The notes beneath the pieces were generated by a model, which was given only the letters and a program-made list of their open reading frames with translations, was not told the origin of the DNA and did not search any database. Of a stretch of DNA of 64,000 bases, positions 1-64,000 are shown piece after piece (position 1 is the first letter of the stretch; every line of letters begins with the position of its first letter). Source of the DNA: a virus. The DNA lies in the IMG/VR virus record IMGVR_UViG_3300031964_000005, positions 1-64,000 of that record. One strand, 5' to 3'. The position numbers and the translations under genes were made by a program.

Positions 1-1
1 A

Positions 2-490
2 ACGACGGCTTTTGTTACTGCTGCGGTTAGTGGTGCTGGTGTAACTAGTTTTAATTCCAGAACAGGTGCTGTTACACTGACTAGTTCTGATGTTACAACA
101 GCATTAACATACACTCCGGCCAGCTTAAGCAGCCCGTCATTTACCGGTCGTGTTCAGAGTCCCGCATACAGCTACAGCGTAGTTAATTTGGGAGCCACGT
201 CCGGGACACAAACATTGAACTTAGGATTAGCAAGCGAGTGGGTAATTTCAGTTACCGGGACAACGACGTTTGCTTTCACTAATACTTTGGGGGCTTCAAC
301 GGGACAAGTGGCTTTCCTTCGCATAGGTAATGGCGGATCACAAACTATTAATTGGCCCTCGGGTACTCAGTTTGCCGGTGGAACAGCACCAGCCTTAACA
401 GCCTCGGGTAATGATGTGTTAGGCATTATGTGGGATACGGTCGGTGGCTACTACATGGTGTTTGTGATCGGTTTGAACATGGAAACATAA
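2..490 (+). CDS. Tail fibre protein, C-terminal part (5' end outside window)
   Basis: The reading frame is open to the left edge, so the true start lies outside the window; the TTG at 188 is an internal codon. About 162 residues are visible. The start of this part carries the VTSFNSRTGAVTLTSSDV motif that recurs in phage tail fibres, often ahead of the receptor-binding region. The end (GTAPALTASGNDVLGIMWD) matches the common fibre C-terminal pattern of a small beta domain. It is followed two bases later by another tail gene on the same strand. It probably contributes to host adsorption. Assignment as a fibre rests on composition and motifs; the exact fold is not resolved. Confidence 0.72.
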   Translation, partial: TTAFVTAAVSGAGVTSFNSRTGAVTLTSSDVTTALTYTPASLSSPSFTGRVQSPAYSYSVVNLGATSGTQTLNLGLASEWVISVTGTTTFAFTNTLGASTGQVAFLRIGNGGSQTINWPSGTQFAGGTAPALTASGNDVLGIMWDTVGGYYMVFVIGLNMET

Positions 491-491
491 A

Positions 492-1367
492 ATGGCAAAC
501 TTTACCTTTTTGTTAGCTAGCAAGAAAACTCCGTATGTACCGCCGGGTCCTCCTGATGGTACCTATGGGGTATTTGCATTGACTGTAGGCGGTGTGACCG
601 ACGTCTATACTTTTAGCACTAACGGGGTTGCCACGGGTGCTTCATTAACTGCAACTGTGGGCAACTCTGGGATGTCTGCGGCTGGCACCTATAACGTTGG
701 CATATTTTCCATTGGTGGTGGGAAGATATCCAACACTTATACCTGGAGTAGTAGTTCAATAGCTGCTGGCACTTCATTTATTAATAATGTAAGTGAAGGC
801 TTGGCTGCAGGTAATTCTACTATTGGGATTTTTGCTAGGGGTGGTGGCACGGACATCACCAATTCCTACACTTATAGTAGTGCAGTTACCGCAGCTGCTA
901 CATCTTTGAATCTATCATCATTCAATAACACAGGGGGTGCTGCGGGTAACTCAACACAGGGCGTATTCTCTGCGGGTGCTGGAGCAGGTAATGCTACTAC
1001 TTCTAAGTACCAGTATGGGGCAGCAACCGTTGCCTCGGGTACGGGCTTGGGCGTGGTTTCATCAGGTAATGGATGTGCATGTGGAAACTCTACGTTTGGT
1101 GTGTTTTTTGCAAGTAACAATGGTGTGTCTCGTGTTTACACTTATTCGTCTGATGCAGTAACTGCGGGTACTGCAACGGCGGATGTCCAAGCGGGAGCAG
1201 CGGCAGGTAATTCAAGTTTGGGTGTTATAGCTAGAGGTGCCTCCACAGCAGGCACGAACACTTACAACTATTCAACTAGTGCTGTGGCTACAGGTACCTC
1301 TTTAACCGCAGCTTTAAACCTGACGGAAGCCTGTTCTAACGGAGTCTATAATGTAAATGGTACCTAA
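492..1367 (+). CDS. Kelch-like repeat tail protein
   Basis: A 291-residue protein rich in Gly, Ser, Thr and Ala, built of about six repeats of roughly 43 residues with the pattern G-[IV]-F-x-x-G-G-x(4-6)-N-x-Y-T-Y-S, a variable stretch, then A-G-T-S-L and A-A-G-N-S. Repeats start near residues 26, 69, 113, 155, 198 and 243. This resembles kelch or beta-propeller-like repeats found in phage adsorption proteins. The last repeat is incomplete. GGAAA upstream of the ATG is a fair ribosome site, and the gene starts one base after the stop of the preceding fibre. The same repeat type forms the C-terminus of the fibre at 2874-4949, suggesting a shared tip domain. It is probably a surface-exposed accessory fibre; the function is inferred. 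Confidence 0.65.
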   Translation: MANFTFLLASKKTPYVPPGPPDGTYGVFALTVGGVTDVYTFSTNGVATGASLTATVGNSGMSAAGTYNVGIFSIGGGKISNTYTWSSSSIAAGTSFINNVSEGLAAGNSTIGIFARGGGTDITNSYTYSSAVTAAATSLNLSSFNNTGGAAGNSTQGVFSAGAGAGNATTSKYQYGAATVASGTGLGVVSSGNGCACGNSTFGVFFASNNGVSRVYTYSSDAVTAGTATADVQAGAAAGNSSLGVIARGASTAGTNTYNYSTSAVATGTSLTAALNLTEACSNGVYNVNGT

Positions 1368-1404
1368 TGGCCTGCACTCAAAACATCGGTAGCTAGGGGG
1401 AACA

Positions 1405-2004
1405 ATGTTGTTGATTGATCGTAAAACAAAAACAGTAATGTCTGAAACGGAACTTCGATTAAGACACCCATTAGTATCATTTCCGGCAGAATTAAAAGCA
1501 CATCACCTTCAAGGTTTTGACGTTGCAGAGTTAATAGCTACACCAAAGCCGCAAGCCTCAATGTTTATAACTACTGTAGAAGGCGTACCTGAGGAACAAG
1601 GAATTTCCTATGTCAAGACTTGGATTCAGACGCCAGTAACAGTAACAGAAGGGCAGAAAATTCTTCTGACCAAGGTAGCAAATAAACGTTGGCTAGCTTG
1701 TCAGGATATTGAAATCGCTATGAACGGGGCCTCACTAGTAGTCGATAACACTACGTGGCTTTATCTTAGAGACTTAGCTAATTATGGGTCCGGATCCTCA
1801 ATTGACTTCAAGGCCCCAAACAATGTATGGCTAACTATTAATCCTCAACAAGCTAACAAGTTGTGTACGGCCGTGACATCTGTTATTCAACAGAATTTCT
1901 CTAATGAGAAAGTTCATCACGAAGCAATAGTTAAGCTCACTACAGTTGAACAGTGGGAAGCCTACGATGTGACGACTGGGTGGCTCTCTAAAACTTCTAT
2001 CTAA
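1405..2004 (+). CDS. DUF4376-like tail fibre accessory protein
   Basis: 199 residues, preceded by a strong AGGGGG ribosome site. The C-terminal third (KLCTAVTSVIQQNFSNEK, then an H-x-x-I pattern and a final GW) resembles the DUF4376 domain common in proteins next to tail fibres, some of which are fibre-assembly chaperones. The N-terminal 120 residues are not recognised. Its place between two fibre-module genes fits an accessory or assembly role. The match is by pattern only, so the family call is tentative. Confidence 0.5.
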   Translation: MLLIDRKTKTVMSETELRLRHPLVSFPAELKAHHLQGFDVAELIATPKPQASMFITTVEGVPEEQGISYVKTWIQTPVTVTEGQKILLTKVANKRWLACQDIEIAMNGASLVVDNTTWLYLRDLANYGSGSSIDFKAPNNVWLTINPQQANKLCTAVTSVIQQNFSNEKVHHEAIVKLTTVEQWEAYDVTTGWLSKTSI

Positions 2005-2018
2005 TATAGGACTGCTAA

Positions 2019-2822
2019 ATGAACCTCAGCAAAGCTGTGCATCGTCTCTTGGCTGAAACTCAGGTAACTGATCCGCCAAACAATAATAAGAACTACCAGT
2101 GGCAGCGGGAAATGAAGCAGGGCTACAAAGGTAAGGCCCGAAAACCAGATCAGGTGTTGCCTGAGGGTACGTACACAAAAAGTGCTTCTGAAATTGCTCA
2201 TGTATTGAAGCAGCATTCGACGGACTACAAGCAGGCGATGTCAAAACTTTCTGGGTATATAAACAGCCAGGGGCGTAATCTTCAAGGTGGGGATAAAGCC
2301 CGTCTCTACGATGCAAAGAACGCATTACGACAAGCCTATGGGCAACCTGCAGAAACTGCTAGCGCTGGATACCCTTTATACGCACTGCCACCAGGTCATA
2401 ACCTAGATGATCCTGTAGGTGGTGGCTTAGGAATCCTAGAAGATCAATTAAAGGATTTGCAAATGCCGAATGATAAATTAAGTATCAAAGCAGCTCTACG
2501 CTTAGTTGAGGTCGAAAAACTTGAGGCCTCTATTTATAACTCATTGCAAAACCCAGGTAACAGCACGTCTATAGGTAGTGTAGAAGTTGAGGCGGATAAA
2601 TGGATTAAAGACGTGAAACCTGAACACGGAGTTGTTCCAGAAGGTACGTTCACAAAGAGCGCTGATCACATAGCAAAGACCTTGAAACGTGCATCCGATA
2701 GTGAAGCTAAAGCCATGGAAAGGTTAAATTTCTACGTTAATCGCCAGGGCGGCAATGCATCGGCCAAGGATAAATCTAAGTATGAAAAAGCAAAAGAAAT
2801 CCTGAAAGGCCTATATAAGTAA
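2019..2822 (+). CDS. Tandem DUF3175-like protein
   Basis: 267 residues with two copies of one module, near residues 46-110 and 205-267. Each copy runs PEGT[YF]TKSA..IA..LK, then A-M-x-x-L-x-x-Y-[IV]-N-x-Q-G-x-N, then a K-x-x-x-[YL]-x-x-A-K-x-x-L segment ending in a short helix. This is the pattern of the bacterial DUF3175 family (EGVF, AMSML.FYINRAG, AK.ELR), which normally has one copy per protein. The first 45 residues are basic and glutamine-rich; a linker of about 95 residues with PPGHNLDDPVGGG joins the copies. AGGA lies eight bases before the ATG. The function of DUF3175 is unknown to me; a DNA- or virion-associated role is a guess. Confidence 0.68.
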   Translation: MNLSKAVHRLLAETQVTDPPNNNKNYQWQREMKQGYKGKARKPDQVLPEGTYTKSASEIAHVLKQHSTDYKQAMSKLSGYINSQGRNLQGGDKARLYDAKNALRQAYGQPAETASAGYPLYALPPGHNLDDPVGGGLGILEDQLKDLQMPNDKLSIKAALRLVEVEKLEASIYNSLQNPGNSTSIGSVEVEADKWIKDVKPEHGVVPEGTFTKSADHIAKTLKRASDSEAKAMERLNFYVNRQGGNASAKDKSKYEKAKEILKGLYK

Positions 2823-2873
2823 GGTGCAATTTTATGACAGGGTGAGGAACAAGCAAAATACTAAGGGGTGATC

Positions 2874-4949
2874 ATGACTGCAGTTGTCCAGTTAAAAAGA
2901 AGTTCAAGTCCGGGACTAGTACCTGGATCAGATGAATTGGTAGCCGGGCAACTAGCTGTTAATTTGTCTTCAGGTTTGCTTTATGTGGGTACTGGATCGG
3001 CTATCATCCAAATTACGGGTAATGGAAGTGCTGCATCATTTACTACGTTGACGGCCTCAGGTGCCTCGACTTTAACAGCAGGAACAGCAAGCACTAGCAC
3101 TACGACAGGAACTCTAGTTATTACTGGGGGCCTAGGTATTAGTGGTGCTGTGTACGCAGGTTCTTTGCAAAATACTCCAATCGGTAGTTCTACCGCATCC
3201 ACTGCTTCATTCACCACTTTGGCTGCATCGGGGGCAGTAACAATGACCGCTGGCACTGCTTCGTCGTCCACAACGACAGGCACCTTGGTTATTACTGGAG
3301 GCCTAGGTGTAAGCGGTGCAATTAATGCTAATTCATTAACTATTGCAGCCTTGAATGGGACTCCCGTTGGCTCGACTACACCGAGTACGGGGGCCTTCAC
3401 GACCCTGACGTCCAATGGGGCAACGACTGTCACGGCTTCGACAGCCTCAACGTCTAGTTCCACTGGGGCCTTAGTTGTTACGGGCGGTGTGGGTATCGGA
3501 GGTGCGCTGAATATTGGAACCGCTTTAGGTGTAGCATCGGGCGGTACGGGGGCTGCAACGCTAGCAGCCAATGATGTATTGTTAGGTAATGGAACGTCAG
3601 CACTACAAACTGTAGCTCCAGGTACTTCTGGAAACGTATTAACATCCAACGGTACAACTTGGCAGTCGACGGCACCAAGCGGTGGTTCAGGTAGTCCTTA
3701 TTCAACTACACAGATATTCAATGGTTCAGCAACAGCTCAGGCAATCAAGCTTACTAACACCACGGACCTTGCAGATGTGGTAGGTGCAGCTCCTAGCTCA
3801 ACGCAGAATCTATATCTGGCAAGTGGTAAGGTTCAGTATTACACCACCAACGCAGCAAACAACTGGACTATAAACTTTGCGTTCTCGTCGTCGACCTCGC
3901 TGAACACTGCGATGTCTGTTGGTGATTCGATGACGGCCGTGCTGATGGCTACCCAGGGTACTACCGCATATGTTGCTAATGCGTTCGAGATAGACGGTAC
4001 AGCAATAACTCCCCGGTGGTTGGGTGGTATAACCCCGAGCACGGGTAATCAGAATGGTGTAGACCAGTACACATTCACGATTCTTAAAACAGCAAGCGCG
4101 ACCTACACGTTACTCGCATCGCTCACGCAGTTCAAAAACCCAGATGGTACGTACTCAATATTTGCCACTGGTAACACCACTACGACATCAAACAAATACA
4201 CGTATAGCGGTAACTTGGTTGCAGCCTCGACAGCAATGACGGCCAACGTTAGCAGTGGTGCGGGTGCGGGTACAAGCTCAATAGGTTATCTGGCATTAGG
4301 CGGATCGTCTGGTAGCACAACGATGAACGCGTTTACGTTTGCGACGGCTGGTGTGGTGGCATCGACCGCATTAACCGCTGTGTTGGGTGGTGGTGGGGCT
4401 GCTGGTAATACCACGGTCGGTATATTTGCAATGGGTAACTCTTCGACCACAACCAACATCCTAACCTATAGCGGTGATACCACTGCGGCAGGTACGGGGT
4501 TGACGGGCAACATGATTGCAGGTACGGCAGCAGGTAATTCGACAACCGGTATCTTTGCGATTTCGAACACGTCGGCCGCCACAGATGCTTACACATACAG
4601 CGGAAACACTGTTGCCTCCAGCACGTCTCTGAGTACCAGTGCTTATCGCGGTATGGCCGCAGGTAACGGCAACATAGGTATCTTCGCTTTAGGTAACAGC
4701 ACTTCGACGACAAACACCTTTACGTATTCTGGTGCAACAGTTGTCGCTGGTACGGGCCTAACGACCACAACGTCTTTCGGTAATGCCGCTGGCAATTCTA
4801 TGACTGGTATCTTTGCAATAGGTAACACGTCGACGACAACCAACGTCATAACCTACAGTGGTGATACGGTGGTCGCAGGTACGGTTCTAACGGCCACCCT
4901 CTTCGCAGGCGCTTCGGTCAACAATGGCAATCTCGGCGTCAACATGTAA
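2874..4949 (+). CDS. Large tail fibre with adaptor, triple repeats and kelch-like tip
   Basis: About 691 residues. I start at ATG 2874 (AAGGGG five bases upstream) rather than the GTG at 2868. Residues 1-45 (VVQLKRSSSPGLVPGSDELV, then AGQLAVN) form an N-terminal motif shared with the fibres at 8248 and 9920, probably the piece that docks to the tail. Next come three repeats of about 60 residues (TAGTAS, GTLVITGGLG[IV]SGA, then SFTTL), a spacer with pattern GTGAATLAANDVLLGNG, a middle beta domain, and a C-terminal array of about seven kelch-like repeats like those at 492-1367. The architecture fits an elongated trimeric fibre with a receptor-binding tip. Confidence 0.8.
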   Translation: MTAVVQLKRSSSPGLVPGSDELVAGQLAVNLSSGLLYVGTGSAIIQITGNGSAASFTTLTASGASTLTAGTASTSTTTGTLVITGGLGISGAVYAGSLQNTPIGSSTASTASFTTLAASGAVTMTAGTASSSTTTGTLVITGGLGVSGAINANSLTIAALNGTPVGSTTPSTGAFTTLTSNGATTVTASTASTSSSTGALVVTGGVGIGGALNIGTALGVASGGTGAATLAANDVLLGNGTSALQTVAPGTSGNVLTSNGTTWQSTAPSGGSGSPYSTTQIFNGSATAQAIKLTNTTDLADVVGAAPSSTQNLYLASGKVQYYTTNAANNWTINFAFSSSTSLNTAMSVGDSMTAVLMATQGTTAYVANAFEIDGTAITPRWLGGITPSTGNQNGVDQYTFTILKTASATYTLLASLTQFKNPDGTYSIFATGNTTTTSNKYTYSGNLVAASTAMTANVSSGAGAGTSSIGYLALGGSSGSTTMNAFTFATAGVVASTALTAVLGGGGAAGNTTVGIFAMGNSSTTTNILTYSGDTTAAGTGLTGNMIAGTAAGNSTTGIFAISNTSAATDAYTYSGNTVASSTSLSTSAYRGMAAGNGNIGIFALGNSTSTTNTFTYSGATVVAGTGLTTTTSFGNAAGNSMTGIFAIGNTSTTTNVITYSGDTVVAGTVLTATLFAGASVNNGNLGVNM

Positions 4950-4962
4950 TTAAGGAAATGAA

Positions 4963-5580
4963 ATGACAACCATGTATTCAGCTTTAGTCTACCCACTGAC
5001 CCCAGAAGGACAAGGTTATTCCAGACCTGAGCTGCCGTCGACATTCGTTAGCCAATACGGTATCAGCCCAACATGGAATCCCTATTCGGCTAATGTGGCC
5101 GACCGCACGGAATACTGGGCGGATACAGCGGGCACTCTCACCGTCGAAGAAGTAGAGATTCTGCTGATCGGCCTAACGGGTATTCAGACCGCACAGGTAG
5201 CATTGGTTAGTGCCGGATGTCAGGCCGCGATCTTCGCAGGCTTTACATCCAGTGCATTAGGTGAGGCCTACACATACCCGTCTCAGCTACAAGATCAACT
5301 GAATCTTAACGGGGAAATCACCCTGTCGCAGTTGGCTGCTAGTCAGGCGGCAGGATGGACTACTACGTTCTGGTGCGCAGACTCCACCGGTAACTGGGAA
5401 ATGCGTGCCCACACGGCTGCACAAATCCAACAGGTAGGCTCTGACTTCGTAGCTTCGAAATTGGCTAATATCCAGCAGAACATTGTGTTAGCAGGTCAGA
5501 TCATGGCCGTTACCAACGCTACGCCTAATCCAGTGGACGCAGTTCAAGCCATTGTGTGGGCTGCACCTTCTGTCGCGTAA
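4963..5580 (+). CDS. DUF4376-like protein, paralog 1
   Basis: 205 residues starting MTTMYS, with AAGGAAA upstream. It is clearly paralogous to the protein at 5936-6544: both share LVYPLTPEG, TFVS, TWNPYS, a Tyr-Trp pair, AGTLT, AAQIQQV and the ending IVWxAP. The segment AYTYPSQLQDQLNL, then W..TFWCADSTGNW and HTAAQIQQVG follows the DUF4376 consensus (YPS..DQ.NL, W...FWC.D..G.W, HT..QIQ.V). Such proteins lie beside phage fibres and may help fibre assembly or trimerisation. It follows the large fibre by 13 bases. The role is inferred from position and family. Confidence 0.66.
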   Translation: MTTMYSALVYPLTPEGQGYSRPELPSTFVSQYGISPTWNPYSANVADRTEYWADTAGTLTVEEVEILLIGLTGIQTAQVALVSAGCQAAIFAGFTSSALGEAYTYPSQLQDQLNLNGEITLSQLAASQAAGWTTTFWCADSTGNWEMRAHTAAQIQQVGSDFVASKLANIQQNIVLAGQIMAVTNATPNPVDAVQAIVWAAPSVA

Positions 5581-5589
5581 GGAACGATG

Positions 5590-5910
5590 ATGACTAGACT
5601 TCAGCTGTTTGGCCTAGCCGTAATATGCATCGTCTTCATGCCATTTCTGGCCCTGTTCTTGGTAGCTCAAGCACTGTTTGGGTCGAAGAACAGGGCCAAG
5701 AATATGGAAATCGCTGAGGGTGAAGAAGGCAACTCCTTGTTCGGTGGTCCTCCTATTCAGACCATAAGTGCTAGGACCGGTAACGCTTTGATTCAAGGCA
5801 AACGTTGGGCACAGATTATCGGCCCAATGATCGATCACCTAATGGGCAAGGGCCATTGCCTATCTAATGCAACGATCCCGGTTCCGGCTGGGTTTGTTGT
5901 ACCTTACTGA
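5590..5910 (+). CDS. Small single-span membrane protein
   Basis: About 106 residues. ATGATG at 5587 offers two starts; the second (5590) has better spacing from AAGGA. Residues 5-32 are strongly hydrophobic (LFGLAVICIVFMPFLALFLV), followed by a basic stretch SKNRAKN, which predicts one membrane helix with the C-terminus in the cytoplasm. The remainder is soluble and unrecognised. It is wedged between two DUF4376-like paralogs. It may be a membrane-associated accessory protein; I see no enzymatic motif and no close similarity to known holins. Confidence 0.55.
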   Translation: MTRLQLFGLAVICIVFMPFLALFLVAQALFGSKNRAKNMEIAEGEEGNSLFGGPPIQTISARTGNALIQGKRWAQIIGPMIDHLMGKGHCLSNATIPVPAGFVVPY

Positions 5911-5935
5911 CCGTAATCGTAACTAAGGAAATAAG

Positions 5936-6544
5936 ATGACAACCATGTACTCACCGTTGGTGTATCCGTTGACCCCTGAAGGCGAAGGTTATTCGGAACC
6001 GACATTACCCTCGACGTTTGTATCGCTGTACGCTACCACACCAACATGGAATCCGTATTCCACGAATGCAGCGGATCGCACTCAATATTGGGTGGACACT
6101 GCTGGTACTCTGACGCTTGAAGAGGTTGAAGTTCTTCTATATGGTCTATCCGGTATTCAGTCTCAACAGATTGCAATCGTGGCTACCGGGTATCAAGCGG
6201 CATTGGTTGCTGGTTTTACCTCTAGTGCCTTGGGTTCGGCTTATACCTATCCGTCTCAAGTACAGGATCAACTAAATATCCTAGGTGCTTCTGCACTTTC
6301 GTTTACCGCAGCAGGACAAGTTGGGGGTTGGACGACGCAACTCTATTGTACCAATTCAAGTGGTGTCGGTGCTATGGTTGCCCATACAGCTGCACAAATT
6401 CAGCAAGTATTGACTGATAGCGAAACTAATAAACAAGCAATTATCAATCAGAATTTGACACTAGCTGCTTCGATCTTGGCTATCACAACGTCAACCGATA
6501 GTGCGATTGATGAAATTCAAGCAATCGTTTGGGTTGCTCCCTAG
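5936..6544 (+). CDS. DUF4376-like protein, paralog 2
   Basis: 202 residues, a diverged copy of the protein at 4963-5580, sharing MTTMYS at the start and PTWNPYSTNAADRTQYW, AYTYPSQVQDQLN, HTAAQIQQV and AIVWVAP. AAGGAAA is placed upstream as in the first copy, so the duplication included the ribosome site. In the segment equivalent to FWCADSTGNW this copy reads LYCTNSSGVG, losing the aromatic residues. That suggests partner specificity has drifted. Likely role: accessory or assembly factor for a neighbouring fibre. Confidence 0.64.
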   Translation: MTTMYSPLVYPLTPEGEGYSEPTLPSTFVSLYATTPTWNPYSTNAADRTQYWVDTAGTLTLEEVEVLLYGLSGIQSQQIAIVATGYQAALVAGFTSSALGSAYTYPSQVQDQLNILGASALSFTAAGQVGGWTTQLYCTNSSGVGAMVAHTAAQIQQVLTDSETNKQAIINQNLTLAASILAITTSTDSAIDEIQAIVWVAP

Positions 6545-6571
6545 TAACTAAAATCCCAGACAGGTTAAGCC

Positions 6572-6928
6572 ATGAAATTTTATACCAAAGACAAACCAAA
6601 CGGAACAAAATCTATGTTGTTTGAGTGTCCTGGTTGTGAGTCCATGCACATGGTGCATGTGGCGGGAACCGGCCACCCTGTCTGGACGTTTAATGGCAAT
6701 GTATTCTTTCCAACTGTTAGCCCTAGTGTATTAGTTAAATGGGACCAGTGGTTTCCGTCCGCGTCTAATCCAGAGATTAGGTCAAAGATTAAGAGCGGCG
6801 AGATAGTGCAGGAAAAGAAGGCTATGGTGTGTCACTCGTTTATTAAGGATGGGATGATTCAATTCTTGAATGACTGCACGCATAAGTTAGCAGGACAAAC
6901 CGTAGAAATTCCTGAATGGGAAGAATAG
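6572..6928 (+). CDS. DUF6527-like zinc-binding protein
   Basis: 118 residues. The order FECPGCESMHMVHV, W.FNG, FPTVSPSVLV, then VCHSFIKDGMIQFLNDCTHK and LAGQTVEIP matches the small phage and prophage family DUF6527, sometimes mislabelled ammonia monooxygenase. Conserved Cys and His (CPGC, H, CH, C-T-H) suggest one zinc site. Its function is not established. It follows the fibre module and is probably a virion-morphogenesis or host-takeover accessory gene. Confidence 0.62.
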   Translation: MKFYTKDKPNGTKSMLFECPGCESMHMVHVAGTGHPVWTFNGNVFFPTVSPSVLVKWDQWFPSASNPEIRSKIKSGEIVQEKKAMVCHSFIKDGMIQFLNDCTHKLAGQTVEIPEWEE

Positions 6929-6986
6929 AAATTAGTAGTCCAAAACAATAAAGTCAAAACCCCTTCCTACAAATATAGGTACCAAA

Positions 6987-7634
6987 TTGAACTCAAAACC
7001 ACATCGTCAGAACTCCAAATTCCAATTAACGTATTTCATGGCCGGTGATTGCAAAACCGCAGATGGTGCATGGTCCTTGATGTACGGGCAGAAGATAGAT
7101 ATCGAGGGCAAGCTTAGGCATGCTGAAGCACAGAAACTCAAACGTGATGCCAAGATCATGGCTGCTGAAGAGGTATTGGATGATCCAAAGGCAAAGCCTA
7201 GCGAGAAACTTTATGCTAGAGCCGATATTGCTGAAGCCTTGGCTGATGTCCCTACATGGGAAATGAATTTGCAAGCAGCTAAGATGGAACTCGTAGATAT
7301 CCAAGAAAACATGGATAAGCTTGAGCCTCATCGCAAATACGCTCACCTTCCCTTGCTTGAAGCTACTGAAGCTTGTCAGCAAGAGGAATGGTTACTTGAA
7401 CTTCAAGCCAGAGTCGAGAACTACATGATTAGCCAAGGATCGATTCCGGCCGATCACCTGAACACCATGCGCTGTCATCCGGAGTTCCATACACGGATTG
7501 TTCCGCATATTAAAAATGTCTATCAGGCAAGACTTAAGCTCACTGCCGCAACAGCAATGGATGGATTGGAACTCTTGAGTCCGAATACGTATCAATTAGA
7601 AGCACCAACAGAAAATAAAGAAGGTGGGGAATAA
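6987..7634 (+). CDS. Hypothetical helical protein
   Basis: 215 residues from a TTG start with AGG seven bases upstream; the next ATG (7038) has no ribosome site, so TTG is preferred. Most of the sequence is predicted helical, with Lys, Glu and Ala heptad-like stretches between residues 35 and 125. A conserved-looking core reads EEWLLELQARVENYM, then GSIPADHLNTMRCHP and a Tyr/Arg-rich helix. No enzyme motif is visible. I do not recognise a named family. Confidence 0.55.
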   Translation: MNSKPHRQNSKFQLTYFMAGDCKTADGAWSLMYGQKIDIEGKLRHAEAQKLKRDAKIMAAEEVLDDPKAKPSEKLYARADIAEALADVPTWEMNLQAAKMELVDIQENMDKLEPHRKYAHLPLLEATEACQQEEWLLELQARVENYMISQGSIPADHLNTMRCHPEFHTRIVPHIKNVYQARLKLTAATAMDGLELLSPNTYQLEAPTENKEGGE

Positions 7635-7642
7635 CTAACCAC

Positions 7643-7655
7643 TGTATAAAATCAA
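7643..7655 (+). promoter_or_regulatory. Candidate promoter element TGTATAAAATCAA
   Basis: The 13-mer TGTATAAAATCAA lies 23 bases upstream of the ATG at 7678. The identical 13-mer occurs on the - strand at 55997-56009, ahead of another well-spaced gene. The TATAAAAT core resembles T4-type late promoters (TATAAATA). A transcript starting near 7659 would carry the GAGGT ribosome site. It is an inference from a repeated motif, not a demonstrated promoter. Confidence 0.4.
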
Positions 7656-7677
7656 CGACTAGTCACCGAGGTAGACC

Positions 7678-8226
7678 ATGAGTTTAATATTTTTCCCCTA
7701 CACAGTTGTCCAGTCAAATGGTACCTTGGTGCCTAGTCAATCACCGACGGTTGATAGTCTACCCTTAGAACCATCTGAAAGTTTAAGTGTGATTCTGACA
7801 CAGAACAACGGTAGTGCTATTGCAGGTATTTATCAATGGGTTATTAACTCTCAAGGTGGACAATGGAGGTACATGGCACCATTCGCTGTGTTCTGTGATC
7901 AATTATTCACTGTCAGTTCCACCTTTATTTGTTTTCCCAATCAAGGTTCAACTTTGCTTCAGGTAGGTCCATCAGGAACCGCGAATATTCTGGTCTACAG
8001 ATACGGCGTACAAGTTGTTAATTACACCGTAGGTGAAACAGGACTTACCTTAGAATCTCCAGCTTCTGCGAATGATGTGTATTTAGTAGTACAAACTTCT
8101 ACTATGACTCCGGCGTCGGCAGCGGTACCGGAAGCTCCGGTAGTACCTGACGAACCTTTTGTCAGGGTTGACGGTACGTGGGAACCGTTGCAAGACTTTC
8201 TTGATGCGGGTGCATTCGTTGGTTAA
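7678..8226 (+). CDS. Hypothetical virion-type protein
   Basis: 182 residues, beta-rich, with many Ser, Thr, Val and Gly, like neighbouring structural proteins. GAGGT sits just before the ATG and a candidate promoter element lies upstream. The C-terminus has a Pro/Ala/Glu linker (PEAPVVPDEP) and a short tail ending in WEPLQDFLDAGAFVG, which may be a docking peptide. No known domain was recognised. It may be a fibre-associated or capsid-decoration protein, by composition only. Confidence 0.5.
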   Translation: MSLIFFPYTVVQSNGTLVPSQSPTVDSLPLEPSESLSVILTQNNGSAIAGIYQWVINSQGGQWRYMAPFAVFCDQLFTVSSTFICFPNQGSTLLQVGPSGTANILVYRYGVQVVNYTVGETGLTLESPASANDVYLVVQTSTMTPASAAVPEAPVVPDEPFVRVDGTWEPLQDFLDAGAFVG

Positions 8227-8247
8227 TATTTTAAGGAGTAGTCTATC

Positions 8248-9489
8248 ATGGCTGCAGTTGTCCAAATGAAACGTAGTTCCACACCAGGATTAATTCCAGG
8301 TGCTGATGAATTGGTTGCCGGTCAATTAGCAATTAACACGGCAGATGAAAAGTTGTATGCACTAAATTCCAGTGGCGTTGTAGTTTCGCTGGGTGGTGCG
8401 GGTGGCGGGACCGTTACTTCGGTTAATAGCGTAAGTCCGGTTTCAGGCAACGTGACATTAACCCCCACCAATCTTGGAGCTTCTACTGTTGGTAACGCTG
8501 TATTTACGGCCAGTACCGCAGCTGCTGCAGTCACGGCCTTGGGCGGTACTACCGTAGGTTCAGCAGTTTTCACCGCTGCTTCGACCGGCGCTGCACAGAC
8601 GGCTATCGGGGCCTCGACTTTGGGTGCAGCATTGTTTACCACGGCCAGCGCAACTGCGGCTGTGACTAGTCTTGGCGGTACGACAGTGGGTGCTGCTGTA
8701 TTTACCGCAGCCTCAACAGCTGCGGCTCAAACAGCAATTGGTGCATCTACCGTTGGTGCTACGTTATTCACAGAGACCACGACTGCTGCCGCTTTGTCTT
8801 ATTTGGGTGGTATTTCGACGTCAGAAATTAACGTGGCAAATGGTGTTGCGCCACTGGACTCGAGTGGCTTAGTGCCTTTGGCCAATATTCCGGCGTCCCT
8901 GATTGGTGCTGTGGACTATCAAGCACCGTTTATTCCGGGTACAACTACCCTTCCTGCGGCTGCTACGGGTAATAAGGGCTGGTACTACATCGCTAGTACG
9001 GCGGGCACGTACACGCCACCCTCAGGAACGTTGCTGACCTTTGCCGGTGGTGACTATTTAATCTCCAACGGTACAGCTTGGAGCACTATATCAACACAAG
9101 GTGCTGTTACCTCAGTTAATGGTCAGACTGGCGCTGTTGTGCTCACCGCTGCGTCTATTACATCAGGTACGTTTGCAGCTGCTCAATTGGGGGCCTCAGC
9201 TGGTGATAATTTAGTACTCACAACCAGCGGTGCAGGTGCTCCTACTTGGGTTGCTACCATATCTGCTGCTCAAGTCGGTGCCTCATCTGGCGATTCCCTG
9301 ATTTTGTCTACCAATGGCTCGGGTGTATCCACCTGGGTTGCAACCGTGCCTACAGCAAATCTTCCGGTGGCTACTGCATCGGCATTGGGCTTGGCCGAAG
9401 CTGGTTCCGGTCTGTCTGTGTCCGCGGGTGTGTTCTCGGTCAATACGAGTGCATTGACCCTGGATGAAGGTACTTACACAGGTACGTAA
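8248..9489 (+). CDS. Tail fibre with adaptor and GA-rich short repeats
   Basis: 413 residues with AAGGAG upstream. Residues 1-48 carry the adaptor motif (VVQMKRSSTPGLIPGADELV, AGQLAIN, KLYALNSSG) shared with fibres at 2874 and 9920. Next is VTSVNSVSPVSGNVTLT, then about six short repeats of pattern G[AG][ST]T[VL]G.A[VL]FT.A(S,T,A)n over residues 73-190, a shaft-like region. The C-terminal half contains DSSGLVPLANIPASLIGAVD, a small domain around GWYYIASTAGTYTPPSG, and a second VTSVNGQTGAVVLTA. The gene ends just before a terminator hairpin. It is a receptor-contacting or linker fibre. Confidence 0.75.
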   Translation: MAAVVQMKRSSTPGLIPGADELVAGQLAINTADEKLYALNSSGVVVSLGGAGGGTVTSVNSVSPVSGNVTLTPTNLGASTVGNAVFTASTAAAAVTALGGTTVGSAVFTAASTGAAQTAIGASTLGAALFTTASATAAVTSLGGTTVGAAVFTAASTAAAQTAIGASTVGATLFTETTTAAALSYLGGISTSEINVANGVAPLDSSGLVPLANIPASLIGAVDYQAPFIPGTTTLPAAATGNKGWYYIASTAGTYTPPSGTLLTFAGGDYLISNGTAWSTISTQGAVTSVNGQTGAVVLTAASITSGTFAAAQLGASAGDNLVLTTSGAGAPTWVATISAAQVGASSGDSLILSTNGSGVSTWVATVPTANLPVATASALGLAEAGSGLSVSAGVFSVNTSALTLDEGTYTGT

Positions 9490-9510
9490 TTCAAAGTTAG
9501 TAATTAACAA

Positions 9511-9541
9511 AAGGCCCGCTTGTACAGGGGGCCTTAGTTTT
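9511..9541 (+). terminator. Rho-independent terminator after fibre gene
   Basis: AAGGCCC (9511-9517) pairs perfectly with GGGCCTT (9529-9535), with an 11-nt loop, followed by AGTTTTAT. It lies 22 bases after the stop of the fibre at 8248-9489 and ends that transcription unit. Confidence 0.7.
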
Positions 9542-9553
9542 ATAAATTGGTGA

Positions 9554-9573
9554 ACGATACAAGTTAGTATCGT
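9554..9573. other. 7-bp hairpin in intergenic region
   Basis: ACGATAC (9554-9560), loop AAGTTA, and GTATCGT (9567-9573) form a perfect inverted repeat between the terminator and the small zinc-finger gene at 9640. It could be a second terminator, an operator or an mRNA 5' structure. No U-run follows directly, so its role is open. The rest of the 150-bp gap is AT-rich with no ORF. Confidence 0.4.
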
Positions 9574-9639
9574 GCCCTGTTAATTTTATATAGTGGCAAC
9601 GGTAACAATAAAAATATCACTAAAACAGGACTTAGGCTC

Positions 9640-9867
9640 ATGGATGATTTAGATTTTGTTCAAGACGCAGAGGCAGAAAACATGGCTCGCGCAATACAGG
9701 CCGTTCGTAATCGTGCTAGGTCAAGCACGTTATTATTCTCTGGTAGCTGCTATTATTGTGATACGCCAGTCAAATCGCCTCACGTATTCTGCAATACAGA
9801 ATGCCGCGATGATTGGGAACAAGAACAGCGACTACTGAGGATGAACGGACGAGGCACGAGCACCTAG
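9640..9867 (+). CDS. Small TraR/DksA-like zinc-finger protein
   Basis: 75 residues: an N-terminal acidic helix (MDDLDFVQDAEAENMARA) followed by a Cys4-type finger, C-Y-Y-C, then F-C-N-T-E-C, and a short charged tail. The helix-then-finger layout resembles phage TraR/DksA-like proteins that bind RNA polymerase, but the second half of the finger (FCNTECRDDWEQE) is closer to other short phage zinc ribbons. It lies alone between two fibre genes behind a terminator. A regulatory role is possible; the family is not certain. Confidence 0.55.
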   Translation: MDDLDFVQDAEAENMARAIQAVRNRARSSTLLFSGSCYYCDTPVKSPHVFCNTECRDDWEQEQRLLRMNGRGTST

Positions 9868-9919
9868 ATAGAGAATTTAGTTAGGAGATGTGGGGATTTA
9901 GGATCCCGCTATATAAAAT

Positions 9920-11323
9920 ATGACAAAACTCCTGCATCTTCGTAACTCAACACCGGGACTTGCCCCAGCAGCAGATAACTTAACAGCAGGCCAGTTAGCC
10001 ATAAATTACGCAGACGGTACTTTATGGACCTTAAATAGTTCGGGGATAGTTAAAGAATTGGCTAGTGCTTCTATTCTGGCTACAACGCTCACAACTACTG
10101 TAGCCTCTACATACGGCATAACTGGGGTTGGTGCCACAATAACAAATCTCGATACCTCATTCAGTACTGGATTTTATTATGCACCATCAACAGCATCAGG
10201 AACGTTCCCCACAAATACGGGAGCCCTCAATGCAACGTTGTTGGTTACTAATAATGGCACAACATCAGCGGTTACTCAATTGTTTACGGCCTTGGGTGGC
10301 ACGTTTGACGGCTCTATTTATGTACGTCAGTACGTGAGTGGTGCATGGTCCATTTGGGTTGCGGCCTACACACCATTGAACACGACTACACAGTTGGTAA
10401 AGACGATCAATGGTGTGAGTCCTAATACTAGTGGTAATTTCATCGTCAATGAACCAAAGAACAAAATCATAAACGGGCGCTTCATTGTCTGGCAGCGATC
10501 AGTGCCCGCTGCAGGGGCTCAGGCTGGCTTCATTGCTGACCGCTGGTACATGTTTAGCAATGGGTCCACGGTAAGCACAGGGAGCGCTACGACGTTTCCT
10601 GTTGGCAGTTCAACCTATTTTGTGTGGCAAGAAACGGCGGGTACAGGCACACCCTATATCAGTCAGTCCGTGAACGATGTAACGACGTATTCAGGACAGA
10701 CTGCGACTATTAGTTTCTGGGCTAACCCGTCTAAAGCGATGACCCTAACACCAACGAGTTATCAAAATTTCGGGACCTCAGGTTCAACAACGGTGACTAC
10801 TGCGGGCTCAGCAATTACGTTGACATCCGGGGCTTGGACCCTTTACACACAGACCATAAATGTTCCATCAGTCCAGGGTAAGACCATTGGTGCTAATAAT
10901 TATTGTAGGATACAGCTAGCAACGGCTTTAACACCAGGGACCTTTACACTGAATTTAACAGAGGTTCAATGGGAACTAGGACCCTCGTACACAGGTTACG
11001 AGTACGAGGACCTGAGTATTACAACGGCTAGATGTCTGTTCTACTATGAGATGTTTAACAATAATTCACTGGGTTGGGCTGGCCGACTATCTGACGGAGA
11101 TGCGGCCCAGATGATGGTGAATTACGCCTTCAAGAGATTAGGTGCACCAACCCTAAATTTCTTGAATGTCACCGAAACTAATTTGACTAACACCACGATT
11201 ACAACTACAGAACAATCGAATCAGGTATCTAGATTGACGTTGCCTACATGCAATCAATTGTTAGGTGCCTTGTGTACGATCAATTTCAATTTAGAAGTAG
11301 TGGCAGAATTACCCACAACATAG
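9920..11323 (+). CDS. Receptor-binding tail fibre with pyocin-knob-like and carbohydrate-binding regions
   Basis: 467 residues. Residues 1-50 repeat the adaptor pattern (LLHLRNSTPGLAPAADNLTA, GQLAIN, LWTLNSSG). Residues 75-155 (DTSFSTGFYYAPSTASGTFP, then RQYVSGAWSIWVAAY) fit the knob domain of R-type pyocin and phage fibres. Residues 180-355 start with NKIINGRFIVWQR and ADRWYMF and contain a jelly-roll-like segment with W-E-L-G-P, a layout common in phage receptor-binding proteins. The C-terminal 110 residues are unique, as expected for a receptor-specific tip. The ribosome site is weak. It is probably the main host-recognition fibre of this module. Confidence 0.78.
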   Translation: MTKLLHLRNSTPGLAPAADNLTAGQLAINYADGTLWTLNSSGIVKELASASILATTLTTTVASTYGITGVGATITNLDTSFSTGFYYAPSTASGTFPTNTGALNATLLVTNNGTTSAVTQLFTALGGTFDGSIYVRQYVSGAWSIWVAAYTPLNTTTQLVKTINGVSPNTSGNFIVNEPKNKIINGRFIVWQRSVPAAGAQAGFIADRWYMFSNGSTVSTGSATTFPVGSSTYFVWQETAGTGTPYISQSVNDVTTYSGQTATISFWANPSKAMTLTPTSYQNFGTSGSTTVTTAGSAITLTSGAWTLYTQTINVPSVQGKTIGANNYCRIQLATALTPGTFTLNLTEVQWELGPSYTGYEYEDLSITTARCLFYYEMFNNNSLGWAGRLSDGDAAQMMVNYAFKRLGAPTLNFLNVTETNLTNTTITTTEQSNQVSRLTLPTCNQLLGALCTINFNLEVVAELPTT

Positions 11324-11331
11324 GATTCAAG

Positions 11332-11511
11332 ATGCCAAGAGCCGAACGCAATATGAGGATGTCAGTCACTACAGCAGTTCCCAGACCGACCAATTCTACC
11401 ATTAATACAGGCATTCGATCTACATTTAATATGGGCTTCCGATCAGGTACAGGCGGACCCGGGGTTGCCCGAAACACCCAGTTTATTAAGGCCCCGAGAG
11501 GTTTCAAATGA
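11332..11511 (+). CDS. Small basic protein, unknown
   Basis: 59 residues, Arg- and Thr-rich (MPRAERNMRMSVTTAVPRP) with no acidic cluster. AGGA overlaps the stop of the preceding fibre, six bases before this ATG. An earlier in-frame ATG (11248) lies inside the fibre gene and lacks a ribosome site. Its own stop overlaps the next start (ATGA), so the two are translationally coupled. It may be a small virion or fibre-assembly protein; nothing specific is recognised. Confidence 0.5.
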   Translation: MPRAERNMRMSVTTAVPRPTNSTINTGIRSTFNMGFRSGTGGPGVARNTQFIKAPRGFK

Positions 11512-11918
11512 CAAACAATTGCATAACAAGTCTGCCTAACGCGCCATTGAATACTCTGGTCGCTGAGGTTAGGGCCTGGCTAGGTCAGAATCATGTGACA
11601 CGAAATCTAGCTACTGCGCAGGTTGCATTCGATGCTACGAATGGATCAGTAGTCGAAGCCTTCAACATCCCTGCTGCGTCTAGCCTAACCCTGAGTCAAG
11701 GTACTGCGGGACTAATTCTTCAGACAACTGCTCCTTTAACTGTTGTAACAACGGTGACTGTCGTTAGCCCGCCCTCCACGGTAACCAACACGTTCATCGT
11801 TAATAGCTTGTTGGTGTTGGACCAGGCAACTACTACCGTTGTACTCACTAATACTAATTTGTCGGGCGGTGCAGCAATAACGGGGCGACTGTACTATGTA
11901 CCAAATACTCCGTTGTGA
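11508..11918 (+). CDS. Hypothetical small structural protein
   Basis: 136 residues whose ATG overlaps the previous stop codon. The N-terminal third has a helix (LNTLVAEVRAWLGQN), and the rest is Thr/Val/Leu-rich and beta-forming (TTVTVVSPPSTVTNTFIV). This composition is typical of phage fibre or virion proteins. It is the last + strand gene, ending about 20 bases before a strong terminator. Confidence 0.5.
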   Translation: MTNNCITSLPNAPLNTLVAEVRAWLGQNHVTRNLATAQVAFDATNGSVVEAFNIPAASSLTLSQGTAGLILQTTAPLTVVTTVTVVSPPSTVTNTFIVNSLLVLDQATTTVVLTNTNLSGGAAITGRLYYVPNTPL

Positions 11919-11934
11919 AATGATTTAAAAGGTG

Positions 11935-11976
11935 AAAAAGGCCAGATTCCTAACCGTGGAATCTGGCCTTTATTTT
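11935..11976. terminator. Bidirectional terminator between convergent units
   Basis: AAAGGCCAGATTCC pairs with GGAATCTGGCCTTT across a 7-nt loop (about 14 bp), with an A-run before and TTTATTTTTAT after. It can stop + strand transcription from the fibre module and - strand transcription from the tail module, which converge here. Confidence 0.85.
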
Positions 11977-12012
11977 TATCTAGCAAAAGTCTAATTACTC
12001 ACCTCAATCTAC

Positions 12013-13731
12013 TTACCATGCAGGGTAGAATGTGTAGCCTAAAATCAATGAGGCTTGAGGGAAATTCCCTGCAGCATCAGCGGTCACTGTTAAATCAATA
12101 GTAATAGTGGTCCCCATATTGACCAAAAGATTTGCATAATCCGTCTTTGACAACTGCGTATGGTCCTGACCTGAGGCACTAAGACTATCGCTAGTAGTGA
12201 TAGAAACTACCATTAAGGTTGAACCTTGACCTATTGTGTTGGATTCAAATTGTGATTTGTTTTCAGTACCAAAGGCCAGCACGTATCCAGTACAGGGAGC
12301 CGTGAAACTTAAATTCAAGGTCTCCACACTAGAGGGGCTTGGTATATAGTTTGTCGACGCCAGTTGAGGTGCAAAATTATAGCTTGTTGGTGACGATTTT
12401 CCAACCACTGCAACAGAGAACCAATCAGACCAGGCACTTGCTTGGTTGCTATACGAGCGGTAGTACATAGGCACGCCAGTAATACCACCAGTGTTGGACC
12501 CCCCATAGCCCTCAGGGTTATAGAACTGAGTGATCGTCCCGTAGTTCACGATCTGCAGAATACCATCCCAACTTACGGGGGGCCAATTAGCCGGAACACC
12601 AGAAGCCCCAATGGCAGTATCGTAACAACCGGAAGGCAAAGTCGTATCGTTGAGGTCATCAGCTGAGGTAAGCTTGCGTCCCATACCCGGCCAGGTTGAG
12701 CCATCAGCAGGACCATGGAGCAAACCGTAGGCTGTTATTTCCCCGGCAGTGGGCATGACCAGTCCTGATCCACCGTAAGCTAATCCAGGATTGCCTACAG
12801 TAGCTAGAGTCCCACCGCCTGCAATCTGATCTGCGAATACCGCACCATCGTCTCTAAAGATCGCAATGTTAGAACCAATAGCAGGTGCTACGGGCAACGG
12901 GATATTATTGTAGGTTCCGTCATTCGTCACATTCAAATTAAATTGATAATTAGAACCGGCGGTGACCACACTTGAAACTGATCGGAAATAACCCTCGTAA
13001 GTTCTGATAACGAATCTTCGATTGGGTGCCGTTAAATCTGCTGGATTGCAGTCGGATGCCGGTACCTGCACCCATGAGGTGGTTGAATTCTCGACCGGGA
13101 ATAAATTGATGGTCGTCCCTATGTTGTAGTAGTCATAGGTTGAGTCAATAGTCCACAAGGAAGCACTCGTGTTTGACAACAACGTTGAATCACCACGCTC
13201 ACTCAGCTCAGCACACATAACCAATGGAATATCAGGGTTGGCCGATAGTTCGGGTGGATAAATATCAGACCATTGATAAGCATTCCAAAGTGTGGGTGGG
13301 GCACAGATAGTATCGATCTGGAACACGGCCGTTGATTGTTGAAGCTTGATCAAACAGTTGAAGGTGTAGGACGATATTACATTTGAACCTAGAGAACTAT
13401 ATTGCTGTTGGGGCGTGTCGAATACAGCTTTCGCAAACATTGTGCCACCAGCCAGGTACAGGGCCACCTCACCAAATTGAAAGGGACCCGTACCCGGAGG
13501 TAAATTACAAATAATGTTGAGCGTATTGTTGCCTATATTTTCATATGATGTTGGAACACCTGTGTATAAAAGCGTTCCATTCAATCCTGTGTCAGTAGGC
13601 TCTGGGGTATAACCAAAAGCACTACCAATAGCGAAGGAAGTTAACGAAATAAATGGGCCAGTAGGAGCAGCAGTCGAGGCTACTGCTAATCCTAGATCGG
13701 TTATGACAAAAACTGGTGTTCCACCTGACAT
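12013..13731 (-). CDS. Tail fibre with collar-like N-terminus
   Basis: 572 residues, last gene of the - strand tail unit. Residues 1-150 (ITDLGLAVASTAAPTGPFIS, then PFQFGEVALYLAGGTMFAKA) resemble the N-terminal tail-collar domain that attaches fibres to baseplates in P2- and Mu-like tails. Residues 370-450 contain LPSGCYDTAIGASGVPANW, ILQIVNYG, and YYRSYSNQASAWSDW, matching the pyocin-knob pattern. The C-terminal 120 residues are unique. AGAGG lies eight bases before the ATG. Its place after gpI-like and one other gene is the usual fibre position, so it is probably a baseplate-attached side fibre. Confidence 0.72.
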   Translation of the reverse strand: MSGGTPVFVITDLGLAVASTAAPTGPFISLTSFAIGSAFGYTPEPTDTGLNGTLLYTGVPTSYENIGNNTLNIICNLPPGTGPFQFGEVALYLAGGTMFAKAVFDTPQQQYSSLGSNVISSYTFNCLIKLQQSTAVFQIDTICAPPTLWNAYQWSDIYPPELSANPDIPLVMCAELSERGDSTLLSNTSASLWTIDSTYDYYNIGTTINLFPVENSTTSWVQVPASDCNPADLTAPNRRFVIRTYEGYFRSVSSVVTAGSNYQFNLNVTNDGTYNNIPLPVAPAIGSNIAIFRDDGAVFADQIAGGGTLATVGNPGLAYGGSGLVMPTAGEITAYGLLHGPADGSTWPGMGRKLTSADDLNDTTLPSGCYDTAIGASGVPANWPPVSWDGILQIVNYGTITQFYNPEGYGGSNTGGITGVPMYYRSYSNQASAWSDWFSVAVVGKSSPTSYNFAPQLASTNYIPSPSSVETLNLSFTAPCTGYVLAFGTENKSQFESNTIGQGSTLMVVSITTSDSLSASGQDHTQLSKTDYANLLVNMGTTITIDLTVTADAAGNFPQASLILGYTFYPAW

Positions 13732-13858
13732 ATCAGTAGCCTCTAATAATTGTTTGTAAGAGTTTCAAGTCAGCCCTCAACTTGGAATTTTATTTTCCGG
13801 TATCACGTATATGAATGACACATACACATCAGTTCTTGATTTGGTTGCACCTGAATCG

Positions 13859-14986
13859 CTAGATGGCTTCTGCACACAAGAAGTTGATAGGCCGTTGCTG
13901 CTGGTCATAAATTATGTTGTAGACATAAGTACGTAAGCCATAAGTCAGGTCAAATGCTATTGGATAAGATGCTTGGTTGGTCTTACCTGAGGCAACGGTC
14001 ATTGACTGAACATCCGCCCAATTCACTCTAAGCTGACCTGAGGCAAATGAGGAATTAGCTGTGGTGTTGCCAACCAATATCAATTGTTGATTGTTGCCCG
14101 CGTAATCTGCATAGAACTTGATGAAATATTTCCTAGCATTTAACTGAGCAATAGTTGGACTATTAGCCGCACTCATTTGCAGACCATTGATCAAGAACTG
14201 CGAACCGTATTGCACAAAGGTAGTTCCACTTGAGCGCGCCTGTACACCGATGAGCCCCCAATAAGCAGTTGGATCAGTCATATTGACTAAGGATCCAATC
14301 AGTGTTGCGTAACCCGATTGATCATGATTGGGGCATCGAACTACATCTGATTGAGGACCATACAATGTGGGTCCTGGGCTAGGACTAGCAGGTGCTGCCG
14401 GGAGTTGAATACTGATACCTATGAAGTCAATAGAACCACCGTACTTGTTGAACCCTGCAATCTTCCACTGTGCATTAAGGCTAGAACTTGCGGGAGCCAA
14501 GATTGGACGCTCAAGGTCACTCATCATTGAGGGATCAGCACCTGTGCCTATAGGTGCCGAATTATAATCACCGTACTGAGGATCACCGTAAAACGCGATC
14601 TTCAGATTTCCGCCATAGGTGTTGAAATCGGCAATCATGGGGAATGTCTGCCCCGCTTGCAAAAGAATCACTATGTAACCATTATATAAACCATTGGGGA
14701 ACAGCGCCTGCACATAGGAGGCAGCATATTCGAAAGACTGAAAAGGCAGGGCCTTGGTTCCAGGGTTTAAATTACTGCCAGTACTAGTGTTGACAAAATA
14801 AGATACGTAATCAGTAGGTGTTGACTGCTGACCCACGTAAATGCCATCACCGTAAATCTGAATCGTATTGCCTATTGCAGCACTGATGGGCAGCAATGCT
14901 GGTGTGAAGATAGTATTGCCGTCCATTGGTCGGAACACCAGTTCTACAGGGTCATAAAAGATTGGACTTTCTTGAGTGTACGGCAT
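13859..14986 (-). CDS. Baseplate or fibre protein with possible beta-helix
   Basis: 375 residues. The start is immediately after the stop of the gpI-like gene. Residues 60-110 (YFVNTSTGSNLNPGTKALPF) resemble the entry turn of phage and bacterial pectate-lyase-like beta-helices (D/N-G-x-N-P-G-T..PF-T), followed by repeated short beta strands. No catalytic motif is identifiable. It may be a baseplate-attached tailspike or fibre connector. The family is uncertain. The 127-bp gap after it (13732-13858) holds no convincing gene. Confidence 0.55.
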   Translation of the reverse strand: MPYTQESPIFYDPVELVFRPMDGNTIFTPALLPISAAIGNTIQIYGDGIYVGQQSTPTDYVSYFVNTSTGSNLNPGTKALPFQSFEYAASYVQALFPNGLYNGYIVILLQAGQTFPMIADFNTYGGNLKIAFYGDPQYGDYNSAPIGTGADPSMMSDLERPILAPASSSLNAQWKIAGFNKYGGSIDFIGISIQLPAAPASPSPGPTLYGPQSDVVRCPNHDQSGYATLIGSLVNMTDPTAYWGLIGVQARSSGTTFVQYGSQFLINGLQMSAANSPTIAQLNARKYFIKFYADYAGNNQQLILVGNTTANSSFASGQLRVNWADVQSMTVASGKTNQASYPIAFDLTYGLRTYVYNIIYDQQQRPINFLCAEAI

Positions 14987-16246
14987 TTACGTATTCCAGT
15001 AAGGTGTATAGAGTCCAGAACCGGCAACCATTTCGGTCCACCCATCTGGATTACACAATAAATTATTTCGGGTCGTTCCTACGATCTGGTCAGGAAGCTC
15101 GTTCAAAGCAACTGTTCGGGGCACAGGTATCATGGCGAAACCTGGTATACGCTCGTTACCTCGCGTGTCACCTGGGACCTCAATCCAGGAGAAGGGTCCC
15201 AAAATCATAATAATTTCTTGATTAGTAGCCGGTTGATTGCCCATGAACGTTGGGCTGACAATAGGCCCCAGAGTTGCTGGTTGATCATGGAAATTATAGA
15301 CAGGTACGGTCTGTCCATTTGTATTCTGAATCCAGCCCGTAGGTTGGGCTAACAGATATACTTCACTAAAATTATCTAATGTTGGTTCAACCGAGTAGGC
15401 AGCAGTCGGCATCTGTGGAGCAGTGCTAAATGTGGGTGGACCATCTGCACCATAGCTCAGTACATTAGACATAACCAACGAATTATTAGCCCAGAGTCCA
15501 ACAGCAACAATTGTTGCTAATGTGTAGTCAGGCGCTATATGATCAACAATCCACATATCAAAACTTTGATCTACTGCGTAGAGCACTAAATTATAGTTAG
15601 CAATCTCGTAGAAGAATGAAATGAGAGTTGCTAGGTCAAGACCCTGAAGGCCCCCTTGGGCAACAATCTCAACGTGGGTCGTCGGATACCAAGGGCCACC
15701 TTCCCAAATGGGGGTGCCAATTGTAGGGTCACCCGCTGGTGTAAAATTAACGTAGTCCTGAGTCCACAACGTAGTAACAACAAGCGATGAACTGAGACAG
15801 TAGTTAATGAAGCTGATGAAGGCCTCTGTACCCTTACCAAACCAGTACATACCAACCCATCGGCTAATGACCTGATAGCTGTCATTGGTGACGATACCGG
15901 CATTCATCAACTTCATACCCAGTGCATTAACCTGCTTGACCAAAAGATCGCGTTCGGGTTGAGACCAGGCCCCAAAGTCGATCATCTGCGAGTCATATAT
16001 CTGTTGCTGTTCGAGCAGCGGATTAGTGACCCACATGTTGCGTAGGTTACCTAGAGTCTCTGTTGGAATATCAATTGCGGCCTCGAACACCACATCGATT
16101 GCGTTCACAAACTCGGTGTAGTAATCGTTGTTTATCTGCAGATAGGGTGGCAGCAATATTGACCTGGGTGTTCTGTAACCCAGTCTCTTGTTCTCCGCCG
16201 GAGTGTTCATGCCAGGCGGATCTACGGTGTACAGATATTGAGTCAT
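14987..16246 (-). CDS. Baseplate protein, gpI-like (P2 tail protein I)
   Basis: 419 residues. It lies directly after gp25-like and gpJ-like genes, the order W-J-I of P2-type contractile tails. The N-terminal 200 residues (ILLPPYLQINN, a long helix, LRNMWVTNPLLEQQQIYDS, then QLVNAL-like helices and a Gly/Thr/Phe stretch) fit the gpI layout, in which a P..L.....Y.E.. start is followed by helices. It is longer than P2 I (about 176 residues), with an extra C-terminal beta-rich part. It would form part of the baseplate wedge and hold fibres. Identification relies mostly on gene order. Confidence 0.6.
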   Translation of the reverse strand: MTQYLYTVDPPGMNTPAENKRLGYRTPRSILLPPYLQINNDYYTEFVNAIDVVFEAAIDIPTETLGNLRNMWVTNPLLEQQQIYDSQMIDFGAWSQPERDLLVKQVNALGMKLMNAGIVTNDSYQVISRWVGMYWFGKGTEAFISFINYCLSSSLVVTTLWTQDYVNFTPAGDPTIGTPIWEGGPWYPTTHVEIVAQGGLQGLDLATLISFFYEIANYNLVLYAVDQSFDMWIVDHIAPDYTLATIVAVGLWANNSLVMSNVLSYGADGPPTFSTAPQMPTAAYSVEPTLDNFSEVYLLAQPTGWIQNTNGQTVPVYNFHDQPATLGPIVSPTFMGNQPATNQEIIMILGPFSWIEVPGDTRGNERIPGFAMIPVPRTVALNELPDQIVGTTRNNLLCNPDGWTEMVAGSGLYTPYWNT

Positions 16247-16264
16247 TTATTAGTTGTCCTTAGA

Positions 16265-18082
16265 TTAACCGTTGGACAGTCTTGAAGGTAATGAATTAAT
16301 TAACTTTTGTTGACGATCTGAGTAATTAACAGTCAGGGTTAAGCTATTCAAACTATTGTACTGAATCGGAAAGTCTAAGCTAGTAGGAACAGTACCCGTA
16401 GGTGTAATAGCCCCTGTATCAGTGAAGGTTAAGGTGGATGCAGAGACTGTAGCTAACAACCCTAGTTCAGATGTACCCGGTGCTCGTCCCCAAACTTGAT
16501 AGGAAGCAGCACCATATACGGCAGGCCAGTTCAGAACCACAGCATAGCTATCAATCTCTGTAATGATCTGAGGAAACACCCAGTTCTGAGGAATACCGAC
16601 CTGACCATTTGTTAACGTGGTGCTGATACTGTAGGCGTAAACTAATGGCCCCAGGGTGCCCCCACCAGGAACCGTTTCATATGTGATTTGCGGGCTTTCT
16701 GGCGCAGTCACAATCATGGACCCTGTAGGTGCCTGCGGAATAATATACGAAATAAGTCCGGGGTTAGCCTGCTTGCACACGGCTATCAAATCACTGATGT
16801 AGAAGTTGGTCATCAATATACCGGGACGCGGGGCAAACAAATTATTGATAGCCACAGTACAGGCTGCTTCTACTTGTTCTAACAAGGCAGAGTTAAAGAC
16901 ATAAATTTCCAATGCGACATCACGGGGGACCGCTATCGGATCCTGCCACAGGAAATACGTGGAGTACATCGTGACAGTCTGACAGTAATTCGTGAACGTC
17001 TGAATCTGAGCCTGTGTCCAAGGGCTAGTTGTTAAGCCCGAAACTCTGATGACGTTCATCCATCTGTAGTCCGAAGGATCTATTTCACGCTGAGCCTGCG
17101 TTACTGCATCAATAATTCCTGGATAGGTTCCAATAGTTGCTACATATTGCGATTTGGTGACAGCCGAACTATAGGTACCGAATCCACCGGCTGCTACGTT
17201 CTTGTACGCAATTACCGGTTTATCGTTTGCACCGCCACTTGGGTTAGCCGTAGCGGTCCCAGTAATCAAAGGAAACCCAGTTACTGTTAATGTCTTTCCG
17301 TTACTGACAATCGAGTTGCCGCTAGCACCCTGAGTTACGGGAAACGAAACTACAACTACATCATTGGTCTGAGGAATAGTTGCGAACTGACCGTTGATAC
17401 CACCTAGGCTGCCGAACTGTATAAGTAAGCGCCCATCGCTCATTGTGATATCAGCAAATCCAGGAAGCCCGTCAAAGTTCCACAGTCCGCCATAAGACTT
17501 GGGTACCACTGTATTATTTACTTGCACCATCGTATCTTGGTCGGAGACAACAAATCCATCCTGACTGGAAACAAAGGTCTGATGCTCTGTACCCAAACCG
17601 TTCATCGAGTAACTGAAAATCTGACCCTCGAACAATGTAGTAAGCAGCGGAGTATTGGCTAAAAGCTGGAGTGCATCTCTGTTAAAGAAATTATTTCCAG
17701 CGCAACTAAATTGAGTCAAGGGGGCCAGCGTAACTGTTACCGGCGAAGTGATAGTGCACGTCATACCAGCAGGCAGATAGCGTGCAATACGTAGGCCTTG
17801 CATTTGGGTGATGGCTAAAATAGCTGAATCAGATTCAGCAGTTTCTGAGAACACGTCCTCAGCCTCACGTATGATACGAGCCTGCGCAAAAACACCAATG
17901 GTAGATATCAGTTCAACCAGAGTCTCTGACGTTTGAGTCGTTAAGTTCCCGGCCCAAGTAGGCTGAGTCAAAAGATACTGCTGAAACTGAGTTACGAATT
18001 GTTCCACATCCGCCGTTAGATTACTTAGCGTTAGAAACATCGTAGGGCTATTTAAACTAGAGCTTGTTGAAGTCGTGGACAT
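16265..18082 (-). CDS. Baseplate wedge protein, gpJ/gp6-like
   Basis: 605 residues. The N-terminal part (LVELISTIGVFAQARIIREA, EDVFSETAESDSAILAITQM, then LPAGMTCTITSPVTV) has the Baseplate_J pattern: helices, then a cluster for polar residues, then beta domains. The middle (VSFPVTQGASGNSIVSNG and DPSDYRWMNVIRVSG) resembles the gpJ core, and the segment after ALEIYVFN fits its later helical part. The C-terminal 150 residues include a fibronectin-like stretch (VVLNWPAVYGAASYQVWGR). It sits between gp25-like and gpI-like genes. It forms the wedge ring that opens on contraction. Confidence 0.78.
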   Translation of the reverse strand: MSTTSTSSSLNSPTMFLTLSNLTADVEQFVTQFQQYLLTQPTWAGNLTTQTSETLVELISTIGVFAQARIIREAEDVFSETAESDSAILAITQMQGLRIARYLPAGMTCTITSPVTVTLAPLTQFSCAGNNFFNRDALQLLANTPLLTTLFEGQIFSYSMNGLGTEHQTFVSSQDGFVVSDQDTMVQVNNTVVPKSYGGLWNFDGLPGFADITMSDGRLLIQFGSLGGINGQFATIPQTNDVVVVSFPVTQGASGNSIVSNGKTLTVTGFPLITGTATANPSGGANDKPVIAYKNVAAGGFGTYSSAVTKSQYVATIGTYPGIIDAVTQAQREIDPSDYRWMNVIRVSGLTTSPWTQAQIQTFTNYCQTVTMYSTYFLWQDPIAVPRDVALEIYVFNSALLEQVEAACTVAINNLFAPRPGILMTNFYISDLIAVCKQANPGLISYIIPQAPTGSMIVTAPESPQITYETVPGGGTLGPLVYAYSISTTLTNGQVGIPQNWVFPQIITEIDSYAVVLNWPAVYGAASYQVWGRAPGTSELGLLATVSASTLTFTDTGAITPTGTVPTSLDFPIQYNSLNSLTLTVNYSDRQQKLINSLPSRLSNG

Positions 18083-18084
18083 AT

Positions 18085-18504
18085 TTAAACCACCACCTGA
18101 AAAGTTATATTTTGTTTGGTTGATGTCAAGTTCAGAGAGAAGGCAATTCTTACGTCGTAGCCAGGGAGTGACAGATTCGGATTGATGTATGAGTTAGAGA
18201 AATCAACGGTGATTCGTGGTTCCCATCTGGCAATAGCCTGTATCTGGGCTATCTGCATTTTGTTGGCCGTTGTCTGGTCAATAGGTTCTTGCAAAAACTC
18301 GTACCACATCGAGCCGTATTCCGGCTGAAATATACGAGCCCTTGCACCTATTGCGCAGTTAAAAATGTTGTACAAAGAATTTTGCACAGCCAGTACATCG
18401 GGCAATCGATCAGGCATTCCATTGACGGTGAACTGAGAATTTGCGTCAATCCAGGTTGCACCTGTCAGGTTCAAAGCAAAGTTAGTTATCTGGGGTGTAG
18501 CCAT
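18085..18504 (-). CDS. Baseplate wedge gp25-like protein
   Basis: 139 residues. AVQNSLYNIFNCAIGARARI, FQPEYGSMWYEFLQEPIDQT and IQAIARWEPRITVDF follow the GPW_gp25 family consensus (l..l..T..GeR.f.PeyGs.l..., ..i..al..wEPRi.v). T4 gp25 anchors sheath to wedge. AGGA stands six bases before the ATG. The stop is two bases from the gpJ-like start. The assignment is strong. Confidence 0.88.
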   Translation of the reverse strand: MATPQITNFALNLTGATWIDANSQFTVNGMPDRLPDVLAVQNSLYNIFNCAIGARARIFQPEYGSMWYEFLQEPIDQTTANKMQIAQIQAIARWEPRITVDFSNSYINPNLSLPGYDVRIAFSLNLTSTKQNITFQVVV

Positions 18505-18535
18505 GACTAATCCTTATTATAAAATTCGGTCTGGC

Positions 18536-19459
18536 TTACGGAATTATGTGTCCAACATTTATGTTACTTGGGTAGTCCGTAATAGCTGAGGCAACACCTG
18601 ATCCAAGAATGCCTCCAAAACTTCCGCCACCCGTGCTGTCCGTACCTGTGATCATGAACTTCATAGCATAATTAGTTTCAACCATGTGGCGCATAGACGA
18701 GGCTAGACCTGTAGACATTTGGTCCTTAATAGCACTAAACATGCTGGAGCCAAAACTAGCTATAGGCGAGCCAAAACAAGAACCTAGTGCACTCTCAATA
18801 GAGGATACCCCGCTTCCCAAGGCTCCAGCCAAGTCCTCTACTGAGGACTCCAACAAACCAGTAACCATCGAAGCCGTAGAAGACAGAAAGGATGTTGCAC
18901 CAGCTGTCATATTAGTCAACATAGATGAAAACTGATTTAACAGAGGCACAGGATTTGTAGGACTAACCGTTCCACACAATTGCGCTAATGAATACTGAGA
19001 CAGAGATAAATTCATTATCTGCCCTAGTTGGGGAACACCTAGGGCCGTGACGAACGGGGCTAGACATTGCGAGTCATTAGGATTGATATCGGGCAGCGAC
19101 CCACAGCTTGAAGTAACAGCAGCTGACAGAACACTAGACATGGGTAGAGGTGTTGGCACAATATTGGTAGCTATGTTACTAAATATCGTGGTCATATCTG
19201 ATACATGGCCCATGATAGTGGACAAGTCTGCTGCACCACCAACGGACCCAGCAACACCCTCTATAGACGTCAGCTGTGAGGTGATTGTGTTTAATCCAGC
19301 GATGTGAACAGCAAACGGATTTGTAAATAAACCGCCAGCATCTGAGAGACCTAAAATGGTGTTGTAGAATCCAGCGTCAACACCTGGAGGTGTTTGTATT
19401 GCTGCTTGTTTGGCAATAATATCTGCGGGTAGTGTTAGAGGAGGAAGTGCAAAAGTCAT
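18536..19459 (-). CDS. Hypothetical baseplate-region protein
   Basis: 307 residues, rich in Ser, Gly, Ala, Thr and Met. It has long amphipathic helices (MTNMTAGATSFLSSTASMVT) and Cys pairs at SCGSLPDINPNDSQC. It lies between the PAAR gene and gp25-like gene, a position for spike-associated or wedge-linked proteins. No family match is recognised. Glycine-rich segment GGGSFGGILGSG is near the C-terminus. A structural role in the baseplate is inferred from position. Confidence 0.5.
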   Translation of the reverse strand: MTFALPPLTLPADIIAKQAAIQTPPGVDAGFYNTILGLSDAGGLFTNPFAVHIAGLNTITSQLTSIEGVAGSVGGAADLSTIMGHVSDMTTIFSNIATNIVPTPLPMSSVLSAAVTSSCGSLPDINPNDSQCLAPFVTALGVPQLGQIMNLSLSQYSLAQLCGTVSPTNPVPLLNQFSSMLTNMTAGATSFLSSTASMVTGLLESSVEDLAGALGSGVSSIESALGSCFGSPIASFGSSMFSAIKDQMSTGLASSMRHMVETNYAMKFMITGTDSTGGGSFGGILGSGVASAITDYPSNINVGHIIP

Positions 19460-19462
19460 GAT

Positions 19463-19723
19463 TTAATCACCCGTATAAACATCCGGACTACCTGTAATTA
19501 TGAAAGCACCGCACGAGAGCATGTCCTGTACGCGTGTAACTCGTTCCCCATTAGCATAAACGGTAGCCGAACCCTGAATTAAGGTCACTACTCCATGTAT
19601 ATTGCAAATAGCTAAGTCACCTTGACGTGCAACCCGAATACCATTGGCATAGGTATCTGGGCTACCAGTTAGAATATAGCCGCCATGACTATGTGTATCC
19701 ATTTGACGTGCAGTTTGTCCCAT
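19463..19723 (-). CDS. PAAR-domain spike tip protein
   Basis: 86 residues. The sequence shows PAAR hallmarks: repeats GSPDTYANGIRVARQGD, GSATVYANGERVTRVQD and GSPDVYTG, with His (THSHGG, NIHG) and Cys positioned to bind a metal at the apex. PAAR proteins cap the central spike of contractile tails and help pierce the outer membrane. It directly follows the spike gene (stop two bases away). Confidence 0.9.
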   Translation of the reverse strand: MGQTARQMDTHSHGGYILTGSPDTYANGIRVARQGDLAICNIHGVVTLIQGSATVYANGERVTRVQDMLSCGAFIITGSPDVYTGD

Positions 19724-19725
19724 GA

Positions 19726-20337
19726 TTAAGGTGCCGGAGGAATTGAGTTTAGTGTAGTAAGCGGAGCCTGAATGTCTATGCGGGTATTGCTATAAACTTG
19801 ACAGTTACCTTGAACGATTACGGTCATAGCCTTTTGCACATTCAGATTTTCGTTACCCTGAATAAGAGTCACGCGATCACCGGTAGCGTCATAGGCTACT
19901 TGGTCACCAGATGAATGAGTAAAAGTCCAAGTTCCTGTTTGCATATTGACTACAAGGCTGTTACCTGAGGGATCTTGAAAACCCCAGGTATATGGCTGTG
20001 CAAATACCGAATTAGCGTCAGGTGCTGTGTACAGCGTTGTATAGAGCGGCCTGTGTGGGTCACCACCCTGAAGCTCAACCTTGACCTTGGAGCCTACCTG
20101 TGGACTGCCGTACCAGCCATATTGTCCTTTGGGTCCAGTTCCAAAACCAAAGGGAGAGTCTTTTAAGGCACCTACCCAAGGAACTGGTCCACTAGAGGTA
20201 TCAAAAAGTCCCGGTACGTTGACTTGAACCATACCTAAACCTTTGGGATCCTGGTTTGCGGTTACTGTTCCAGCGTAATAACCTTGACCATAGTCTTCAC
20301 GGCTATTAATTGTTTCGTTGTGTGCTTTGAAGCTCAT
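19726..20337 (-). CDS. Central spike protein (gpV/gp5-like OB fold and beta-helix)
   Basis: 203 residues. Residues 20-110 (YYAGTVTANQDPKGLGMVQV, PWVGAL, GSKVKVELQGGDPHRPLY) match the Phage_base_V OB-fold with its GxVkV.F..GDp..P. motif. Residues 125-200 (GNSLVVNMQTGTWTFTHSSG, DRVTLIQGN, MTVIVQGNCQVYSNT) form short repeats that build a triple beta-helix needle. AGGACA precedes the ATG, which overlaps the upstream gene by 32 bp. There is no lysozyme domain; the tail lysin is a separate gene. Confidence 0.85.
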   Translation of the reverse strand: MSFKAHNETINSREDYGQGYYAGTVTANQDPKGLGMVQVNVPGLFDTSSGPVPWVGALKDSPFGFGTGPKGQYGWYGSPQVGSKVKVELQGGDPHRPLYTTLYTAPDANSVFAQPYTWGFQDPSGNSLVVNMQTGTWTFTHSSGDQVAYDATGDRVTLIQGNENLNVQKAMTVIVQGNCQVYSNTRIDIQAPLTTLNSIPPAP

Positions 20338-20635
20338 GATATGTCCTAGATAATACTGGCAAAATAGTTCTTGCTGTTTCTGTCGCTACCTGTGCCTTGA
20401 GCTTATGTCCATCGAGTTCAATAAACCGTTCACTAAATGCCTGATAATCAAACAGCTCAGGGTGAAGCTCACATAAGGGCTCGTCTTTAAGCCTAGCTAC
20501 AAGTGCTGCGTAGGTGCGGAATCCATAGCCACGAGCCAATGATTCATCAACGTAAGAACTTTTCAAATGGCCAAAGACGTTTGACACTTCAATTAATTCT
20601 TTCTTGAAGCGCTTAACAAAGTTCATTGGAGTCAT
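20306..20635 (-). CDS. Small hypothetical protein overlapping the spike gene
   Basis: 109 residues between hub and spike genes, overlapping the spike start by 32 bp. The N-terminus is basic (FVKRFKKELIEVSN). The central motif LARGYGFRTYAALVARLKDE follows the pattern A..lGy.syaaL.a.l seen at the N-termini of some bacterial glyoxalase-family and small helical proteins. No baseplate function is known to me. Confidence 0.55.
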   Translation of the reverse strand: MTPMNFVKRFKKELIEVSNVFGHLKSSYVDESLARGYGFRTYAALVARLKDEPLCELHPELFDYQAFSERFIELDGHKLKAQVATETARTILPVLSRTYHELQSTQRNN

Positions 20636-20639
20636 GATC

Positions 20640-21764
20640 TTATCCGCTAATATACGTGCCGTTGGTTCCGGTCCTGGTACCCAGTATCATCTCTGCGAAA
20701 TTGGCACCAGTCATAAACTGTGAACGGGCACTCACAATATAGGTACCGGCATACGCTTTATCCTGTTTTGTTGCCTCGCTATCGACACTGAATGTAAAGG
20801 TGTCGAATAGGTTCAGTCCTGTGGGCATACGCATCAAGAATTTGACGTCCAAACTATAGAGATTGCTGTATCTTAAATTCTGGTATTTTGCTTTGTCATA
20901 GTTTTCATGTGTATTACCAACGTCTAGGCCCCCATACGATAAGTAACCTCTATCAATTTGTCCCACCATTGCCGTGTTATAAAGCGGGGCCGTCGTGTCC
21001 GGAGTGAACGCCAATTGAGCAAAGCTAGTACTAGCCGTCTGTGAACTAATGCTCTGTCCGTATTTCGTATTCTGGTAACCCGTCATTTTATTGACGATTC
21101 CTGAGCGCGCTACAGGCTCATAGTCTGATGCCGTGAAACTACTCGGGTCTAGTTGGCCTAGAGTTATTGTGTACTGTGAGGTAGGGAGATTATTCACGTC
21201 CTTGTAGATTAGAGTGCCTGTGAAGTCCACTCCCAATTCAACGTAAGAACTATCCGTGATGTAACCTCTGTCGGCTATGCTACATGCGAATTCAGCGTAG
21301 GTCTGGTTCCTAGGTAGCCAGAGCTGAGCATCGTTGGTGGACGCACCGTTAAACTGCAAGCCGCAGGTATTGGCAATTGATGCTAGAGCACTGCTAGACG
21401 TTCCTTGAATTCCTACATTAGAAGTCCCCATCCAGTATTTTGGAAAATCTAGATAGCCGTCAATTTCGTAGCTAAAGAAACTTCCGTTGAACTGTTTCTT
21501 GTGATGGAACTGTCGAAAATTATAAATAATGGTGGACGATGCTTGGGGCTTCACCACAATCCTAATAGGAATTCCATCGGGTACACCAATGTTGTCTAAA
21601 CTATGTCTAACATCGGATATCGAAAGATGAAACGTTGGTAGCAGGGCCTTACGAGCACTCATACCCAACCATAGAAAATTAAGCGTGTTGATTGTGTCTA
21701 ACGGGAATTCAATATTGTTGATATACAGCGATACCTCTAATATGTTCTGGACCGCGTAGGCCAT
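20640..21764 (-). CDS. Baseplate hub protein (gp27/gpD-like)
   Basis: 374 residues, directly ahead of the spike gene as expected for hub proteins. Features include an N-terminal beta domain (VSLYINNIEFPLDTINTLNF), a gpD-like middle (ALASIANTCGLQFNG, then QTYAEFACSIADRGYI, similar to the hub phrase s..efL..la.r.gy), and a C-terminal LNLFDTFTFSVDSE, YAGTYIVSARSQFM segment. AGGAC precedes the ATG. It forms the trimeric hub that carries the spike. Confidence comes from order plus these patterns. Confidence 0.72.
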   Translation of the reverse strand: MAYAVQNILEVSLYINNIEFPLDTINTLNFLWLGMSARKALLPTFHLSISDVRHSLDNIGVPDGIPIRIVVKPQASSTIIYNFRQFHHKKQFNGSFFSYEIDGYLDFPKYWMGTSNVGIQGTSSSALASIANTCGLQFNGASTNDAQLWLPRNQTYAEFACSIADRGYITDSSYVELGVDFTGTLIYKDVNNLPTSQYTITLGQLDPSSFTASDYEPVARSGIVNKMTGYQNTKYGQSISSQTASTSFAQLAFTPDTTAPLYNTAMVGQIDRGYLSYGGLDVGNTHENYDKAKYQNLRYSNLYSLDVKFLMRMPTGLNLFDTFTFSVDSEATKQDKAYAGTYIVSARSQFMTGANFAEMILGTRTGTNGTYISG

Positions 21765-21779
21765 GATCAGTCCTTCACT

Positions 21780-22130
21780 TCAGATATTAATCGTCACCTG
21801 TTTATTGGTGGATTGCTGCGATAGATAGGCACTTAGACTGGCCTTGGCCGGGATATTGATAACCATACCTATGGCAAGGTCCGATATCGGGTCAGACAGC
21901 CCGTTATAGGCTAGCAGGGCCCTCCACAACGACGTATCTCCGTACAAGGTATAAGCTAAGCCCGGAAAGTTAGCTATATCCTTAGTTTTAATTGTATATT
22001 GAGTCTGGACCTGGACATTGAATCGTACATTTTTGTAGGCAGAACTAAAGATATCGTAATTGGTGCCCGTCGAGTCCAAAGGTGTATAGGCTGACCAATC
22101 GTAGTCACCTGTATAATTTTCTAGAGCCAT
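21780..22130 (-). CDS. Baseplate wedge gp53-like / LysM-like protein
   Basis: 116 residues. FPGLAYTLYGDTSLWRALLA, then YNGLSDPISDLAIGMVINIP follows the pattern of T4 gp53 and tail gpX proteins (lAy.lYGd..lWw.iL..N.i.dP..i..G..i.iP), a LysM-related fold. It lies just before the hub gene. It probably fastens wedges or hub to the tail tube end. AGG lies nine bases upstream of the ATG. Confidence 0.75.
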   Translation of the reverse strand: MALENYTGDYDWSAYTPLDSTGTNYDIFSSAYKNVRFNVQVQTQYTIKTKDIANFPGLAYTLYGDTSLWRALLAYNGLSDPISDLAIGMVINIPAKASLSAYLSQQSTNKQVTINI

Positions 22131-22138
22131 GGTTTAGC

Positions 22139-23068
22139 CTACAAGGTAAAGTTAAAACTATTCGACGAGGGTCCTACATTAGCCCCAGGCATAGTAAAGC
22201 TATTGGTGCTGGGTGCCGCAGTACCCGTCGGATTAATGTACAAGGACTCTAGGTCAGATTGGCACAACATAAAGAGAGGCTTAAACGTAACAGCTACTCT
22301 TGCATGGTGAGGAAGACCTGTCTGGGCATCAAAATTCGAGGTGTAAGTTTTTGAGACTCGGGTAACAACTACCGAGTCGAAATACAAGTAATTACCGATG
22401 CGTATTGATATCTGATTCTTGATCTGAGATTTCCAAAATGCTGAAGTCCCAATAAGATTATTAGCCGTGGGTGTTGCTGCCTGCGAATTATTAGCCCCGT
22501 CATTCGTCTGAAGTGCTGTGTTATTTAACGAACCTGTAGTCGGGGGTGTGCCATTGGCAGTACCTAAAGCACCAGATACAATGTTCTTACCTACACTCAC
22601 GGCTGAACCGGCTAGTCCCCCGGCTACGGCTCCAACGGTTGATGCGCTATTAGCAATTGCGGCACCTAGGACCGTAAAATTAACATAGGGTCCAGGACTA
22701 GACAGTAGTCCTGACTTATCGCCGATACCAGGAACCACTAACTTCATTAAATTCAAAATAGGTGTTCTGACGTCAGCTATAGGATCACTTTCAGTATGGA
22801 AGTCCATTTCAATAGTGAGTTCGGTTTCCGTATTACCTGACCACAATTGGACGGACATCGCCTGAACTGCACCTCTGACACCCATAGCCTTCATTATCTT
22901 TGATATAACACCACCCTTGTCTGAGGAACCTGGGAGTAGAGGTTGGTCATAGGTAGCTCCAACATCAAAGGCCACGGTCTCTGGCATAGGTGCCTGCACA
23001 GAAATAGTGGGTGCCCCGTTGGGGTTTGCCATTTGTTGGATCAAAACGGTATATGCTGAGTTCGCCAT
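22139..23068 (-). CDS. Baseplate tail-tube-end protein (candidate)
   Basis: 309 residues. The N-terminal 110 residues (FDVGATYDQPL, AMSVQLWSGNTETELTIEMD) and C-terminal segment (QISIRIGNYLYFDSVVVTRV, then ARVAVTFKPLFM) fit the two-part pattern of proteins between tape measure and hub, such as gp48/gp54-type tube initiators, in which a central low-complexity linker (here Gly/Ala/Asn-rich, residues 135-200) separates beta domains. The order tape measure, lysin, this gene, gp53-like, hub supports that. Still tentative. Confidence 0.5.
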   Translation of the reverse strand: MANSAYTVLIQQMANPNGAPTISVQAPMPETVAFDVGATYDQPLLPGSSDKGGVISKIMKAMGVRGAVQAMSVQLWSGNTETELTIEMDFHTESDPIADVRTPILNLMKLVVPGIGDKSGLLSSPGPYVNFTVLGAAIANSASTVGAVAGGLAGSAVSVGKNIVSGALGTANGTPPTTGSLNNTALQTNDGANNSQAATPTANNLIGTSAFWKSQIKNQISIRIGNYLYFDSVVVTRVSKTYTSNFDAQTGLPHHARVAVTFKPLFMLCQSDLESLYINPTGTAAPSTNSFTMPGANVGPSSNSFNFTL

Positions 23069-23080
23069 GATTAAACCTTA

Positions 23081-24658
23081 TTACGAATTAACTGCGTATA
23101 TTCCAGCTTTCGTATTGATTAATGTTTTTGGTGGTGCATCCGATCCTACAGGTCCTCCTGTAGCCTGCGCGGTGCCCGCAGGGGCTGTTCCTGTGATAGG
23201 CGCTACAGGTGTGGCAGTGCTAGGCGTCGTCTTAATACTCGTGGAATTGGTCGTAGTATTAACTTTCGCTCTAGCGTCGTAAGCTGCTTCAACTGCAGAC
23301 ATAGACCCTGTAAAAATAGAATAGATCTCTGCATAGGTCCGTGGATTACCGCCTTTGTCGTAATACACCCATTGATTTGAAGCAGCTGCGTCAGGCCAGT
23401 CCAAATAGGCTAAAGCATTTGGATTATCTTTGTAATTCTTAAGCCAATGAGCACCCGCTGAGGGTCCCATAAAATGACCTAGATACAAATCGGTCACTGT
23501 TGGATTAGGAACTACTTTGGAGATCGACGGATAGATTTCATGCTTAATGAAAGCAGCACCCATGATTGCAGCTGCAAGAGGATCTAGGGGTGAGGCATCC
23601 TGGGATACTCCGTACATATCACCGTAAGCCCCAACTACCTGCTTCCAAGTGCCTTTTAAAAACTGAAAAAGACCAGCAGCACTAGAAGTTGATGCCTTAG
23701 CTCCGGCCTCAAACGTTGATTCCTTGTACGCGAACGCGGTTAGAATACCGGCGTCAACACCAACCCTTTTCGAAGCTTCCTCAATAGCCTGCTGAACTGT
23801 CAGGCTTTCCTTACCTAAAAGCTGATTGCCCTTGGACAATAAAGTTTCAGTTGTTTCTGGCGCACTTACTGACACACGAGAACTAGCCGGGGCCATTGAA
23901 GCTACGGCCCCGCCATAAGGACGAGCAGGAGCAGCAGTTTTTGCTGAGGGTGACACAGTAGAAGGAGCTGGCGCAGTCAATGAAGTGGAGGCTCCATGTT
24001 GCTCATTAACAGCCGGAATATTGGCTGGTCCGACATCGCTAGGAGGGGCAGAACCACCCGACTTAAAGAACAGTTCGTAGAGTCCACCACCCAACAGAGC
24101 TAGTCCACCAGCCACGGCAACGAAGGGCCATAATTCGGGGTTTAAACCAATGAATTCTAAGACTTCTACCAACACTGGACGAACGAACCAGTCTATGACG
24201 GCAGAAAAGGCCTTCTTGAAAATCTTCTCTATCACCCAGCGTCCTAGCTTAATAACTTCTTTCAATAATTTTTTGGCTATTTTCTTAAGAACCTTTTTTA
24301 TCCAACGCTTGATCAGGCGCTCTAGGAAATGATGCTTCTTTTTATCCTTGTGCTTGGCCTGTGTAACTGCAGTTTCGTGTACGTCCTGAAACTGAATTAG
24401 GGCTTCGGCAGCGCCTCTGCTAATGAACGCAGTCACATCCTCGTCTTCATGTTTCTGCATGAACATTTCGGTTAGGCCCTGCCAGGTAGAAACGATGTCG
24501 TCCTTCACCTGGTTTACAGGGACCACCAAAGTACTCAGCATATCCTCCAATGGCATTGTTGTTAGCTTGAGAAGCAAGGCTTCGCCCATAGAGTGTTCAG
24601 CTTCATGATCATCCCTAAGTGGGACGAGTTGAGCCGCGTCCATCATAGAGTAGGCCAT
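23081..24658 (-). CDS. Tail-associated lytic transglycosylase with cationic helix
   Basis: 525 residues. The SLT-type lysozyme-like domain covers about 290-440: FAYKESTFEAGAK with catalytic Glu313, then SSAAGLFQFLKGTWKQV, and a later LYLGHFMGPSAGAHWL. It cleaves peptidoglycan during injection. Residues 102-150 are extremely basic and amphipathic (KHKDKKKHHFLERLIKRWIK onwards, about 22 Lys/Arg in 49). A hydrophobic segment at 161-197 follows, then a Pro/Ala/Ser linker. That suggests membrane insertion by part of the protein before cell-wall cutting. AGGAC precedes the ATG. It lies next to the tape-measure-like gene. Confidence 0.8.
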   Translation of the reverse strand: MAYSMMDAAQLVPLRDDHEAEHSMGEALLLKLTTMPLEDMLSTLVVPVNQVKDDIVSTWQGLTEMFMQKHEDEDVTAFISRGAAEALIQFQDVHETAVTQAKHKDKKKHHFLERLIKRWIKKVLKKIAKKLLKEVIKLGRWVIEKIFKKAFSAVIDWFVRPVLVEVLEFIGLNPELWPFVAVAGGLALLGGGLYELFFKSGGSAPPSDVGPANIPAVNEQHGASTSLTAPAPSTVSPSAKTAAPARPYGGAVASMAPASSRVSVSAPETTETLLSKGNQLLGKESLTVQQAIEEASKRVGVDAGILTAFAYKESTFEAGAKASTSSAAGLFQFLKGTWKQVVGAYGDMYGVSQDASPLDPLAAAIMGAAFIKHEIYPSISKVVPNPTVTDLYLGHFMGPSAGAHWLKNYKDNPNALAYLDWPDAAASNQWVYYDKGGNPRTYAEIYSIFTGSMSAVEAAYDARAKVNTTTNSTSIKTTPSTATPVAPITGTAPAGTAQATGGPVGSDAPPKTLINTKAGIYAVNS

Positions 24659-24667
24659 GTATAGTCC

Positions 24668-26560
24668 TCAATTAGTAAAGAACGTGGTGTTCATCATTGC
24701 CAAGCTGTCGTCAACACCAGAGGTAAAACCAAATGTAGACAAGCTTATTTGTGGAGTACCCGCAGCAGGTCTATTAGCTGTTGATCCATTGGCGGTTTGT
24801 GGCATTGTTCCAGGTGCTGGATTAGCAGATCCTGGCGTCATGACCACGGGTTTGGCTGGAACTGATGAGGTGCCCGTAGTCGGGGGACTTACAGTCAGGT
24901 TTGAATTGACCACCGTCGACCTGTTATTGCCGTTTACCGTCGTGTTTGCAGCAGTTCCCGAAGCACTAGACGTTGGAATTGCGCTTGGATTGCTAGTCGA
25001 CGAACTGCTGGCTTGTGCATCACTTTGGAAGGGGGACTTCAAAAGATTCCAAGCCGTACTATAGGCATTGCTAACATCAGACTTAACATTCATCGACGAT
25101 TTCGGGGGACCTACAGTCTTTGAATCCGTCGATTTAGGATTAGTGATCGGCTCAACAACGTTTTTCTTAATCCATTTCTGCTCGTCAGGTGAAACCAGCG
25201 CATTACCGATCTTGGTCAATGTACTGGAATTCTTATCTTTGACTGCAGCTATAGTCGAGGCCAACGGACCTTTTTCTGTCACATTTTTGTTGGCTTCTTC
25301 AATGCTTCCTAAACCTAATTTCTTCAGTACCCAGTCTACTGCGGCTACACCGTTGTTCTTAATGTAGTTCCAGCTGGTCTCGGCTGCGTCTTTGAGCTTG
25401 TCCCATGTCAGATACTTCTCTAGGTCGTCAGCCAGAGTCTGGAACAATGTTGGGTCTAAAATCATTGCGGCTAAGGTATCACCTAGCCCAGCTACCCAGC
25501 CCTTATTATCTTTGCTCCAGTCCTTTGCCTTTTTAAAACTGTCGCCCATCGTGTTCTTGAATGAACGCCACCACGTATCTGCCTTATCCTGTTCGTTATT
25601 CTCTTCAGCTGCATCTGGAATACTTGGGCCACCAAACATTGAGCCTCGGCCTTTGTTTGCTGATGGATTTTTTAAGAAGTCCATCAATTGCTTATAGAGC
25701 GAAGTCTGATTGTCGGCGGCTGTGGTTATCTGGTGCTCGGCTTTCTGTGATAGCTGTATAACAGGTGGTGCTTGATTTGTTATCGAAGACGCAGAAGAAG
25801 CACGAGTGTTTATATCTCCAGTGTGCTGTGGATCATCCCCAGTGTAAGGAACAAGCTGATGACCCCCGTTGACTAAAGACTGAGCTTTAACTAAGGCCCC
25901 AGTATCCATGTCAACGGTACGTCCAGAATCAGGATCGTGGGTCAACAATTTTTGGGAATACTGGGGTCTAGCCTTTGCCCTCTGCACTTGCTCGGCAATG
26001 TCAGACAGCACGCTCTTAAACATGTCCTGGATGCGGTCAACCAGCCCACCTTGACGCGCATCCCACTTCCTATCATCGGTCGCTTCTAACCTCTCGGCCA
26101 ACAATTCGTTAGCTGAGAGCAGGTCATTGACTGACGGCGCATCTTTAGGTAGCATTTCCTGGAGATGATCAAAACGACCACCCATCGACTTTTCAAGAAC
26201 GTCAGACTGTTGAAACAACTCCAGTGTTATTGCATCATGGATTTGTTCTATTAATTCTGAGGCCTGACCTTTCAAGGCTTCGTTTAACGCCAGTTCAAAT
26301 GCGGTTAGGTCACCTACTTTACGTTCGGCTACCGCTCGTTCATAGTAACCTTGGAACACACGGGCCTGCACTGACGCTGCGTTAATCGCCTCGTCAAATA
26401 CATTCTGGGCCAGGGTATTTAGTCCACTTAACACTGAACTTACTTTCTGAAAATCAGCGGCACTAGCTTGGCCTTTAATGATGTTGGCCAAGCTAGCGCC
26501 CGCACTGGTTTGAAGGCTATCCCACTTCTTTCTTTCTGTTTCCGATCTGAATTGTGGCAT
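24668..26560 (-). CDS. Tape-measure-like tail protein (candidate)
   Basis: 630 residues, mostly helical in the first 220 and hydrophilic with a Ser/Thr/Asn/Pro-rich end (residues 480-610). The middle (DTWWRSFKNTMGDSFKKAKD) has amphipathic Trp/Lys helices near 335-440. It follows the tail chaperone pair, the standard place of the tape measure gene, and precedes the lysin. It is short for a tape measure of a large myovirus, so it may instead be part of a divided tape-measure system or a baseplate-hub interior protein. The call rests on order and helical content. Confidence 0.45.
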   Translation of the reverse strand: MPQFRSETERKKWDSLQTSAGASLANIIKGQASAADFQKVSSVLSGLNTLAQNVFDEAINAASVQARVFQGYYERAVAERKVGDLTAFELALNEALKGQASELIEQIHDAITLELFQQSDVLEKSMGGRFDHLQEMLPKDAPSVNDLLSANELLAERLEATDDRKWDARQGGLVDRIQDMFKSVLSDIAEQVQRAKARPQYSQKLLTHDPDSGRTVDMDTGALVKAQSLVNGGHQLVPYTGDDPQHTGDINTRASSASSITNQAPPVIQLSQKAEHQITTAADNQTSLYKQLMDFLKNPSANKGRGSMFGGPSIPDAAEENNEQDKADTWWRSFKNTMGDSFKKAKDWSKDNKGWVAGLGDTLAAMILDPTLFQTLADDLEKYLTWDKLKDAAETSWNYIKNNGVAAVDWVLKKLGLGSIEEANKNVTEKGPLASTIAAVKDKNSSTLTKIGNALVSPDEQKWIKKNVVEPITNPKSTDSKTVGPPKSSMNVKSDVSNAYSTAWNLLKSPFQSDAQASSSSTSNPSAIPTSSASGTAANTTVNGNNRSTVVNSNLTVSPPTTGTSSVPAKPVVMTPGSANPAPGTMPQTANGSTANRPAAGTPQISLSTFGFTSGVDDSLAMMNTTFFTN

Positions 26561-26584
26561 AGCCGTCCAGCCTCTATTTAAGTA

Positions 26585-26779
26585 TTAACCAGTGAAAACT
26601 AGACCTTGTTGTGCAGCCTCAATGCGTCTGTCCCTACGCGCAGCCGCAGCTTCCGACAGTTGTTGCAATCGGTAGATAGGTATTGTGTCGGGAGGATAAA
26701 TATTGAACTCAGAAGCCAACAAGATGTAGCGGTCCATTATGTCTTTATCACTTGTAAGGGGGAAGAAATGAGTGCGCAC
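26585..26779 (-). CDS. Frameshifted extension of tail chaperone (T-like part)
   Basis: This frame overlaps the end of the 26748-28013 gene by 32 bp in the +1 frame. A slip on the CCCCC run at 26758-26762 (codons CCC CCU, then UAC AAG UGA stop) would join the 419 residues to P-LTSDKD and 57 further residues. Alternative starts inside this frame (GTG 26779, ATG 26737) lack good ribosome sites. Tail chaperones in many phages are made as short and frameshifted long products, the second part contacting the tape measure. The helical region IYRLQQLSEAAAARRDRR lies near the C-terminus. Confidence 0.62.
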   Translation of the reverse strand: MRTHFFPLTSDKDIMDRYILLASEFNIYPPDTIPIYRLQQLSEAAAARRDRRIEAAQQGLVFTG

Positions 26780-28013
26780 CGAGAGTAAGTTTGCTTACCC
26801 TCGATGCGCCACACCCTTTGCAAGTAACAGTTACCGTTTCGACGACGCCATAATGGGCGAGTTCTTCTTCAAAATCTTTTATCAATTGCACTTGGTCCAT
26901 AGATGCTTCACCGACAATAGATAGCCTTTGGTCCAAGGTCAATACGTATTCCCGATGTTGGATGTGTGAGGCCAGACCAGATAGGAATCCAAACTCCACA
27001 CGCTTATCCTTGTCTCGCATGTCAGGATGGTCAGCCATTTCCAACACGTCTTTCATGGTTGGTGGTCTAAAGTACATATCTGATGTATCACTGAAGTGGA
27101 AGACCTCCGGATCTGGAATGGTCTCCAACTGACGAACCTTAATATTAGTGTTGCGAATCAGTTCACTAATCTTCAGTGTTTCTGGGGCCTTGGCCTGTGC
27201 TTCGAGTTCAGCATAACGCTCTGGCGTCATTTCTCCGGCCGCCACAGCCTTCTTAAACTCAGCAAGTTGTTCATGAATCTCTACCTGATCAATATGGTCT
27301 TGATTGTTACAGACCGTAGTGTGAGTATAGTTAGACTTGGTGAAGCCATTGATACGCAGCCAATACAGAGCAAAGAAGAAATCAGGTAACGTCAAATAGA
27401 AGGCCATTGGTTGACCACCATAGGCAGGATCCGAAGTGTACATAACGTCAGACACAGCTTCTACCATATGCAAAAGTGAGCGTTCTGTGTGTGCCCGTTG
27501 GAGCTTACTCAAATGTCTGGCCACAAAGGGCTTGATATAAATATCTTTGAAACCGTAGTAGGCAAAACGCGAAGGTAGTGCCAATGATACAAATTCACCA
27601 TCAGCCACGGCAGTGCTGAATCCAGGCAACGTTGATTCAACTTGCAACTCTGGGCTAACTACTTTCGTATCCGATTCAGGTAGAGGTGTTGGTGCTGGTG
27701 CTGGTGTCGCACGTTGTACTGGTGCTAGACCATGAAGTCCTGGATCAACTAATGCTTGATGATTAATCACTGCCGGACTTGGTCCTTGATGCGAACGTTG
27801 CAACTCACTATTTGCCACAGGCTGCATTACTGGAACATTAGGTTTGTTGTATCCAGGTTGTCCTTTTTGATTAGGAAAATGGGCAGTAGACGTATTCTTT
27901 GCTTGGCTTCGGGCCTGCAGTGCCAACTGTTTCTCTTTCGGAAATTCCATGGTTGTTACCTGATGCACGACCGGAGGACCACCAGGAACCCCTTGGTTGT
28001 TATTACCGCTCAT
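26748..28013 (-). CDS. Tail assembly chaperone / hub-assembly protein (gp26/gp51-like)
   Basis: 421 residues. The first 130 are Pro/Gln/Asn-rich and probably disordered. Residues 150-340 (FKDIYIKPFVARHLSKLQRA, MAFYLTLPDFFFALYWLRIN) resemble T4 gp26/gp51-like hub assembly proteins that also serve as tape-measure chaperones. A CKGCGAS metal-binding-like motif lies near residue 400. The end overlaps a second frame (26585-26779). The position just before the tape-measure-like gene matches chaperones. Family assignment is moderate. Confidence 0.6.
   Translation of the reverse strand: MSGNNNQGVPGGPPVVHQVTTMEFPKEKQLALQARSQAKNTSTAHFPNQKGQPGYNKPNVPVMQPVANSELQRSHQGPSPAVINHQALVDPGLHGLAPVQRATPAPAPTPLPESDTKVVSPELQVESTLPGFSTAVADGEFVSLALPSRFAYYGFKDIYIKPFVARHLSKLQRAHTERSLLHMVEAVSDVMYTSDPAYGGQPMAFYLTLPDFFFALYWLRINGFTKSNYTHTTVCNNQDHIDQVEIHEQLAEFKKAVAAGEMTPERYAELEAQAKAPETLKISELIRNTNIKVRQLETIPDPEVFHFSDTSDMYFRPPTMKDVLEMADHPDMRDKDKRVEFGFLSGLASHIQHREYVLTLDQRLSIVGEASMDQVQLIKDFEEELAHYGVVETVTVTCKGCGASRVSKLTLGAHSFLPPYK
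26757..26765 (-). other. Probable +1 ribosomal frameshift site
   Basis: In the transcript the 0 frame reads CUU CCC CCU UAC AAG UGA. The tRNA on CCC can shift forward one base and pair again with CCC because of five consecutive C. The following codons then open the extension frame (CUU ACA AGU). The stop codon is four codons on. The layout fits tail-chaperone frameshifting, although a -2 shift gives the same frame. Confidence 0.6.
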
Positions 28014-28053
28014 AGCTAAACTCCTAGGGAAAGGATTTAATAAATTTTATTGT

Positions 28054-29217
28054 TTAAAATATTGCGTTAATTGCCGAACCAACAGCTGGTGCTAAACTAG
28101 AAATTGAGGATTGCACTGATTGAATAGCACCTGAAATTCCAGAATTGGCAAACCCGTTAATCACTGAAGTTATTGCGTTGTTACTTAGACTTGAGGTTAT
28201 GCTCTGGGTGAAAGTCGAGGGTACGGGTATCAAGTTAATGAAAACGTCACCCACACTAAAACTCACGTGGTTAACAATACGCGTCGATGTTCCACTATCC
28301 ATGTTGTATTCGGCAATGGTAACAGGCCAGCACTCGATGTACTCAATGATGGCCAGCACGTTTTTTGTAACGTCAAGCATGTAGATAAAGATCGATTTCT
28401 TGTAGTCGGAGGGTCTACCCCACCCACCGGCTAGAGTTGCTGCTGTTGCCGAACTAAAGGGTGTAATAATTGCGTTGTTCCAAGCTTGCAGATACTGAGT
28501 GCTGGTGTTATCCGAATCAGCATAAATTGCGAGCTTGAGCTGATCTACGTTGTAGCGATCTGGGTAATGACGTTCTCTACCTTCTCTGAAAATAGACTTG
28601 AGGCTGTAGTTACGAAAAGGTAATGCAGCTTCCTCAACGTAATACCAGGGCAAGGACGATGCATTAGACGTGGATACGGCACCGCCAACAGACGAGGACA
28701 AACCAGTTAGTAACGTCGAACTTAAATTATTGAGAATTGACGTGGTGCTAGCCGATGCTGCGTTCTGGGTGGAACCCGGACTAATTACCGGTAGCTGAGC
28801 ATACCAGCAGAAACTCAATAAAGGATCAGGCCTTGCATTGGCACCGCCCAAACTATTACCTGGATTAGCACCGCCTATACCGACCATAGAGCCTAGGGAG
28901 CCAGCACCGCTTAGTGCGACATTAGCTTGACCACCTAAGCCCGCTAACGCCGAACTGATGATGTTACCTGGGGCATTTGTCAGATTGGACAAGGCTCCGC
29001 TCACATTACCTTGAATTAGGCTTCCAACTGATCCTATTACGGTGCTGCTTAGGGCCTTCACTGTATTATTTACTGCACCGCTAATACCTGAGGCAATGGC
29101 GTTACGTGCGTTAGCCTGAGCACCAGTTAGGCCCTGAATTGCACCATTGACGCTGCCCGTGGTATTAGCCTGAATTTGGGATACTGCTTGGCTGATAGCC
29201 GATGTTAATCCACTCAT
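28054..29217 (-). CDS. Tail-tube-like protein with long Ser/Gly/Ala N-terminal extension
   Basis: 387 residues. Residues 125-345 (RPDPLLSFCWYAQLPV, AALPFRNYSLKSI, PDRYNVDQLKLAIYADS, YLQAWNNAII, DYKKSIFIYMLDVTK, IEYIECWPVTIAEYNM, then HVSFSVGDVF) follow the gp19-type tube or tube-initiator pattern (leFyed....yf..W, Y.k.i.i..ld, GcwPtsi, v.Fs.D). Residues 1-120 are Ser/Ala/Gly/Asn-rich helical repeats not found in main tube proteins, and the C-terminus is similarly low in complexity. It is more likely a tube initiator or terminator than the main tube. It follows a long leader with a hairpin. Confidence 0.6.
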   Translation of the reverse strand: MSGLTSAISQAVSQIQANTTGSVNGAIQGLTGAQANARNAIASGISGAVNNTVKALSSTVIGSVGSLIQGNVSGALSNLTNAPGNIISSALAGLGGQANVALSGAGSLGSMVGIGGANPGNSLGGANARPDPLLSFCWYAQLPVISPGSTQNAASASTTSILNNLSSTLLTGLSSSVGGAVSTSNASSLPWYYVEEAALPFRNYSLKSIFREGRERHYPDRYNVDQLKLAIYADSDNTSTQYLQAWNNAIITPFSSATAATLAGGWGRPSDYKKSIFIYMLDVTKNVLAIIEYIECWPVTIAEYNMDSGTSTRIVNHVSFSVGDVFINLIPVPSTFTQSITSSLSNNAITSVINGFANSGISGAIQSVQSSISSLAPAVGSAINAIF

Positions 29218-29252
29218 GATTTTGGTGCCCTGTTGAAGCTAATGAACACCGA

Positions 29253-29294
29253 AGAGACGGCTGAAGTTTGGAACCTCAAGAGCTAGCCGTCTCT
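29253..29294 (-). other. 10-bp hairpin in leader of tube-like gene
   Basis: AGAGACGGCT (29253-29262) and AGCCGTCTCT (29285-29294) are a perfect 10-bp inverted repeat with a 22-nt loop, starting 36 bases upstream of the ATG at 29217. No U-run follows on the - strand. It may stabilise the transcript 5' end or regulate translation. The leader between this and the terminator at 29342 has no ORF. Confidence 0.5.
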
Positions 29295-29308
29295 TGGGTA
29301 AAGGTAAA

Positions 29309-29329
29309 GATTAGGGATTAGGGATTAGA
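29309..29329. repeat. Three-copy GATTAGG microrepeat
   Basis: GATTAGGGATTAGGGATTAG (telomere-like 7-base unit GGGATTA) lies between the terminator and the leader hairpin of the tube-like gene. It is probably neutral slippage or a binding site; no function is evident. Confidence 0.45.
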
Positions 29330-29341
29330 CTTAAATTAAAT

Positions 29342-29382
29342 AAAAAAGAGGGAGGGCAAGCCTCGAAGCCGTAGGCCCTCCC
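29342..29382 (-). terminator. Rho-independent terminator after intron-containing gene
   Basis: On the - strand, GGGAGGGC (29382-29375) pairs with GCCCTCCC (29357-29350) and is followed by TCTTTTTTA. It ends the packaging-module transcript downstream of the second exon (stop at 29505). Together with the leader at 29218-29341 this makes the only long stretch free of coding sequence in the window. The 29383-29504 part shows no ORF or clear structure. Confidence 0.85.
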
Positions 29383-29504
29383 AAGACTTAGTGCCCGACC
29401 CTTCCCACAGAGCTAATCGTCAAAGCGCAAACAAAACGATTCGGACATCAAGTTCGAGATACTATTAAATTGGGACTTAGAATTATGCTTAATTAAAAAA
29501 CGGG

Positions 29505-30345
29505 TTAGGACCAAATCAATATAAGAGAGGGGTCAGTTGGAACGTAGCCATTTGGTGCCGGACGTAACAAACTAATCGTATCTGGACTAAGTCTTCCTTG
29601 CATTTATGTTCCCCTCAGCTCGTTAGGCTAAAGGCGCTTGCTCGTCTTACCATCGAGTAGCTGCTCTGGCTTTCACCAGATGTTCAGACTATATCTTCAT
29701 CCTAAATTTCTAGGAGGGCTCCACTTCCCCACCACTTGGTAGGTACGGCCTTACGGCCTAGTCGTTGAACGTTCTCTTTCGAGCTTCGCTGCTGATTGCC
29801 CAATCTTCTTGATTTTCAAACCTTCACGATCTAACCATCTAACCATTTGGTGGTTACGCGTTGTGGTTCAAGAAGCTCTAAGGGGTTTCCAGCAATTCAA
29901 AACCTTATCACTTAACATTACTGCTAAGCGGCCCCAGGTAAAAAGGCGGCAAATAGTAGCCATTAGTATGTTGCTCGTCCATGACCGTCAGATTCTCTTT
30001 TCCTAGCTGTACCCACAAGTCTCTTTGCGTTACTGTTGTGGCATTATCAGGAGGTTCGGGCCACTCTTCTTGAGTGCGATAAACAATCCAGTCATCGGTT
30101 AAAGATGGGTCCCCTACTCTGCGTAAGCCCAAGGCTTTTAGTAAAGAATCGGGGGCCTCACTTTCACAAACAATAACTAATTCATCAACTGAGTGCCCCG
30201 CAATGTTCTGCAGAGCTAAGCAGTCCCTGAGAATTTGACCCTCGACTGGAGGTGTATAGTCGTCAAATAAAATACCGTAGTATTTAATAGTGGACTCTTT
30301 ATCGGGTTCTATGTCGACCCCGGTTTCTGAAGAATGCGTGTCCAT
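29505..30345 (-). CDS. Unknown protein interrupted by a group I intron (two exons)
   Basis: Exon 1 is 29944-30345 (134 codons, ending LPP) and exon 2 is 29505-29600 (31 codons plus stop, starting QGRLSP). Removing the intron 29601-29943 gives a 165-residue protein ending NGYYLPP-QGRLSPDTISLLRP and then a Gly/Tyr/Pro-rich tail. Without splicing, the frame runs on for 11 codons and stops (145 residues). The start overlaps the stop of the 85-residue gene by one base (TAATG). The product is acidic and unrecognised: it contains FDDYTPP, VIVCESEAPDSLLKALGLRR and a Trp-rich middle. It is the last gene of the portal operon and probably has a head-tail function. Confidence 0.6.
29601..29943 (-). ncRNA. 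Group I intron without ORF (subgroup IA-like)
   Basis: 343 nt. All four conserved core elements are visible in transcript order: P (TTGAATTGCTGGAAACCCC), Q (CAATCAGCAGCGAAGCTC), R (GTTCAACGACTA) and S (AAGATATAGTC). P7 pairs GACTA with TAGTC; P4 pairs TGCTG with CAGCA; P5 pairs CTTCTTGA with TCAAGAAG; a GGCC-GTAA-GGCC hairpin follows P7 (P7.1-like); P9 is CTGG/CCAG. P2 is CTTAGC/GTTAAG. P1 forms between exon GCCGCCT and intron GGGCCGC, with the U-G pair at the 5' splice site and one mismatch. The 3' end is the G of ATAAATG. No endonuclease is encoded, so any mobility would need a protein from elsewhere. Confidence 0.85.
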
Positions 30346-30602
30346 TACTTCACTCCTTTGGCTAAACTTTCAGCCTGTTCTCTGCTAATGGTTAATACCT
30401 TTGACTTATCCTCGGGAAAAACTAAACGAATTTCAGTGCCCGAAGTCGAGGGCCGAACACCAAAACGTTTTCCCTTTCCAATAGCCAGTGACTTACCTTG
30501 GAACTTAATTAGAACGGGTGAACGTCCGTGATAGGTAAACCACTGGTATTCTGGTTCAAGACTTACTGACACAGGAACTTCCTTTACTAGGAACGAATAC
30601 AT
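30345..30602 (-). CDS. Small protein downstream of portal
   Basis: 85 residues, beta-rich, with KGKRFGVRPSTSGTEIRLVF and a short helix LTISREQAESLAKG at the end. It lies eight bases after the portal C-terminal half and couples to the next gene by TAATG. No family is recognised. A morphogenesis role is inferred from operon position. Confidence 0.52.
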   Translation of the reverse strand: MYSFLVKEVPVSVSLEPEYQWFTYHGRSPVLIKFQGKSLAIGKGKRFGVRPSTSGTEIRLVFPEDKSKVLTISREQAESLAKGVK

Positions 30603-30610
30603 AGTGGTCC

Positions 30611-31516
30611 TTACATGTCTTTAACTTTTGTACGCCCGAGTTTGGCCTGATTCCTTTTCTTTAATTCTTCACGATAATGAGGATCCCTGTCCGCCTGTTT
30701 GGCAATTTTCAATATCGTGTCATTGGCCTTAGCATTACGGTCAGCCTTAGCTATTGAAGGAACATGTTTGACCTTACCCGTCTTTGTGAAGGTCCATGAG
30801 TCACCAGAGTCCCCAAACTCGCGGGCTAATAGCGGAACACGTGGACTTTGAATCATTTGACTTAGGCGTTGAGTAGTTAAACGTTCACCTGGAACCGAGC
30901 CTCTGACGTCTACACCCCGACCATCATGCGCGTTATCGTCTTCATCAGAGAACTCATGATCGTCCTCACCCTCATGGCTAGTGTCCTTACCCGTGTACTG
31001 AGCTAATTTATCGCGTAAGGCTTGGTCCTCAGATAGGTCACGTAACAATGATTCTGGATCAATTTTGGAAGCAGCCATCCACATCTTCAATGGAATAGGT
31101 ACACCCTTGTCAGAGGCTAATTCCAGGAGTTCAGCCATGTTGTCTTCACCCTTGGCTTCCAACTCCTTATGCCAGTGAAGTTGTGGCATTTTCAAGTTGT
31201 TACGATTGTTTCTGTTAAACAAAAAATCAAGTAGCTGACCACCCTTGGCTCTACCTTTACTAGGATCTTTATACAGATTATTAACAACGGCTATCAACGG
31301 AAATAATTTTGAGTTGAAAATACGTTCGGTTAAGTCTGTCCGATAGCTATTAGTTGTTTCCAAGAATAGGCTATACCCCGCTTCTTGGCTGGCATAGGTA
31401 TTATGCACAATAATACCATTTGCAATAAATGAGGGATCCTCGTCTTTAGCCATGGCTATATCATATACATGGTTTTTACCAGAGGCCTCAATTGAAACTA
31501 TTTTTACAAACTTCAT
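30611..31516 (-). CDS. Intein C-segment fused to portal protein C-terminal half
   Basis: 301 residues. Residues 1-39 are an intein C-terminal piece: VYDIAM (block F) and ANGIIVHN (block G), with the final His-Asn followed by Thr as the +1 nucleophile. Residues 40-301 are the C-extein: TYASQEAGYSLFLETTNSYR (portal-type helix region after the splice site), a basic/acidic tail with SHEGEDDHEFSDEDDN, and a C-terminal helix. GGAG sits eight bases ahead of the ATG, which overlaps the nuclease stop (TAATG), so the half is translated by coupling. Joining to the N-half (33452-34936) would give a portal of about 631 residues. The role of the portal is to form the packaging ring. Confidence 0.88.
   Translation of the reverse strand: MKFVKIVSIEASGKNHVYDIAMAKDEDPSFIANGIIVHNTYASQEAGYSLFLETTNSYRTDLTERIFNSKLFPLIAVVNNLYKDPSKGRAKGGQLLDFLFNRNNRNNLKMPQLHWHKELEAKGEDNMAELLELASDKGVPIPLKMWMAASKIDPESLLRDLSEDQALRDKLAQYTGKDTSHEGEDDHEFSDEDDNAHDGRGVDVRGSVPGERLTTQRLSQMIQSPRVPLLAREFGDSGDSWTFTKTGKVKHVPSIAKADRNAKANDTILKIAKQADRDPHYREELKKRNQAKLGRTKVKDM
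31400..31516 (-). other. Intein C-terminal segment (IntC, 39 residues)
   Basis: Blocks F and G are intact: VYDI, then FIANGIIVHN ending in His-Asn, with Thr at the next position. It is a separate reading frame with its own start. Typical split-intein IntC lengths are 35-45 residues. The partner IntN is encoded at 33452-33829. Confidence 0.9.
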
Positions 31517-33477
31517 TATTTTAACTCCGTAATGTACACGGACTGCCCTTGGTCTTGAACAGGAATAAAACCATATTTTTTCATAAGTGCATTATTAGAT
31601 TCACCCTTGCCATATATGATTCCCAATTTTTTACCAATTAATTGATCGAATCCTCGTTGGCGCAATAGGTTATCCGTGATGCGAATTCCTGATTCCGGGT
31701 TGTACCAAACAATTGAAGATTTGGGTTTATTTTTCTGGATAAATCCTAATTTAGTGTAGATAGCCCCAGAAAATTTGGATAAATCACAATAGCTTATTAC
31801 TGAACCTGTTAAATACTTATTAGCTGCGGACCACAATTTTTGAGAGCCACCAACAACTAAAGAAGAAAAACATAAACGTAATAGTTCATAATCAAATTTC
31901 TTGTTATAACGAGGATTCCCAAATGTCATGACTCCAACTAGTCGATTATTATTTTCTGCTGTTGTAACATAAAGTCCTAAAGCTAAATCGGTTCCTCGGC
32001 AGGATCCCTGCATATGATATTTCTCACAGAATTTATCCGCTGTTTCTTTGGTTATGATTGATATTTTAGTTTTTCTAGCATAAATTATTTCTTTTTCTTT
32101 CGAAATTATAAGAGAAAGCTTTTTCAAATCGTCCCATGGGTAAAATACAATAATTCTACCTTTCGGAAGTCTAACGTTAGCTAATGCACAGTGGGATGCT
32201 AAATAATAGTCAGGAGCTAATTTAAACCATCCACTCTTGACCCTGCTATGTTTAGCGTTAAACAGTTTGGCTATTTGAGTATAGAACCAAACATGAAATT
32301 GCTCGATATTAAACCACTCTACAAAAGATAGGTTTTTGTTTTTAGCAGTTTTTCTTTTTAACGGATCTAGTTTAGTCCATATTTTCAATGTCAGAGCTGG
32401 AGCCCAGCCTTCTTTTGTACTTAAGTCAGCAACTTTTAGCTTATGCTGTTTATTGTTTTTGTCATAAGCTTCGTCACCATGTGTAAAGTAACCCTGGTAT
32501 TCAAATATAGTATCTGAGTCGGGATCATAGAAATCAGCTTCCCATGGGTAATCCGGGTGGTCTCTATACAAGTATTCTACCTGACACCCCAGTAAAGATC
32601 TAAGACAGTGGAGGATGTATTGCTCTTGTTTATTAGTTGTGTACGTGCCATTAAGTTTTTTAGTTGCATGGCCTTTCCAAGCAACCTCTTTAGGCGTCGT
32701 ATTATTTTTTATTTTAGTAGCGTTGGACTTTAGACGCCCTATTTGCCTAAACTTTTCCCTAGCCTTGTCTACAAACTCTTTAACTTGCATTGGTTGATCA
32801 GTACCATATTCTTTTATCATGGTTTTCTTATACTCAGCATTAGCGCTAGGACTTGCTCTTCCCATACCGCCATGACGTTCAGTATAAGTAGCTACGGTTT
32901 TCGCTGCAATTTGTGGGTTCATTGTAGCGTTATGAAAACCATAAAGTTCCACATTTGTAGCCTCAGCTTTGGCCCTAAAAACACTACCGCTAACTAGGGA
33001 GCATGGAATTCCATGCTCCCTCAGCATAGTCTCTCGGGCTTTGACCTGACGTTTCTTGCCGTAGTCCAGACCATGAGTCTCAATTAGGGTGATCTCACGT
33101 TTCAATGCAGCCTTTGCATAGGAATCATTAGCTTTAGCCGTTGCCTGGATTCTACTTCGAATATCTGCTTTTTTCTCCTCCGAGAAATTAGCTTTGGTGT
33201 CTCTAAGTTTAGTCCCTGACAAATGTTTCTCTTCAGGACTACGATTTTTACGGGACGTCGCTATCTTTTCATGATATGCAAATTTATCTTCCGGGCTTAA
33301 ATTATCATGGCGATAAGACACACTATGCCCTTTACAGCAAAACACAGTGCGTAGTCCAGCTGTAGCTTCATCGTAGTCCCGTCTAGTCTTATATATTTCG
33401 TGAGTCTCTGAAATGATTTCATTGCAGTAAGAACATTTTAAAGTTTTTATTCTAGCTGCTGACGGTGGTCTGGGCAT
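31516..33477 (-). CDS. Free-standing zinc-finger nuclease between portal halves
   Basis: 653 residues. The N-terminal finger is LKCSYCNEI followed by a Cys-Cys and His cluster (FCCKGH). A long basic region (85-250) holds repeats of the NUMOD/DNA-binding kind. The nuclease core is EADFYDPDSDTIFEYQG, then THGD and KIWTKLD..KRK: Asp, Glu, Gln and Lys are spaced as in Vsr-like/PD-(D/E)XK homing nucleases. The C-terminal domain has FCEKYHMQGSCRGTDLALGL, VGVMTFGNPRYNKKFDYELL, a GG-S-Q-K-L segment and DLSKFSG, a domain shared by phage endonuclease genes. Its start overlaps the IntN stop by 26 bp; its stop overlaps the IntC start. It probably spreads the interrupted gene. Confidence 0.82.
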   Translation of the reverse strand: MPRPPSAARIKTLKCSYCNEIISETHEIYKTRRDYDEATAGLRTVFCCKGHSVSYRHDNLSPEDKFAYHEKIATSRKNRSPEEKHLSGTKLRDTKANFSEEKKADIRSRIQATAKANDSYAKAALKREITLIETHGLDYGKKRQVKARETMLREHGIPCSLVSGSVFRAKAEATNVELYGFHNATMNPQIAAKTVATYTERHGGMGRASPSANAEYKKTMIKEYGTDQPMQVKEFVDKAREKFRQIGRLKSNATKIKNNTTPKEVAWKGHATKKLNGTYTTNKQEQYILHCLRSLLGCQVEYLYRDHPDYPWEADFYDPDSDTIFEYQGYFTHGDEAYDKNNKQHKLKVADLSTKEGWAPALTLKIWTKLDPLKRKTAKNKNLSFVEWFNIEQFHVWFYTQIAKLFNAKHSRVKSGWFKLAPDYYLASHCALANVRLPKGRIIVFYPWDDLKKLSLIISKEKEIIYARKTKISIITKETADKFCEKYHMQGSCRGTDLALGLYVTTAENNNRLVGVMTFGNPRYNKKFDYELLRLCFSSLVVGGSQKLWSAANKYLTGSVISYCDLSKFSGAIYTKLGFIQKNKPKSSIVWYNPESGIRITDNLLRQRGFDQLIGKKLGIIYGKGESNNALMKKYGFIPVQDQGQSVYITELK

Positions 33478-33829
33478 TATTAACTTCCTGTTCTTCTTCG
33501 TCTACCGCAATTAAATCACCTTCTTTTAGCTCGTCTAGACGTTTCCATTTAGTAGTTCCGTCTTCACATAAAACAAAAAATGGATGATTTTCAGTCCCTG
33601 TGACTTGTTTACCATCTTCCGTGGTTACCGTAAAAGTTTCCCTATAACCTTGATATGACCAAGCTTCAGTTTTAGCAGAATTCGAAATTCGATTGGGTAG
33701 TTCTAAATTTAGAGGAAACCACTGACCTTTCTTTAGTTCATGAGGTGCTAGACCATGGATAGGACTTAGGCTCTCTATACTCGTGGTCGTACCATTCTGA
33801 AGTTTAATTTGGGTAGAGCCTATCAAACA
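33452..33829 (-). other. Intein N-terminal segment (IntN, 125 residues)
   Basis: Starts with Cys at CLIGSTQIKLQNG (block A), has GTENHPFFVL (block B with T-x-x-H), followed by LDELKEGDLIAVDEEE, and ends in VNNAQTTVSS and a stop. There is no homing domain inside. Its stop codon lies in the first codons of the 653-residue nuclease gene. Residue 1 Cys, TxxH and the matching IntC show all parts needed for splicing. Confidence 0.9.
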
Positions 33830-34936
33830 GGCTTCCTGACTCATGAATGATTCACTGGCACCTAAAGCCCTTAACTTATAGGGAACAAATATATCAGCCA
33901 TATCAGAAAACTTAAAAAAATCTCCGCCAGGCCTGAGATCAACTGCTTGCACTGCGTTACGTGTAGATATCCAACCACCTAAAGGATCATATTCAGCCTG
34001 TTGAAAAGACTGTACCAATTGATTCAATTCTTCTGATGTAGGAGTCCATGTATCGTCACCGGCCGTCAAATGTGTCATTGCCCGTTGACGTCTTTGAGTC
34101 TCAACTAAGGTTCCACGAAACAGAGTCTTCTCAATCAAATACATCGGAAGAATACGGTGTAGAAACGATGTATAAGCTCTATCCGTTGTGGATCGACGTG
34201 GAATAAACATCGTGGTCACTGGATCTAATGTAAATGCACCGCTTTTCAACATGTCGACAAACTGATGAGGCATTTGCTGCAGATATCGACGTGCGTATTC
34301 TGATGTATCGTGCATGAACTGCTGTGTTGCTTGGCCAACCCGCACATTAATCGTAGGGTCAATTCCAAAGAACGGTGAGGGAATAACTGCACAGGACAAG
34401 GCATCGTGCAACATCGTGTCTATAAACTGTTTGGACTTAGGATCGAATACTAAGGAGCCACAAAAGAAACCATCAGTTAAATGGGCGGTGCTGATTAAGG
34501 GTAGCATCGTCTGAATATTCAACCTTTCTAATGCGTCATTGAAAGGTTTTAAATCTTGAGCATCCAGGCCTCTGAGTTCCCAACTGGAGAATGGGAAATG
34601 CGACAATATGTCAACTACTGACCCGCCGACACTATCGAACATATAAATATCTCTGTAGAACAGAGCTAACGTTGAGGTATCAATAAGATGGGGGTCTGCC
34701 GGGATAATCCCTGTCATGTAGTACTGGTAATTAGATTGCCAGAAACCATTAACAGACATAGAGGCTCCACCACCGCCACTACTCCCCACTACATTGGCAC
34801 TCAACTTTACTTTTGAGCCATCATCACGGCCTTTATAACTACGCATGGCTACAGAGGCTCCGTTATTACCAAACACCTGATGACTCATGTTGATGGTCTT
34901 TCCATTGACCCCCAACAATCTATTATTTGTGAACAT
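33452..34936 (-). CDS. Portal protein N-terminal half fused to intein N-segment
   Basis: 494 residues. ATG 34936 with AGGA five bases upstream is preferred; an upstream ATG at 34987 overlaps the preceding nuclease gene. N-extein residues 1-369 include NVNG, a MTGIIPADPHLIDTSTLALF segment, VDILSHFPFSSWELRGLDAQ, and near the splice site PLGGWISTRNAVQAVDLRPG and ALGASESFMSQEA, a portal-like signature. The intein N-segment follows. It is placed five genes after TerL in the packaging operon. Trans-splicing with 30611-31516 would make the complete portal, the ring through which DNA passes. Confidence 0.86.
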   Translation of the reverse strand: MFTNNRLLGVNGKTINMSHQVFGNNGASVAMRSYKGRDDGSKVKLSANVVGSSGGGGASMSVNGFWQSNYQYYMTGIIPADPHLIDTSTLALFYRDIYMFDSVGGSVVDILSHFPFSSWELRGLDAQDLKPFNDALERLNIQTMLPLISTAHLTDGFFCGSLVFDPKSKQFIDTMLHDALSCAVIPSPFFGIDPTINVRVGQATQQFMHDTSEYARRYLQQMPHQFVDMLKSGAFTLDPVTTMFIPRRSTTDRAYTSFLHRILPMYLIEKTLFRGTLVETQRRQRAMTHLTAGDDTWTPTSEELNQLVQSFQQAEYDPLGGWISTRNAVQAVDLRPGGDFFKFSDMADIFVPYKLRALGASESFMSQEACLIGSTQIKLQNGTTTSIESLSPIHGLAPHELKKGQWFPLNLELPNRISNSAKTEAWSYQGYRETFTVTTEDGKQVTGTENHPFFVLCEDGTTKWKRLDELKEGDLIAVDEEEQEVNNAQTTVSS

Positions 34937-34946
34937 AGTAGTCCTA

Positions 34947-36557
34947 CTAAATTGGGTTATAGATAAAGGTAGCCTGCCCCTCATCATATACAGGTATAAA
35001 TCCGTGACTGGTCATGAGCTCAGCGTTATTAGTGCCTTTTCCATAGACAGTATTTATTTTAGAACCCACGAGTTGATCAAATCCTCGTTGACGTAATAGG
35101 TTATCAGTTACATGGCGTCCATTTAGCGGGTTATACCAATGAAGACCTGGGATTGGGGTTCTCTTGAGCTTGAAACCTAATTGTCTATAAACGTTACCGT
35201 TAAATTTGGAGAGATCACAATAGGATATTACTGAAGGGTTGCCTAATTTGGAGACTGCGAGTTTCCACATTCTAGAGGACCCGCCGACTATGGCTGAGCT
35301 GAAACACAAGCGTAATAATTCATAGTCGAAATTCTTGTTATACCGAGGGGTCCCAAAGGTCATGGCCCCAATTATTCTATGTCCTTGAACCAAAGCTATA
35401 GATAGAGTAGTTCCCCGACATTTACCCTGCACGTGATATTTGGCACAGAATTGATCAGCTATATCGTTGGGTATTACGCACACCTCTAATTTACGAGCGT
35501 ACATTACGTCTTTTGGTAGCAGAAGTTTAGCCACCTTGTTGACGTCTTCCCAGGGATAGAATGTTATAAGATCAGGGTACTTATTCAATAGGCGGGCACG
35601 TAATAGCTCGTCGTAAGCACACAGTACTTGAGATCCAAATTTGTAGGCCAGTCCTTTTGATTTATCGGAGCCAAGGTGTTGAGCAAGGAATGTCGAATAC
35701 CAGGTCTCAAACTGTTCCTCAGTAAACCATTCAACAAAGTTGATATTGGATTTACGAATAGCCGCTCGTTTCTGCGGATCGCTACTAGTCCATATCTTTA
35801 AGGTTAATTTAGCAAGCCATTTATCGGTCTTGGCCCTGAGTTTTAACTGCTTGACCCTTAACGCATGTTCGGACGATTGAGAGTCATAGGGAGCACCACC
35901 GTGCGTCATGAAGCCCTGATACTCAAATATAGTATCTGAGTCGGGGTCGTAAAAATCAGCGGCATAGGGATAGCCCTCACGCTTCCTATACTGATATTCT
36001 AAGTTCGGCAATACTCGACGCAGCTTATGAAAAATTCTTAGTTCAGGCTTGCTCTGGTTATAAGAACCCCGGTTCTTCATTGTCTCATGGCGTTGGCTAG
36101 AACTATCATTTTGTACACAGCCAGTAGAAATGGTGGACCTACGTTTGAGTTTCTGTTGGTGGGTACGATGCTCATTGATATAAAGCTGAGCATGATTAAG
36201 ACTGCAAAAGACGTTGATTAATCCAGCCTTTGCTTTGTTATAGGCACCTATTGTTTTGTAGGCTTTGTGACCTAGATGTATAGGGGTGCCGCAATGATTA
36301 CATTTTAGATCGTGTGCTGGTATTGGTTTGCTACGTGCAGCACTTGTCTTTGCACCAATATCGGCTAATTGTTCAGGAGTTCGCTTTGCATTGTTGAACA
36401 ACGTAGCATGACTCAAACAACAAAATGCCAACTTGTTACCAGTCTTTACCTTGGTGTACTTGCTCAACTTAGAATAGGCTGAATGAGTTTCCGGCAAGGA
36501 TCCACCACAATAGACACAGGTTAGATCACGCGCATAAGCCTCTGGCTTGGTACTCAT
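34947..36557 (-). CDS. Second free-standing zinc-finger nuclease (paralog)
   Basis: 536 residues, a paralog of the nuclease at 31516-33477. It has two N-terminal fingers, CVYCGG and CNHCGT, each followed about 30 residues on by FCCLSH or FCSLNH. The core AADFYDPDSDTIFEYQG, THGG and KIWTSSD matches. The C-terminal domain repeats FCAKYHVQGKCRGTTLSIAL, IGAMTFGTPRYNKNFDYELL and SYCDLSKFNG. It ends ten bases before the portal N-half. It may cut intron/intein-less alleles; no intein is linked to its upstream side. It shares a genomic location with the split portal and might be a second invader. Confidence 0.78.
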   Translation of the reverse strand: MSTKPEAYARDLTCVYCGGSLPETHSAYSKLSKYTKVKTGNKLAFCCLSHATLFNNAKRTPEQLADIGAKTSAARSKPIPAHDLKCNHCGTPIHLGHKAYKTIGAYNKAKAGLINVFCSLNHAQLYINEHRTHQQKLKRRSTISTGCVQNDSSSQRHETMKNRGSYNQSKPELRIFHKLRRVLPNLEYQYRKREGYPYAADFYDPDSDTIFEYQGFMTHGGAPYDSQSSEHALRVKQLKLRAKTDKWLAKLTLKIWTSSDPQKRAAIRKSNINFVEWFTEEQFETWYSTFLAQHLGSDKSKGLAYKFGSQVLCAYDELLRARLLNKYPDLITFYPWEDVNKVAKLLLPKDVMYARKLEVCVIPNDIADQFCAKYHVQGKCRGTTLSIALVQGHRIIGAMTFGTPRYNKNFDYELLRLCFSSAIVGGSSRMWKLAVSKLGNPSVISYCDLSKFNGNVYRQLGFKLKRTPIPGLHWYNPLNGRHVTDNLLRQRGFDQLVGSKINTVYGKGTNNAELMTSHGFIPVYDEGQATFIYNPI

Positions 36558-36572
36558 GAATATTTGAGTCCT

Positions 36573-37079
36573 CTATTTCCGGTGTAGGCGATTGAACATA
36601 GCATTGCGGAACGCCAGTCTAATTATCAGCTCAATATTGATGCTAGCTTCTATTTCTTTATGCTTGGATTTGCGTTCTATATGCAATCTAGGTTTGCCGT
36701 AAGTATGAGTTGCTTGTGTAATCAACATGACACCAATACCATCTTCTTTTGGTATTGAGTCCTGCACTTTGGCGTAGACCTCAGGACTCATTGCAAAATA
36801 AAATTTATTTGCGAATGGCAAGTAGTTATGCCATTTCTTGTCTGATTTGAAATCAGAAACTGAGCTTTTAATTTCTATTACCGTAGTGTCACCAGCAAAG
36901 GTCAGGGCTAGTATGTCAGCCCTTAGTTTTCCATATTTGCACAACCCTACTTCTGCGTTAACCGCCATATTCTTGTCTAAGCAATACTGAATAACAACAG
37001 CCTTTATTTCGGCCGCAGTTAGTGGTAGTTTAGGAGGGATTGGAGTAATTGGAACGGTTGATACATTTGGTGTACTCAT
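36573..37079 (-). CDS. MmcB-like PD-(D/E)XK protein
   Basis: 168 residues. GKLRADILAL, DTTVIEIKSSVSDFKSDKKW, then YLPFANKFYFAMS matches the MmcB family pattern (RaDvlal..., vvEiKss..DFr.D.KW..Y....d.fyFav). MmcB is an SOS-associated DNA repair protein in alphaproteobacteria. The Asp and Glu-x-Lys triad suggests a nuclease fold. Operon position between a disordered protein and the second nuclease suggests DNA processing. Family call moderate; source could be horizontal. Confidence 0.68.
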   Translation of the reverse strand: MSTPNVSTVPITPIPPKLPLTAAEIKAVVIQYCLDKNMAVNAEVGLCKYGKLRADILALTFAGDTTVIEIKSSVSDFKSDKKWHNYLPFANKFYFAMSPEVYAKVQDSIPKEDGIGVMLITQATHTYGKPRLHIERKSKHKEIEASINIELIIRLAFRNAMFNRLHRK

Positions 37080-37918
37080 CTCTGTAGGAATTGAATAGCT
37101 TCTTGTTTCATACGTTCATAGGTATCTTGAACAGAGGATCCAATACGAGTCCGACTATCGATCTGGACTTTTTTGAACGACACCAATTGTTCTTGGCTTA
37201 TGCCTATGGATTTCAGATCGTCGTACAGTAATTGATATTCTTTCATGATGGACATCGCTATTTCTTGCATAGCCGGACGAATAACGGATTCTACAAGATT
37301 GACACCTATAGCCCCTCGATCCTGAGTTGCTTGAAGATCAATCATCAGTTCGCGGATAGACTGAATTAATCCGTTGAACGAATGAACACCGTAGCGCCCC
37401 TGGCTTTCACGGATACCCGCTTCCACTTCAGATATCAGGTCAATACACGTTTGTATCAAGCGCTTGTTCAGCATCGTTATTGCTGAGTCGCTATCACCGT
37501 CTTCTAGCAGTTGCTGGAGTGCTTCAGCGTCCTCACCAACAATAGATGATCTAGCACCTTTACTTAAGCGTGAACTTCTACGGGTGCCTGCACCCGTGCT
37601 CACAACATTGGTGACTGAAGCCGTCGTAATTGAGGCCCTAGGTCTTTTGGGCTTTACCGTAGCTACTGATGTGGGTGCATCTTCAGCATTCTTTGACCTA
37701 AGCCTACGTTTAGGTTTGGGTGGTTTAGGCCTATCATAGACCTCTTCGTCATCTTCAAAAGTGGATCTAGCGCGTTTTTCCTCTGGCTTAGATTTTTTTG
37801 AATTCTTTTCCGACTGAGACTTGGAATCTGTACTCGATTTGGGGTCGCGCTTTGATTCCTGGCCTTGGGAAGGGTTCCTGATATCAAACGACATATCGGG
37901 TTTCTTGTTATTGAGCAT
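37076..37918 (-). CDS. Hypothetical protein with disordered basic N-terminus
   Basis: 280 residues. The first 130 are Lys/Arg/Ser/Pro-rich (PKPPKPKRRLRSKN, RRSSRLSKGARS), likely disordered and nucleic-acid binding. The rest is helical: MLNKRLIQTCIDLISEVEAG, SFNGLIQSIRELMIDLQATQ, and IMKEYQLLYDDLKSIG. AAGGAG precedes the ATG and the stop overlaps the next start (ATGA). No known family is recognised; it may be a portal- or packaging-associated factor. Confidence 0.52.
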   Translation of the reverse strand: MLNNKKPDMSFDIRNPSQGQESKRDPKSSTDSKSQSEKNSKKSKPEEKRARSTFEDDEEVYDRPKPPKPKRRLRSKNAEDAPTSVATVKPKRPRASITTASVTNVVSTGAGTRRSSRLSKGARSSIVGEDAEALQQLLEDGDSDSAITMLNKRLIQTCIDLISEVEAGIRESQGRYGVHSFNGLIQSIRELMIDLQATQDRGAIGVNLVESVIRPAMQEIAMSIMKEYQLLYDDLKSIGISQEQLVSFKKVQIDSRTRIGSSVQDTYERMKQEAIQFLQR

Positions 37919-37962
37919 TAAGTGCTCCTTATTATTTTAACTATGATTACGACGTTGTTCCA

Positions 37963-38226
37963 TCAGGCCTCGTCAGGTACAGGCACAGCTATACGATGTT
38001 CGTCACATGATAGAATAGGAATGCCATTGCTGTTGGTGCGCGTCATTGGCTTCTTGCATTCTGGACATAGTCCGCGACCAGCTACCTCCGCACTCATGTC
38101 AATACGTGCCTGCACCTTGATTGGGTCCTGGACCTCAGCCTTAATTTTGGCTTTGGCCTCGACCTGAATTTTCTTTTCGCTGACTGTTGCTGAGGCCTGA
38201 ATAAAAGCCTGTGGGATTTGTTTCAT
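37963..38226 (-). CDS. Small zinc-ribbon protein
   Basis: 87 residues. An alternating Lys/Ala/Gln N-terminal half (KIQVEAKAKIKAEVQDPIKV) is followed by CPECKKPM and SCDEH, a C2-CH type zinc ribbon. AAGGAT precedes the ATG. Function unknown; probably a regulatory or structural small protein. Confidence 0.5.
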   Translation of the reverse strand: MKQIPQAFIQASATVSEKKIQVEAKAKIKAEVQDPIKVQARIDMSAEVAGRGLCPECKKPMTRTNSNGIPILSCDEHRIAVPVPDEA

Positions 38227-38239
38227 TTTTAATCCTTGT

Positions 38240-38581
38240 TCAGATGGCAGTCACGCTTAATTCAGCCGTAACCAACAAACTATTTCGGTCATCAGTTAAG
38301 GCCGAAATCTCTAGATTTCTCAACGTAACGGAAGCCAAGCACCCACCTATTTTTGTACGACACAGGACGGAGATCCTATGCATGATGTCAGATACCACGG
38401 ACTGAATAACTTTCTCATCCGTCGGACTGTCGTCCACAAGTATTTGCCATTTGAACTCTGACGGTTTAATTGATTCTCCGTTGAGTTCGTGATTGGGAGT
38501 TTCACCAGGTTTTAAGACTACGCAATGCACATAACGGTATTCTAATTGTGCAGCTATCTGGACGGCTAAGTAAGAAATCAT
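38240..38581 (-). CDS. Small hypothetical protein
   Basis: 113 residues with no known motif. Its start overlaps the stop of the RuvC-like gene (ATGA). The predicted fold is mixed alpha/beta (VIQSVVSDIMHRISVLCR). It lies in the packaging operon. No function is suggested. Confidence 0.45.
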   Translation of the reverse strand: MISYLAVQIAAQLEYRYVHCVVLKPGETPNHELNGESIKPSEFKWQILVDDSPTDEKVIQSVVSDIMHRISVLCRTKIGGCLASVTLRNLEISALTDDRNSLLVTAELSVTAI

Positions 38582-39210
38582 CGTCGGGCTTTCCTCGCAA
38601 CTAGCTTGATTAAGGATGAGTTCTCAGCTTTCTTAATGATTAGTGCTGGGTCGTAGTCAATATCCGAATTCAAGCCTACCTCTAGGCCATAGACGCCGAT
38701 TAGACAGGCATCTAGTTGATGGGGCGTGGTCTTACACACCTTGTACAGATCGTCTAACAATAATTCTCGGTCCTTGAACCTACGATGAAATTTATTTTTC
38801 CACGTAGATGCCGTGATGAGCTTGATGGGTATACGCGGGTAGCTGCCAGCAATTAGCCCCAACATGATGGAAACTTGTTCTATTAATGGACCTTGGAGTC
38901 CTCGTGTTTGAAATCTTTCGATCACAATTCCATCAGGTTTATAATGGGTAATCCAAGCATCAATTTCTTTTAGAAAAGCATCTCTTTGAAGACCAAACAC
39001 CGTTAAATCATGTATGGTGTTGGTCATCAAAGAGTTGGCAACCACTGCTAGTTTGAGCTCTTCGTTTAGGGCTACTACTGAAATAGCCATGTTGCGAGAA
39101 CCTGGGTCAATTGCGAGAATTCTTTTAGTTGTGGACTTCAGTCTAATATTAGGTATTACATAACTATCATTAGGCTTTCGTTCCTTTTTCGGACCGCTTT
39201 TCTTCGGCAT
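38578..39210 (-). CDS. RuvC-like Holliday junction resolvase
   Basis: 210 residues. RuvC-fold catalytic residues are visible as Asp35 (ILAIDPGSRN), Glu98 (GIVIERFQTRG) and Asp167 with His164 (TTPHQLDACL). The basic N-terminus (MPKKSGPKKERK) suits DNA binding. It would resolve branched DNA before packaging. The gene is immediately downstream of TerL, a common arrangement for phage RuvC-like nucleases. Confidence 0.8.
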   Translation of the reverse strand: MPKKSGPKKERKPNDSYVIPNIRLKSTTKRILAIDPGSRNMAISVVALNEELKLAVVANSLMTNTIHDLTVFGLQRDAFLKEIDAWITHYKPDGIVIERFQTRGLQGPLIEQVSIMLGLIAGSYPRIPIKLITASTWKNKFHRRFKDRELLLDDLYKVCKTTPHQLDACLIGVYGLEVGLNSDIDYDPALIIKKAENSSLIKLVARKARR

Positions 39211-39263
39211 TTATAATTCTCCTACATATGCCATAAAATTGCAGGCCCTCAATTAAAAGTAGT

Positions 39264-41519
39264 TCAGCGCAATCCGTTCATTGGTCTGAAACCTCCAGAT
39301 GATCGTCCAACAAATACAGCGGCTGGGGCAGCACGTTGACCACCTGAACCATCGTATTTCCAGTCTTTGGCCTCGACTAAACGTTCCATGATTTTCGGAT
39401 CATGCAGTTTTGCAGCCCATAAAACAAACGCACGCCAAATATCATCGGTTTGGTTCTCGCCCTTTTCTGGACAACGTGTAGGCCCAACATCACGAACAGT
39501 AGTCATTTGTAGTACTAAATGTTGAACTGGTTTGTTGATCATTTCGGTCTTGAAATTATCAATCTCACCATTGCAAATGCGAGTCATATCAAGGACTGTG
39601 ACTGTTGGGCATATTATATTTTTGTTTCTCAACATGGCTACAGTTCCATCAAAGTCCTTGCGTCTAGGACTGTACTGCCGGGCCCTACATCTAGGCTTTC
39701 CGTTAGGATTATTTTTCATGTCGTCCTGGGCTCGATTCAATATGTCAATCGACTGCCATTGATCGGCTAATAGGGCTACAGCATTTAGGTCTTTTAACAT
39801 GGGTAATATGATGTACTGATACATCATGTTGAAATTCACACGTCGCCCTTCTTGAGGCATGCACTCAACAATTGTCGTACACACCGATTTACCTGTATCA
39901 AAATCGTAGTGTCCACCTGTCAGCGTAAATGAATTGTCTACTGCCCCAGCATCGATAGTGACCAATCCCGGATATTTAAAGGTGCGGATTTTTTCAACCG
40001 TTCCATATATCTCATCAGGCCTGTCATATTTGTAGATGAAGTTATGACTGTTATTGCCGTTGACGAACACCTCTTCTTTAACCAGATTCGGGTTCATGAA
40101 TCGGGAATGAACTGATGGTGGATTGGCTCCAAAGTCACGCTCGGCCTTTTCAGGATTCGAATTGTAAGCTCTGACAATTACCGGGTGGTCACGCCCCCAT
40201 GTCGGGTGCATTTCCCAAGTGGGAAGATTGACACCCAGCATGTACTGCGAGCCAACCTCGGTTCGTGATTCAGCCAATAAACGCATGATCTTATCGCGCT
40301 TACTGTAGGGTGAACTAACGCTTAACATTAACGAGGCTGGAGCCGAACTATAACCCTGCTGCAGAAGTTGAAGAACAGCACCTTGGACAGTGGTCAGACT
40401 ATTGGTAAGTGATTTATGCGCTTCATCCGCATTTGCACGTTCACTCTGTTCATCCTCTTCATCGTTACCTTTTGGCAGCGGGAACAACCCCAATTCGTCT
40501 AGGCCTGCAGCGAACCGGCTATCGCCTCGAAGGGTAGTTGAATTAGGCCCCGAAGGATAAAACTTCATGTTCCTGTGCTGGAACGTTAAGTACAAAGAGG
40601 ATGAATGATAGAGTTCAACTCCGGTTCTTTGTTTCTCAGCTTTCAAAATCGAGAAATAATCTTGAAACCACGAGCTGGCCTCAATAATTCTTTTGAAGGG
40701 AACCCATAGTACACCAACAGCTTTGTTAAAGTTCAGGCTGACCATGGTACACGTCAACTGAGTAGAGGCCTGCATGATGTTGGGCACCAACTCAGCAATG
40801 CTGGGAAACATTAAATATTGATGCGTGCTATAAGCAAAATAGCCTGCGGCTCCACTCGATTTGCCGCTACGTTGGCCCAGCACATTTACCAGTTCTTGAT
40901 AGTTTTTTAGTCCATGATTTTTTATCAAATCCCATTTGTGACGTTTGCATTTAGGACATATTCCGTATTCCAAAAGCTTCATTGACTTCAAAAGCTTTTC
41001 TGGATGCAGGGTCTTCGGAATATTGTGAATGTCAAATACGCGCTTGTCACTGCAACAGGGACATACTTCGCCGAATAGTATGAGACCTGTCCACATTTGA
41101 CGAGACCACGGAATACTATATTTGGGAGCATCAGGTCCCAAGATATTCATCGTGAAGTCGTAGTAGTTCTTTGCGTGTTTGAGTTGCCTAGTATCGATCT
41201 TCAGATCACGTATAGTGCCTGTAGCAGGATCCTCAGCATCTAACATATATTTTGCGATATCGAAATCGTCAACGGCGTTACCTGCGTCGTCTAAACCCCC
41301 CTTACGTATTATATAAAGATCAGCATTTAAGTCCTTAAAATCCTTGGTCCTGATCTTGCGCCCTTCTTTCTTTGCCTTAATCTGTTCTTTCTTGAGCCTT
41401 CGGTCATGGACGGCCTGGAGTTCCGCTTGAGACAACAAGCCGGGAAAGAATTGATCGGCTTTAGCTGCCAATAAGCGATCAGTTGCTGCCTCTACATTAT
41501 TGAAGTTTTCCCTGATCAT
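39264..41519 (-). CDS. Terminase large subunit
   Basis: 751 residues. ATPase motifs: LGQRSGKSS (Walker A, about residues 214-222) and GLDELGLF (Walker B region near 366). The RNase H-like nuclease follows with LVTIDAGAVDNSFTL, ALLADQWQSIDI and DDIWRAFVLWA. A four-Cys zinc-binding insert (CPCC near 153-156, CPKC near 188-191) lies before the ATPase. The enzyme pumps and cuts DNA at the portal. AGGAC lies seven bases before the ATG. No intein is seen here. Confidence 0.88.
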   Translation of the reverse strand: MIRENFNNVEAATDRLLAAKADQFFPGLLSQAELQAVHDRRLKKEQIKAKKEGRKIRTKDFKDLNADLYIIRKGGLDDAGNAVDDFDIAKYMLDAEDPATGTIRDLKIDTRQLKHAKNYYDFTMNILGPDAPKYSIPWSRQMWTGLILFGEVCPCCSDKRVFDIHNIPKTLHPEKLLKSMKLLEYGICPKCKRHKWDLIKNHGLKNYQELVNVLGQRSGKSSGAAGYFAYSTHQYLMFPSIAELVPNIMQASTQLTCTMVSLNFNKAVGVLWVPFKRIIEASSWFQDYFSILKAEKQRTGVELYHSSSLYLTFQHRNMKFYPSGPNSTTLRGDSRFAAGLDELGLFPLPKGNDEEDEQSERANADEAHKSLTNSLTTVQGAVLQLLQQGYSSAPASLMLSVSSPYSKRDKIMRLLAESRTEVGSQYMLGVNLPTWEMHPTWGRDHPVIVRAYNSNPEKAERDFGANPPSVHSRFMNPNLVKEEVFVNGNNSHNFIYKYDRPDEIYGTVEKIRTFKYPGLVTIDAGAVDNSFTLTGGHYDFDTGKSVCTTIVECMPQEGRRVNFNMMYQYIILPMLKDLNAVALLADQWQSIDILNRAQDDMKNNPNGKPRCRARQYSPRRKDFDGTVAMLRNKNIICPTVTVLDMTRICNGEIDNFKTEMINKPVQHLVLQMTTVRDVGPTRCPEKGENQTDDIWRAFVLWAAKLHDPKIMERLVEAKDWKYDGSGGQRAAPAAVFVGRSSGGFRPMNGLR

Positions 41520-41521
41520 AA

Positions 41522-42283
41522 TTAGTCCTCTATTTCAACCTTGGACTCACCTTTCTTGGCTTCTTGGATAGGCTGGGTCTTGGCCTTGACTCTGCGCTCG
41601 TCTGGTGGTTGATTAGGAAAGAAATAAGCTTCTTTCTTAGGTGCAATAGATGCCACTAAACTAGGTGCTTCATTAATTGATAGGCCTGTATATTTGGTGA
41701 TGAATCGTGCCATCTTGATCGTATTAGCCGAGTTCAACATCCTTTCAAACTGGGCGAATGCCTGCTCACCAACAGGTGCGTTCAATGTTCGCTGCATGAC
41801 CTCTCGGGCCTGTATTGAACCCGCACCCGCAGCTAGGGACAAGGGACCTATTTCTTTCAAAAAGAATTCGCGAACAGCCACAATATTACGTTGGAGCTTA
41901 GGTGGCAGCTCTTTACTGTATTTCTCTTTCCTTAGATCAACCTCAGCGTCTAGATTAACTAGACCGGGATCACGTGAATCCTCTAGGTCCTTTTGACGAC
42001 GTGCCATTTCCTCTTCAAAAGACTCAGTGACCCTAAAAAAGAACTTTGATTTCTTTTTTGACAGGTCTACGGATAGGCCTGAGGTAGAGAACTCAGACTC
42101 GTCAGAGAGGGAGTCCTTGTTTAGTCTGGCTGCTTCCTCATGAACTGAGTTTACAGTCTTGATGTTTTTCTGTTTGTTTTTGGGGATTGACGTCCCCATC
42201 GTAGAAAGTGCAGACAGCAGATCATCGGCGTCATTTTCTTCACTAACTGTTGATAGGACAACTGAATTCTTGCTGTTCTGCAT
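41522..42283 (-). CDS. Hypothetical protein upstream of TerL
   Basis: 253 residues from ATG 42283 with AAGGA upstream; the TTG two codons earlier is less likely. It starts with an acidic Ser/Asp-rich region, then KKKSKFFFRVTESFEEEMAR and a helical middle (LQRNIVAVREFFLKEIGPLS). The C-terminus is charged. It could be a terminase small subunit, by position next to TerL, but no helix-turn-helix motif is obvious. The role remains open. Confidence 0.45.
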   Translation of the reverse strand: MQNSKNSVVLSTVSEENDADDLLSALSTMGTSIPKNKQKNIKTVNSVHEEAARLNKDSLSDESEFSTSGLSVDLSKKKSKFFFRVTESFEEEMARRQKDLEDSRDPGLVNLDAEVDLRKEKYSKELPPKLQRNIVAVREFFLKEIGPLSLAAGAGSIQAREVMQRTLNAPVGEQAFAQFERMLNSANTIKMARFITKYTGLSINEAPSLVASIAPKKEAYFFPNQPPDERRVKAKTQPIQEAKKGESKVEIED

Positions 42284-42325
42284 TTTCAATTCCTTATTTC
42301 TTAATTTTTAATTCTTAACTCTTAA

Positions 42326-43822
42326 CTATTCGTCTTCTGAGTCAGCAACTTTGCCAGCCTGTCGTTTTGCAACATACAAGGTTTCACCTACACCGCTAGC
42401 CATCTGTTTGAAACAAAAAAGTCTCAAGTCCATAGCCTTGTAGCCCTGTGCAATACTGATCTTTGTCTTATCCTCTTTGGTACCCAGGATCCACAATTTC
42501 AGAGTTTTCCAGTCAATTGGTTTCTTTGCTTTACCCAAGCTATTGATATCCAACTGCATAGACTGACGACTTTTTCCCGTAAGCTGACCAGTCTCTCGAA
42601 GATATGACGCAGTATCAAAGAAGGGATCGAAACCACGAGCCTCTCCGGTAGCGTCCTCGACCCATAAGCGTAGCCAAGCCTTACGATTAGGATTAGCCAG
42701 CTTGTTCTTGAAACCATGGACTTGGATATAGCGATAGCGGTCTTTGCCACCATCGACTATTGAGCGTTCGAATTCAACACGTTCTTCAGTATCAAATTTA
42801 GGATTGAAAGGCATCCCAGACGAACGGGCAGTCCATTTGATACGGATATCTGAATTAAAACGCAAAGCTTTGCCGCAAGGTTCTTGTTCTTTTGGCCCAT
42901 ACTTAACCATCGGAATATCGCGCATCTGATTGATACCCAAAAGCGCTACCATTTTCTTAGCTAGCCTACCTTTAACTCTGGGTAGGTGTTTCGAAAACAT
43001 ACGAGCATGGAGTCCCAAAGACCTATCCGAATCTTCCTCGTCGTTGGACTCTGGATTCATCGCTGGATAGCTATCAACCATAATTAGAGCTTGCATGTTG
43101 CCGTCTGGAGCCTTCACCCATAACCCTTTTCCATATTTCTTGGACATAGAAGCTACAGCATGTTCACCCAGTCTTGTTTTATTGATTTTTGTGTCTTCAT
43201 AAACAAGCCACCATTCCTTGGCTACATATTTCTTGTCTGGAAGCTGACGCAAAAGTTCAGACAACCAATTGAAAAACTTTTCACCTATAGTCTCCGAGTG
43301 ATAACGAACCATAGGCTGAATCAACCACTTGCCGGTCATTGGGTCTTTTTTACCAAATACATCGTCAACAGAAACCTTTAGTCCAGCAGTACGCAAAATA
43401 TTAGCGACGTATTTTTTACTGTTGCCCGTTGAATTCTCGAAATCCCAAAGTGAGACCAGTGGAATTTTAGCTTTTATTGCGGAGGCCATGATGGTTAGGG
43501 CACCCGTGGTCTTACAGCTCTGCTCCCAACCGGCATGCGTCGTCATAGCTGGCTTTATACCGCCGCCATAGACTAGGTCCAGCATAAGATTGCCGGTTGA
43601 CAGAGGTACAATGGCCTCCATCAAATCCGAGTCAACGCCTTGTCTACGGCTGATGTCGTCAATAGTAGTGGTGTATAAAGCATATGGGTCAAACGTGGCA
43701 GGACTTTTCTTGCCTACGATTTTTTCAATAGCCTCGTCAACAGCATCTTTCTCAGGTTTTTCCATTTTAATTGTTTTCTTAGCCGCTGATTTAGGATAGG
43801 GCTTTGTCGTTCGTGTGACCAT
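42326..43822 (-). CDS. uvsX: UvsX/RecA-like recombinase
   Basis: 498 residues from ATG 43822 with AAGGA upstream (a TTG six codons earlier is weaker). Order: GNLMLDLVYGGG (RecA-like start), GWEQSCKTT (P-loop with Cys where Gly is usual; T4 UvsX also deviates at this site), MQALIMVDSYPAMNP (Walker B), and LLGINQMRDIP (L2-like loop with Gln). It is a strand-exchange protein for recombination-dependent replication. The terminator upstream separates it from the DNA-binding protein gene. Confidence 0.8.
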   Translation of the reverse strand: MVTRTTKPYPKSAAKKTIKMEKPEKDAVDEAIEKIVGKKSPATFDPYALYTTTIDDISRRQGVDSDLMEAIVPLSTGNLMLDLVYGGGIKPAMTTHAGWEQSCKTTGALTIMASAIKAKIPLVSLWDFENSTGNSKKYVANILRTAGLKVSVDDVFGKKDPMTGKWLIQPMVRYHSETIGEKFFNWLSELLRQLPDKKYVAKEWWLVYEDTKINKTRLGEHAVASMSKKYGKGLWVKAPDGNMQALIMVDSYPAMNPESNDEEDSDRSLGLHARMFSKHLPRVKGRLAKKMVALLGINQMRDIPMVKYGPKEQEPCGKALRFNSDIRIKWTARSSGMPFNPKFDTEERVEFERSIVDGGKDRYRYIQVHGFKNKLANPNRKAWLRLWVEDATGEARGFDPFFDTASYLRETGQLTGKSRQSMQLDINSLGKAKKPIDWKTLKLWILGTKEDKTKISIAQGYKAMDLRLFCFKQMASGVGETLYVAKRQAGKVADSEDE

Positions 43823-43845
43823 GGTTATCCTTGAGGACAATAATG

Positions 43846-43882
43846 AAAAAGCCCCGACGTGAATCTGCGTTCAGGTCAGGGC
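43846..43882 (-). terminator. Terminator between DNA-binding protein gene and uvsX
   Basis: On the - strand GCCCTGAC (43882-43875) and GTCGGGGC (43858-43851) form an 8-bp stem with one T-G pair, extended by an inner TGAA/TTCA helix, followed by TTTTT. It lies 34 bases after the stop of the acidic protein gene, so uvsX expression depends on read-through or another promoter. Confidence 0.75.
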
Positions 43883-43915
43883 CAGAGGGCACTTCACACT
43901 TGCTAATTAACAGGT

Positions 43916-45454
43916 TTAACGCTTGACCTTCTTAGCAACAGGTTTTGCTGGTGCCTTACGACGGGGTGCGGGCTCGTCTTCCTCTTCGTCATCAAAGTCA
44001 GAATCATCGTCTGAATCGGAATCGTCAAAGTCCTCATCCTCGTCATCTTCAACTACAGGTTTGCGTTTTGACTTTGGTGGCGTGGTTTTGGCTACAGGTT
44101 TCTTGACGGGAGCCTTCTTCTTTGGTGATGGTGCAGGCTCATCATCTTCATCATCAAAGTCATCGTCTGAGTCATCACCGTCATCTGAATCGGAATCTGA
44201 CTCGTCCTCGTCATCAAAGTCTTCGTCCTCGTCTTCCTCAACTTTCTTCTTACCCTTGGCTACCGGCTTTTTGGCCGGGGCTTTTTTCTTGGGTGCCGGT
44301 TCATCGTCAAAGTCCTCGTCGTCTTCGTCGCTGTCATCAGCCTCTGAATCATCGTCATCGAAGTCTTCATCATCTTCCTCAACAACTTTTTTCTTACCCT
44401 TTGCCGCAGGTTTTGCTGATACTTTCTTTTTCGGTGCAGGTTCGTCTTCCTCTTCGTCATCAAAGTCAGAATCATCGTCTGAATCGGAATCGTCAAAGTC
44501 TTCAGACTCAGAGTCGTCAAAATCTTCATCCTCGTCCTCTTCAACTTTCTTCTTGGACTTAGACGCTGGTTTCTTAGCAACTTTCTTCTTGCTTACAGGC
44601 TCCTCATCGTCCAGTTCGTCGTCTTCATAATCCGAATCAATGTCCTCGTCTTCATCAATTTCAGGTTTGGCCTTTTTACCGACCTTAATACCCATACGCT
44701 TGGACCAGTTATCGAACTCTGTCTTGGTCTCTTCTTTGGTCATAGGACTTGCCAAGTCCGAGGTGTCCCAGCGTAAAAACGCTTGCTCTTCTTCGGTAAT
44801 GGGTGTCCGCTTGTTGGTTGTCTGAACCGAGTATTGTTCGGCTGGACTCTTATCCGGATCATACATAATACGGATGTCACAACCGTACTTAGCATCAGCT
44901 ACCGAATAAGCTTTGCTATTACCTGTCTTAGCTGATTCAACGACGTTGGTACCCTTCAGGTCCTTAATCTTGGCGATTGCGCCTGCAGGAAGGCTCACAG
45001 CAACCCACGGCGTCCACGTGTCGCTATCCTTGTCCTTGAAACCCGATTTGCGCTCGCCTGAGGTCGCCTTGACCAAAGTGCCTGGCATTTGTTTTTGAAC
45101 CGAACGGCAAATCATGTTTGTATAATACTTGGTGCTGAGTTGTACTAACTGGTCTTCACGGTCCACATCTTTTTGACCCTGCCATACACCGTACCAAGGA
45201 TCGTAAATCGTGCTATCGAATTGTTGAGTTTCAGGGTCATAGGAAGGCATGACCACAGGAAATTTAACTGACTTACCATCCTTCTTTTTGGTCTTAATCC
45301 AGCCTGTTGCATAGCTGTGGATAGGCCCTGCGCATCTGAAAGTAATCCACTTCTTGGGTGGAAATTTGAAAACCGTAACCTTGTCCGAGGGTTGACTTTT
45401 CTCTGGACGTGAATTTGTTTTAACTGAGTCGAAATCTGATCCGCGTTGTGCCAT
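43916..45454 (-). CDS. ssDNA-binding-like protein with long acidic/basic repeat tail
   Basis: 512 residues. Residues 1-250 contain a likely OB-type DNA-binding core (VFKFPPKKWITFRCAGPIHS, TGWIKTKKKDGKSVKFPVVM, LPAGAIAKIKDLKG); its size and the neighbouring uvsX fit a gp32-like protein. Residues 250-512 alternate acidic blocks (DDSDSDDDSDFDDEEEDEP) with Lys/Ala/Pro blocks (APKKKAPAKKPVAKGKKK). Acidic tails control protein contacts in gp32, but these tails are far shorter. The repeats are encoded by near-identical DNA, including two 59-bp copies. Confidence 0.62.
   Translation of the reverse strand: MAQRGSDFDSVKTNSRPEKSQPSDKVTVFKFPPKKWITFRCAGPIHSYATGWIKTKKKDGKSVKFPVVMPSYDPETQQFDSTIYDPWYGVWQGQKDVDREDQLVQLSTKYYTNMICRSVQKQMPGTLVKATSGERKSGFKDKDSDTWTPWVAVSLPAGAIAKIKDLKGTNVVESAKTGNSKAYSVADAKYGCDIRIMYDPDKSPAEQYSVQTTNKRTPITEEEQAFLRWDTSDLASPMTKEETKTEFDNWSKRMGIKVGKKAKPEIDEDEDIDSDYEDDELDDEEPVSKKKVAKKPASKSKKKVEEDEDEDFDDSESEDFDDSDSDDDSDFDDEEEDEPAPKKKVSAKPAAKGKKKVVEEDDEDFDDDDSEADDSDEDDEDFDDEPAPKKKAPAKKPVAKGKKKVEEDEDEDFDDEDESDSDSDDGDDSDDDFDDEDDEPAPSPKKKAPVKKPVAKTTPPKSKRKPVVEDDEDEDFDDSDSDDDSDFDDEEEDEPAPRRKAPAKPVAKKVKR
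43974..44032. repeat. 59-bp direct repeat, copy 1
   Basis: Identical to 44442-44500. It encodes part of an Asp/Ser/Glu-rich block of the DNA-binding-like protein. Copies 468 bp apart in phase allow recombination to change repeat number. Confidence 0.85.
44442..44500. repeat. 59-bp direct repeat, copy 2
   Basis: Exact copy of 43974-44032, separated by 468 bp (a multiple of three, so deletion or duplication between the copies preserves the reading frame). Many shorter imperfect copies lie between them. Confidence 0.85.
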
Positions 45455-45478
45455 TGTCTTAACCTCTGTTGTTTAAAT

Positions 45479-45835
45479 TTATGCCCTGGGATTCATGTGG
45501 GACAGGGCGAGTGTTAGGTCCTTCAACATTGTATTTACTAGGGTCCTACATGTTTCATCTGGTGAGCTTGCTGCTGCGTTTAGGGTAACTAGCGAGGCTT
45601 GCAGTAGAGCTTGTTGTTGCACTGAACGCTCTGCCGAATGCTGTTCTAACTGAGCTAGAATTGTTGAATGAAGAACCTCTAGTTGAGCCTCCGTTAGTTT
45701 TTCTTGCATTAACAGGGCTGCTGTTTGTTCCGCCTGCTTTGCTCGCAATACATAGCTTGAGAGCAAGGACTTCATAGCCTGCAAAGACAGTTCTAGACTG
45801 GCCTCACGGCTGGAGTTGGAACTTGAATAGGTCAT
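45479..45835 (-). CDS. Small helical protein
   Basis: 118 residues, Gln-, Leu- and Ala-rich with heptad-like repeats from residue 15 to 95 (SLQAMKSLLSSYVLRAKQAE), suggesting a coiled coil. No metal or enzyme motif. It lies between the putative sigma-like gene and the DNA-binding-like gene, all in one transcript. Function unknown. Confidence 0.48.
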   Translation of the reverse strand: MTYSSSNSSREASLELSLQAMKSLLSSYVLRAKQAEQTAALLMQEKLTEAQLEVLHSTILAQLEQHSAERSVQQQALLQASLVTLNAAASSPDETCRTLVNTMLKDLTLALSHMNPRA

Positions 45836-45838
45836 GAA

Positions 45839-46816
45839 CTAGTCCTCGACAATAAATAGCTCTAAGAGCTCACGTTGAGATCGTGTCACGTACTCAGGAA
45901 TGCCTAATGGCGCTCTAACGTAGCCATGCTTATCAATCTGTTTGGCTGTGTATGCTATGTGCTCCAGCATTTCACTACCCGTATCTAGTTCCGCAAAACC
46001 TAGAATGTCTGATGCCGAATCTCCATGCTCTTCAGCTATTGATTCGTAGCTAACATCGGTTTGTGTCTTTGATAAATCGGCTATTTCTGAGCGGGCGCTT
46101 TTGTACCAGTTCTGAATGAACGTGGTGAGCACACCCTGACGTGCGTCACAACGGTCAACCGCACGATTCAGGACCATCAAATAGATTTGCACCACGTCAT
46201 TAAGCTTCACGTAGTGATTGAAATCCTCATACGCTGACTTTGCTTGGAGCAGCGTCATCCTCGTGTACTTTTCTAGGATCACACCCTTCCACCACAAAGC
46301 CTTTTCATGCCAGTGTCTAACTTGCTGAATGACCGCGTAGAGAGAGCTGTTTGGCCTGAGCCCCACACTTCTTTCTATTTGATGAATTTCTGAATTTCTG
46401 ACCACTGGGTCTAGGCTAAGGAACGGAGAATGCAGTTTTTCGTAGCGCCTAAGTTTCTTCAAAAACAGGGCCAAGAACCCGAAAAGCAAGCCTCTATTGA
46501 TGTACATCAAACGTGCCTGTTCGTGGGCTTTTTTCGGATCAGGATTAGATAGAACATTGAACAAGTGAATAGCTAACTTGGATCGATCATCGCTAGTGAA
46601 CTTGGTGCTGGCGTTAATCGATTGGTGGGCAACTATCTTGGCCAAATAATTGTTGAACAAGGATGGGCATTCAGCGTGAATAGGTGTCAGTGCATTCCAC
46701 AGAAATAGATCTAGGGTCTGCAGATACTGAAGACTAGTCAGATTACCCACCACCTGTTCATTGACGTTTTTCATTACGTCGAAGGTATGGCTATGCTCGT
46801 AATTTCTGGTGCTCAT
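45839..46816 (-). CDS. Possible sigma-70-like transcription factor
   Basis: 325 residues. The segment VVQIYLMVLNRAVDRCDARQ followed by GVLTTFIQNWYKSARSEIAD resembles sigma region 2 (a helix, A[IV]DRFDP..G.F.TYA..WI..A...I). The remainder is helical with no recognised region 4, though the C-terminal part SRSQRELLELFIVED-like end could contact polymerase or DNA. Phage late genes often use a small sigma-like protein, as T4 gp55 does. The match covers only about 40 residues, so this is an inference. Confidence 0.42.
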   Translation of the reverse strand: MSTRNYEHSHTFDVMKNVNEQVVGNLTSLQYLQTLDLFLWNALTPIHAECPSLFNNYLAKIVAHQSINASTKFTSDDRSKLAIHLFNVLSNPDPKKAHEQARLMYINRGLLFGFLALFLKKLRRYEKLHSPFLSLDPVVRNSEIHQIERSVGLRPNSSLYAVIQQVRHWHEKALWWKGVILEKYTRMTLLQAKSAYEDFNHYVKLNDVVQIYLMVLNRAVDRCDARQGVLTTFIQNWYKSARSEIADLSKTQTDVSYESIAEEHGDSASDILGFAELDTGSEMLEHIAYTAKQIDKHGYVRAPLGIPEYVTRSQRELLELFIVED

Positions 46817-46830
46817 TGAGAATCCCTAGT

Positions 46831-47016
46831 CTAAGTTTTGCGCGGACCTAGATAGAGATATTCAAGGCCCTTAGCTGTCTTTGGCTTGTACTCATGTTCT
46901 AAGCCACCTAGGAACGTGGAGTAGACGGGTGCCGGTTTGGAAACCTGTCCGATGTAGAGCGTCAGTACTTTCCCGTCTAAAGGACCACCTTCAAATTTCG
47001 CTTCTCTTCGTATCAT
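46831..47016 (-). CDS. Small GGPLDG-motif protein
   Basis: 61 residues. AKFEGGPLDGKVLTLY, then a Tyr/Gly-rich end (YLYLGPRKT), matches the short GGPLDG family frequent in phages and some bacteria with no known role. Confidence 0.5.
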   Translation of the reverse strand: MIRREAKFEGGPLDGKVLTLYIGQVSKPAPVYSTFLGGLEHEYKPKTAKGLEYLYLGPRKT

Positions 47017-47047
47017 GATCAGTACACCTAAATTAAGGGTTTAAAGT

Positions 47048-47668
47048 TTATTTAGACTTGAGCGTGATGCGAGGTTTCGGCGGTGGTGTAGACGTTGGAA
47101 TAGTTGGTGCTGTCTTGAGCTTGACATGAGGCTTAACCGGACTGGGTACTGGAGCAGTGGTTGGTGCTGGTTTGAGTTTAATATGTGGTTTAACTGGTGA
47201 GACCGTAGGTTGTGCTGGATTAGTCTTCAAGGTAATTCTCGGTTTGCCTGCTGGCTGCGGAAGCTGGCTCTTGATCTTGTTGTAGAGACCTAATACGTGC
47301 TTGCAACAATAGGGAATTAATTTTGGATTCGTGTGTGATGGATATTCCCCATTCGAGTACTCGATTTCTGCAGCACCTTTGCTATGCAGTGCATATTCCG
47401 TTCGGTACTGAGCATCGTCACAAGAACAGGATACGAGCACATTCAGTTGACGGTCCAAGAACGTGATGACCGTTACATATCGGTGTCTTATCTTATTTAC
47501 TATGGGCTTTCCATAGGGACCAATGATATGTGTGGTGTAACTAGCACCTGCAACAAAGGGACGGCCCAAGCTGTCAAACCCCTTCTTCATACCTGTAATA
47601 ACCACGTACTTGGAGCCTTCAATTCGGAGAGGCCCTGTTTTCTTAATTATCTGGGATAGAGTTAACAT
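47048..47668 (-). CDS. SWIM-zinc-finger-like protein with proline/lysine repeats
   Basis: 206 residues. The motif CSCDDAQY, then CCKHVLGLY spaced by about 40 residues, fits a SWIM-type CxCxnCxH zinc finger. The C-terminal 65 residues carry four repeats of pattern P[VP]KP[HR]I[KT]LK with Pro/Thr spacers, giving a basic, extended tail. Proteins like this occur in other large phage genomes, possibly virion-related. The upstream leader forms a hairpin covering the ribosome site. Confidence 0.58.
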   Translation of the reverse strand: MLTLSQIIKKTGPLRIEGSKYVVITGMKKGFDSLGRPFVAGASYTTHIIGPYGKPIVNKIRHRYVTVITFLDRQLNVLVSCSCDDAQYRTEYALHSKGAAEIEYSNGEYPSHTNPKLIPYCCKHVLGLYNKIKSQLPQPAGKPRITLKTNPAQPTVSPVKPHIKLKPAPTTAPVPSPVKPHVKLKTAPTIPTSTPPPKPRITLKSK

Positions 47669-47674
47669 GCAGTT

Positions 47675-47707
47675 CTCCGGTATAGATTATAAAATTAAGC
47701 ACCGGAG
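47675..47707 (-). promoter_or_regulatory. Hairpin covering the ribosome-binding site of the SWIM-like gene
   Basis: CTCCGGT (47707-47701), 19-nt loop, ACCGGAG (47681-47675). The GGAG at the 3' arm is the only ribosome site, six bases ahead of ATG 47668. Pairing would block translation until opened. It could be a thermosensor-like or protein-responsive element, or a processing site. Confidence 0.5.
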
Positions 47708-47724
47708 ATTATTGAGTTTCGTGG

Positions 47725-48192
47725 TTAATCCCAGCTAGCTGTTTGATAAACTATGCAGCCTAGATCACGCCAAGCCTTAACCGTCGAATCACGGTCCTCG
47801 AACACAAGAAAAATGTCCTCGATCTTGATGCCCAGTTCTTCTACTAATAGGGGCTTCAGTACGGCGTCAGGTACGGTATAGAAATCAGAATCTGCTGGAC
47901 GCATTAAAAGTTGCCAGTCCTCGATTTCTTGACTGACAAAATTGCGAATTTGATTCAACGTGACTTGACGATAATTGAGAACGTCTTTACGACTGGTGAC
48001 GAACAATAGTTTGTAGTTCTTATCGTTCAAAAACTTTCTGTATATGACACAGCCTGGGGTTAGGGGTTTATCATCAACAGCGGCCTTGATATAAGATTCT
48101 CTGTCTCCGGACATAAGATACGGTAGTCTGTGATCAGCATCAACACAGACACCGTCAATGTCACAAATAATTATGTGAGGATTAACTGTCAT
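47725..48192 (-). CDS. HAD-family phosphatase (polynucleotide kinase 3'-phosphatase-like)
   Basis: 155 residues from ATG 48192. Asp11 and Asp13 in ICDIDGVCVDADHR, Thr66 in LLFVTSRKD, Lys113 and the acidic pair in FLVFEDRDSTVKAWRDLGC are the HAD motifs I to IV. The H-R-L-P tail after motif I and M-R-P-x-D segment resemble the phosphatase part of T4 Pnkp-like enzymes. It could remove 3' phosphates from nucleic acids. An earlier in-frame start (48300) lies in the neighbouring gene. Confidence 0.72.
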   Translation of the reverse strand: MTVNPHIIICDIDGVCVDADHRLPYLMSGDRESYIKAAVDDKPLTPGCVIYRKFLNDKNYKLLFVTSRKDVLNYRQVTLNQIRNFVSQEIEDWQLLMRPADSDFYTVPDAVLKPLLVEELGIKIEDIFLVFEDRDSTVKAWRDLGCIVYQTASWD

Positions 48193-48640
48193 CTTTGATA
48201 CCGTTGTTATAGCTAATATCAAACGTATTAGTTTGATGGTTACTTGAATTCGTAACAGAGGCTCCGATAGGGTATGTATCGGCTGCTTGGAACTGTTCAA
48301 TTAGATTGGCCATCATTTGACGCTTAGCCTGTCTCTTTTCAAGAATCAAAAGATAGTAAGCAACAGTATCGAGCAGGGTTTCGTCCAGAGACTCTGTGCT
48401 ATTCGGGTCCTCGTCAACATTAAACAGATCGTAGTTTCTATTCCTAGCCTGAGTCTCCAGTCTGTCTGTTTTACGTATCACACTGAAGAAAGCACCGGCC
48501 CCACCACGCTTACACCAACTACTCCCGTACTCCTCATTTTTCTTCTTACACAAGTCAATACGATCTTTAGCGAGTTGAAACATTGCCTCAAAATCAGTAT
48601 CAGGGATAGTTGAGTCTTCGAACGTTAGGGTCTGTATCAT
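48182..48640 (-). CDS. DUF1599-like (nucleotide-modification-associated) protein
   Basis: 152 residues from ATG 48640, with AAGGG five bases upstream; a longer start at 48754 adds 38 Pro-rich residues but has a poor ribosome site. CKKKNEEYGSSWCKRGGAGA, SVIRKTDRLETQA and LDETLLDTVAYYLLI follow the DUF1599 pattern (kK..dYG..w, K..Ri, d.l.D...Y.ll), also called Nmad1, which is MazG-related and co-occurs with nucleotide modification genes. It overlaps the HAD gene by 11 bp. Confidence 0.62.
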   Translation of the reverse strand: MIQTLTFEDSTIPDTDFEAMFQLAKDRIDLCKKKNEEYGSSWCKRGGAGAFFSVIRKTDRLETQARNRNYDLFNVDEDPNSTESLDETLLDTVAYYLLILEKRQAKRQMMANLIEQFQAADTYPIGASVTNSSNHQTNTFDISYNNGIKDDS

Positions 48641-48747
48641 TGTTTCCCTTAGAATTATTGGGTTTGGGCTAGGACTTAGTGGTGGAGGATTCAAATCAGG
48701 GGTTACTCTGGAGGTCAGAGCGCTAAAGTCTCCAAACATGACTTTAT

Positions 48748-49032
48748 TCACCATGATACGGACTGCCAGTCAGTAGGTACCACATCGATAGCAACGAATC
48801 GCTTAAGTGAAATATCAGTAAATACATAGGACTCAAAATCATCCAGTGGGCGTGTGAATACTAGGCCTTCACCATTTTCATACACCACCTGAATTTCTAG
48901 ATCAGCTTCAGCGAAAGCTATGCGTAGTACGCGATAAGTGCCACCCTTGTAGTGCCTAGCAAATGTGTATGCAGGCCACCGTGTTTTTGCAGATGTCCAT
49001 GCTTCTAATTGTTGTTCACCTATTCTAGACAT
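48748..49032 (-). CDS. DUF1653-like protein
   Basis: 94 residues. FARHYKGGTYRVLRIAFAEA, then VVYENGEGLVFTRPLDDFES matches DUF1653 (hYKGg.Y.vl..a.he.....VvY....g..w.RPl..F). These proteins are small beta-rich domains of unknown role in bacteria and phages. It is next to the DUF1599-like and phosphatase genes. Confidence 0.7.
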   Translation of the reverse strand: MSRIGEQQLEAWTSAKTRWPAYTFARHYKGGTYRVLRIAFAEADLEIQVVYENGEGLVFTRPLDDFESYVFTDISLKRFVAIDVVPTDWQSVSW

Positions 49033-49034
49033 AG

Positions 49035-49304
49035 TCAGGCTTCCGATAAAAGTTGACGGTAATAAGCATCAGCTTGAATATCTTTAAGCAACAAATCGTA
49101 GTTTATGCCTGCAGCACGGGCACATACGCGCATAGGGATAGGAACACCCTGGTTATCAAGTTCTGTCAGACGGTCTAGAGGACTAATGTTTTCAGCAGCC
49201 GGTTGTGTCCAAGCTTTAACCACAGGAACATTTTTACTGACTGAGGGCAGCGCTACCAAGGCCGGAGACATTCCGAGCACGGATAGAAAAGAACGACGTT
49301 TCAT
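49035..49304 (-). CDS. Small exported protein with twin-arginine signal, portal-like segment
   Basis: 89 residues. MKRRSFLSVLGMSPALVALP fits a Tat signal peptide (R-R-x-F-L then hydrophobic). The mature part (LTELDNQGVPIPMRVCARAA then GINYDLLLKDIQADAYYR) aligns without gaps with residues in the portal C-half (LLELASDKGVPIPLKMWMAA, then LLRDLSEDQALRDKL): G-V-P-I-P and several further positions are shared. AGGAA precedes the ATG. No other phage protein of this kind is known to me. Confidence 0.55.
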   Translation of the reverse strand: MKRRSFLSVLGMSPALVALPSVSKNVPVVKAWTQPAAENISPLDRLTELDNQGVPIPMRVCARAAGINYDLLLKDIQADAYYRQLLSEA

Positions 49305-49317
49305 AGTGAGTTCCTAT

Positions 49318-50211
49318 TTATATATCTTGAACTTGTTCATCGGGTAAAGAAAATTGTTTATCACCTATTTCTTGAGCTTCTTGGTGTTTATTTCTGAGCT
49401 TGAACTCACGTTCGTACTGACGAACCCTTGTTTCGAGAAAGGCTACACGTTCGCCCAAAGGTAGATCGGCTAGCGTGCTGGCATCCAAATAAGGGACATG
49501 GATAAGTTCCACACGATGTTCATGCGTATTGGGAATTGGTTGACACTGAGGACTTGGCCTTCCGTCTTCAGCAATGGCATCGCAACTAGTGTCCCAACGC
49601 TCGTAACCAAAGAGCAGCGTGTCTTTCATGTACAGGCGTTGTATGTGTGCGTAAGAGGCTGGTTCCAGAGCCTCTGGTTCTAGATATCCCCGACTTCGAT
49701 TGTTGTCCAAAGGATCGAGGTCCAAGCCAATTAATTTTTGAACATTGGACCACGAGCGTTTGAAGTCCTCGTGTCGACCAATGTAATCGGCCTTGCACTT
49801 GTTGCCCTCGTAGAAGAAGTAATGCTGAGGGCAGAAATGCGTAAACCGCCAGTCGTAACGAATGTTGGCTGGTGTCAACCAAGTATTCAATAGCTCGTCA
49901 GCACTTAGCTTAGCAACGTTCCAATCAGCATGCTGCCTACGGAACTCTGCTAAAGAGGCCCAAAATCTTAACACTGGGTGCCTAACAAACCCAAAGACGA
50001 AGCACTTGGATAACGCAGTCTTTATGCGTGCATCCAGGTCCCTGTAAGGGATATGTGCTAAGTCCACTACACGATTATGCTCCTCCAAGAATCCCTGGTG
50101 CCAGAAGCGCTCTGGATAATCATGGTAGCTGGCAATAGCCTTGCGTACAGACGTACCAGCCACCTTTGGATTATGAATAAACGCGAATTTGTGTGCCTGG
50201 CTTATGATCAT
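49318..50211 (-). CDS. Sulfotransferase (type 2 carbohydrate family)
   Basis: 297 residues. PAPS-binding motifs are visible: FIHNPKVAGTSVRKAI (5'-phosphosulfate loop, about 11-26) and FGFVRHPVLRFWASLAEF (3'-phosphate motif, about 73-90). ENKLEGI-like His in the middle (HFCPQHYFFYEGNKCKADYI) fits the acceptor side. The reaction would transfer sulfate from PAPS to a glycan. It sits in the same transcript as UDP-galactopyranose mutase, pointing to glycan modification of the virion or host surface. Confidence 0.78.
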   Translation of the reverse strand: MIISQAHKFAFIHNPKVAGTSVRKAIASYHDYPERFWHQGFLEEHNRVVDLAHIPYRDLDARIKTALSKCFVFGFVRHPVLRFWASLAEFRRQHADWNVAKLSADELLNTWLTPANIRYDWRFTHFCPQHYFFYEGNKCKADYIGRHEDFKRSWSNVQKLIGLDLDPLDNNRSRGYLEPEALEPASYAHIQRLYMKDTLLFGYERWDTSCDAIAEDGRPSPQCQPIPNTHEHRVELIHVPYLDASTLADLPLGERVAFLETRVRQYEREFKLRNKHQEAQEIGDKQFSLPDEQVQDI

Positions 50212-50390
50212 GGGGCAAACTCACTTTGTTCTTCTTTGTAGAAAATATCATAAGTCCAAGGAGCTCCATCTCTAAGTCTAGCTACTACGGATATGCTCAC
50301 CACAGCTTCAGACATGTGGCGACTATTGATAAAAGTGCATAGTTCTTCAGAACGCCCGGAAAATCGACGAACTTTCATAATAGTAGTCAT
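50208..50390 (-). CDS. Small hypothetical protein between sugar genes
   Basis: 60 residues, MTTIMKVRRFSGRSEELCTF to start; it overlaps both neighbours (ATGA). The YDIFYKEEQSEF tail is charged. No function can be assigned; it is probably real because of coupled overlaps. Confidence 0.45.
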   Translation of the reverse strand: MTTIMKVRRFSGRSEELCTFINSRHMSEAVVSISVVARLRDGAPWTYDIFYKEEQSEFAP

Positions 50391-51514
50391 AGTGTAGCTG
50401 CCCGCTGTAGACCTTGAGCACAGGCCTGATCCATATTCAAGTATTGATAGCTACCCAAACGTCCGGCGAAATGCACGGGTGTGCAACCCTTGAGATAGGT
50501 CTCAGCATATTTATCGTAGTCTTTATACAAATTTTGTGTCTCGGACGTGGGTACCGGGTAATATCGAATATCTGAAGTACCAAGTTCAAATTCACGTGCG
50601 GACTCAAAGGTAATAACTTGAGGCTGTCCTTTATACCCGTTGACCAATGTCTGGTTCGTGGCCCGTGTATAAAGCATATGCTGAGGCATGTTCATAGTAG
50701 CTATGCTCTGCTTATAGTATTCACTTGTCACGTTGGCGAAGTCTAAGGTTCTGTAGGGAAGGATACCAAGTTTGTAATTGAAATACTCATCAATCGAACC
50801 CGTATAGAAAACAGGAACTGGCTGGGGTCCAGACATGAGATCGTTGTAATCAGCGTTCAGCAAAATCTGAATGTTAGGATGACTAAGCATGTTCTCAAAC
50901 ATTGTGGTGTAGCCGTCAGTAGGCATCATTTGAAAACTGTCTGTGAAATATCGGTCATCTCGATTCAACCGAATAGGCACCCGACCCATAACCGAAGAAT
51001 CTAGATTTTCGAAATGCGAGCCCCACTGCTTTCGGCTATAAGGTTCGAACACTTTCTTATAAATAAGGTCAGCAACTGCTTCAAGGAGCTTTGTCTTGTT
51101 GTCCTCACGGAGCTGCAGTATATTTACTGTCTTGTCGAAACCATAGTGGTCACGCAGGTCCATAAGTATTTCAGCAGAACCCTCGGTTCCAAACCACTGT
51201 TCAAGTGAATTATAATTGATGGGTAACGGTATAGACTGTCCGTCGACCTCGACCGCTACTCGGTGCTCGTAGGGACGCCAGTTGGTGAATCGTGAAAGAA
51301 AATCCACTACTTTTTGTGAATTCGTGTGAAACAAGTGAGGTCCATACTTGGCTAGTAGTTGTCCATTTTCCCAATAGTCGTAAGCATTACCGCCGATGTG
51401 GTTGCGTTGTTCAACCACGAGCACTCTGTCACCTTTATCAGCACGCGCCCTAGCGAATGAAGCACCAGTAAATCCTGATCCAACGACGTACCAATCGTAG
51501 TTCTTATCAAACAT
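50387..51514 (-). CDS. glf: UDP-galactopyranose mutase
   Basis: 375 residues. VVGSGFTGASFARARADKG at 10-28 is the FAD GxGxxG fold, followed by VEQRNHIGGNAYDY and YGPHLFHTNSQKV, hallmarks of Glf. The PYSRKQWG, RVPIRLNRDDRYFTD and YKDYDKYAETYL segments match the substrate-binding part. The C-terminus holds HFAGRLGSYQYLNMDQ. The enzyme converts UDP-galactopyranose to UDP-galactofuranose in the cytoplasm. It is complete in length. Next to the sulfotransferase, it suggests synthesis of a galactofuranose-containing, sulfated glycan. Confidence 0.9.
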   Translation of the reverse strand: MFDKNYDWYVVGSGFTGASFARARADKGDRVLVVEQRNHIGGNAYDYWENGQLLAKYGPHLFHTNSQKVVDFLSRFTNWRPYEHRVAVEVDGQSIPLPINYNSLEQWFGTEGSAEILMDLRDHYGFDKTVNILQLREDNKTKLLEAVADLIYKKVFEPYSRKQWGSHFENLDSSVMGRVPIRLNRDDRYFTDSFQMMPTDGYTTMFENMLSHPNIQILLNADYNDLMSGPQPVPVFYTGSIDEYFNYKLGILPYRTLDFANVTSEYYKQSIATMNMPQHMLYTRATNQTLVNGYKGQPQVITFESAREFELGTSDIRYYPVPTSETQNLYKDYDKYAETYLKGCTPVHFAGRLGSYQYLNMDQACAQGLQRAATL

Positions 51515-51516
51515 TT

Positions 51517-51726
51517 TTAGGGTCTCATTAACAGAACTAAGAGAACAAGCACCAAGGTAAAGACAACGGGAGCCTTCAGCTTATTATGGATAAGCCAGCG
51601 ATTGAACCTCAACAGTTTGTTGTGCACAGCATCTATGGCGATTAATGCTTGGTTACTGAACATGAGTAGCAAAACAATACCTAGAATCAAGGCTAGTCTA
51701 ATTGCATCGTCATCGGCTAGGTCCAT
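51517..51726 (-). CDS. Small two-helix membrane protein (possible holin)
   Basis: 69 residues from ATG 51726 (GGTGA upstream). It has hydrophobic helices near 9-30 (RLALILGIVLLLMFSNQALI) and 51-67 (VVFTLVLVLLVLLM), a basic loop between, and a short C-tail. Size and two spans fit small holins, but it is not next to an endolysin. Confidence in function is low. Confidence 0.45.
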   Translation of the reverse strand: MDLADDDAIRLALILGIVLLLMFSNQALIAIDAVHNKLLRFNRWLIHNKLKAPVVFTLVLVLLVLLMRP

Positions 51727-51727
51727 G

Positions 51728-52114
51728 TCAGTCACCGTGTTGTTTTGGTTTCGGAATATATGGTTTGAAATTCTCTTCGGGCACAATCAAGAATTGAGGA
51801 CGTCCGGCCTGTCCATTGTCGTTCACCCACTGTTTATTTACTGGTAGCCAGGCATCGGTGAACACCAGAGCATTAGCTACGTAGCAAACATAACCATCAT
51901 GTGGAATCGGGGTCTTAAATCCAGCTTGAGTGAACCTGAGATACTTGAAGTCCTCGATTTGATCACACAGGATTGCATAGGTAGAGGCGTCCACCAAAAT
52001 ATGCAAGGCCTGTATGTTGGCGGGGGCACAGCTTGCTAAAAGTTCAAAATCCTCTAGCGTGGTGAAGTCTAAACGTGGGGTAGCCAATGGCACGTCTTTA
52101 TTTTTGTAATGCAT
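51728..52114 (-). CDS. Hypothetical protein
   Basis: 128 residues from ATG 52114 (AGGA upstream); the ATG at 52144 is in the neighbouring gene. It has an acidic beta-alpha core (DFELLASCAPANIQALHILV) and a C-terminus LPVNKQWVNDNGQAGRPQFL. No recognised family. It couples to the small membrane gene. Confidence 0.48.
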   Translation of the reverse strand: MHYKNKDVPLATPRLDFTTLEDFELLASCAPANIQALHILVDASTYAILCDQIEDFKYLRFTQAGFKTPIPHDGYVCYVANALVFTDAWLPVNKQWVNDNGQAGRPQFLIVPEENFKPYIPKPKQHGD

Positions 52115-52116
52115 GA

Positions 52117-52536
52117 TCAGTCCTTGATTTTGATCAGTTCCCAACGGCTAATAACGCGCTTGTCTAATATAATACCGAGCTTAGACTTTCCATCGTGTTC
52201 TAACAAGTTTATGAACTTAAGACCTAGGCTTAGCCACTGGTCACGAAGCTGGAGATGTGCGAACTCTGCATCAGTTTTAGTTTCTGCAAAAGAGGATAGG
52301 CTACGTAACTGACTAATCCCATAAGTACCAACTTGGTCTGGTTTCAAGTCCACTTCGAATTCATATAAATATTTACCATAGGCGTCTTTCGATTTTTCAT
52401 TTGGGTCCGTGGTCACCCAAATACCCAAGGAACCATTCACGTGACGCGATGAATCCAAATCTCGTCGGAATTTTGATTCCATAGTACAAGGCCTGTCAAA
52501 TTTACGATCTGATGCATGATAGCCCTGAATTTTCAT
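52117..52536 (-). CDS. Small ADP-ribosyltransferase-fold-like protein (tentative)
   Basis: 139 residues. IQGYHASDRKFDR, then GSLGIWVTTDPNEKSKDAYG, then KYLYEFEVDLKP resembles the start of small ART-fold and related toxin-like domains (YHGS...FD, GIYFT, YLYEVELD). The catalytic Glu region is not certain; an E-x-E-like signature is absent in what I can see. Start overlaps the preceding gene by ATGA. If true, the protein would modify host proteins or nucleic acids with ADP-ribose. Confidence 0.35.
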   Translation of the reverse strand: MKIQGYHASDRKFDRPCTMESKFRRDLDSSRHVNGSLGIWVTTDPNEKSKDAYGKYLYEFEVDLKPDQVGTYGISQLRSLSSFAETKTDAEFAHLQLRDQWLSLGLKFINLLEHDGKSKLGIILDKRVISRWELIKIKD

Positions 52537-53030
52537 TCTGGAAGTTTCTCGAAATAGTCATAACTACACTCCCATATGTTATCGAGACCTTCGACCTCAT
52601 CAATAACGAATAGACCATGGATTCTATTACCTTGAGAAATGAATGATTCGTATTTATTATAATCTGTTTCAGAACAGCGTCTAGGTCTAGTCTTTCCGAA
52701 GTCTACAAGAATTACTTGATTGTAGAGTGTAAGTCCAGCATACATGTATCTCAATGAGCTAGCGCCAACAGGCTTGGGGTTAGACTCAAATTTTGTGATG
52801 ATAGTAACATCGGGAGCTGGGAGCAGACTAGCCTTGGATGGTAAGCTAAACTCACGTCTAGGTTTAAAGAAAAAGCCACAATCAATTTCAAATACTATGA
52901 ACTCAAAGGCTTTACACGCACCAAAGGCTAAGGATGCAGCAAGACCAAATACTAGGATAAAGCCACCAGCATTCCGCAAAAGGTAGTACCAGACATTCGG
53001 ATCGAGTGCCAGGGTATAATCAGAGTTCAT
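52533..53030 (-). CDS. Membrane-anchored hypothetical protein
   Basis: 165 residues. A membrane helix is at 21-40 (GGFILVFGLAASLAFGACKA), followed by a cysteine-containing FEIDCGFFFKPRREF segment and a soluble C-terminal domain. No family recognised. The start overlaps the 59-residue gene stop (TAATG). Confidence 0.48.
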   Translation of the reverse strand: MNSDYTLALDPNVWYYLLRNAGGFILVFGLAASLAFGACKAFEFIVFEIDCGFFFKPRREFSLPSKASLLPAPDVTIITKFESNPKPVGASSLRYMYAGLTLYNQVILVDFGKTRPRRCSETDYNKYESFISQGNRIHGLFVIDEVEGLDNIWECSYDYFEKLPE

Positions 53031-53209
53031 TATCGCCGCCCTTTTAGCTTTAGAAAGTTGTTGCCCATCTTCGACTTCTGTTTGTTCTGGAGTTGCTTCT
53101 GATCTTGGAATCGCACCTTCTTTTCGGAACGAGACACTCCAGTCTCTTCTCTTGCAGCTGAATCGCGGTAGGCTACGTCAACGTCTTCCAGTTCATCTGG
53201 ATTTATCAT
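53030..53209 (-). CDS. Short basic protein
   Basis: 59 residues: acidic at the start (MINPDELEDVDVAYRDSAA) and basic with Gln/Lys repeats at the end (KMGNNFLKLKGRR). Starts by coupling (TAATG with the upstream gene's stop at 53209) and ends overlapping the next ATG. The tight fit on both sides supports it as a real gene. Function unknown. Confidence 0.5.
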   Translation of the reverse strand: MINPDELEDVDVAYRDSAAREETGVSRSEKKVRFQDQKQLQNKQKSKMGNNFLKLKGRR

Positions 53210-53538
53210 TAGCGTCTCCCGGTTCTGGCACGTGCCTGTTTCTTGCGCTTGTTATGTAGTTTACGCAAGCTTCTGAGCAAAACGGGATCATAGAGGTATG
53301 ATTCGTGGAAATAGAAGCCGCCTTCAAATGCAGGGAGCGTCAGGCCCACGAGGCTATCAATAGGAAGTACCACCGGATTGCTATCTTTTGGCTGGGTTCC
53401 CAAATACTGGTCGGTTGTCAATGGCTGTAAGTCGGCTTCCGTTAAAATCACCTCATGTCCGGTATGTGCGAACGAATGGGTAACACCAGCAAAAGTGTAG
53501 GTCAAGTGGGAACGCCATTCGGACTCAGGATTTGTCAT
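53209..53538 (-). CDS. Hypothetical protein
   Basis: 109 residues from ATG 53538 (AAAGG upstream). Beta-rich start (SHLTYTFAGVTHSFAHTGHE), basic C-terminus (KLHNKRKKQARARTGRR). It overlaps the metallopeptidase gene by 14 bp. No family recognised. Confidence 0.48.
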   Translation of the reverse strand: MTNPESEWRSHLTYTFAGVTHSFAHTGHEVILTEADLQPLTTDQYLGTQPKDSNPVVLPIDSLVGLTLPAFEGGFYFHESYLYDPVLLRSLRKLHNKRKKQARARTGRR

Positions 53539-54550
53539 GATTTGCCTTTGCATAGCTTAAGGTCTTGTCCAGCAGTGCATCAACTGATTTGGGCAGTTTC
53601 TTACCTACCATGCGGAAGGCGAAACTTTCAGCGATTAATTCTTTGAAATTTTTAGTGGCATACTCAGTAACAATAGGTGCTAGATCTTTCATGGGTACCC
53701 CACGCACAGGCCAGATTCCACGGATATCCTCAAAATATTGGGCCTCAAACAACAGGTCCAATTCTTTAATAGAAAGACTATGCTGCTGGCCTATCACACG
53801 AATAATCCACTTGTAAACCAGCGTATCTTCTTCACTAAGGTTTGTCTTAAAATCAGAGGGTCGGTCCTCACCGGCTAACAAGGCGTCAAGTAATTCTTGG
53901 CTTTTCTCTTTCTTGATTGGTGTGACTTTAATTGACGTGTTGTACAGGCGTACCCATTCGGCTTGCAGCTTTTTACCTGTCGCAAACTCAAGGTGTAGGT
54001 GGTGTCCCAGTTCGTGATAAATCACATAAGGAAATTCTCCGTAGGGCATCATCTCTGGACGGATTTGGAACCTGTGCGGCGTCTTATCTACATTCTTGGA
54101 CCGAATATACATGCCCGCATATTTCTCACCATGGTACGGTAGAATTTCCCATATACAGGTCGAAGGATCAATAAGAAAGTCTAGACCAGCATGAACCAAT
54201 GACTTACTGACTTTGGTGAAGGCATCCGTCAGTTGTTTGGCCTTTTCCTTTTCAGGTTTGTAGAAGAAATGGAGACTACCAAAATCGTCATGCGATTTTC
54301 GACCCGCATAAATATTCGAAGTATCGCAGCCGTAGGCCTTTCCATAATGAGGACTAGTACCAAGATCAGCTACTACGTCTTTAACCAGGACTTCCACAGT
54401 TTTCTTGAGCTGCGAAATATGTGAGTTACGCTCCAATGTGCCTTGGACGATTGACTTATCTACCGAGTCAACCTTGAGTAGAAATGGTGTACCACGACCC
54501 TTGTCTGTCTTTAATGCTGCCACCACATAGCGGCCTTTTTCGATCATCAT
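53525..54550 (-). CDS. HExxH zinc metallopeptidase
   Basis: 341 residues. Zinc motif VIYHELGHHLHLEF (His179, Glu180, His183) and a downstream Glu308 (ELIAESFAF) suit a gluzincin-like arrangement; the region around FQIRPEMMPYGEFP may be the substrate side. The N-terminal 100 residues hold small beta repeats. No signal peptide is present, so it would act inside the cell or in the virion. It starts a new transcript after a terminator. It may cut host or phage proteins during infection. Confidence 0.68.
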   Translation of the reverse strand: MMIEKGRYVVAALKTDKGRGTPFLLKVDSVDKSIVQGTLERNSHISQLKKTVEVLVKDVVADLGTSPHYGKAYGCDTSNIYAGRKSHDDFGSLHFFYKPEKEKAKQLTDAFTKVSKSLVHAGLDFLIDPSTCIWEILPYHGEKYAGMYIRSKNVDKTPHRFQIRPEMMPYGEFPYVIYHELGHHLHLEFATGKKLQAEWVRLYNTSIKVTPIKKEKSQELLDALLAGEDRPSDFKTNLSEEDTLVYKWIIRVIGQQHSLSIKELDLLFEAQYFEDIRGIWPVRGVPMKDLAPIVTEYATKNFKELIAESFAFRMVGKKLPKSVDALLDKTLSYAKANHDKS

Positions 54551-54585
54551 AAGTAATCCTGGAGTTTGAAATATTCGTTTTAGAT

Positions 54586-54625
54586 AAAATAAAAGCCCGG
54601 ACCAAAATACAGGTACCGGGCTTTT
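54586..54625 (-). terminator. Terminator after gene at 54659-55954
   Basis: On the - strand AAAAGCCCGG (54625-54616) pairs with CCGGGCTTTT (54600-54591), loop of 15 nt, followed by ATTTTAT. It isolates the metallopeptidase transcript from the previous gene. Confidence 0.85.
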
Positions 54626-54658
54626 CGGCTTGTATAAGCCTTATTTACTACCATTGGT

Positions 54659-55954
54659 TTATAGCGTAGGTGGTACGAATGGTTGTTGCTGGTTATGGAC
54701 CACTACTTGAGGTTGCACATTAGTAACCGCAATTGCCTGCACAAAGGCTTCTACAGGCGATACTAAGGCTTGCTGAGGTTGGGTTATATGTGCGTGTACC
54801 TGTTGAGCTACTTGGGCAACCAAGGCTGGATTCTCGGCTAGTACAGGTCCAGGAGCATTAACAACTGCGGGCACCGGAGTCGCTACCAACTCGGGGTCTG
54901 TGCTGACGTTAATACCACTGTGATCAACAGCTGCCTCAATTCTAGTTACGTGAACAGTTACGGGTGCTTCAGCAAGTACTGATTGTTCCGTGGTAGCTGC
55001 TTCCGTGGTGATACCTGTTTCTGTTTCTGCCTTCTCAACTTCGGAGCCACCAAAAGCTGATAGTCCAAGCTCTTGCATCATGTTTGTCAGCACGTCTTGA
55101 TGTTCAGCATCCAATTCAATGTCAGTTTCTTGTTGACCATCATTAGCAGTCAAAGGCAAGTCATCTGTAGCAACGAGCACGGTCAAGAAATTACCCTGAA
55201 GCGTCAATTGCGGGTAGACACCCAACCAAGTAGTCCACAACACTTGTTGAATATTGTCTCGATGTTGAATGATGAATGACTCAACCGTATTCACGTGGTC
55301 ATTCGGTGCAAATGCACGATCAATCGATTCAACCGTAATGTTATCAGTTTGTTTAAAGGTCAATCGATGGCCCAATAGGCCGTGCGAAAGCAACGGCTCT
55401 TGGCTGTAACCGACGAAAGCCAGTGCCAATTGTTTTTCGTCAATTGACGGTGGGTTCTCGTAACCCGGAACCTTCGAAATAATAAAGCTGCCCTTTACCG
55501 CATCTTCGGCTGGTTCCAACCACAGCTCTGCTACAGTCTTGGCCTTGATATCTGTTTGTACCTGGGTTTCGGTTTCTGCCGGTTGTACCTGAGCTTCTTC
55601 TACCGATTCTTGATCTGAGCCCTCTGGGATTTGATATTCAATTTCTTCCTCGTCATCTTCAATAAGAGACTCATTGAAAACAAACAGGCTTTCAAGCTTT
55701 GACTCTAGATCGCTGTCAACGTTGTAGAACGTGTAGGCCGACAAAAAACTATCCAATTCACGGTTGTAGATCGCATTCTTTTCATCAACGTAGATCACTT
55801 GAGGCGGGTGTTTGAGCTGACCCTTAGCCGGAAGATTCGAATTGGTGAGGAAAAGAAATTTGACTTCTTTACCCTTAAACTTTCCTACATTACGTTTCCA
55901 TACTGAACCTTGAGTCAACATCTCAAGTTGAACTGCTGAGTTGTTTGTTGCCAT
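54659..55954 (-). CDS. Hypothetical protein with acidic and proline/valine-rich regions
   Basis: 431 residues in its own transcription unit, with candidate promoter and operator upstream and a terminator downstream. Residues 1-100 have WKRNVGKFKGKEVKFLFLTN (basic beta motif). Residues 100-140 are acidic/Gln-rich, 140-270 are folded, 290-431 are rich in Val, Ala, Thr, Pro and Gln (HAHITQPQQALVSPVEAF), likely disordered. No family is recognised. The isolated unit suggests regulated or abundant expression. Confidence 0.52.
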   Translation of the reverse strand: MATNNSAVQLEMLTQGSVWKRNVGKFKGKEVKFLFLTNSNLPAKGQLKHPPQVIYVDEKNAIYNRELDSFLSAYTFYNVDSDLESKLESLFVFNESLIEDDEEEIEYQIPEGSDQESVEEAQVQPAETETQVQTDIKAKTVAELWLEPAEDAVKGSFIISKVPGYENPPSIDEKQLALAFVGYSQEPLLSHGLLGHRLTFKQTDNITVESIDRAFAPNDHVNTVESFIIQHRDNIQQVLWTTWLGVYPQLTLQGNFLTVLVATDDLPLTANDGQQETDIELDAEHQDVLTNMMQELGLSAFGGSEVEKAETETGITTEAATTEQSVLAEAPVTVHVTRIEAAVDHSGINVSTDPELVATPVPAVVNAPGPVLAENPALVAQVAQQVHAHITQPQQALVSPVEAFVQAIAVTNVQPQVVVHNQQQPFVPPTL

Positions 55955-55982
55955 TTCTAGAGTCCTCTATATTTGTGGGAAG

Positions 55983-55996
55983 GGAACGGCCGTTCC
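55983..55996. promoter_or_regulatory. 14-bp perfect palindrome, possible operator
   Basis: GGAACGGCCGTTCC lies 29 bases upstream of ATG 55954, overlapping the predicted transcription start. A palindrome just below a promoter element is typical for repressor binding. It could also form a 5-bp RNA hairpin. Confidence 0.42.
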
Positions 55997-56009
55997 TTGA
56001 TTTTATACA
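55997..56009 (-). promoter_or_regulatory. Candidate promoter element TGTATAAAATCAA
   Basis: Identical 13-mer to 7643-7655, oriented toward the gene at 54659-55954 and 43 bases from its ATG. See the element at 7643 for the basis. Confidence 0.4.
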
Positions 56010-56040
56010 TCACGTAATCTATTTACTAGAGACTCAAACT

Positions 56041-56376
56041 TTACTTTTTGACGCTGGTACTAGGAATAGAAATTGTGTTATCGATTGTTGGATCCTGAAT
56101 ATTGAAGGCCTTGGCCGTCAACTGGATCAACTTAATTTGGATGTTACGGCAACTAGTGTACTGATCCTGCCAAGCCTTGACTTGGTCCAGGCTTTGACCT
56201 TGGTTATACGTTTGTACTGGTAGAGCATTCATTGTAGGACACGGACTCATTAAAGATTTAGGGATAACGACTTCTTGATCGGGTGCAACAATAGGCAAGG
56301 GTGTAGCGCTGGGATCCTCATGAATGGCGCATGCACTAACCAAAGAAAGCAGAATTATAGAGAATAGGGTCTTCAT
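56041..56376 (-). CDS. Outer-membrane spanin lipoprotein (o-spanin)
   Basis: 111 residues from ATG 56376 with GGAG six bases before. A signal peptide with lipobox LVSAC (Cys16) predicts lipidation and sorting to the outer membrane. The rest has few features, as usual for Rz1-like partners, but is longer than the classic proline-rich Rz1. It follows the i-spanin gene directly. Together they fuse inner and outer membranes at lysis. Confidence 0.75.
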   Translation of the reverse strand: MKTLFSIILLSLVSACAIHEDPSATPLPIVAPDQEVVIPKSLMSPCPTMNALPVQTYNQGQSLDQVKAWQDQYTSCRNIQIKLIQLTAKAFNIQDPTIDNTISIPSTSVKK

Positions 56377-56388
56377 TTGGAACTCCAA

Positions 56389-56877
56389 TTATTTGGTCTG
56401 TGTTGTAGCTGGTGCACTAGGAAGCGGTAGGCTTGGTGTTGGAATGATTCCTGTGCTAGATGCTGGGGTAGAAGGGGCTAGCGCATTTGCTGCAGCATTG
56501 TCCGGATCGGAGTTGATGATTGCATTGATGGCCTGGACTGTTGGAACGTCCCAGCCACAGGAGCTGGCAATTGTCTGATACTGCGTTTTGTACTTCGTAA
56601 TCACCGTGCTACGGGCCTGACTTGCTAGATTGCTGGCTTCTCTAGCTTTGTCCGCCGCATCTGAGGCTTGTTGCTCCAAGCCAGTGATTGCCAAATTCTG
56701 TGCCGTTGTCTGCGCATTTTGCTTATCAACCATAGCCTGAATCGTTTTCTGCTGGATGTCCCAACCTTGCTTGTATCCATGGCTAGTGCCCATTTCGAAA
56801 ACTCCGAATAGGACGGCTGCAAGGGCCAGAACTATAAGCCCCCATTTGATCAACTGTGCTTCTAATGTGATAGGCAT
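56389..56877 (-). CDS. Inner-membrane spanin (i-spanin, Rz-like)
   Basis: 162 residues: an N-terminal helix (WGLIVLALAAVLFGVFEMG), a long coiled-coil-like stretch (QQKTIQAMVDKQNAQTTAQN through QARSTVIT) and a proline-rich end. Rz-like spanins have a single N-terminal span, a periplasmic coiled coil and a C-terminus that meets the o-spanin. It is placed before the o-spanin in transcript order. The two form the final lysis complex. Confidence 0.76.
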   Translation of the reverse strand: MPITLEAQLIKWGLIVLALAAVLFGVFEMGTSHGYKQGWDIQQKTIQAMVDKQNAQTTAQNLAITGLEQQASDAADKAREASNLASQARSTVITKYKTQYQTIASSCGWDVPTVQAINAIINSDPDNAAANALAPSTPASSTGIIPTPSLPLPSAPATTQTK

Positions 56878-56880
56878 CGT

Positions 56881-57915
56881 TTACTCCCTAAATTTGTGAA
56901 AGTATTTAAATTTCAATTTGTCAATTATCCATTGCGGCGCGTTACAAGGGTCCCACAGTTCCACACCTTTTAGTTTTGCGGTCTTACTAGGTTCGGCTAG
57001 GTCCTCGAATTCTAAGTAGGGACTGCCCTTGATGTTCCAGAGTTTGATCTCAGCGACATTCAGCAAAGACGAGGCTCGATCTTTTATTTTTTCGGATGCC
57101 TTAATTCCAGCATCGTCACCATCCATGAGGATTATGAGTTTGGTTACTCCCGCAACCTCCAGTAGTTGTGCCTTTTTATCCGACCAACTTTGGGTGCCAA
57201 AAATACAGAGTGCGGGGATTCCTGAAAGAATTAAACGTAAGGCATCTCTTTGACCCTCGACCAGCACCATGGACGTTGAACCTAGGTTCTTCATTAGCTC
57301 CAACGAATAGTCAAAAGGCCATAAGCCACGGCTTAAGACCCATTTTTGATTAACTGACGCTGATGCCAACATATATGATGGATAGTCCGGATGCTTCTTT
57401 AGTCTGGCCAAGAAATAACCGCACTGTTCTTTATTTACTATGACGGGAAAATGTATGAATTTGGTGGAGCCCCAGCGTTCATACTCTTTACTATATTTGA
57501 TACACAAGCGACCACCAAGATCAATCAACAGATTGGTGGATATTGAGCGCCAAACCTTGTTCTTGGGTATGGCTGTGAAACGTAAACGATCTTGAACAAA
57601 AGGTTGTTCATTTTTTAACAGAGCCAGTGCTTTCTGCATGAACAAATCGGTTGATGTCTCATCCTTGGGCTTACCTTTGATAAAGGGTTGAAGCCCAATC
57701 TTGGCCGCCAGTTCGTCCCAAGAGCACTTAGCACCACAGCCAAAACAATAGAAGGTCCCACGTTCACGATCAACTTTGCCGCTAGGCGTTCGTTCACTAT
57801 GAAATGGACAGCTGATGAACAGACGATCACCCTGTTCCCTCTTAGGTCCGCTGTAAGATGCTAGCTGGGATGATATAAACTGGGACCGAGTGCTAAGTCT
57901 AAGCGCGTCATTCAT
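56881..57915 (-). CDS. DnaG-type primase
   Basis: 344 residues. The CHC2 zinc finger is CPFH with Cys57/Cys60 in TFYCFGCG. TOPRIM motifs are VLVEGQRDAL (Glu220) and IILMDGDDAG (Asp265, Asp267). There is no helicase domain. It makes RNA primers for lagging-strand synthesis by the phage polymerase. It is shorter than bacterial DnaG (about 580 residues) because the helicase-binding part is absent. Confidence 0.88.
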   Translation of the reverse strand: MNDALRLSTRSQFISSQLASYSGPKREQGDRLFISCPFHSERTPSGKVDRERGTFYCFGCGAKCSWDELAAKIGLQPFIKGKPKDETSTDLFMQKALALLKNEQPFVQDRLRFTAIPKNKVWRSISTNLLIDLGGRLCIKYSKEYERWGSTKFIHFPVIVNKEQCGYFLARLKKHPDYPSYMLASASVNQKWVLSRGLWPFDYSLELMKNLGSTSMVLVEGQRDALRLILSGIPALCIFGTQSWSDKKAQLLEVAGVTKLIILMDGDDAGIKASEKIKDRASSLLNVAEIKLWNIKGSPYLEFEDLAEPSKTAKLKGVELWDPCNAPQWIIDKLKFKYFHKFRE

Positions 57916-57927
57916 GGATGGCCGCCT

Positions 57928-58659
57928 TCACTTAGAAACTGGAATCCATTCTGGCTGATTAGGATTTCCATACAAGAAATTTTCTAGAGCGTTGAACAAC
58001 TTTAATACACTATCACGTCCGTCAAAGACCAATGACCACTTGTAGAGTTTGGATACCACGTACTGCGTGTGAATAAACAAGGGTCGATTACGGAGCGTAG
58101 GGAATCGATAAAATATGTAGCGTGTTGAGTCCTCAGACTTTATTTTAGAAACAAAAGACGAGTCCGTAGTCCACATCAGTCTTATACTCTTATTTACTAC
58201 GTCATAAATACCGAAGACTTCAAGTTCTAGTCCACCGAAGGCCAACAGATTGAAATTGCAGTGTTCGCTTTCATTGTTGATGACGGCCACGAAGTCGGAA
58301 GTTTTTGTGCCCACGTCTAGCATTAATTGATGAACCTTGTAGAGCTGACGACTATTTTCAAATTTCGTATCCAGTGAGGTCAGGCCAACGGCCAGTTCAG
58401 TACAAGTAGTTAGTGCGGCCTCACTAGAATTCGCTAGACAATCGAGTACCATGTATTTGTTTCGTTGAGGCAATGCTACATTTTGGCTGACCACGGATAG
58501 TCCACGGGCCAAAGTCTTGAATTTTGTATTGAACAAAAGACTGTGATCCGAATGTCCACTGTGGTCACCGGATCTTGTGTTGGGATCATCAAAAATTTTG
58601 AAACTAGTAGCTGGAGAACTAGCGGCAACCACTAGCTCCCCGTAGACGTGGGAAAACAT
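57928..58659 (-). CDS. Hypothetical protein
   Basis: 243 residues. A beta-rich C-terminus includes LIMLW-like and RYIFYRFPTLRNRPLFIHTQ. The N-terminal HVYGELVVAASSPATSF segment and Asp/Ser/His-rich DDPNTRSGDHSGHSDHS are unusual. It lies between polymerase and primase genes in the replication operon. No family recognised. Confidence 0.5.
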   Translation of the reverse strand: MFSHVYGELVVAASSPATSFKIFDDPNTRSGDHSGHSDHSLLFNTKFKTLARGLSVVSQNVALPQRNKYMVLDCLANSSEAALTTCTELAVGLTSLDTKFENSRQLYKVHQLMLDVGTKTSDFVAVINNESEHCNFNLLAFGGLELEVFGIYDVVNKSIRLMWTTDSSFVSKIKSEDSTRYIFYRFPTLRNRPLFIHTQYVVSKLYKWSLVFDGRDSVLKLFNALENFLYGNPNQPEWIPVSK

Positions 58660-58680
58660 AAAGAACCTCTAGGGTATGGA

Positions 58681-59106
58681 TTAATTTGTATTTAGTATAC
58701 GACGTGAGTCTTGGTCGGGACTTGAAGTTTCTGAATAAGTATGACCGCCAAACATCCGGGGTAGCTCCACGGGATTTGATAGATCAAGGTCCATCAATTC
58801 GGTGAAGAAGTCTTCCATGAAATTAGCGGTCAACAACTCATCTGACTTAGACTGAGTTTCTGAATAGACAGGTAGTCCACCTTGGATATAAACTTTTGTG
58901 GAATATATCTCGGGGCCTAAAACAGGAAACTCGTGAGCAGCGGAGGCCACTGCATCATAGGACGTCAATATCAATTGAGTATTGAGTTTCCCATTCAGAG
59001 CCACTAAGTACAATAAATACGTGAGTGGCGTTTGCTTGGTCATTCGGTCAAACAATAGCCACTCATGAGTTCCAACCCTATCAATAATATAGCGATAGGA
59101 TGACAT
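58681..59106 (-). CDS. Hypothetical protein following DNA polymerase
   Basis: 141 residues from ATG 59106. Its codon overlaps the DNA polymerase stop region (GTCTAGGATG), with AGG inside. It has a leading HEWLLFDRMTKQTPLTYLL segment and acidic C-terminus. No family recognised; probably translated by coupling. Confidence 0.5.
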   Translation of the reverse strand: MSSYRYIIDRVGTHEWLLFDRMTKQTPLTYLLYLVALNGKLNTQLILTSYDAVASAAHEFPVLGPEIYSTKVYIQGGLPVYSETQSKSDELLTANFMEDFFTELMDLDLSNPVELPRMFGGHTYSETSSPDQDSRRILNTN

Positions 59107-59107
59107 C

Positions 59108-62100
59108 CTAGACTTTCTCCTTTTCCATTGGTTTGACGTAGGGAACCGTTGCGTCCTTGAGCGCACCCTTGATCTGCTGGTCTAAGTCCTTAACGTTAAG
59201 CAGTGGGAATTTGGACTGCAGGAGTTCTCTCATGGACTTCAATTGCCAAGGTTTAAAAATAAGTTTCAGGACCTCTGACTGGGTGCCTTCAAGAAGTCCG
59301 AACTCTTCAGCATCGGCAACTGCCTGTTTGGTTATTGTCACCAGATTGGGGAGCGCAAAGTCCCATTTACGTGACAAATCGTCACGGGCGCTAACCTCGA
59401 CTTCCAATTCAGGTTCGACTGTGAACTTTATATTGAATTCATCTTTATAAGCTTTAGTAACGCCATAAGTAGCCTGCCACTGAAGAATATGTAAAAATGG
59501 AATACTCATTGCGTAGGGAACATAAAGATATAGTGCGTCATGCACGCTACGGCTGAACTTCACACGCATTTCCCAATCACTTTTGGTAATTCCTAGTTTC
59601 TCCTTGAAGATTTTCAAGTTTTCATAGTAAGACTTGAGAATAAGATAGGCACCTTTAACCCCAATCTCCGAGGCAAACCCCTGTACAGGGGCATTAGAAC
59701 CTCGTCTAACCTGACGGCTAACGATTTTGCGGTCACCGGTAAGAGCCGCAAACAAATGGCGTATACGCCCGTTTGGCGCGTAGACCATAAAGTCTGTTTC
59801 AGCCATCTTCTGCATCTTCTCGGTCCAGCGTGCACCGGCCTTGAACTCCTGGAACATTTTGTCAACAATGCCTTGAGCATATTCAGTACGATCTTCTTCG
59901 TATAGAGCCGTGAGCTTGAAGTCAAGTTCTTCTAGAAGCTTATTAATTTCCAATAACCGTTTGTTGTCTTTAGTGACCAACGACTCGTCATAGAGAACAC
60001 CAATCTTAGATTTCAATGCTGACAGATCACCTTCCTTAGTGTCTATACCTAAAGTTTCTGCACCCTTACCGTAGAGGACCCCAAAAACGACCCGTTTAAC
60101 TGCGTCACGCAATGGGTGGTCTTTATCTACTTGCTTACCAAAAAACCTGTAAACATTAAGTAGATGAATGTCCCCTTTAACCTTAATTGCTTTTAAGTTT
60201 TCTTCTGTTGGATCTTGGATAAAGGCCTGCCTCAGTTTTTGACCCGCACGAAAAGCATCGGCCAATACTTCATCACCAGAGACAATTGACCACACACGGA
60301 CCTCATGCGCTGAATAGTCAAACCGCCAGGATAAATAACCTTTTGGTATGATAAACATACGCTTGATGATCTTGACCAATCGTCCCCTACTCGGAATTTG
60401 CTGAAGGTTAGGATCAAACGATTTCAGGCGTCCTGTGTCAACAATACTGTAGCTAGCACGAAGGAATCCATCAGTAGCTTCGTCCAGCTTGTTCACCATC
60501 TTTTTGTACCAACCTTTGACATAGGTTGAGACTAAAGTTGATGCCTGTTTATACTCACCGTAGAGTCCAACAATCTTGTTCTTGTCCTTATGATGGGCAA
60601 TGAATTTCTTATCTACCGAGTCCTGACCAGTCTTTGTCTGAGACACGGCTTCTAGGCCCAAGATATCGAAGAACAGTTTCTTCTTGTGATCAGTCTTGTT
60701 GAAACCAAACATCCATTGAGTAGCGGTCTTGGCTCTACTGAACAATGACTTCGATCTGAAACCCGATTCTTCTAGAAGTTCGGCGTTGGCTTGCTTCACC
60801 TCTTTGTGCAGGGACAGCGCGCCTAAGCTGCGTTTAAGCTCTGCTCTAAGTTCTGATCCTACACCTAAAAGTTTACGCAGATATTTACGGTCTACTAGGG
60901 AGCCATCTTGACTCATGTGTGAGAGTACATGGGCACAGTCAGACATCTGGTACAGCATGTGACGAATAAAATAAGGCTTGAAGTTTTTACCTGCTATTTC
61001 TTGAACTGCGGCCCTTGCTAGCTGTTGGTGATAAATTCCGGTAATGCTAGATACGTCCGTTGCCGCGTATTTTAAGAATGCTGGATTATTCGGTGCGATT
61101 GTACCTGTCGTATTTCGATCCTGCTTACCGAATTCTGAGGCTCTTAGGTAGAAGTCATTTCCGTAGCTAGCAAAGATAGGGCGTAGGCCACCGAACTTAG
61201 ACGCTGATCCAAGTTGCAGATCAGGCATTGCACAGACACCGTTCAGTGCTGTGTAATTCTCGTCTAGCCCATGTTCACCGAAAGTGATTTCCCATATTTT
61301 CAACCACATGAACGGGATTTTTAGGCATTGACGAATAATACGCAAGTCGAACATGCCGTTGAACGTAATGAGCAGGGGTCCTGTACGGGCCATGAACCGC
61401 TTACGTAATTGCTGTTTGATATACTTGATTTGATCGGTTGTCCAGTGAGTCAGAGGGTGGTCAACTGACAGGACGTATCCTACATTCTCATTGTGGTTAG
61501 TGCAAAACTGAATCGTGTATATTTTATTGTGGAGCACGGACAGATTACGTGTTTCTGTATCGATAGCACATCTTTCTGCGGTATCGAATCTGTGCATCAA
61601 TTGATCGAATTTTTCAATTGTATCAACGTAGCGGGGCTCTACCTCTAGACCTGATAAATCATGGGGGTTACGTCCCAACATCAAGTTGGCCAAGTGTCGG
61701 CACCAGAAGCCTAACAGATTAGCCTTGGCTCCATCCTTCTCTAACAAACGATAGAAATCCAGTGTATTCACTAGCTTGAACTTCAGATCATCCAATTCTA
61801 AATTGTGTACCCATCCTCGCTTGTACTGTGGGTGTTCAACCTGGGGAAAGCAGGAATACATTGATTCATCGCCGGACATAAGAATATGTGTAGGCCTAAG
61901 CTTTCTGATTAGAGCGTGCACGCGTTCAGCAAACGTGGACTCAGCTTCTCGTTGTTTTATTTTTGGAAGATGGAGATGCTTGTAGGAGTTAAAATTTACT
62001 AATGCCCATGAGGCATCAGGGACTTGCCTGTCCTTCAGATATTTGTTGGCTATTTTACGTGCATATTTGATGGCATTCGACAGCGGCTGTGAAGTAGCGA

Positions 62101-62275
62101 TATCGGACATCAGTTCACCAGCTCGTAAATCACGTCCGTCAACTGTCTGAGCTACGATCAGAATCCTACGTTTAGACCGGGTCCAACCATCACAAATACG
62201 GAGTTCTAAATCGTAACCTTCGCGTTTGCCGAATGCATCAAAACTAGCATCTGGCTTGAATACGTTTTCTAACAT
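59108..62275 (-). CDS. Family A DNA polymerase with N-terminal extra domain
   Basis: 1055 residues. 3'-5' exonuclease: CAIDTETRN (Asp239, Glu241), LLITFNGMFD, and AATDVSSITGIYHQQL. Polymerase: VDTGRLKSFDPNLQQIPSRG, motif A RFDYSAHEVRVWS (Asp653, Glu658), motif B KRVVFGVLYG (Lys727) and motif C SVHDALYL (His912-Asp913, with Ala where Glu is usual). The N-terminal 200 residues (KRRILIVAQTVDGRDLRAGE, NFNSYKHLHLPKIKQREAES) look like a uracil-DNA-glycosylase-type fold, seen in some large phage polymerases. A 100-residue insert separates motif B from motif C. It replicates the phage genome. Confidence 0.88.
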   Translation of the reverse strand: MLENVFKPDASFDAFGKREGYDLELRICDGWTRSKRRILIVAQTVDGRDLRAGELMSDIATSQPLSNAIKYARKIANKYLKDRQVPDASWALVNFNSYKHLHLPKIKQREAESTFAERVHALIRKLRPTHILMSGDESMYSCFPQVEHPQYKRGWVHNLELDDLKFKLVNTLDFYRLLEKDGAKANLLGFWCRHLANLMLGRNPHDLSGLEVEPRYVDTIEKFDQLMHRFDTAERCAIDTETRNLSVLHNKIYTIQFCTNHNENVGYVLSVDHPLTHWTTDQIKYIKQQLRKRFMARTGPLLITFNGMFDLRIIRQCLKIPFMWLKIWEITFGEHGLDENYTALNGVCAMPDLQLGSASKFGGLRPIFASYGNDFYLRASEFGKQDRNTTGTIAPNNPAFLKYAATDVSSITGIYHQQLARAAVQEIAGKNFKPYFIRHMLYQMSDCAHVLSHMSQDGSLVDRKYLRKLLGVGSELRAELKRSLGALSLHKEVKQANAELLEESGFRSKSLFSRAKTATQWMFGFNKTDHKKKLFFDILGLEAVSQTKTGQDSVDKKFIAHHKDKNKIVGLYGEYKQASTLVSTYVKGWYKKMVNKLDEATDGFLRASYSIVDTGRLKSFDPNLQQIPSRGRLVKIIKRMFIIPKGYLSWRFDYSAHEVRVWSIVSGDEVLADAFRAGQKLRQAFIQDPTEENLKAIKVKGDIHLLNVYRFFGKQVDKDHPLRDAVKRVVFGVLYGKGAETLGIDTKEGDLSALKSKIGVLYDESLVTKDNKRLLEINKLLEELDFKLTALYEEDRTEYAQGIVDKMFQEFKAGARWTEKMQKMAETDFMVYAPNGRIRHLFAALTGDRKIVSRQVRRGSNAPVQGFASEIGVKGAYLILKSYYENLKIFKEKLGITKSDWEMRVKFSRSVHDALYLYVPYAMSIPFLHILQWQATYGVTKAYKDEFNIKFTVEPELEVEVSARDDLSRKWDFALPNLVTITKQAVADAEEFGLLEGTQSEVLKLIFKPWQLKSMRELLQSKFPLLNVKDLDQQIKGALKDATVPYVKPMEKEKV

Positions 62276-62306
62276 TGAGGGAACCTCTAAGGGTAGAACT
62301 TTCTAT

Positions 62307-62672
62307 TTACTGTTTGTCTTTCACTACAACAATGCGGCCTGTGTTTTTCAAAACTTGGATTGCTCGGTCATCGTACAAAAGTGTCATACCTTGGTCTTTA
62401 ATATTCGTGACCTCAAGACGGGTCCCTATGTGCTTCAAGGTCCAGTCTGATACAAACTTGCGGGCCTCTTCTACGGACTCATCGGTGTCATTTTCCAGCT
62501 TACCTACACGGGCGGTGAAAATTTTTACGGTTTTGCCCTCGGCAATCAATTTTTGTATTCGCTTCACCATCTTTGGAATAGGTGCACCAGCGTGAGTTGG
62601 TCCCCGCCATTTATCGTACACACATAAAGTGCCATCGAAATCACAGCCAATCCATTCTTTCCAGTGCTTCAT
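62307..62672 (-). CDS. HAD-family hydrolase
   Basis: 121 residues. CDFDGTLCVYD (motif I, Asp11 and Asp13), IFTARVGKL (motif II), and TLLYDDRAIQVL (motif IV). It is shorter than classic HAD enzymes and resembles small phage HAD-like phosphatases. The substrate may be nucleotides or phosphoesters. It follows the exonuclease and precedes the polymerase. Confidence 0.72.
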   Translation of the reverse strand: MKHWKEWIGCDFDGTLCVYDKWRGPTHAGAPIPKMVKRIQKLIAEGKTVKIFTARVGKLENDTDESVEEARKFVSDWTLKHIGTRLEVTNIKDQGMTLLYDDRAIQVLKNTGRIVVVKDKQ

Positions 62673-62689
62673 TTTTGTTCTCTCTTTAT

Positions 62690-63247
62690 CTACCGCAGAC
62701 GTGGATTGTTAGCCATCAATCTTAGATGTGCTCTGGCCTGTGCCCTAGCATCTTCTACTGCGTTGTGAGCCGCACCTTTGCCCTCCCAGACTAATTCGTC
62801 TTTATGCAAGGTAGCAATAGTGCGCCAGCACAACACGTTTTTGTAGCTCCAAGGCATTTGAGTACCCCATAGGTTACGGAGCATTGCCAAATCAAACTCA
62901 GAAGCATTACCCATTGGGTAGATGTTCTTGCGTTCGGCTTCGGTAGGAGCTAGGCCAAGCCACCAGCGATGAAACGCATTGCATACGCCCAATGTACTTT
63001 CACGTAGCACCGTGTCATCAGCGAGACTAGCACGGGCTTCCGCACTTTGCTTAAGCCACCAAAACAACGTGTCTTGATTCATGGACCGACCATCTTTGAA
63101 CTGTTCATCAAGATTAAAGAACATATGGAATTCATCAAAAATTCCACGATCATAGTCATAGGCCGCTGCACCAACGCTTACGATAGGTGCACTCATGTGT
63201 AGACCCAGAGTTTCCAAATCAATTTGTACAAAAATTCTATTGGTCAT
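62690..63247 (-). CDS. DnaQ-like 3'-5' exonuclease
   Basis: 185 residues. FVQIDLETLGL (Asp10, Glu12), SEFDLAMLR (Asp119) and AAHNAVEDARAQ (His161, Asp166) are DEDDh motifs of the exonuclease VIII / DexA-like group. It likely degrades host DNA or RNA, or processes ends for recombination. Confidence 0.8.
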   Translation of the reverse strand: MTNRIFVQIDLETLGLHMSAPIVSVGAAAYDYDRGIFDEFHMFFNLDEQFKDGRSMNQDTLFWWLKQSAEARASLADDTVLRESTLGVCNAFHRWWLGLAPTEAERKNIYPMGNASEFDLAMLRNLWGTQMPWSYKNVLCWRTIATLHKDELVWEGKGAAHNAVEDARAQARAHLRLMANNPRLR

Positions 63248-63523
63248 TTAACGTAGCTCGTTTTGTTTTAATTCGTAGTCATCAACTGCTGATTTGATGC
63301 CACGTTCATAATGATCGTGTTCAATGTTGTGCAATCTGGACAGCAGGGATTCACTAGTTTCTCGTCCATCTAGAATAGCCAAGCGTGCATAGCTATAGCC
63401 TAACCAAAATTCTGTTTCGTCATCGTGAGTCAACACCAGTTTTAGAAACCAAGGTACAAAAATGTAGGCTCCATACAAAATTGCAGCTATAGCTAAAACT
63501 TCCACGCTCTCCGTAGTCGTCAT
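63248..63523 (-). CDS. Small single-span membrane protein
   Basis: 91 residues from ATG 63523 with GGTG upstream (GTG at 63532 is less likely). One predicted helix near 8-30 (EVLAIAAILYGAYIFVPWFL), then a charged soluble tail. Function unknown. Confidence 0.48.
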   Translation of the reverse strand: MTTTESVEVLAIAAILYGAYIFVPWFLKLVLTHDDETEFWLGYSYARLAILDGRETSESLLSRLHNIEHDHYERGIKSAVDDYELKQNELR

Positions 63524-63532
63524 GATTGCCAC

Positions 63533-64000
63533 CTAGTCAGTGAGTCTAATTATTAAATTTTTTGCTATACGCGTGATTCCAGTGTACCTATGTTCGTTTA
63601 TTTGATCCGTGAATATAGAGGATTCATCAATCAAGATTCCAGAGCCCCATTCTGAACCTTGCGCCTTGTGAATAGTTGATGCATAGCCAAATGTAAATGC
63701 ATCGGTACCCGCTATTTCGCGCCAAGGTGGCTCGGGTAAATTCTCATCGAAATGATGAGTACTACATACTGTATTTACAATGATCGGACTACCATTGCTA
63801 TGGTACATATCCTCTGATCGGAGCTTGATGTGCAGGCCCTCTATATTCGTAGCCACCAATCCCAGTTTAGGATTTCGATAGTCCTTGAGCCTCATTATTG
63901 CTTTGATTTCTGGCTGATTGCAGGTCCAGACCGTACCATTCAAAAGTCCGTTGTCTTTGTTGTTCTTGATGCACATCAGACGGTCACCTTTAACCGGAAA
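63533..64000 (-). CDS. SF1 helicase, C-terminal part (Dda/RecD-like, 5' end outside window)
   Basis: The frame is open to the right edge, so the gene continues outside. The visible 155 residues include GDRLMCIKNN (typical pre-motif V) and ASTIHKAQGSEW, then HRYTGITRIAKN, the motif V/VI pair of RecD/Dda-type helicases (T.HKaQGsE...,Y..iTRa). It would unwind DNA for replication or recombination. Confidence 0.78.
   Translation of the reverse strand, partial: FPVKGDRLMCIKNNKDNGLLNGTVWTCNQPEIKAIMRLKDYRNPKLGLVATNIEGLHIKLRSEDMYHSNGSPIIVNTVCSTHHFDENLPEPPWREIAGTDAFTFGYASTIHKAQGSEWGSGILIDESSIFTDQINEHRYTGITRIAKNLIIRLTD

Follow-up and report, generated by a model that had tools for sequence, protein, structure and literature searches.

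We analyzed a 64,000-base stretch of viral DNA (IMG/VR record IMGVR_UViG_3300031964_000005, positions 1 to 64,000; the full record has 106,655 bases), hereafter the window, which holds a portal cassette read as a whole from the - strand. The first open reading frame (ORF) of the interrupted gene begins with a portal N-extein of 369 amino acids (33830..34936, -; ATG at 34936, with AGGA ahead of it), runs into a 125-residue intein N-segment that starts at Cys1 and contains TENHPFFVL (33455..33829, -), and ends at a TAG stop (33452-33454, -). The ATG of the next gene, HE2, sits 26 bases inside this ORF. HE2 (31516..33477, -; 653 amino acids) is a free-standing putative homing endonuclease with matches to PF24308 and phrog_3339/559/1384, and its TAA stop has one base in common with the ATG of the third ORF (TAATG), which is preceded by GGAG. 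The third ORF encodes a 39-residue intein C-segment (31400..31516, -; NHVYDIAM...FIANGIIVHN) followed by the portal C-extein, whose first residue is Thr (30611..31399, -; 262 amino acids and a stop). An initial annotation of this DNA had given the same coordinates, lengths (369, 653, 39, and 262 amino acids) and overlapping stops and starts, and these proved correct to the base. A second nuclease gene of the HE2 family, HE1 (34947..36557, -; 536 amino acids), lies between an MmcB-like gene upstream of it (36573-37079, -) and the portal gene, ending 10 bases before the portal start. On either side of the insert we also observed a repeat at SQEA, with 9 of 12 bases alike.

Phages pack and eject their genome through the portal ring. 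The N-half matches the portal family phrog_16240 over profile positions 27-377 (E 2.9e-129) and the C-half over 377-638 (E 4.6e-61); as these matches lie back to back, joining the halves would give a portal without gap or repeat. Inteins of class 1 carry Cys or Ser at position 1, TxxH in block B, a C-terminal His-Asn, and Cys, Ser, or Thr at +1, and the window intein has each of these marks by sequence (C1, TENH, IIVHN, and T+1). The Cys start, the His-Asn end, and the Thr at the junction had been pointed out in the initial annotation, and both sides now exceed the thresholds of intein models: the N-half those of PF14890 (36.1 bits, cut-off 35.8) and TIGR01445 (33.2 bits, cut-off 24.5), and the C-half that of TIGR01443 (26.5 bits, cut-off 15.6), whereas a partial PF14890 match in the C-half falls below its cut-off (19.8 versus 35.8). 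The extein gene is thus split inside an intein into two ORFs that carry the N- and C-segments, which is one of the marks of a fractured gene.

The initial annotation had proposed a search of related phages for an uninterrupted portal aligned at the junction SQEA/TYAS. We found that uninterrupted relatives align exactly across it (GISESFLSGDA/SYASAES...). A first scan returned 41 portal loci, three of which are the window's virus; among the 38 others, several of them near-copies, the N- and C-portal parts adjoin in 37, and the remaining locus (L019) ends at a contig edge. No HE1 or HE2 match was found around these 38 loci in the locus DNA examined. Most first-scan loci share one gene order (280-aa gene, MmcB-like gene, portal, 85-aa gene, 145-aa gene), with the MmcB-like gene or another neighbor not found at some. 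A wider survey, overlapping the first, took 80 of 143 confirmed relatives together with L061 (on a 62-kb contig) and three named records, making 84 loci with some repeats (BcepSauron as L095 and L152, Motura as L109 and L153, PaBG as L150 and L154, and near-copies such as L084-L087). Scored by rule, 75 of the 84 are continuous with an empty site, four are fractured (L079-L081, which are the window's virus, and L061), one carries a contiguous intein (L139), and four were unscorable. The last four comprise L090 (contig end), L102 (frame ending 147 codons past the empty site), L134 (303 open codons beyond the empty site and a weak C match), and L154 (PaBG stored in reverse, its portal being one annotated gene; L150, the same phage, is continuous). 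The portal scans were not exhaustive, in that L061 went unlisted though its DNA encodes a pattern peptide. A tblastn search of 50,697 phage records, the matches of which were inspected in part, gave hits to the N-half in 91 records and to the C-half in 90. The closest named phages among the matches inspected are BcepSauron and Motura (records of 263 and 221 kb), whose portals are each a single annotated CDS.

The initial annotation had likened the layout to the fractured-gene arrangement, and this comparison gains from a second phage with the same order. On L061, a portal N-half with an intein N-segment and a stop is followed by a nuclease gene (461 amino acids, or 468 with an upstream ATG) and then by an intein C-segment with the portal C-half; the N-half ends in SGDASFASAE, the intein C-segment in FIANGVVVHN, and the C-half starts with SAYSTFLE. 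The two halves of its portal align with phrog_16240 over 43-383 and 382-640. The intein parts of L061 exceed the cut-offs of TIGR01445 (46.7 bits) and TIGR01443 (22.0 bits) but not that of PF14890 (33.8 and 17.6 versus 35.8). Between the two viruses, identity is 70% and 58% for portal N and C, 54% over 164 residues for the intein (N-segment 55%, C-segment 72%), and 49% overall for the nuclease (core 65%). The nearest portal relatives of L061 have an empty site. All parts of the cassette are free of stops and frame breaks. Between the window and L061, at synonymous sites that are saturated or nearly so, pN/pS is 0.30/0.73 in the intein N-segment, 0.14/0.90 in the intein C-segment, and 0.23/0.96 in the nuclease core. 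This pattern of codon changes fits purifying selection on the intein and the nuclease core.

These observations bear on the possibility that the gene is a broken pseudogene in a defective phage or an artefact of assembly, for which it speaks that the locus is known from metagenome contigs alone. Copies in L005, L006, and L007 match the window at 100% identity over 11.5, 13.1, and 8.2 kb, in samples that may not be independent, so that four contigs agree; together with the same arrangement in the different virus L061, this makes an assembly error unlikely. The frames are intact throughout and their changes follow a purifying pattern. L006 is a 230,110-base contig, and in this record, which is possibly incomplete, we found no second whole portal gene or portal half that could take over the function of a broken one, the portal-like pieces outside the locus being limited to one of 67 residues at 31% (G001:90976) and one of 44 residues at 37%. 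We therefore regard a pseudogene or artefact as highly improbable.

A different question is whether the halves are ever joined. Splicing could have been lost, the portal then being built from two non-covalent chains, and split proteins can sometimes complement each other in this way. The class 1 catalytic positions are nevertheless present in both the window and L061, and pN is far below pS in the intein segments. The predicted fold points in the same direction. Sequence searches for solved-structure relatives of the portal gave none at E up to 0.1, and the fold was modeled on the intact relative L082 rather than on the window's own halves (mean pLDDT 67.4, about 59 over ten residues at the junction). 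Each of the 50 matches listed for this model comes from a tailed virus or its kin and is a portal, neck, connector, or virion entry (Z 14.6-18.1, with an rmsd of 3.7-11.2 A that is large in many), so that a whole-length family match is accompanied by a portal fold, the latter on L082. The aligned ranges span junction residue 367 of L082, which lies in a loop just ahead of a long helix (369-406). Since the portal domain matched in the L082 model extends across the junction, either half alone would be an incomplete fold, which favors ligation over two separate chains. Taken with the intein evidence, this makes separate chains improbable.

Alternatively, frameshifting or readthrough might yield a single precursor that splices in cis, with the nuclease as an internal domain. 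Such a precursor would be in keeping with the overlaps between the window ORFs (26 bases and 1 base) and with the L061 nuclease frame, which has no stop as far back as 5161, 18 bases ahead of the N-half stop (5177-5179). Two shifts would be required, however, and the ATGs of the L061 nuclease frame (5209 and 5230) come after that stop. In addition, SD-like stretches lie ahead of each of the three ORFs in both viruses, arguing for separate starts. A true cis intein of this gene is found in L139 (IMGVR_UViG_3300011934_000017), where a contiguous 476-residue intein with LAGLIDADG_3 forms one open stretch of 1021 codons with the portal. L139 resembles the window in its portal family and in its homologous splicing parts (30% over 196 columns, E 3e-25), and differs from it in being a single ORF with the nuclease within the intein and of LAGLIDADG type. 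A single precursor for the window gene is, on these grounds, very improbable. Removal of the interruption as RNA by an intron is the least credible alternative: a group I intron is indeed present about 0.7 kb downstream, where it interrupts a gene, but positions 30000-37200 gave no Rfam match even at E 1, and the flanks of the nuclease gene encode an intein.

The three inserts occupy neighboring sites. Placed on the intact L082 portal, the window insert follows residue 367 (after SGDA), that of L139 follows residue 370 (SGEANYA/TADSS, +3 codons), and that of L061 follows residue 373 (SGDASFASAE/SAYS, +6 codons), which puts the window and L061 cassettes 18 bases apart. We considered whether the window and L061 share one site with a duplicated flank and rejected this, as the joined stretch SE...(F/I)(L/I)E is 23 residues long throughout, read in the window, L061, L139, and intact relatives. 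Among 13 splicing domains compared in a tree (its rows biased, having been fetched by intein, nuclease, or portal queries), the window and L061 inteins are each other's nearest; the tree as a whole was not resolved and did not place the L139 intein, which by score is the next closest to both (86 and 94 bits). A tentative reading is that the conserved portal stretch S-x-D/E-A-S/T-Y/F-A-S-x-E is an intein hot spot at which fractured elements could shift their insertion point. It would take in both the related inteins at three close sites and a free-standing nuclease that re-enters beside the old site, unlike allelic inteins; such re-entry would be open to a fractured element since a free-standing nuclease need not match the intein boundary. 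Separately, we observed that related group I introns two genes downstream, in the window and in L091, are likewise displaced by about 18 bases.

The nuclease between the halves has several parts. HE2 comprises an N-terminus with Cys pairs, a DUF7487 stretch (residues 146-243, E 4e-12), a core (residues 261-389), and a C-terminal GNAT/Mom-like domain (residues 468-653). The putative nuclease core (32311..32697, -) was delimited by motif in an alignment of HE2, HE1, and the L061 nuclease; it contains EADFY...EYQG..THG, and E285, D315, E326, H333, and D339 are invariant in all three proteins. Vsr and EDxHD enzymes place a catalytic E, D, H, and D in a Vsr-like fold, and by motif the HE2 core pattern recalls them. 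The EDxHD proteins are described as a family of homing enzymes in phages whose targets span nearly 60 base pairs (PMC3943268). Kinship of HE2 with Vsr was not established, given a weak profile match and a poor core model: hhalign of the core against E. coli Vsr gave E 0.038 and a probability of 1.4%, placing D315 and H333 on the Vsr D and H and E285 off the Vsr E, and the AlphaFold model of HE2 (mean pLDDT 51.6) reaches usable confidence only over the first ~70 residues and in the C-terminal domain, the core lying mostly below pLDDT 50 with no nuclease fold recovered. No relative of the nuclease with a solved structure emerged from sequence searches at E up to 1, and a search of bacterial and archaeal genomes gave 35 pattern stretches, none of which was confirmed as a relative. 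HE2 matches phrog_3339 'homing endonuclease' (E 1.4e-35) mainly through its C-terminal domain, the N-terminal stretch matching more weakly. Of the 'zinc-finger nuclease' of the initial annotation, then, the 653-residue ORF between the halves and its sequence pattern stand, while the nuclease fold is not confirmed and the family label comes mainly from the C-terminal domain.

This C-terminal domain (31519..32076, -), which the initial annotation did not mention, is predicted from its model to have a GNAT fold and to be Mom-like. It aligns with phage Mu Mom (8bv8; VIA-align Z 14.1, 160 aligned residues, 4.0 A, 20% identity), which has the most aligned residues and the highest identity of the 50 matches listed, with a Z tied with other GNATs, and it matches the Mom-like phrog_1384 (E 1.4e-7). 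Phage records whose annotation reads homing or Hef-like endonuclease contain the same domain. HE1 is 46-49% identical to HE2 over the shared part (core 50%, GNAT domain 56%). Core identity is 65% between HE2 and the L061 nuclease, against 50% between either of them and HE1, which fits a history in which HE2 and the L061 nuclease are the same cassette gene and HE1 is a separate relative sharing the C-terminal domain with HE2; HE1 is a putative member of the cassette. The L061 nuclease, which had no PHROG match at E 0.01 and a Pfam match to DUF7487 only, has no counterpart of HE2's C-terminal domain, and L061 carries no HE1 upstream; neither is thus essential to the arrangement.

The distribution of the cassette is scattered. 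L061 falls with the intact L091, L116, and L093 in a portal tree built from 42 chosen rows, and the window lies elsewhere; placing the two as sisters was rejected (lnL 154 lower, p-AU 1.6e-88). This scatter, together with the mutually nearest inteins, is consistent with mobility. The inteins and nucleases are about as diverged between the window and L061 as the portals are, so that no recent transfer can be identified, and either older horizontal moves or repeated loss after an old insertion would explain the scatter. Simple allelic homing does not account for the 18 bases between the two cassettes.

We propose, with a probability of roughly 0.9, that this is a fractured portal gene in which trans-splicing restores the portal and the nuclease provides mobility. 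The proposal draws on the observed anatomy, the continuous relatives, the second case, the selection pattern, and the scattered distribution, and from these we infer trans-splicing, nuclease activity, and homing. An intein would have invaded a conserved stretch of a jumbo-phage portal gene, and the reading frame would have been split by a free-standing nuclease gene. Three proteins would then be made from three adjacent starts: portal-N with the intein N-segment, the nuclease, and the intein C-segment with portal-C. The intein segments would associate, fold, and excise themselves by way of Cys1, His-Asn, and Thr +1, joining the halves into a 631-residue portal without a scar. The nuclease, not needed for splicing, would cut insert-free portal alleles in co-infecting relatives, and repair of the cut allele would copy the whole cassette in, allowing it to spread. 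Lying outside the intein, the nuclease would be free of the splicing frame and perhaps of the exact insertion point. If each subunit is indeed welded from two polypeptides, virion assembly depends on protein trans-splicing. The two fractured portal inteins and the contiguous one nearby form a natural series from contiguous to fractured, and the window and L061 inteins are two candidate natural split inteins for protein engineering.

Fractured genes in environmental viral sequences, with split inteins and a free-standing homing endonuclease between the halves, were reportedly described by Dassa et al. in 2009. The window is like those systems in that the host gene is cut inside an intein with a nuclease ORF between the halves; it is unlike them in that the host gene encodes a virion structural protein, the portal, and in that the nuclease has Cys-pair, DUF7487, and GNAT/Mom-like parts and a related nuclease upstream. 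A fractured large terminase gene occurs in one relative, L132 (IMGVR_UViG_3300000033_000014), whose portal is continuous. Its terminase halves match phrog_17415 at 36-188 (best stretch) and 474-906 and have intein-like ends with a small HNH-type ORF between them, the intein N-part lying below the TIGR01445 cut-off at 21.1 bits; this relative is likewise fractured, in the terminase rather than the portal and with a different nuclease. The Pseudomonas jumbo phage MIJ3 has a split PolB intein with an HNH endonuclease between the halves (PMC6892783), which is the same arrangement, also in a jumbo phage, in another gene and with a nuclease termed HNH. The terminase intein described in PMC8228797 is contiguous. 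Portal-protein inteins have been reported in cluster C1 mycobacteriophages, with six listed (PMC5050341); these are contiguous, the term 'split intein' is absent from that text, and the phages belong to a different group. The initial annotation had stated that no portal example was known, which holds for the fractured form, none having been found as far as our literature searches went, but not for portal inteins as such, given the contiguous ones in that source. The arrangement is therefore already known in other genes, and its fractured form in a portal is new as far as the searches went; the part that may go beyond the known arrangement is the shifted insertion sites.

A stretch of 7 kb in the window holds three mobile-type elements: the fractured intein of the portal gene with its putative homing endonuclease HE2, a group I intron, and a second nuclease gene of the same family, HE1 (34947-36557), which ends 10 bases upstream of the portal start. 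The GNAT/Mom-like domain of the putative homing endonucleases is also found in a free-standing open reading frame elsewhere in this virus (L057:1183-1995; G001:C1:196344, in the virus's 230-kb record G001). As a side observation, two Prevotella Lak phages (L077 and L078) encode unannotated relatives of the nuclease at several places per genome, with repeats of the type KYGVENPMQ. Both loci contain in-frame TAG codons, which fits the recoding known for Lak phages.

Outside the window, the same virus carries a gene on the minus strand (L156:926-3970, from G001:C1:37500-43000) whose product, by motif alone, looks like GyrB. This gene is a single open frame of 1015 codons that includes two mini-inteins, one of 148 amino acids that starts with Cys and ends in VLVSN/T, and another that starts with Pro (GPFIGDTQ), has a Cys within VYCLTV, and ends in VSSN/C. 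In its sequence, the Pro-starting element recalls class 3 inteins. In addition, short portal-like segments that correspond to around portal residues 262-335 lie within other open frames, of 247-280 codons, in both G001 (C1:90976-91173) and BcepSauron (NC_049851, 118592-118879).

Among other viral contigs, a phage with a continuous portal has a fractured large terminase gene (L132:1205-4645), with phrog_17415 on both sides, intein-like ends on the two halves, and a small HNH-type open reading frame in between. Contiguous inteins are present in the large terminase gene (phrog_17415) of two portal relatives (L130:962-4693 and L138:1105-4695), and two contiguous inteins occur in one gene without an assigned function (L069:4156-8187).

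The group I intron (29601-29943, minus strand; approximately 343 bases, ends approximate) splits the gene two places downstream of the portal, between the flanks NGYYLPP and QGRLSPD, and was matched in an Rfam search (RF00028, 29664-29952, minus strand, 81.4 bits). This gene is uninterrupted at the same site in L008, L010, L017, L061, and L093, and in L091, which has an intact portal, it also contains a group I intron (83.8 bits), approximately 18 bases further on. The two introns are related (74% identity over 154 bases). In collaborative homing, a nuclease serves an intron in trans, and HE1 or HE2 could similarly serve the group I intron of the window.
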